DNA from: Clostridia bacterium
Lineage (GTDB): Bacteria > CBDUZB01 > JAGLHV01
DNA: 13,366 nucleotides
Direction of reading: 5' to 3'
NCBI GenBank assembly: GCA_030595925.1
Contig: JAUVLC010000067.1
Span: 1 to 13,366, forward strand
A model generated the notes under the pieces. It worked only from the letters and a program-made list of their open reading frames with translations. It had not been told where the DNA came from and did not search any database. Made by a program: the position numbers and the translations under genes. Numbering within the stretch: the first letter of the stretch is position 1; every line of letters starts with the position of its first letter. This document shows positions 1 through 13,366 of the stretch, in pieces.

Positions 1-100
1 TTCATACTGATTCTTCTCCTTGGCATTTTCTGATCCTCCTTTTTCCTTTATCATAAGAAGGATGTTAAATTTACTCAAGGAAATAAGAGTTATTTGAATT

Positions 101-1690
101 GTGAAACTGCCCAAGCCTGTCTGCGTGCGGACACGCACAGGCAAGTCTGTACATTCCTGTCGTTACCCAAAAAGTGGTAAGGTTTCCACAGGAATGGGTG
201 GCAGGTTTACTCAGGATTCAATGGCAAGTTTCGCAGGAATAGGTGGCAGGTTTACTCAGGAATCTGCACCTGCTATTGCTGCAGCCATCTGGGGTTGGGT
301 ACCTGCTTTAATCTGGATTATATTCGGTTCAATTTTTTTAGGCGCAGTACATGATTTTTCGTCTCTGATGGTTTCCCTTCGCCAACAAGGAAAATCAATC
401 GCTCAAATAACCGAAACGACTATCAGCAAACGGGCAAAAATGGTTTTTGCTGCTTTTTTATGGTTATCCCTGATATTAATTATTGCTGTATTCGCTGCTT
501 CCGGAGGTAAAACGTTATCTGTAAAACCTCAAATTGTAATTCCTACTTTTGGATTAATCTTCGTTGCCCTTTTAGTAGGATTAATGATTTATAAATGGAA
601 AATGAACCAAATTCTTGCCACTATCACAGGCATACTATTACTTTTTATTCTCATTGTTTTAGGGGCACACATTCCCATAAACATAGGAGCAAATGCCGCT
701 ACCAAATGGACTATAATTTTACTTCTTTACGCTTTAATTGCTTCAATATTACCGGTAAATTTACTATTGCAGCCGCGTGATTATTTGTCCGCTTTTGTTT
801 TGTTTTTTGGCTTATTTTTTGGTTATTTAGGCCTGATTCTTACTCATCCTTCCGTGCATACACCTGCTTTTATTAATGGGACATTAGTTAATGAACCTCT
901 TTGGCCAATGATGTTTGTAATCATTGCCTGCGGAGCTATTTCCGGATTTCACTCATTAGTGGCCACTGGCACCACTTCCAAACAATTGGCTTCGGAAAAA
1001 GATGCGAAAAAGATAGGTTGTGGAGCAATGATTGCCGAAGCTGCCTTAGCGGCACTTGCTTTAATTTGTGTAACAGCAGGCCTATATTTTAATAAAAGCC
1101 AGGGACCGATTCATCTAGTTTACCCTCAATTAATGAAAGAAAAAGGTTGGATTGTTACTTTCGGAGAAGGGTATGCCCAATTAGTAAAACCTATCTTTGA
1201 TTCCCTGGGGGCATTAATCGCTATTACTATGCTCAAAACTTTTATAATGACCACTCTTGATTCCGCTACCAGAATTGGGCGATATATCGGAGAAGAATTA
1301 ATGGGAATAAGTCTGGGTATAAAAATATTCAAAAACCGTTATTTTTCGACCTTAATAATTATCATTCTCAGCGGATGTTTAGCCCTGGGAAAATGGAAAA
1401 CACTCTGGCCTATTTTTGGTGCTGCTAATCAACTAATAGCAGCTTTAGGCTTATTAGTCGTAACACTATACCTTATGCAAAGAAAAAAACCAACCAAATA
1501 CACACTCTATCCGGCTTTATTTATGTTAGCTACCAGTATTGCCGCCTTAATTCATCAAACATCTTCTTTCTTCTCACAAAAGAATTATTTATTACTAAGT
1601 ATCGGGATTATTTTAATTATTCTTACCGCTTTTATGCTCAAAGAAAGTATCCGGATAATTTATAAGTTGAAGAAGGGAAAAACAGTTTAA
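101..1690 (+). CDS. cstA: CstA-family carbon starvation/peptide-pyruvate transporter, N-terminus lost
   Basis: This is an integral inner-membrane protein of the CstA family, whose members import peptides or pyruvate. Family hallmarks begin near residue 57: APAIAAAIWGWVPAL, then GSIFLGAVHDF (76-86), LLLQPRDYL (221-229), SGFHSLVATGTTSKQL (281-296), FGEGYAQL, TTLDSATRIGRYI (384-396) and WPIFGAANQL (436-445). About a dozen hydrophobic segments follow. The first 56 residues are not CstA-like. They are encoded by a hairpin and tandem repeats (115-263) and lack the usual first membrane segment and the conserved 'VPTNKW..FGHHFASIAGAGP' region. The GTG start at 101 only opens the longest frame and has no well-spaced ribosome binding site. 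A hydrophobic frame at 1-30 (FILILLLGIF, then a stop) might be a relic of the first membrane helix, which is weak inference. The family call is safe. Whether the gene works is doubtful, and it may be a pseudogene. Confidence 0.8.
   Translation: MKLPKPVCVRTRTGKSVHSCRYPKSGKVSTGMGGRFTQDSMASFAGIGGRFTQESAPAIAAAIWGWVPALIWIIFGSIFLGAVHDFSSLMVSLRQQGKSIAQITETTISKRAKMVFAAFLWLSLILIIAVFAASGGKTLSVKPQIVIPTFGLIFVALLVGLMIYKWKMNQILATITGILLLFILIVLGAHIPINIGANAATKWTIILLLYALIASILPVNLLLQPRDYLSAFVLFFGLFFGYLGLILTHPSVHTPAFINGTLVNEPLWPMMFVIIACGAISGFHSLVATGTTSKQLASEKDAKKIGCGAMIAEAALAALALICVTAGLYFNKSQGPIHLVYPQLMKEKGWIVTFGEGYAQLVKPIFDSLGALIAITMLKTFIMTTLDSATRIGRYIGEELMGISLGIKIFKNRYFSTLIIIILSGCLALGKWKTLWPIFGAANQLIAALGLLVVTLYLMQRKKPTKYTLYPALFMLATSIAALIHQTSSFFSQKNYLLLSIGIILIILTAFMLKESIRIIYKLKKGKTV
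115..142. repeat. GC-rich hairpin element inside the cstA 5' region
   Basis: GCCTGT (115-120) pairs with ACAGGC (137-142), and GCGTG (123-127) pairs with CACGC (132-136) around a CGGA loop, leaving a two-base CT bulge. The GC content contrasts sharply with the flanks. It lies where conserved CstA coding sequence should be, so it looks like an inserted palindromic repeat. That it is dispersed elsewhere in the genome is inference. Confidence 0.65.
174..263. repeat. 22-23 bp tandem repeat array in the cstA 5' region
   Basis: Three near-copies of a unit of the form CAGGAaTggGTGGCAgGTTT plus three bases lie at 189-211, 212-233 and 234-256. A partial copy follows at 257-263 and a degenerate piece precedes at about 174-188. 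Copies one and three differ by one base over 23. The array supplies residues about 25-55 of the open frame (GGRFTQ appears twice) and ends exactly where CstA homology resumes, which suggests insertion or expansion inside the gene. Confidence 0.75.
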
Positions 1691-1812
1691 TTGGTTATAT
1701 TGGTTTTATTGGTTGGATTGGTTAAAAGATAAAAGAAAAAAACAGTTAAAAGACGGTTCTATTGGTTATATTGGTTTTATTGGTTTAGATTGGTTAAAAG
1801 ATAAAAGAAAAA
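1690..1812. repeat. 71-bp-period direct repeat rich in ATTGGTT
   Basis: The 25-bp segment beginning ATTGGTTATATTGGTTTTAT occurs at 1690-1714 and again at 1761-1785. Each copy is followed by a GGTTAAAAGATAAAAGAAAA-like tail, at about 1719-1740 and 1790-1812. The two ~50-bp copies are offset by 71 bp and differ at only a few positions. Each also contains internal short ATTGGTT iterations. Confidence 0.85.
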
Positions 1813-1993
1813 GACAACAGACCGTCCATAGTCCATAGTCGATAGTCCACAGATAAAGACAACGACAAATACTAAATTCGAAATTCAAAACAAAAACTAA
1901 AGACAGGCATCAAGGCATCAAGGCACAGAGGCATAAAGTTAAAAGATAAAAGACAACAGACAGTCCATAGTCCATAGTCAATAGTCCATAGAT
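1793..1993. repeat. Two direct copies of a GTCCATAG-type repeat
   Basis: GTCCATAGTCCATAGTC followed by G/A-ATAGTCCA and C/T-AGA occurs at 1824-1852 and 1963-1992. Both copies are preceded by the same TTAAAAGATAAAAGA..GACAACAGAC leader (from about 1793 and 1939). Together they make a direct repeat of roughly 55 bp, each copy containing an internal 7-8 bp iteration of GTCCATA. Confidence 0.85.
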
Positions 1994-2046
1994 AACAGAC
2001 AAAGAATAAAAAATAAATACTAAATCCGAAATACGAAATCCTAAAC
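1867..2046. repeat. Paired AATACTAAAT..CGAAAT repeat
   Basis: AATACTAAATTCGAAATTC at about 1867-1886 recurs in diverged form as AATACTAAATCCGAAATACG followed by AAATCC at about 2016-2041. Each copy follows a GTCCATAG repeat, so the larger order GTCCATAG block then CGAAAT block is itself duplicated. Confidence 0.7.
1905..1926. repeat. AAGGCATC short tandem repeat
   Basis: AGGCATCA is iterated (AGGCATCAAGGCATCAAGGC), then decays into CACAGAGGCATAAAG. It lies between the two copies of the GTCCATAG repeat. Confidence 0.7.
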
Positions 2047-2077
2047 ACAAAAATAAAGGCAAAATACAAAACATTTC

Positions 2078-2100
2078 TGCTCAATAAATTGAGCAACTAC
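2078..2100 (-). repeat. REP-like element: GTAG plus 8-bp palindrome
   Basis: On the minus strand, GTAG (2100-2097) is followed by one base and then TGCTCAAT, a TT loop and ATTGAGCA (2095-2078), a perfect 8-bp stem. A GTAG tetranucleotide 5' of a short palindrome is the architecture of bacterial REP sequences mobilised by IS200/IS605-related tyrosine transposases. Assignment to that class is inference from structure. Confidence 0.5.
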
Positions 2101-2194
2101 AAACAGATTGACCATCCGGTATCTTTTGGATATGTTTAACTACTTTTTGTTTTTGTCTTTAACTTATAATTTATAACTAATAACTGTAATTTCT

Positions 2195-2225
2195 ATCTAT
2201 GGACTATCGACTGTGGACTATGGAC
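2195..2225. repeat. Inverted copy of the GTCCATAG repeat
   Basis: The sequence reading GGACTATCGACTGTGGACTA on the plus strand is the reverse complement of the GTCCATAGTCCA/CAGTCGATAGTCC repeats at 1824-1852. Paired with that copy it would form a long inverted repeat with an arm of about 30 bp and a loop of about 340 bp. Confidence 0.8.
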
Positions 2226-2325
2226 TATTTTGTTTTTACGTGCCCGCAGGGTAAAATTATGCGTCTAGAGAGAAACATATTTTGCCTTTATTTTTATACC
2301 CTTCTTAATATCATTTTGTTTGATT

Positions 2326-2604
2326 TCAATAGGCACTTTCGCGATTGTCAGCAGCGAGCATAAAAACGGTTTTTTTATGATCATCGATTAGATAAAAAAA
2401 TCTATAATCGCCTATTCTGTATCTCCATGTTTCTGGTTTATAATTTGTGAGTTTTTTTATATTCCTGCCAAAATAAGGGTTTTCTCTTAATTGAGGATAA
2501 ACATAAGTAATAAGCTTTCTTTTTATCCGTTCCTGTTGTCCACTGAAATCCTGTTTAATATCTTTCAAGTATTGATTTGTTTCGAATATTTTAAATTTTT
2601 TCAA
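2326..2604 (-). CDS. RelE/ParE-superfamily toxin of a type II toxin-antitoxin pair
   Basis: This is a 92-aa RelE-fold protein, probably a ribosome-dependent mRNA endonuclease toxin. The C-terminal half carries the family signature PYFGRNIKKL, then WRYRIGDYRFFYLID, then the last strand VFMLAADNRESAY. A frame-open GTG lies at 2634 but has no ribosome binding site. TTG at 2604 is preceded by GAAAGGG with an 8-base spacer and gives the normal length (LKKFKIFETNQYLKD at the N-terminus), so I chose it. The gene then overlaps the upstream antitoxin by 14 bp, implying translational coupling from the shared promoter at 2886-2914. The RelE-superfamily call is strong. RelE-type cleavage versus ParE-type gyrase poisoning cannot be settled here, although the sequence looks closer to RelE. 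Confidence 0.87.
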   Translation of the reverse strand: MKKFKIFETNQYLKDIKQDFSGQQERIKRKLITYVYPQLRENPYFGRNIKKLTNYKPETWRYRIGDYRFFYLIDDHKKTVFMLAADNRESAY

Positions 2605-2839
2605 CAAATTTTCCCTTTCTTTTTTTGGCGTCACTGTAACCGGATTTAAGTTTCTCTCTTAATCTTTTATCTGATTTAATTTGAGCCATTTCAATAGAGT
2701 CTACATAGTAAGATTTTTCTATCTCTTTTAGAATCCCCATGGTAATAAAGTTGGAAATCGGCCGATGTTCAATCTCAGCAGCAGCTGATATCCTCTTATA
2801 TTCTTTGTCTGATAACCTTAATGTTATTACCTTAGACAT
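2591..2839 (-). CDS. Ribbon-helix-helix (CopG-like) antitoxin
   Basis: This 82-aa protein has an N-terminal ribbon-helix-helix DNA-binding domain: strand SKVITLRLS, first helix DKEYKRISAAAEI, turn EHRPISNF, second helix ITMGILKEIEKS (to about residue 43). A charged, lysine-rich C-terminal half probably wraps the toxin. Such antitoxins neutralise the RelE partner and, with it, repress their own operon. Translation starts at an ATG behind a near-perfect AAGGAGGTGA, consistent with antitoxin being made in excess of toxin. It is the first gene of the operon and its 3' end overlaps the toxin start. Four phased 7-bp repeats over the promoter are the likely binding site. The fold and role are clear. 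The exact antitoxin family name is not. Confidence 0.88.
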   Translation of the reverse strand: MSKVITLRLSDKEYKRISAAAEIEHRPISNFITMGILKEIEKSYYVDSIEMAQIKSDKRLREKLKSGYSDAKKRKGKFVEKI

Positions 2840-2846
2840 TATCTAT

Positions 2847-2856
2847 CACCTCCTTC
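2847..2856 (-). promoter_or_regulatory. Strong Shine-Dalgarno site of the antitoxin gene
   Basis: On the minus strand AAGGAGGTGA lies 7 bases ahead of the antitoxin ATG. It is an almost complete match to the anti-SD sequence, in contrast to the TTG start and shorter GAAAGGG of the toxin. This would bias translation toward antitoxin. Confidence 0.85.
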
Positions 2857-2864
2857 GTTTGTAT

Positions 2865-2914
2865 TATTCTATTGTATTCAATAATATTCTAACATATTCT
2901 AATACATTTGTCAA
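2865..2914 (-). promoter_or_regulatory. Toxin-antitoxin promoter with four phased operator repeats
   Basis: On the minus strand, TTGACA (2914-2909), a 17-base spacer and TAGAAT (2891-2886) form a near-consensus sigma-70 promoter. TAGAATA or TTGAATA repeats lie at 2895-2901, 2885-2891, 2875-2881 and 2865-2871 in the same orientation, exactly 10 bp apart. They run from the spacer through the -10 into the start region. RHH repressors commonly bind such phased short repeats, so this is the probable autoregulatory operator. Confidence 0.8.
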
Positions 2915-3054
2915 GTGCTTTTCTGATTTTTTTCTTTTGTAGTCATTAAATGCCCTAGGAATCTCATCTAAATCGACATTTGTTTTTCTTTTTCTTCCTC
3001 ATCAAAGCTATAATAGTCGATACTTAGAAAACCACAATAAACATATGCTTATTA

Positions 3055-4359
3055 TTATATGTACTTTTTCAAATAAGTAAAATTCCCCGATAATTTACCG
3101 TTTTGAGTAATAACAGCACCGCGTATTTCTTTAGGAAGGGCAATGTGATTGGTAACATCTTTTATTCCGTGGGCAGCAAGCTGATAAACATAGTCCCTGA
3201 TTAAATTACTGAATTCACCTGATGCATCCCGGGGCAATTCAGAGGGAAGATTATCCTGGGCTAAAATAGTAATGCCCTCCGATTTATATCCATCAACATA
3301 TTTTCTCCGGTTAAAATCATAGGTAAAAGTGGGATTATCCGTAGTCGTTGCCTTACTGGTTAATTCAATCGAACCATTAATATCACATGATATATCCCCG
3401 ATAAAATCCAAACGGAAAGGTTCCCTACCTGTTAATTTATGAATCATCTTTTTAGTAATAATGCGGGGATATTTCCTATCCCAATAACTGGTGTGAATAA
3501 GCATATTGATATAAGGCAAATAAACATCTAAATTTGATTCAAATTTCGCAGGATTTTGAAGATATTCTTCAAAATAAAACCCCTTACCGTTTTTTGGACG
3601 AAATTTTTCTTCCCGAAAAAAAATAATTTTATAGAGCTTATTGCGTATCTTTTTCTGATGTTGAACGAATTTAAGAATATTTTTAGGATGGATTTCTATT
3701 GGATTTAATAAATTAAATATTTCCTGTGCTCCTCTGGAAACATTACCGTGACCGGTAATCCCTATAATAAAAGGAGTCAGCTCTTTTTTTAAACCATGAT
3801 TTTCAATTTGATAACCGACTTCCTTTACTGCCTGCTTTACACTTCTAAAAGATGCATATTTAAAAATCTGTTTAAGGGAAGAAAAAGGATTGTTAATACC
3901 TTTCCACTCTAACTTTTTCCCAAAATAATATAAACTATTAAGTGCTCCGCAAATACCGGCAAACCTTCCGAAATACACCAGGCGATTACCGTACAAATCA
4001 ACAATCTTTTCATAATCAATCAAGGTAATCTTTTTTTCAAGGCAGGCATTAAGTAACGGCATATTCTCCGGCTGGCCCTTAATCGTATGAGAAAAAATCA
4101 TATATATTTTGTCTTTATATAAATCCCTTACTTGCGGCTCTTTTATGCCTAATAAAAGGGTAGCTCTTTTAAATTTACTTAAAACCTTTGCTCCTTTTTT
4201 TTCATACTCTTTGTTTTTAAAGACACGGGTCAAGCTATGTTCAACTTCAACATTTATTCCGCGTCTAACTAACCAACCTACCTCCACAGGGGTTAAAGGG
4301 GCTCGCCTTTCCCCTGCTTTAGTTTCTTTTAATATTCCAACAACTAAATTCTTTCTCAT
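3055..4359 (-). CDS. Lysine-ketoglutarate reductase / saccharopine dehydrogenase-like protein
   Basis: This 434-aa cytosolic protein of the alanine dehydrogenase/transhydrogenase fold resembles the LKR half of bifunctional AASS, which condenses lysine and 2-oxoglutarate to saccharopine using NAD(P)H. The N-terminal domain starts with the family motif GILKETKAGERRAPLTP (8-24). Lys73 in GIKEP and His91 in FSHTIKGQ match residues of the saccharopine dehydrogenase active site. LIDYEKIVD and FGRFAG follow. The dinucleotide-binding loop GITGHGNVSRGA sits at 200-211. The ATG follows AAAGGA with a short spacer. The gene lies 11 bases behind the exported-protein gene upstream, so the two are probably one transcript. 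No saccharopine dehydrogenase half or other lysine gene is nearby. Biochemical direction and substrate are inferred from family resemblance only. Confidence 0.82.
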   Translation of the reverse strand: MRKNLVVGILKETKAGERRAPLTPVEVGWLVRRGINVEVEHSLTRVFKNKEYEKKGAKVLSKFKRATLLLGIKEPQVRDLYKDKIYMIFSHTIKGQPENMPLLNACLEKKITLIDYEKIVDLYGNRLVYFGRFAGICGALNSLYYFGKKLEWKGINNPFSSLKQIFKYASFRSVKQAVKEVGYQIENHGLKKELTPFIIGITGHGNVSRGAQEIFNLLNPIEIHPKNILKFVQHQKKIRNKLYKIIFFREEKFRPKNGKGFYFEEYLQNPAKFESNLDVYLPYINMLIHTSYWDRKYPRIITKKMIHKLTGREPFRLDFIGDISCDINGSIELTSKATTTDNPTFTYDFNRRKYVDGYKSEGITILAQDNLPSELPRDASGEFSNLIRDYVYQLAAHGIKDVTNHIALPKEIRGAVITQNGKLSGNFTYLKKYI

Positions 4360-4370
4360 TTTTCCTTTAT

Positions 4371-4988
4371 CTAAAATCTTACCGGCGTAAAACTAACTGC
4401 ATAAAAAGGATAACTCTTTTCTTCATCTTTACAAATTTTAACTGAAGCATAAGGCATCCATCCCGGAGAAGATTTAGCTATTCCCAAAACCCGAGGTGCT
4501 TCAATAAAACCATAAACCCCGCCTAAAAGAATACCTCCCAGATTGCCCCAGGCAGCACCCCTTCCTATATCATCCGAATTGTTACTCGAACCGTAACTAA
4601 TCAATCCACCGGCTATACCCATAATACCCCCCATCAACGCACCTGATTGCATATCCCGTAAAACCACCGCCCCTGTGCCTGTATAATCTTGAGTAAGCTC
4701 ATAACTTCCTACGGCTAAGCCTAAAACTGTTCCCCCGATGGCTCCATAGCCAAGATGCCGCAGCCCTGTTTTTAAATCTTCTTCATCACTATCGTCTCTA
4801 TCGACAATAGCCAAATACCCGGTGCTTAATCCGGCTAACATCCCAACAAAACACCCCTTCCATCCATAAGAAAACACTGACGGATTTTTTTCTATTTCTC
4901 CGCCAAAAAAAGCGCCCGCTTCTACCTGGGATATAAAAACAAAATTATAACATAAAACTAACAACAACCCCGCAACGATTTTTTTCAT
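4371..4988 (-). CDS. Exported glycine-rich protein of unknown function
   Basis: I do not recognise a named family for this 205-aa protein. It begins with a typical Sec signal peptide (MKKIVAGLLLVL.., likely cleavage after VEA at about residue 24). Alternating glycine-rich hydrophobic stretches follow: GCFVGMLAGLSTGYLAI, GYGAIGGTVLGLAVGSYEL, GALMGGIMGIAGGLISYG and NLGGILLGGVYGF. These resemble glycine-zipper membrane segments and are separated by acidic or polar loops (DRDDSDEEDLK, SSNNSDD). It ends in an aromatic residue (FTPVRF), as many outer-membrane proteins do, but no beta-barrel pattern is obvious. The start is supported by AGGAGGGA about 7 bases upstream of the ATG and by a promoter at 5034-5062. 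It is the first gene of the transcript that continues into the LKR-like enzyme. An envelope location is likely. Confidence 0.8.
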   Translation of the reverse strand: MKKIVAGLLLVLCYNFVFISQVEAGAFFGGEIEKNPSVFSYGWKGCFVGMLAGLSTGYLAIVDRDDSDEEDLKTGLRHLGYGAIGGTVLGLAVGSYELTQDYTGTGAVVLRDMQSGALMGGIMGIAGGLISYGSSNNSDDIGRGAAWGNLGGILLGGVYGFIEAPRVLGIAKSSPGWMPYASVKICKDEEKSYPFYAVSFTPVRF

Positions 4989-5033
4989 ATAACTTCCCTC
5001 CTCTTAATAAAAATCTCTACCTTGTCGATATAT

Positions 5034-5062
5034 AGTTTATATGGACAACTTAAAAAAGTCAA
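5034..5062 (-). promoter_or_regulatory. Probable promoter of the exported protein-LKR operon
   Basis: On the minus strand, TTGACT (5062-5057), 17 bases, then TAAACT (5039-5034). It lies immediately after the terminator of the preceding unit and about 45 bases before the ATG. The -10 is imperfect, and alternative AT-rich hexamers (TATAAA, TATATA) overlap it. Confidence 0.5.
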
Positions 5063-5069
5063 TAAAAAA

Positions 5070-5103
5070 AAGCAATCCGCCAATAATTATTGGCGGATTG
5101 CTT
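5070..5103 (-). terminator. Intrinsic terminator of the CsgG-like gene
   Basis: This is a perfect 34-bp palindrome with two 17-base arms (AAGCAATCCGCCAATAA and its complement). On the minus strand it runs directly into a run of eight T residues. It sits 45 bases past the stop codon of the CsgG-like gene and just ahead of the next promoter, a textbook Rho-independent terminator in the minus direction. There is also an A-rich run on the other side, but no plus-strand gene enters it. Confidence 0.9.
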
Positions 5104-5147
5104 AATATCCATCTATTTAATCATCCTTATAAAGTTTTATGCTTATT

Positions 5148-6089
5148 TTAATTAACATTAACTAATTTACAAAGGTCTCCACGGACAGGCAGGGTCCCTT
5201 TCACTAATTTAGCCACAGCGGCATCTTCCCCAATATAACTTTCAACCCTGATTACTCCTATTTCTTTTTGAGTACGCCCAATAACCAAACCTGTAGTCGG
5301 GCTAATTATTTCCTTACCCAAATGAAACAATTTTAAGCTAGTACCTATTTCCAATCCTGATTCACGCCCGGCATCAATATATATGTCCCGATTTATAATT
5401 TCCGCTATCCGGCAAGACCACGGTTTTTTATTAACCTGGGAAACGATATTATCCACAAACTTTACTATTGCCGCTCTTAATGCTTCTCCTTCCAGTGTCT
5501 CATCATATTTTGCTTTTGTTCCCAAACCTAAAAATTTACCGGTTTTCTGCCTGGCCATTCCTTTGCCTGAATCTGTATACAAAATCTGCCCTGTTTCCAC
5601 ATCTACTACCCTGATATCAACTGAAGCCTGAGCAATTGTCTGTTTGCTTTGAATTATTAAATAATCCGATCCGCCCTTCTTAACTCCAAATTGAGAAATA
5701 CTACCGGTTACTATTGCATTTACTCCCAAAATTTTCCCTACTTTTACTATTGTATTAGAATCTACATGTCCACTAGCTTGAAAATTCTGTTCTTCTAAAA
5801 GTTTTTTTATTTTCCCTCTTTCTACCAAAATAAATTTACCGGTTTTTCCCAATTCAGTAATCAGAATATCAGAAGCTGCCGTACCCAATCTTCTTTGCCC
5901 ATACGCTGTTTTATTTTCAAAATCGATAATAGCAACCCTGCGCTTTGGTCCGGTATATTTAGATTCTACCTTTTCTGTCTCCTTAACGGTAGTAGTGTGT
6001 GTTTTTTTCACTGCAACCGAAGGGGCACAACCCGAAACCAATAAACCTAAACAACATCCTGAAATAACAATCTGTTTCAATCTTTCCAT
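5148..6089 (-). CDS. CsgG/HfaB-family outer-membrane lipoprotein
   Basis: This 313-aa protein has a lipoprotein signal peptide with lipobox LVSGC; Cys21 should be lipidated, and no aspartate follows it, which suits outer-membrane sorting. A threonine- and charge-rich linker (22-48) leads to a CsgG-type domain at about 50-220: RRVAIIDFENKTAYGQRRLG, ILITELGKTGKFILVERGKI, LGVNAIVTGSISQFG, ASVDIRVVDVETGQILYT. A C-terminal beta-rich module at 226-310 (INRDIYIDAGRESGLEIG..) resembles the domain after CsgG-like regions in FlgT-type proteins. CsgG itself is a curli secretion pore, but no csgA, csgB, csgE or csgF is present here, so a general envelope role is likelier. The start follows AAGGAGGT. The gene lies 150 bases downstream of the GNA1162-like lipoprotein gene and ends before a strong terminator, so both may be read together. 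Confidence 0.87.
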   Translation of the reverse strand: MERLKQIVISGCCLGLLVSGCAPSVAVKKTHTTTVKETEKVESKYTGPKRRVAIIDFENKTAYGQRRLGTAASDILITELGKTGKFILVERGKIKKLLEEQNFQASGHVDSNTIVKVGKILGVNAIVTGSISQFGVKKGGSDYLIIQSKQTIAQASVDIRVVDVETGQILYTDSGKGMARQKTGKFLGLGTKAKYDETLEGEALRAAIVKFVDNIVSQVNKKPWSCRIAEIINRDIYIDAGRESGLEIGTSLKLFHLGKEIISPTTGLVIGRTQKEIGVIRVESYIGEDAAVAKLVKGTLPVRGDLCKLVNVN

Positions 6090-6239
6090 CTTTACCTCCT
6101 TAATTTATAAAATTTATACTTATACAAAATAGCTTTTTCGCCTCGTTTCCTGTCCTCTGATCCACAAAGAGAACTGACCACGCAAAACATGTATATTTTG
6201 TGAAATTCTTTATAAAAGCAAAAACATTTTATCTATTAT

Positions 6240-6878
6240 TTACCAATTATTAGGCGGAAAGGTTCTTAATACCTTTCTTACTACTTTTATTGTCTCTTCC
6301 CGGAGAGGAAAAGATAAAATTTTCTCCATTGCTTTTTCCTTTAACTGCTCGGCAAATGCTTTTCCTATATCTTCAAAAACAATTTTAGTACGAGAAGCCT
6401 TTTTCTCTTTTATCCAAATTACTGCTCCGGTTTTTGCATTTACCAACTTGAATTCAGCCCTTACCAGCCTTTTCATATAAACCCCTATGGTTACATAAGA
6501 AAAATCTATTACTTCCCCATAAATAACTCCATCGACATTAAGGCCTTTTCCCAAGTCTTCAATGGAAATAGCCGGTAATTGTCCCGCATCATTTATCCCT
6601 TCACCAGCAAGAAAACTGTCTATTTCTTTTAAAGGTTTTAAAATATATCCTCTTCTTCCGGAAAGATGGTTATTAAAAATTTCTCTTAACCTTTCCGGTG
6701 CATCTATATCATTTGATTGATTAGTAAAAGGCAATACCGCTATAGTTTTAGGAGGTAAAAGAGGATCTACCCGAATAGGCCTCCTGGGTGAAACAGCACA
6801 CCCACTAATAAGGATTAGAACAATAAGGCTCACGAAGAAATATCTAAATCTACTTTTAATGATATTCACACCCTGCAT
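6240..6878 (-). CDS. GNA1162/DUF799-like lipoprotein
   Basis: This is a 212-aa lipoprotein with signal anchor YFFVSLIVLILISGCAV; Cys27 is the likely lipidated residue. The mature part opens with the pattern typical of GNA1162/DUF799 and CsgG-related lipoproteins: PKTIAVLPFTNQSNDIDAPERLRE. GLNVDGVIYGEVIDFSYV and a C-terminal beta-rich section (EFKLVNAKTGAVIWIKEKK) follow. The frame is open back to a TTG at 6902, but ATG at 6878 has AAGGAG nine bases upstream. The promoter at 6918-6947 would start RNA near 6911, leaving the TTG almost leaderless, so 6878 is chosen. Its domain resembles the N-terminal part of the downstream CsgG-like protein. A role in envelope assembly is family inference and the substrate is unknown. 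Confidence 0.78.
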   Translation of the reverse strand: MQGVNIIKSRFRYFFVSLIVLILISGCAVSPRRPIRVDPLLPPKTIAVLPFTNQSNDIDAPERLREIFNNHLSGRRGYILKPLKEIDSFLAGEGINDAGQLPAISIEDLGKGLNVDGVIYGEVIDFSYVTIGVYMKRLVRAEFKLVNAKTGAVIWIKEKKASRTKIVFEDIGKAFAEQLKEKAMEKILSFPLREETIKVVRKVLRTFPPNNW

Positions 6879-6917
6879 GCAACACATCTCCTTCATTACC
6901 AAATTTTTCTTTTACTC

Positions 6918-6947
6918 ATAATACTTCACCAATCACTTTTATGTCAA
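6918..6947 (-). promoter_or_regulatory. Promoter of the lipoprotein genes
   Basis: On the minus strand, consensus TTGACA (6947-6942), 18 bases, then TATTAT (6923-6918). Predicted transcription starts near 6911, about 33 bases before the ATG at 6878. It may also serve the CsgG-like gene by read-through, since no terminator is visible in the 150-base gap between the two. Confidence 0.7.
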
Positions 6948-7021
6948 GGAAAAACTATCCTTATAAAAATTAAATTTTTTTGTTTCTCATGAAGACAGGA
7001 AAAAAATTATATCACTTTAAT

Positions 7022-7423
7022 TTATTGATTGTTTTTACAATAGGGTAATAATTTAGCCATAAATTCATCAGGAAGCCTGTGCATCCTCCATTTTTCATCT
7101 AAACATACTAACTTTACCATCCCCTGAACAATAAGTTTTTGGCTCTCTTTCTTTTTTATTACATTCTCTAATTCAAAACTTGCTTTACTCAAACTAATTA
7201 AATTTGTTTCTACTTCCAATAAATCTCCATATCTTGCGGGATACTTATAATCTATTTCTGCTCTGACGACAGTAAAGAATATATTTTCCTTCATACAATC
7301 TAAAACATCTATCCCTATTCCTCTGAGATATTCAGTTCTTGCTCTTTCAAAATATTTTAAATAATTAGCGTAATAAACTACCCCCCCGGTATCAGTATCT
7401 TCATAATAAACCCTTATCTGCAT
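7022..7423 (-). CDS. ybgC: YbgC-family acyl-CoA thioesterase (hotdog fold)
   Basis: This is a 133-aa single-domain 4-hydroxybenzoyl-CoA-thioesterase-type hotdog protein that should hydrolyse short or medium acyl-CoA or acyl-ACP thioesters in the cytoplasm. The signature VYYEDTDTGGVVYYANYLK sits at the N-terminus. Asp11 matches the catalytic aspartate (Asp18) of E. coli YbgC. FERARTEYLRGIGI and the strand motif YPARYGDLLEVET follow, and the length matches the family. An ATG at 7438 is in frame but has no binding site. ATG at 7423 follows AGGAGGG with a short 4-base spacer and gives the canonical start MQIRVYYEDTD. In many Gram-negatives ybgC heads the tol-pal cluster, but here no tol gene follows. 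A strong promoter lies at 7463-7491. Confidence 0.9.
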   Translation of the reverse strand: MQIRVYYEDTDTGGVVYYANYLKYFERARTEYLRGIGIDVLDCMKENIFFTVVRAEIDYKYPARYGDLLEVETNLISLSKASFELENVIKKKESQKLIVQGMVKLVCLDEKWRMHRLPDEFMAKLLPYCKNNQ

Positions 7424-7462
7424 TTTTCCCTCCTGCATTTAAAATAAATTAAATATAATTGC

Positions 7463-7491
7463 ATTATATATGATAATTAAATCTTTTTCAA
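7463..7491 (-). promoter_or_regulatory. Promoter of ybgC
   Basis: On the minus strand, TTGAAA (7491-7486), 17 bases, then a perfect TATAAT (7468-7463), about 40 bases before the ATG at 7423. It is divergent from, and about 35 bp away from, the promoter of the STAS-ATPase gene. Confidence 0.8.
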
Positions 7492-7525
7492 ATGCAAAAT
7501 CCTTATCGTTTCATTTAAATACTTC

Positions 7526-7554
7526 TTGACTAATTAAAACTTTTTTTTTACAAT
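7526..7554 (+). promoter_or_regulatory. Promoter of the STAS-ATPase gene
   Basis: TTGACT (7526-7531), 17 bases including a 9-base T run, then TACAAT (7549-7554). Transcription would start near 7561, leaving a leader of about 70 bases before the ATG at 7631. It is divergent with the ybgC promoter. Confidence 0.75.
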
Positions 7555-7630
7555 GATTTAGTCACATAAAAGAAATCATTTGAAATTATTTTAAAATTCA
7601 TTGAATTTTAAAAATTTAGAGGTAAATGAA

Positions 7631-8629
7631 ATGTCTATGCTCAAGATACTACGCAGAATGGAATCATTAGATGAAAATGAAAAAATAGTAATTTTGGACT
7701 TAGAAGGGTTTATTGACACATCAACCACTCATATTTTACGAGAAGCATTCGAAAATCTTGTTCAAAATAAAATTTATAAAATAATTGTGAATTTTGAAAA
7801 AATATCTTATCTTAGTAGTACGGGCATAGGAGTTTTTGTTGAATTCATCGGAACTATTAGAGAAAACATGGGAAATATTATAATAATCAAAGTTTCTGAC
7901 AAAATTAAAAAAGTTATTACTATAGCCGGCATTGAAAAAATAATTAAAATTTTCCCTACCGAACAAATCGCCAAAGATGCACTTATCACAGAGAAAGAAA
8001 TATTAAACGAAAAAAAATCCTCTTTTAATAAATCAGTACAATTTCCTTTTAAAAAAGAATGCCCTTTTTGTAAAGAAATTTCATGGATTCCTCAGTCTGA
8101 TATTTTGCGTTGCCCTAAATGCAAAGAAATTTTTTACATTACTAAACAAGGAGATATTACCCCTTTAAAGAAATCAGACAAAGAACAAGAGGCAATAAAC
8201 CAATATAAATTTAATCTTAGAATACCCAGCAACATTAATTATCTTAATTATGTCCGCCTTTTTTTAACCGGATTACTTAGAGAAGAAAAAATCACAGAAG
8301 AAATCACAAACGACATAGAATTAGCTGTAGATGAAGCTCTTTCTAACATTGTAGAACACGCCTATAACTTCGAAAAACATCACACGATTGACCTTTCTTT
8401 TTATATTGTACCCGGCTCTTGTTTTGTTATTACTCTTAAGGATAAAGGTAACTCCCTCGATACCATTTTACATAGATTAAAAAGCGGAGTTATGGATGAC
8501 GCAATCCCTATTCACCAGGAAAGAGGACGGGGATTCTATATTATAAATAAAACTATGGACAAAATAGATTATCAAACAGTAGCAAATTTTGGCAATGAAC
8601 TAACAATGGTTAAACACTTTCCAAAATAA
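7631..8629 (+). CDS. STAS-zinc ribbon-HATPase fusion (anti-sigma antagonist plus anti-sigma kinase)
   Basis: This 332-aa cytosolic protein has three parts. Residues 16-118 are a STAS domain like SpoIIAA/RsbV; the phospho-acceptor loop reads YLSSTGIGVFV, with Thr64 or Ser63 at the phosphorylation site. Residues 144-164 hold two CPxC pairs (C144, C147, C161, C164), a probable zinc ribbon. Residues about 195-332 are an RsbW/SpoIIAB-type GHKL ATPase: N-box DIELAVDEALSNIVEHAY with E235 and N239, G1 motif DKG (271-273), and G2 motif ERGRGF (297-302). In known partner-switching systems the STAS antagonist and kinase are separate proteins that bind and phosphorylate one another. Here both are on one chain. 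The frame is open to a TTG at 7601, but ATG 7631 follows GAGG with an 8-base spacer. No sigma factor or PP2C phosphatase is seen nearby. Its target is unknown. Confidence 0.86.
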   Translation: MSMLKILRRMESLDENEKIVILDLEGFIDTSTTHILREAFENLVQNKIYKIIVNFEKISYLSSTGIGVFVEFIGTIRENMGNIIIIKVSDKIKKVITIAGIEKIIKIFPTEQIAKDALITEKEILNEKKSSFNKSVQFPFKKECPFCKEISWIPQSDILRCPKCKEIFYITKQGDITPLKKSDKEQEAINQYKFNLRIPSNINYLNYVRLFLTGLLREEKITEEITNDIELAVDEALSNIVEHAYNFEKHHTIDLSFYIVPGSCFVITLKDKGNSLDTILHRLKSGVMDDAIPIHQERGRGFYIINKTMDKIDYQTVANFGNELTMVKHFPK

Positions 8630-8636
8630 TGAACTA

Positions 8637-8656
8637 CCCCGCAGTTTACTGCGGGG
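8637..8656. repeat. GC-rich hairpin after the STAS-ATPase gene
   Basis: CCCCGCAG (8637-8644), TTTA loop, CTGCGGGG (8649-8656): a perfect 8-bp stem starting 8 bases after the stop codon. Neither side has a T run, so it is not a classical intrinsic terminator. It could still pause polymerase or protect the mRNA 3' end. Its CCCCGC..GCGGGG stem is close to that of the hairpin at 13236-13253, suggesting one element family. Confidence 0.7.
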
Positions 8657-8716
8657 AATCGAAGATTTATCCCATATAAATTTTGAGTGGTAAAATACGG
8701 GATAATTAAACCCGAA

Positions 8717-8798
8717 ACCCTTCGACTCCATGCAAGGGAGTTCATGGTGAGTCTTTCGACTACACTCAAGATAAACTCAGCCGAAGTGCTCAGGGTCA
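8717..8798. repeat. Dispersed-type CTTCGACT/CTCAGGGT repeat
   Basis: The gap between the STAS-ATPase and TPR genes contains ACCCTTCGACTCC (8717-8729), then TTCGACTACACTCAAGATAA (from 8755), then CCGAAGTGCTCAGGGTC (8780-8796). The pieces are related to each other in direct and inverted form (CTTCGACT versus CCGAAG, and ACCC..GGGT ends). It is higher in GC than its flanks and looks like a degenerate copy of a dispersed palindromic intergenic element. Copy number elsewhere cannot be seen here. Confidence 0.5.
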
Positions 8799-8898
8799 AT
8801 TCAACTACAGAGTTTTTGTCAGCATAGCTAAAAAAACTCTAAGTCTCATTGAATTAAAAACGATTTAAATTAATCCCAGGAAATGGAAATTCGATAAA

Positions 8899-10323
8899 AT
8901 GAATAAAACACTTTCTCCGGCTGTTCAACAACTTATTTCTTCAGCTGAATCTTTAGAAAATGACGGCAAAATAAGCGAAGCTTTTTTTAAGTATGAAGAA
9001 ATAATAGAGGCTATTTTATTTCTTGATGATGAAGATGAAATAAAAGAAATCTACAAAAAAATAAGCCACCTTAATTCCAGCAAATTTAATAATACAAAAC
9101 AAAAAAAACGGCAGCTTATATTTATAGACATCCTTAAAGCAGAAAACCTTTATCAACAAGGTTTAATTGATGCAACATTAAAAATATTGGAGGAAATTAA
9201 AAAAGAATACCCCTCTAATCCGGAAGTATTAACTAAAATGGGTTCTATTTATGAACGGCAAAATCAAAAAGAAAAAGCAATAGAGAATTATTTTGCAGCA
9301 GCAAAATATTATCATAATCATCGTTTTTTTAAAAAAGCACTTTTTTTTGCCCAAAAAGCAAAAAACATCGCCCCCCAAAAAAAAGAAATAAAAATTCTTC
9401 TTTCCGAAATTTATATAAAAGGAGACTCAAGAGAAGAAGCCCGCAAAGAATTAATTGATCTGATTAAAAATTTAATTCAACAAAATGACTTTAATGAAGC
9501 ATTAAAATATGTCCAAAAAGCACTTCAAGTCGACGGGATTGAAACACTTTATTTAGAAGGTATTATTTGGTTCCACAAGGAATTATTAGAAGCCGCCGAG
9601 CAAAAATTTAAACTTGTAACCAGATTAAAAGGCGGACACTTTGGTTCTCTTTGTTATTTAGGGGAAATACATTTAAAACAAAAATTATTTCAGCAAGCAT
9701 TTGATGATTATCAAAAAGCATTTACACTCCGGCCATGGGACCCTCAAATCTATCATAAATTAGCAGAAATAAACTTGCAAAAAGAAGAAGGGGATTTACC
9801 CCCTTCAGAAAAACCAGAAATTGAATCACCCAGTGTTGTTCCTCCATCCAAAACAGAAGAATCTTTTTTACCGTTTGACTCATCTCCCCGTGTTTCTCCC
9901 GAGGAAGAAAGTTCTCCCGAGAAAGAAAGTTCTTCCGAGGAAATGCAAACTTATTTAATTGAATCTGAATTTGCAATGCATGAAGAAAAATCCCTTTCCG
10001 AAATGAAAGGGCTATATGAATTTGCCATTAGCCTGGAACCAACAAATGATAAAATAGTAAAAAAATTGCAGGCAATAAAAATGTTTCAAAAAGAAAAAGG
10101 AGAAACCCATAAAAAATTAAAAATAATAAATAAAAATTTTGACGATGAATTTTGGCCGTTATCGATTGTGGAAATCGCCGAATTCCCATTTTTACTTAAA
10201 AAAGTTATTGCTTTATACCGTTCTTTCCTGGAAAATTCTTCAGACAACGAACTATTAAACAGATTAAATAAAGTTCAGTTACTAAGCAATAAAAACTATT
10301 TAGATTTAAAAATAACTTCTTGA
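8899..10323 (+). CDS. Cytoplasmic tetratricopeptide-repeat protein
   Basis: This is a 474-aa protein without signal peptide or membrane segment. Residues about 78-295 form a run of TPR-like helix pairs, for example AENLYQQGLIDATLKILEEI, LTKMGSIYERQNQKEKAIEN, ALKYVQKALQ, and CYLGEIHLKQKLFQQAFDDY ending in a typical TLRPWDPQIYHKLAEI. Residues 297-349 are a proline-, serine- and glutamate-rich linker with short SSPE/ESSSEE repeats. The C-terminus (about 350-474) is helical and charged, with no recognised domain. TPR arrays are protein-binding scaffolds. It follows the STAS-ATPase gene in the same direction after a 269-base repeat-bearing gap, so joint function is possible but unproven. The ribosome binding site is weak (AGGAAATGG well upstream), so the start is tentative. 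Confidence 0.82.
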   Translation: MNKTLSPAVQQLISSAESLENDGKISEAFFKYEEIIEAILFLDDEDEIKEIYKKISHLNSSKFNNTKQKKRQLIFIDILKAENLYQQGLIDATLKILEEIKKEYPSNPEVLTKMGSIYERQNQKEKAIENYFAAAKYYHNHRFFKKALFFAQKAKNIAPQKKEIKILLSEIYIKGDSREEARKELIDLIKNLIQQNDFNEALKYVQKALQVDGIETLYLEGIIWFHKELLEAAEQKFKLVTRLKGGHFGSLCYLGEIHLKQKLFQQAFDDYQKAFTLRPWDPQIYHKLAEINLQKEEGDLPPSEKPEIESPSVVPPSKTEESFLPFDSSPRVSPEEESSPEKESSSEEMQTYLIESEFAMHEEKSLSEMKGLYEFAISLEPTNDKIVKKLQAIKMFQKEKGETHKKLKIINKNFDDEFWPLSIVEIAEFPFLLKKVIALYRSFLENSSDNELLNRLNKVQLLSNKNYLDLKITS

Positions 10324-10363
10324 AAAATAGTGATTTCAAAACAGGCAGGTTTATAGAAAAGAT

Positions 10364-11050
10364 TTAAGTCTTCTTTCTGAAAAGACTAAAAAATCTGTCT
10401 TCGTAATTTTTAAATAATCCATAGTGGCGTAATTTTTTACCTAATTGGTATATACTAACTTTATTTTTCTGAACATCTGCAAAAAGTTGTTCGATTTCAA
10501 TCCTTATATTTTTTTTATCTTTGCCCGTTTGACTAAAAAATCCTCTTTCTTCCAATTCCGTAATATTCCCGGGAAAAGAACGCATACTTAATTCTATAAT
10601 GAATTTCATTAAAGAAATTTGCCAATTGTCATCCACTCCCTCAATAACTACTGTCGAATTTTCTCCCTGTAATTCTATCTCCGCTTTAATTTTATCGGAA
10701 ATATCAGCAATACTAGAAGAAACAATTTTTTCTTTCTCTAAATCATTTTTAAATTTATAGCCCAACCCTTTAATATTCTCTCCATACTCCTCAAAAGCCC
10801 TTTCCGCATATTCTCTGACTTCTTCGTCCCATCCCTCAAATACATCCAATAAATAATGCGGCACAACTATTTTAGGTTTTTCCGCAACTACCCTGCCTTC
10901 TCTAATTCTAACCTTGTTAACTTTATCCATTAACTCACTAATTAAATAATAACGTACTACAGTGCCGCCAAAAGTAGCTAACCTTTGCTTAGGTGCTTTT
11001 AAAATTTTAGTATGTTTTATTACATAATTAAACTTTTCTTTTTTATTCAT
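10364..11050 (-). CDS. Conserved-looking soluble protein of unknown function
   Basis: I cannot assign a function to this 228-aa protein. It has no signal peptide, membrane helix or known catalytic motif. The N-terminal part reads FNYVIKHTKILKAPKQRLATFGGTVVRYYLISEL, then VRIREGRVVAEKPKIVVPHYLLDVFEGWDEEVREYAERAFEEYG, and the centre has VVIEGVDDNWQISLMKFIIEL. This order resembles an uncharacterised family I believe occurs in Chloroflexi and deltaproteobacteria, where IREGRV.AE.P.IV.P.YL and GVD..W..SL.KFI are the best-kept stretches; that is recollection, not a search. The start ATG follows GAAAGGGA. The gene converges with the TPR gene (40-base gap) and diverges from pabBC, so it is probably transcribed alone. 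No promoter close to consensus was identified. Confidence 0.72.
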   Translation of the reverse strand: MNKKEKFNYVIKHTKILKAPKQRLATFGGTVVRYYLISELMDKVNKVRIREGRVVAEKPKIVVPHYLLDVFEGWDEEVREYAERAFEEYGENIKGLGYKFKNDLEKEKIVSSSIADISDKIKAEIELQGENSTVVIEGVDDNWQISLMKFIIELSMRSFPGNITELEERGFFSQTGKDKKNIRIEIEQLFADVQKNKVSIYQLGKKLRHYGLFKNYEDRFFSLFRKKT

Positions 11051-11259
11051 TGATTCCCTTTCCTTTTAATAAAACCATTTAAAACTATTGATAGCAATTA
11101 TTTACATTTAAACATAAAAACATCCTTAAATTTTAACTATTCCCTCTCCATTGAAAATGAAACAAACCTCTACAGAATATTACATAATTTCAAAAAAAAA
11201 ATCAAACTAAAAATATTTAAAGTTGTGTCAATATTTATTCTGCCTCTAATTTTTCTTTA

Positions 11260-11288
11260 TTGACAGAAAAAACAATTTATAATATCCT
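11260..11288 (+). promoter_or_regulatory. Probable promoter of pabBC
   Basis: Consensus TTGACA (11260-11265), 17 bases, then TATCCT (11283-11288). Transcription would begin near 11295, about 38 bases before the ATG at 11333. A perfect TATAAT also occurs at 11278-11283 but is only 12 bases from the -35. Confidence 0.6.
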
Positions 11289-11332
11289 TTATCTATAATA
11301 ATTATTTAAAACAATTATTAAACACTCTTTCA

Positions 11333-13231
11333 ATGGGCAGTAAAACGGAAAAACTCATGAAACAATATTATAAACTTCCTTTACTGAAAATAATTCCCTA
11401 TTTAAAAAGATTAAACAACTTTGTACTCTTAGAAACCAATAAATACTGTAGGGAAAACAGATTTAGTTATTTGTTTATAAATCCTCTTGGCATCATAAAA
11501 CATAACTCATTCCCATCCGACGGAGAAAAAATATTCTCTCAAATGGAAAGACTTTTAAATAATAATTACCTGGCCGGATTTTTTTCTTACGAATTAGGGC
11601 CTTTAATGGAAAACATCTTCGAAGAAAGAAATACTTCAACTTTTCCTTTAATCTGGTTAGGTATTTATAGTGATGTTATAGTTTTTAATCACCAAACAGG
11701 GGAATTTAATCAATCCGGAGCAAATATTTTTTCCCAGCGGGAATTTAGCCCAAAAAAATTTGACCTTTCAAATCTAAAAATGGACATTACAAAAAAAGAA
11801 TACTTGAAAAACATTGCGAAAATTAAAAGATTCATCCACTCCGGTAATACTTATCAGGTAAATTATACCACCAAATACAAATTTGATTTTTCCGGATGTC
11901 CCTTTTCTCTTTATTATAATCTACGAAAAAAACAACCGGTAGCCTATAATGCTTTTATAAAAACAAAACAACACATTATTATTTCCTGCTCTCCGGAATT
12001 ATTTTTCAAAAAGAAAGGAAATTCTATTATCACCAGACCAATGAAAGGAACCATTAAAAGAGGAAGAGATACTCAAGAAGACAATTACAATAAACAGTTT
12101 TTAAAAAAAGACCCTAAAAATTTAAGCGAAAATATTATGATTGTAGATCTATTCAGAAACGACTTAGGAAAAATCTCCCAAATTGGTAGTGTAAAAATAT
12201 TTGATTTATTTAAAATTGAAAAATATAAAACTCTATTCCAAATGACTTCAGGAATAAAAAGTAAATTAAGAAAAAATCTATCCCTTTCTGAATTGTTTAA
12301 AAGTATATTCCCTTCCGGATCCGTTACCGGTGCACCGAAAATAAAAACTATGCAAATAATCAAAGATATAGAAACCCAAGCAAGAAAAGTTTATACCGGA
12401 GCAATTGGATTTTTCGGACCTAAAAAGGAAGCCGTATTTAATATTCCCATACGAACAATTCTTATCAATAAAAATAAAGGAGAATTAGGTATCGGCAGTG
12501 GTATTGTTTTTGATTCCAATGCAGAAGATGAATTTTTAGAATGCAAATTAAAAGCAAAATTTATCATACAAAACCCTACAGATTTTCAATTGATAGAAAC
12601 AATTCTGTGGAGAAACACCTTCTACCTATTAAATCTTCATTTAAAAAGAATTGCCTCCTCGGCAAAATATTTTGATTTCTTCTTTGATAAAAAGATTATT
12701 TATCAACAACTCTGCCGGTTAACACGTAATTTTAAAAAAAATAATTTTTACAAAATACGATTATTATTAAATGAAAAGGGAATCGCAACGTTCAAATATA
12801 GAAAATTACCGGATAAATTTAGTTTTTGCACACAAACCAAAATACAATCAAATAAAAAAAAATTAATTATTCTTTCTTCGGTTGCTACTGCATCAAATGA
12901 CATTTTTAGATTTCACAAAACAACAAATAGAGACTTATATAATCAAGAATACAATAAATATAAAAAGAAAGGATTTTTTGAAGTTATCTTTAAGAATGAA
13001 AAAAATCAAATAACGGAAGGATCCATTACCAATATCTTTATTAAAAAAGGCCAACGTTATTATACCCCTCCAACAAAATGTGGATTATTAAATGGCATTT
13101 ATCGACAATTCTTTATACACCACAACAAAAATGTGGTTGAAGATATACTTACCGAAAAGGATTTAATAAATGCCGAAGAAATTTATCTCTGTAATTCTAT
13201 TAAAGGAATGATTAAAGTGGTCTTAAAGTAA
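11333..13231 (+). CDS. pabBC: Aminodeoxychorismate synthase component I fused to aminodeoxychorismate lyase (PabB-PabC)
   Basis: This 632-aa bifunctional protein converts chorismate to p-aminobenzoate for folate synthesis. Residues about 1-415 are PabB (chorismate-binding fold): SGNTYQVNYTTKY (170-182), SCSPELFF (218-225), RPMKGTIKRG (235-244) with Lys238 as the ADCS nucleophile that TrpE lacks, ENIMIVDLFRNDLGKI (266-281), FPSGSVTGAPKIKTM (326-340), YTGAIGFFGP (354-363) and EDEFLECKLKAKF (398-410). Residues about 420-632 are PabC, a fold IV PLP enzyme: the PLP lysine is K529 in FHKTTNRDLYN, and TEGSITNIFI (561-570) and TPPTKCGLLNGIYR (578-591) are typical. ATG 11333 has no binding site. In-frame ATG 11357 has a weak GGA upstream and could be the true start. 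The amidotransferase subunit PabA is not in view. Fusions of this kind are known in several phyla. Confidence 0.93.
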   Translation: MGSKTEKLMKQYYKLPLLKIIPYLKRLNNFVLLETNKYCRENRFSYLFINPLGIIKHNSFPSDGEKIFSQMERLLNNNYLAGFFSYELGPLMENIFEERNTSTFPLIWLGIYSDVIVFNHQTGEFNQSGANIFSQREFSPKKFDLSNLKMDITKKEYLKNIAKIKRFIHSGNTYQVNYTTKYKFDFSGCPFSLYYNLRKKQPVAYNAFIKTKQHIIISCSPELFFKKKGNSIITRPMKGTIKRGRDTQEDNYNKQFLKKDPKNLSENIMIVDLFRNDLGKISQIGSVKIFDLFKIEKYKTLFQMTSGIKSKLRKNLSLSELFKSIFPSGSVTGAPKIKTMQIIKDIETQARKVYTGAIGFFGPKKEAVFNIPIRTILINKNKGELGIGSGIVFDSNAEDEFLECKLKAKFIIQNPTDFQLIETILWRNTFYLLNLHLKRIASSAKYFDFFFDKKIIYQQLCRLTRNFKKNNFYKIRLLLNEKGIATFKYRKLPDKFSFCTQTKIQSNKKKLIILSSVATASNDIFRFHKTTNRDLYNQEYNKYKKKGFFEVIFKNEKNQITEGSITNIFIKKGQRYYTPPTKCGLLNGIYRQFFIHHNKNVVEDILTEKDLINAEEIYLCNSIKGMIKVVLK

Positions 13232-13235
13232 ATAA

Positions 13236-13253
13236 CCCCGCTCAAGAGCGGGG
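13236..13253. repeat. GC-rich hairpin between pabBC and the transposase gene
   Basis: CCCCGCTC (13236-13243), AA, GAGCGGGG (13246-13253): a perfect inverted repeat 4 bases after the pabBC stop and 8 bases from the convergent transposase stop. No T run follows on either side, so it may act as a bidirectional pause or end barrier. It could also be the subterminal hairpin of the IS200/IS605-type element. It closely resembles the hairpin at 8637-8656. Confidence 0.65.
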
Positions 13254-13261
13254 CATTAAAG

Positions 13262-13366
13262 TCAAAACAATTTTAGTTGTTTGCTCTTTGTTTCATGTTG
13301 TTGGTACTTTATATACTTTCTGATTACATCAGCAGTCACTTTGTCACCAACAGTTCGGGCAAAGTA
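13262..13366 (-). CDS. tnpA: IS200/IS605-type TnpA transposase, C-terminal fragment (cut by window edge)
   Basis: Only the last 34 residues are inside the window, read on the minus strand: YFARTVGDKVTADVIRKYIK followed by YQQHETKSKQLKLF and a stop. YF..TVG..V....I..YI..Q is the C-terminal signature of IS200/IS605 HUH transposases, and the tyrosine in RKYIKYQ is the expected catalytic one on the last helix. These enzymes move single-stranded DNA with hairpins near the ends as recognition sites. The gene continues beyond position 13366, so integrity, the HUH motif and a tnpB partner cannot be judged. A REP-associated transposase of the same superfamily is a possible alternative. Confidence 0.72.
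   Translation of the reverse strand, partial: YFARTVGDKVTADVIRKYIKYQQHETKSKQLKLF

Follow-up and report, generated by a model that had tools for sequence, protein, structure and literature searches.

The partner-switching pairs RsbV/RsbW and SpoIIAA/SpoIIAB consist of two chains, a STAS protein with a phosphorylatable serine in its loop and a separate kinase. The M. tuberculosis protein Rv1364c combines a kinase and an antagonist domain on one chain, and the antagonist domain is reported to be both autophosphorylated and autodephosphorylated (PMC7693655; PMC12143880). As described there, the chain includes a PAS sensor and a PP2C phosphatase in addition, its antagonist domain follows the kinase, and the description contains no zinc module. 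The SiaABC system of Pseudomonas aeruginosa comprises a HAMP-PP2C membrane phosphatase, a kinase and a STAS-like target, and its described output is not a sigma factor (PMC7647112).

The window, i.e., the whole 13,366-nucleotide stretch of DNA analysed, encodes at 7631..8629 (plus strand, as for all parts of this gene given below) a protein of 332 amino acids with an ATG start, in which a STAS domain, a four-cysteine (Cys4) module and a HATPase_c_2 kinase domain follow one another, as supported by the open reading frame, the Pfam matches and the orthologues. The fusion shares with RsbV/RsbW and SpoIIAA/SpoIIAB both domains, the phosphorylatable serine and the kinase-site residues, but it is one chain rather than two, has the Cys4 module in between and adjoins no sigma factor. 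Relative to Rv1364c as described, the domain order is reversed, the PAS and PP2C domains are absent and the Cys4 module is added. On balance, we favour the interpretation that the fusion is an RsbV/RsbW-like pair on a single chain, regulated by phosphorylation of Ser63, containing a zinc module, reset by a SpoIIE-type phosphatase and acting on a client other than a sigma-B/F factor.

The STAS domain (residues 14–112, 7670..7966) scored 59.4 bits against a curated cut-off of 22.6 (PF01740, E 3.3e-16), aligned with the SpoIIAA structures and fell within the anti-sigma-factor-antagonist superfamily (NCBIfam TIGR00377, 71.9 against a cut-off of 53.45). The C-terminal HATPase_c_2 (GHKL) domain of the RsbW/SpoIIAB type (residues 199–328, 8225..8614) reached 80.7 bits against a curated cut-off of 27.4 (PF13581, E 1.2e-22) and aligned with the RsbW and SpoIIAB structures, so that the sequence-only reading of a STAS domain and a GHKL ATPase on one chain is borne out. 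These two were the only Pfam domains over cut-off within the 332 residues, with no PAS sensor or PP2C phosphatase among them. Since the kinase domain stayed below the NCBIfam equivalog cut-offs for both RsbW (71.7 against 145) and SpoIIAB (45.7 against 135), it is, judged by these profiles, a relative of the two rather than a named member of either.

Alignment to the SpoIIAA structures placed Ser58, the SpoIIAA phosphosite, opposite Ser63 of the fusion (codon at 7817..7819), and Ser59 opposite Thr64; the predicted phosphorylation site is therefore one residue away from Thr64, the position initially proposed. Structural alignment likewise matched R20, E46 and N50 of SpoIIAB, which serve partner binding, catalysis and magnesium binding, respectively, to R209, E235 and N239. 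The N, G1 and G2 boxes had been described as intact, and all three were found, as E235 with N239, D271xG273, and G299/G301 within ERGRGF. The kinase site thus looks complete at the residue level, although RsbW homologues that have the same fold and no kinase activity are known (PMC7693655). An AlphaFold2 model built from a three-row alignment had a mean pLDDT of 58, too low to judge the geometry between Ser63 and the ATP site or the zinc fold.

Between the two domains, a variable linker (residues 114–140, 7970..8050) leads into the Cys4 module (residues 141–172, 8051..8146), which holds four of the five cysteines of the protein as CPFC (144/147) and CPKC (161/164) in the layout CPxC-x13-CPxC (144–164). 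A CxxC-x(8–25)-CxxC pattern arose by chance in 11 of 200,000 shuffles of the fusion protein. None of the Pfam zinc-finger or zinc-ribbon models exceeded its cut-off on this stretch (best 20.9 bits against 28.9), and such models easily miss modules this short. The two CPxC pairs of the zinc ribbon initially proposed are thus present, while the name "zinc ribbon" is based on the motif and on how well it is conserved, because no Pfam zinc model reaches its cut-off; the module probably binds zinc.

The organism belongs to a little-known phylum represented by three genomes from a single genus; as the genome set covers about half of the GTDB species, the phylum may extend beyond these. Both other genomes encode full-length orthologues (89% and 77% identity) in which the four cysteines, S63, R209, E235, N239 and the G boxes are invariant. 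Pairwise dN/dS among the three species was 0.07–0.11 for the Cys4 module, 0.11–0.13 for the HATPase domain and 0.15–0.20 for the STAS domain, as compared to 0.17–0.58 for the relaxed linker before the module; the 20-residue linker after it gave 0 to 0.55, a region too short to read. The protein is real and conserved, and both domains and the Cys4 module are under purifying selection. The contrast between the module and the linker preceding it suggests that the module is a real domain, small as these regions are.

This constraint fits a role of the module as a hinge, and it also invites the interpretation that the CPxC pairs change state, through zinc loss or disulphide formation, and thereby control whether the STAS serine can reach the ATP site, so that the fusion would act as a one-chain sensor kinase. 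The invariant cysteines, the strong constraint and the position between the substrate and kinase domains all agree with such a zinc or redox sensor, yet the constraint also fits a structural zinc site, a sample of three congeneric genomes is too narrow to tell these roles apart, and no redox-linked gene was found adjoining the fusion. We consider the sensor unlikely.

Genome searches across about 430 distinct genomes (G000–G429), including a broad search with a strict E-value limit, recovered full-length matches to the fusion, and a Cys module between STAS and kinase domains, in this genus only, and STAS and kinase genes that are separate and adjacent were common. At least four other genomes encode fusions (L016, L083, L084 and L080) that resemble ours in joining a STAS-like N-terminus and a HATPase_c_2 C-terminus in one frame of 260–343 amino acids, but differ in lacking CxxC pairs between the domains; their STAS part exceeds the Pfam cut-off in L016 and L083 and narrowly misses it in L084 and L080, and the phospho-loop appears degenerate in L080, L083 and L084, unlike that of the window fusion. 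In five further candidates (G047:C174, G366, G060, G322 and G107), the genome search assigned the STAS and HATPase hits to one open-frame length; they are not counted as fusions, since reading from stop to stop showed that the kinase half occupies a frame of its own. Phage and plasmid records yielded RsbW-like matches only, confined to the kinase half, and the viral contigs searched gave no match. A contig scan with genus-specific peptide patterns, which says little on other lineages, returned two records, both of the same genus, and a literature search of open-licence papers found no STAS-zinc-kinase fusion. As to whether the architecture had already been characterised, the STAS-kinase fusion is known as a kind, from Rv1364c and from other lineages; the Cys module between the kinase and its substrate domain, seen in this genus only, is the new part.

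The partner-switching inventory of the window genome is small. Two STAS and two HATPase_c_2 proteins exceeded the cut-offs; they are accounted for by the fusion together with a standalone pair located on contig C102. Both relatives have the same pair, its STAS gene being cut by a contig end in G002. By eye, the C102 pair precedes two genes resembling polyamine genes; two genes upstream of it lies a 553-amino-acid protein (L033, 2778–4439) with a weak, below-cut-off match to adenylate/guanylate cyclases. In phylogenetic trees, the kinase domains of the fusion and the C102 pair group weakly (91/84) and the STAS halves do not group, leaving an origin of the fusion from the genus's own standalone pair unsupported.

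The coexistence of the fusion and this pair in all three genomes, along with the weak grouping of their kinase domains, is compatible with wiring in trans, in which the fusion would work mainly with the C102 proteins, for example as a substrate of the C102 kinase or in heterodimers with it, and the linkage would not be used for phosphorylation in cis. However, the fusion retains its serine and a complete kinase site, and the ungrouped STAS halves also speak against this scheme, which we regard as improbable.

Each of the three genomes encodes one SpoIIE-type phosphatase over cut-off, which in the window genome is an sCache-HAMP-SpoIIE protein of 502 amino acids on contig C169, unlinked to the fusion. 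The observation that neither a sigma factor nor a PP2C phosphatase lies nearby holds for the window but not for the phosphatase in the genome as a whole. The parts found here resemble the SiaABC system in comprising a HAMP-containing membrane phosphatase, a kinase and a STAS-type target, and the phosphatase matches the SiaA model, below cut-off; SiaABC differs in consisting of separate proteins encoded in one operon, with Thr68 as the phosphosite, whereas here the phosphatase lies on another contig than the fusion.

A sigma-70 region-2 search of the window genome (97% complete) found five places: a 583-amino-acid frame taken as RpoD, a 275-amino-acid RpoS/RpoD-like factor, and three frames of approximately 200 amino acids. 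No sigma-B/F-type factor was recognised among these five sigma-70 hits, of which the longer frames were compared with SigBFG. In a further reading, the fusion would be a classical anti-sigma factor, and its kinase domain would capture a sigma factor encoded in the same genome, for instance the 275-amino-acid protein or one of the short ones. This would agree with the presence of the 275-amino-acid protein and with R209, the counterpart of SpoIIAB R20, a residue that contacts sigma-F as well as SpoIIAA. Against it, the 275-amino-acid factor scored 122 bits relative to a SigBFG cut-off of 234, the window contains no sigma gene, and none is linked to the fusion. This role is doubtful, and a factor of the sigma-B/F type is improbable as the client.

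Directly downstream of the fusion in all three species lies a gene for a TPR-repeat protein of 474 amino acids (8899..10323, plus strand; TPR models over cut-off; orthologues with 87% and 68% identity); inspection by eye revealed no obvious signal peptide. The distance between the two genes is 269 nt in the window, but 41 nt in G002 and roughly 4 nt in G001. Most of the window gap is taken up by a dispersed repeat (8632–8870), which has 55 matches in the genome and includes a strong hairpin, CCCCGCAGTTTACTGCGGGG, at 8637. From its position, the TPR protein is the best candidate for a client, and possibly a scaffold instead, though the repeat that parts its gene from the fusion in the window argues against such a partnership. 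In another phylum, two loci (L085 5831–8109 and L076 6822–9099) carry STAS and kinase genes followed by a TPR protein that appears lipoprotein-like by eye; their gene order resembles that of the window, and the localisation of the TPR protein there is probably different. Elsewhere in the window, on the minus strand, two small overlapping ORFs at 2326–2839 resemble, by eye, a RelE-type toxin and an antitoxin, and 4371–6902 contains three genes of envelope type, judged by profile match or by eye, encoding CsgG and GNA1162-like lipoproteins (over cut-off) and an unnamed 205-amino-acid protein.

Returning to the one-chain RsbV/RsbW-like switch, it builds on the observed domains, residues, conservation and genome inventory, from which we infer kinase activity, transfer in cis or in trans, zinc binding, pairing with the phosphatase, and the client. 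The most likely reaction is phosphorylation of the STAS residue Ser63 by the C-terminal GHKL domain, either in cis or between the subunits of a homodimer; the reported autophosphorylation of Rv1364c (PMC7693655) makes such a reaction within a single chain plausible. Once phosphorylated, the STAS domain would bind less tightly to the kinase surface around Arg209, leaving that surface free for a client, while the Cys4 module most likely serves as a structural zinc hinge that fixes the geometry between the STAS and kinase domains. The sCache-HAMP-SpoIIE protein would be the likely reset enzyme and signal input, and the separate C102 pair could be its partner instead of the fusion. A composite of these ideas, in which the Cys4 module responds to zinc or to the redox state and so gates autophosphorylation, with the TPR protein rather than a sigma factor as the client, appears very unlikely.

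Overall, these results position the fusion as a compact kinase-substrate pair with a natural tether, in which phosphorylation in cis could be measured without mixing two proteins. The lineage it occurs in has very few partner-switching components, namely two STAS proteins, two RsbW-type kinases and one SpoIIE phosphatase. If the TPR protein is indeed the client, the system would be a further case of partner switching with an output other than a sigma factor.
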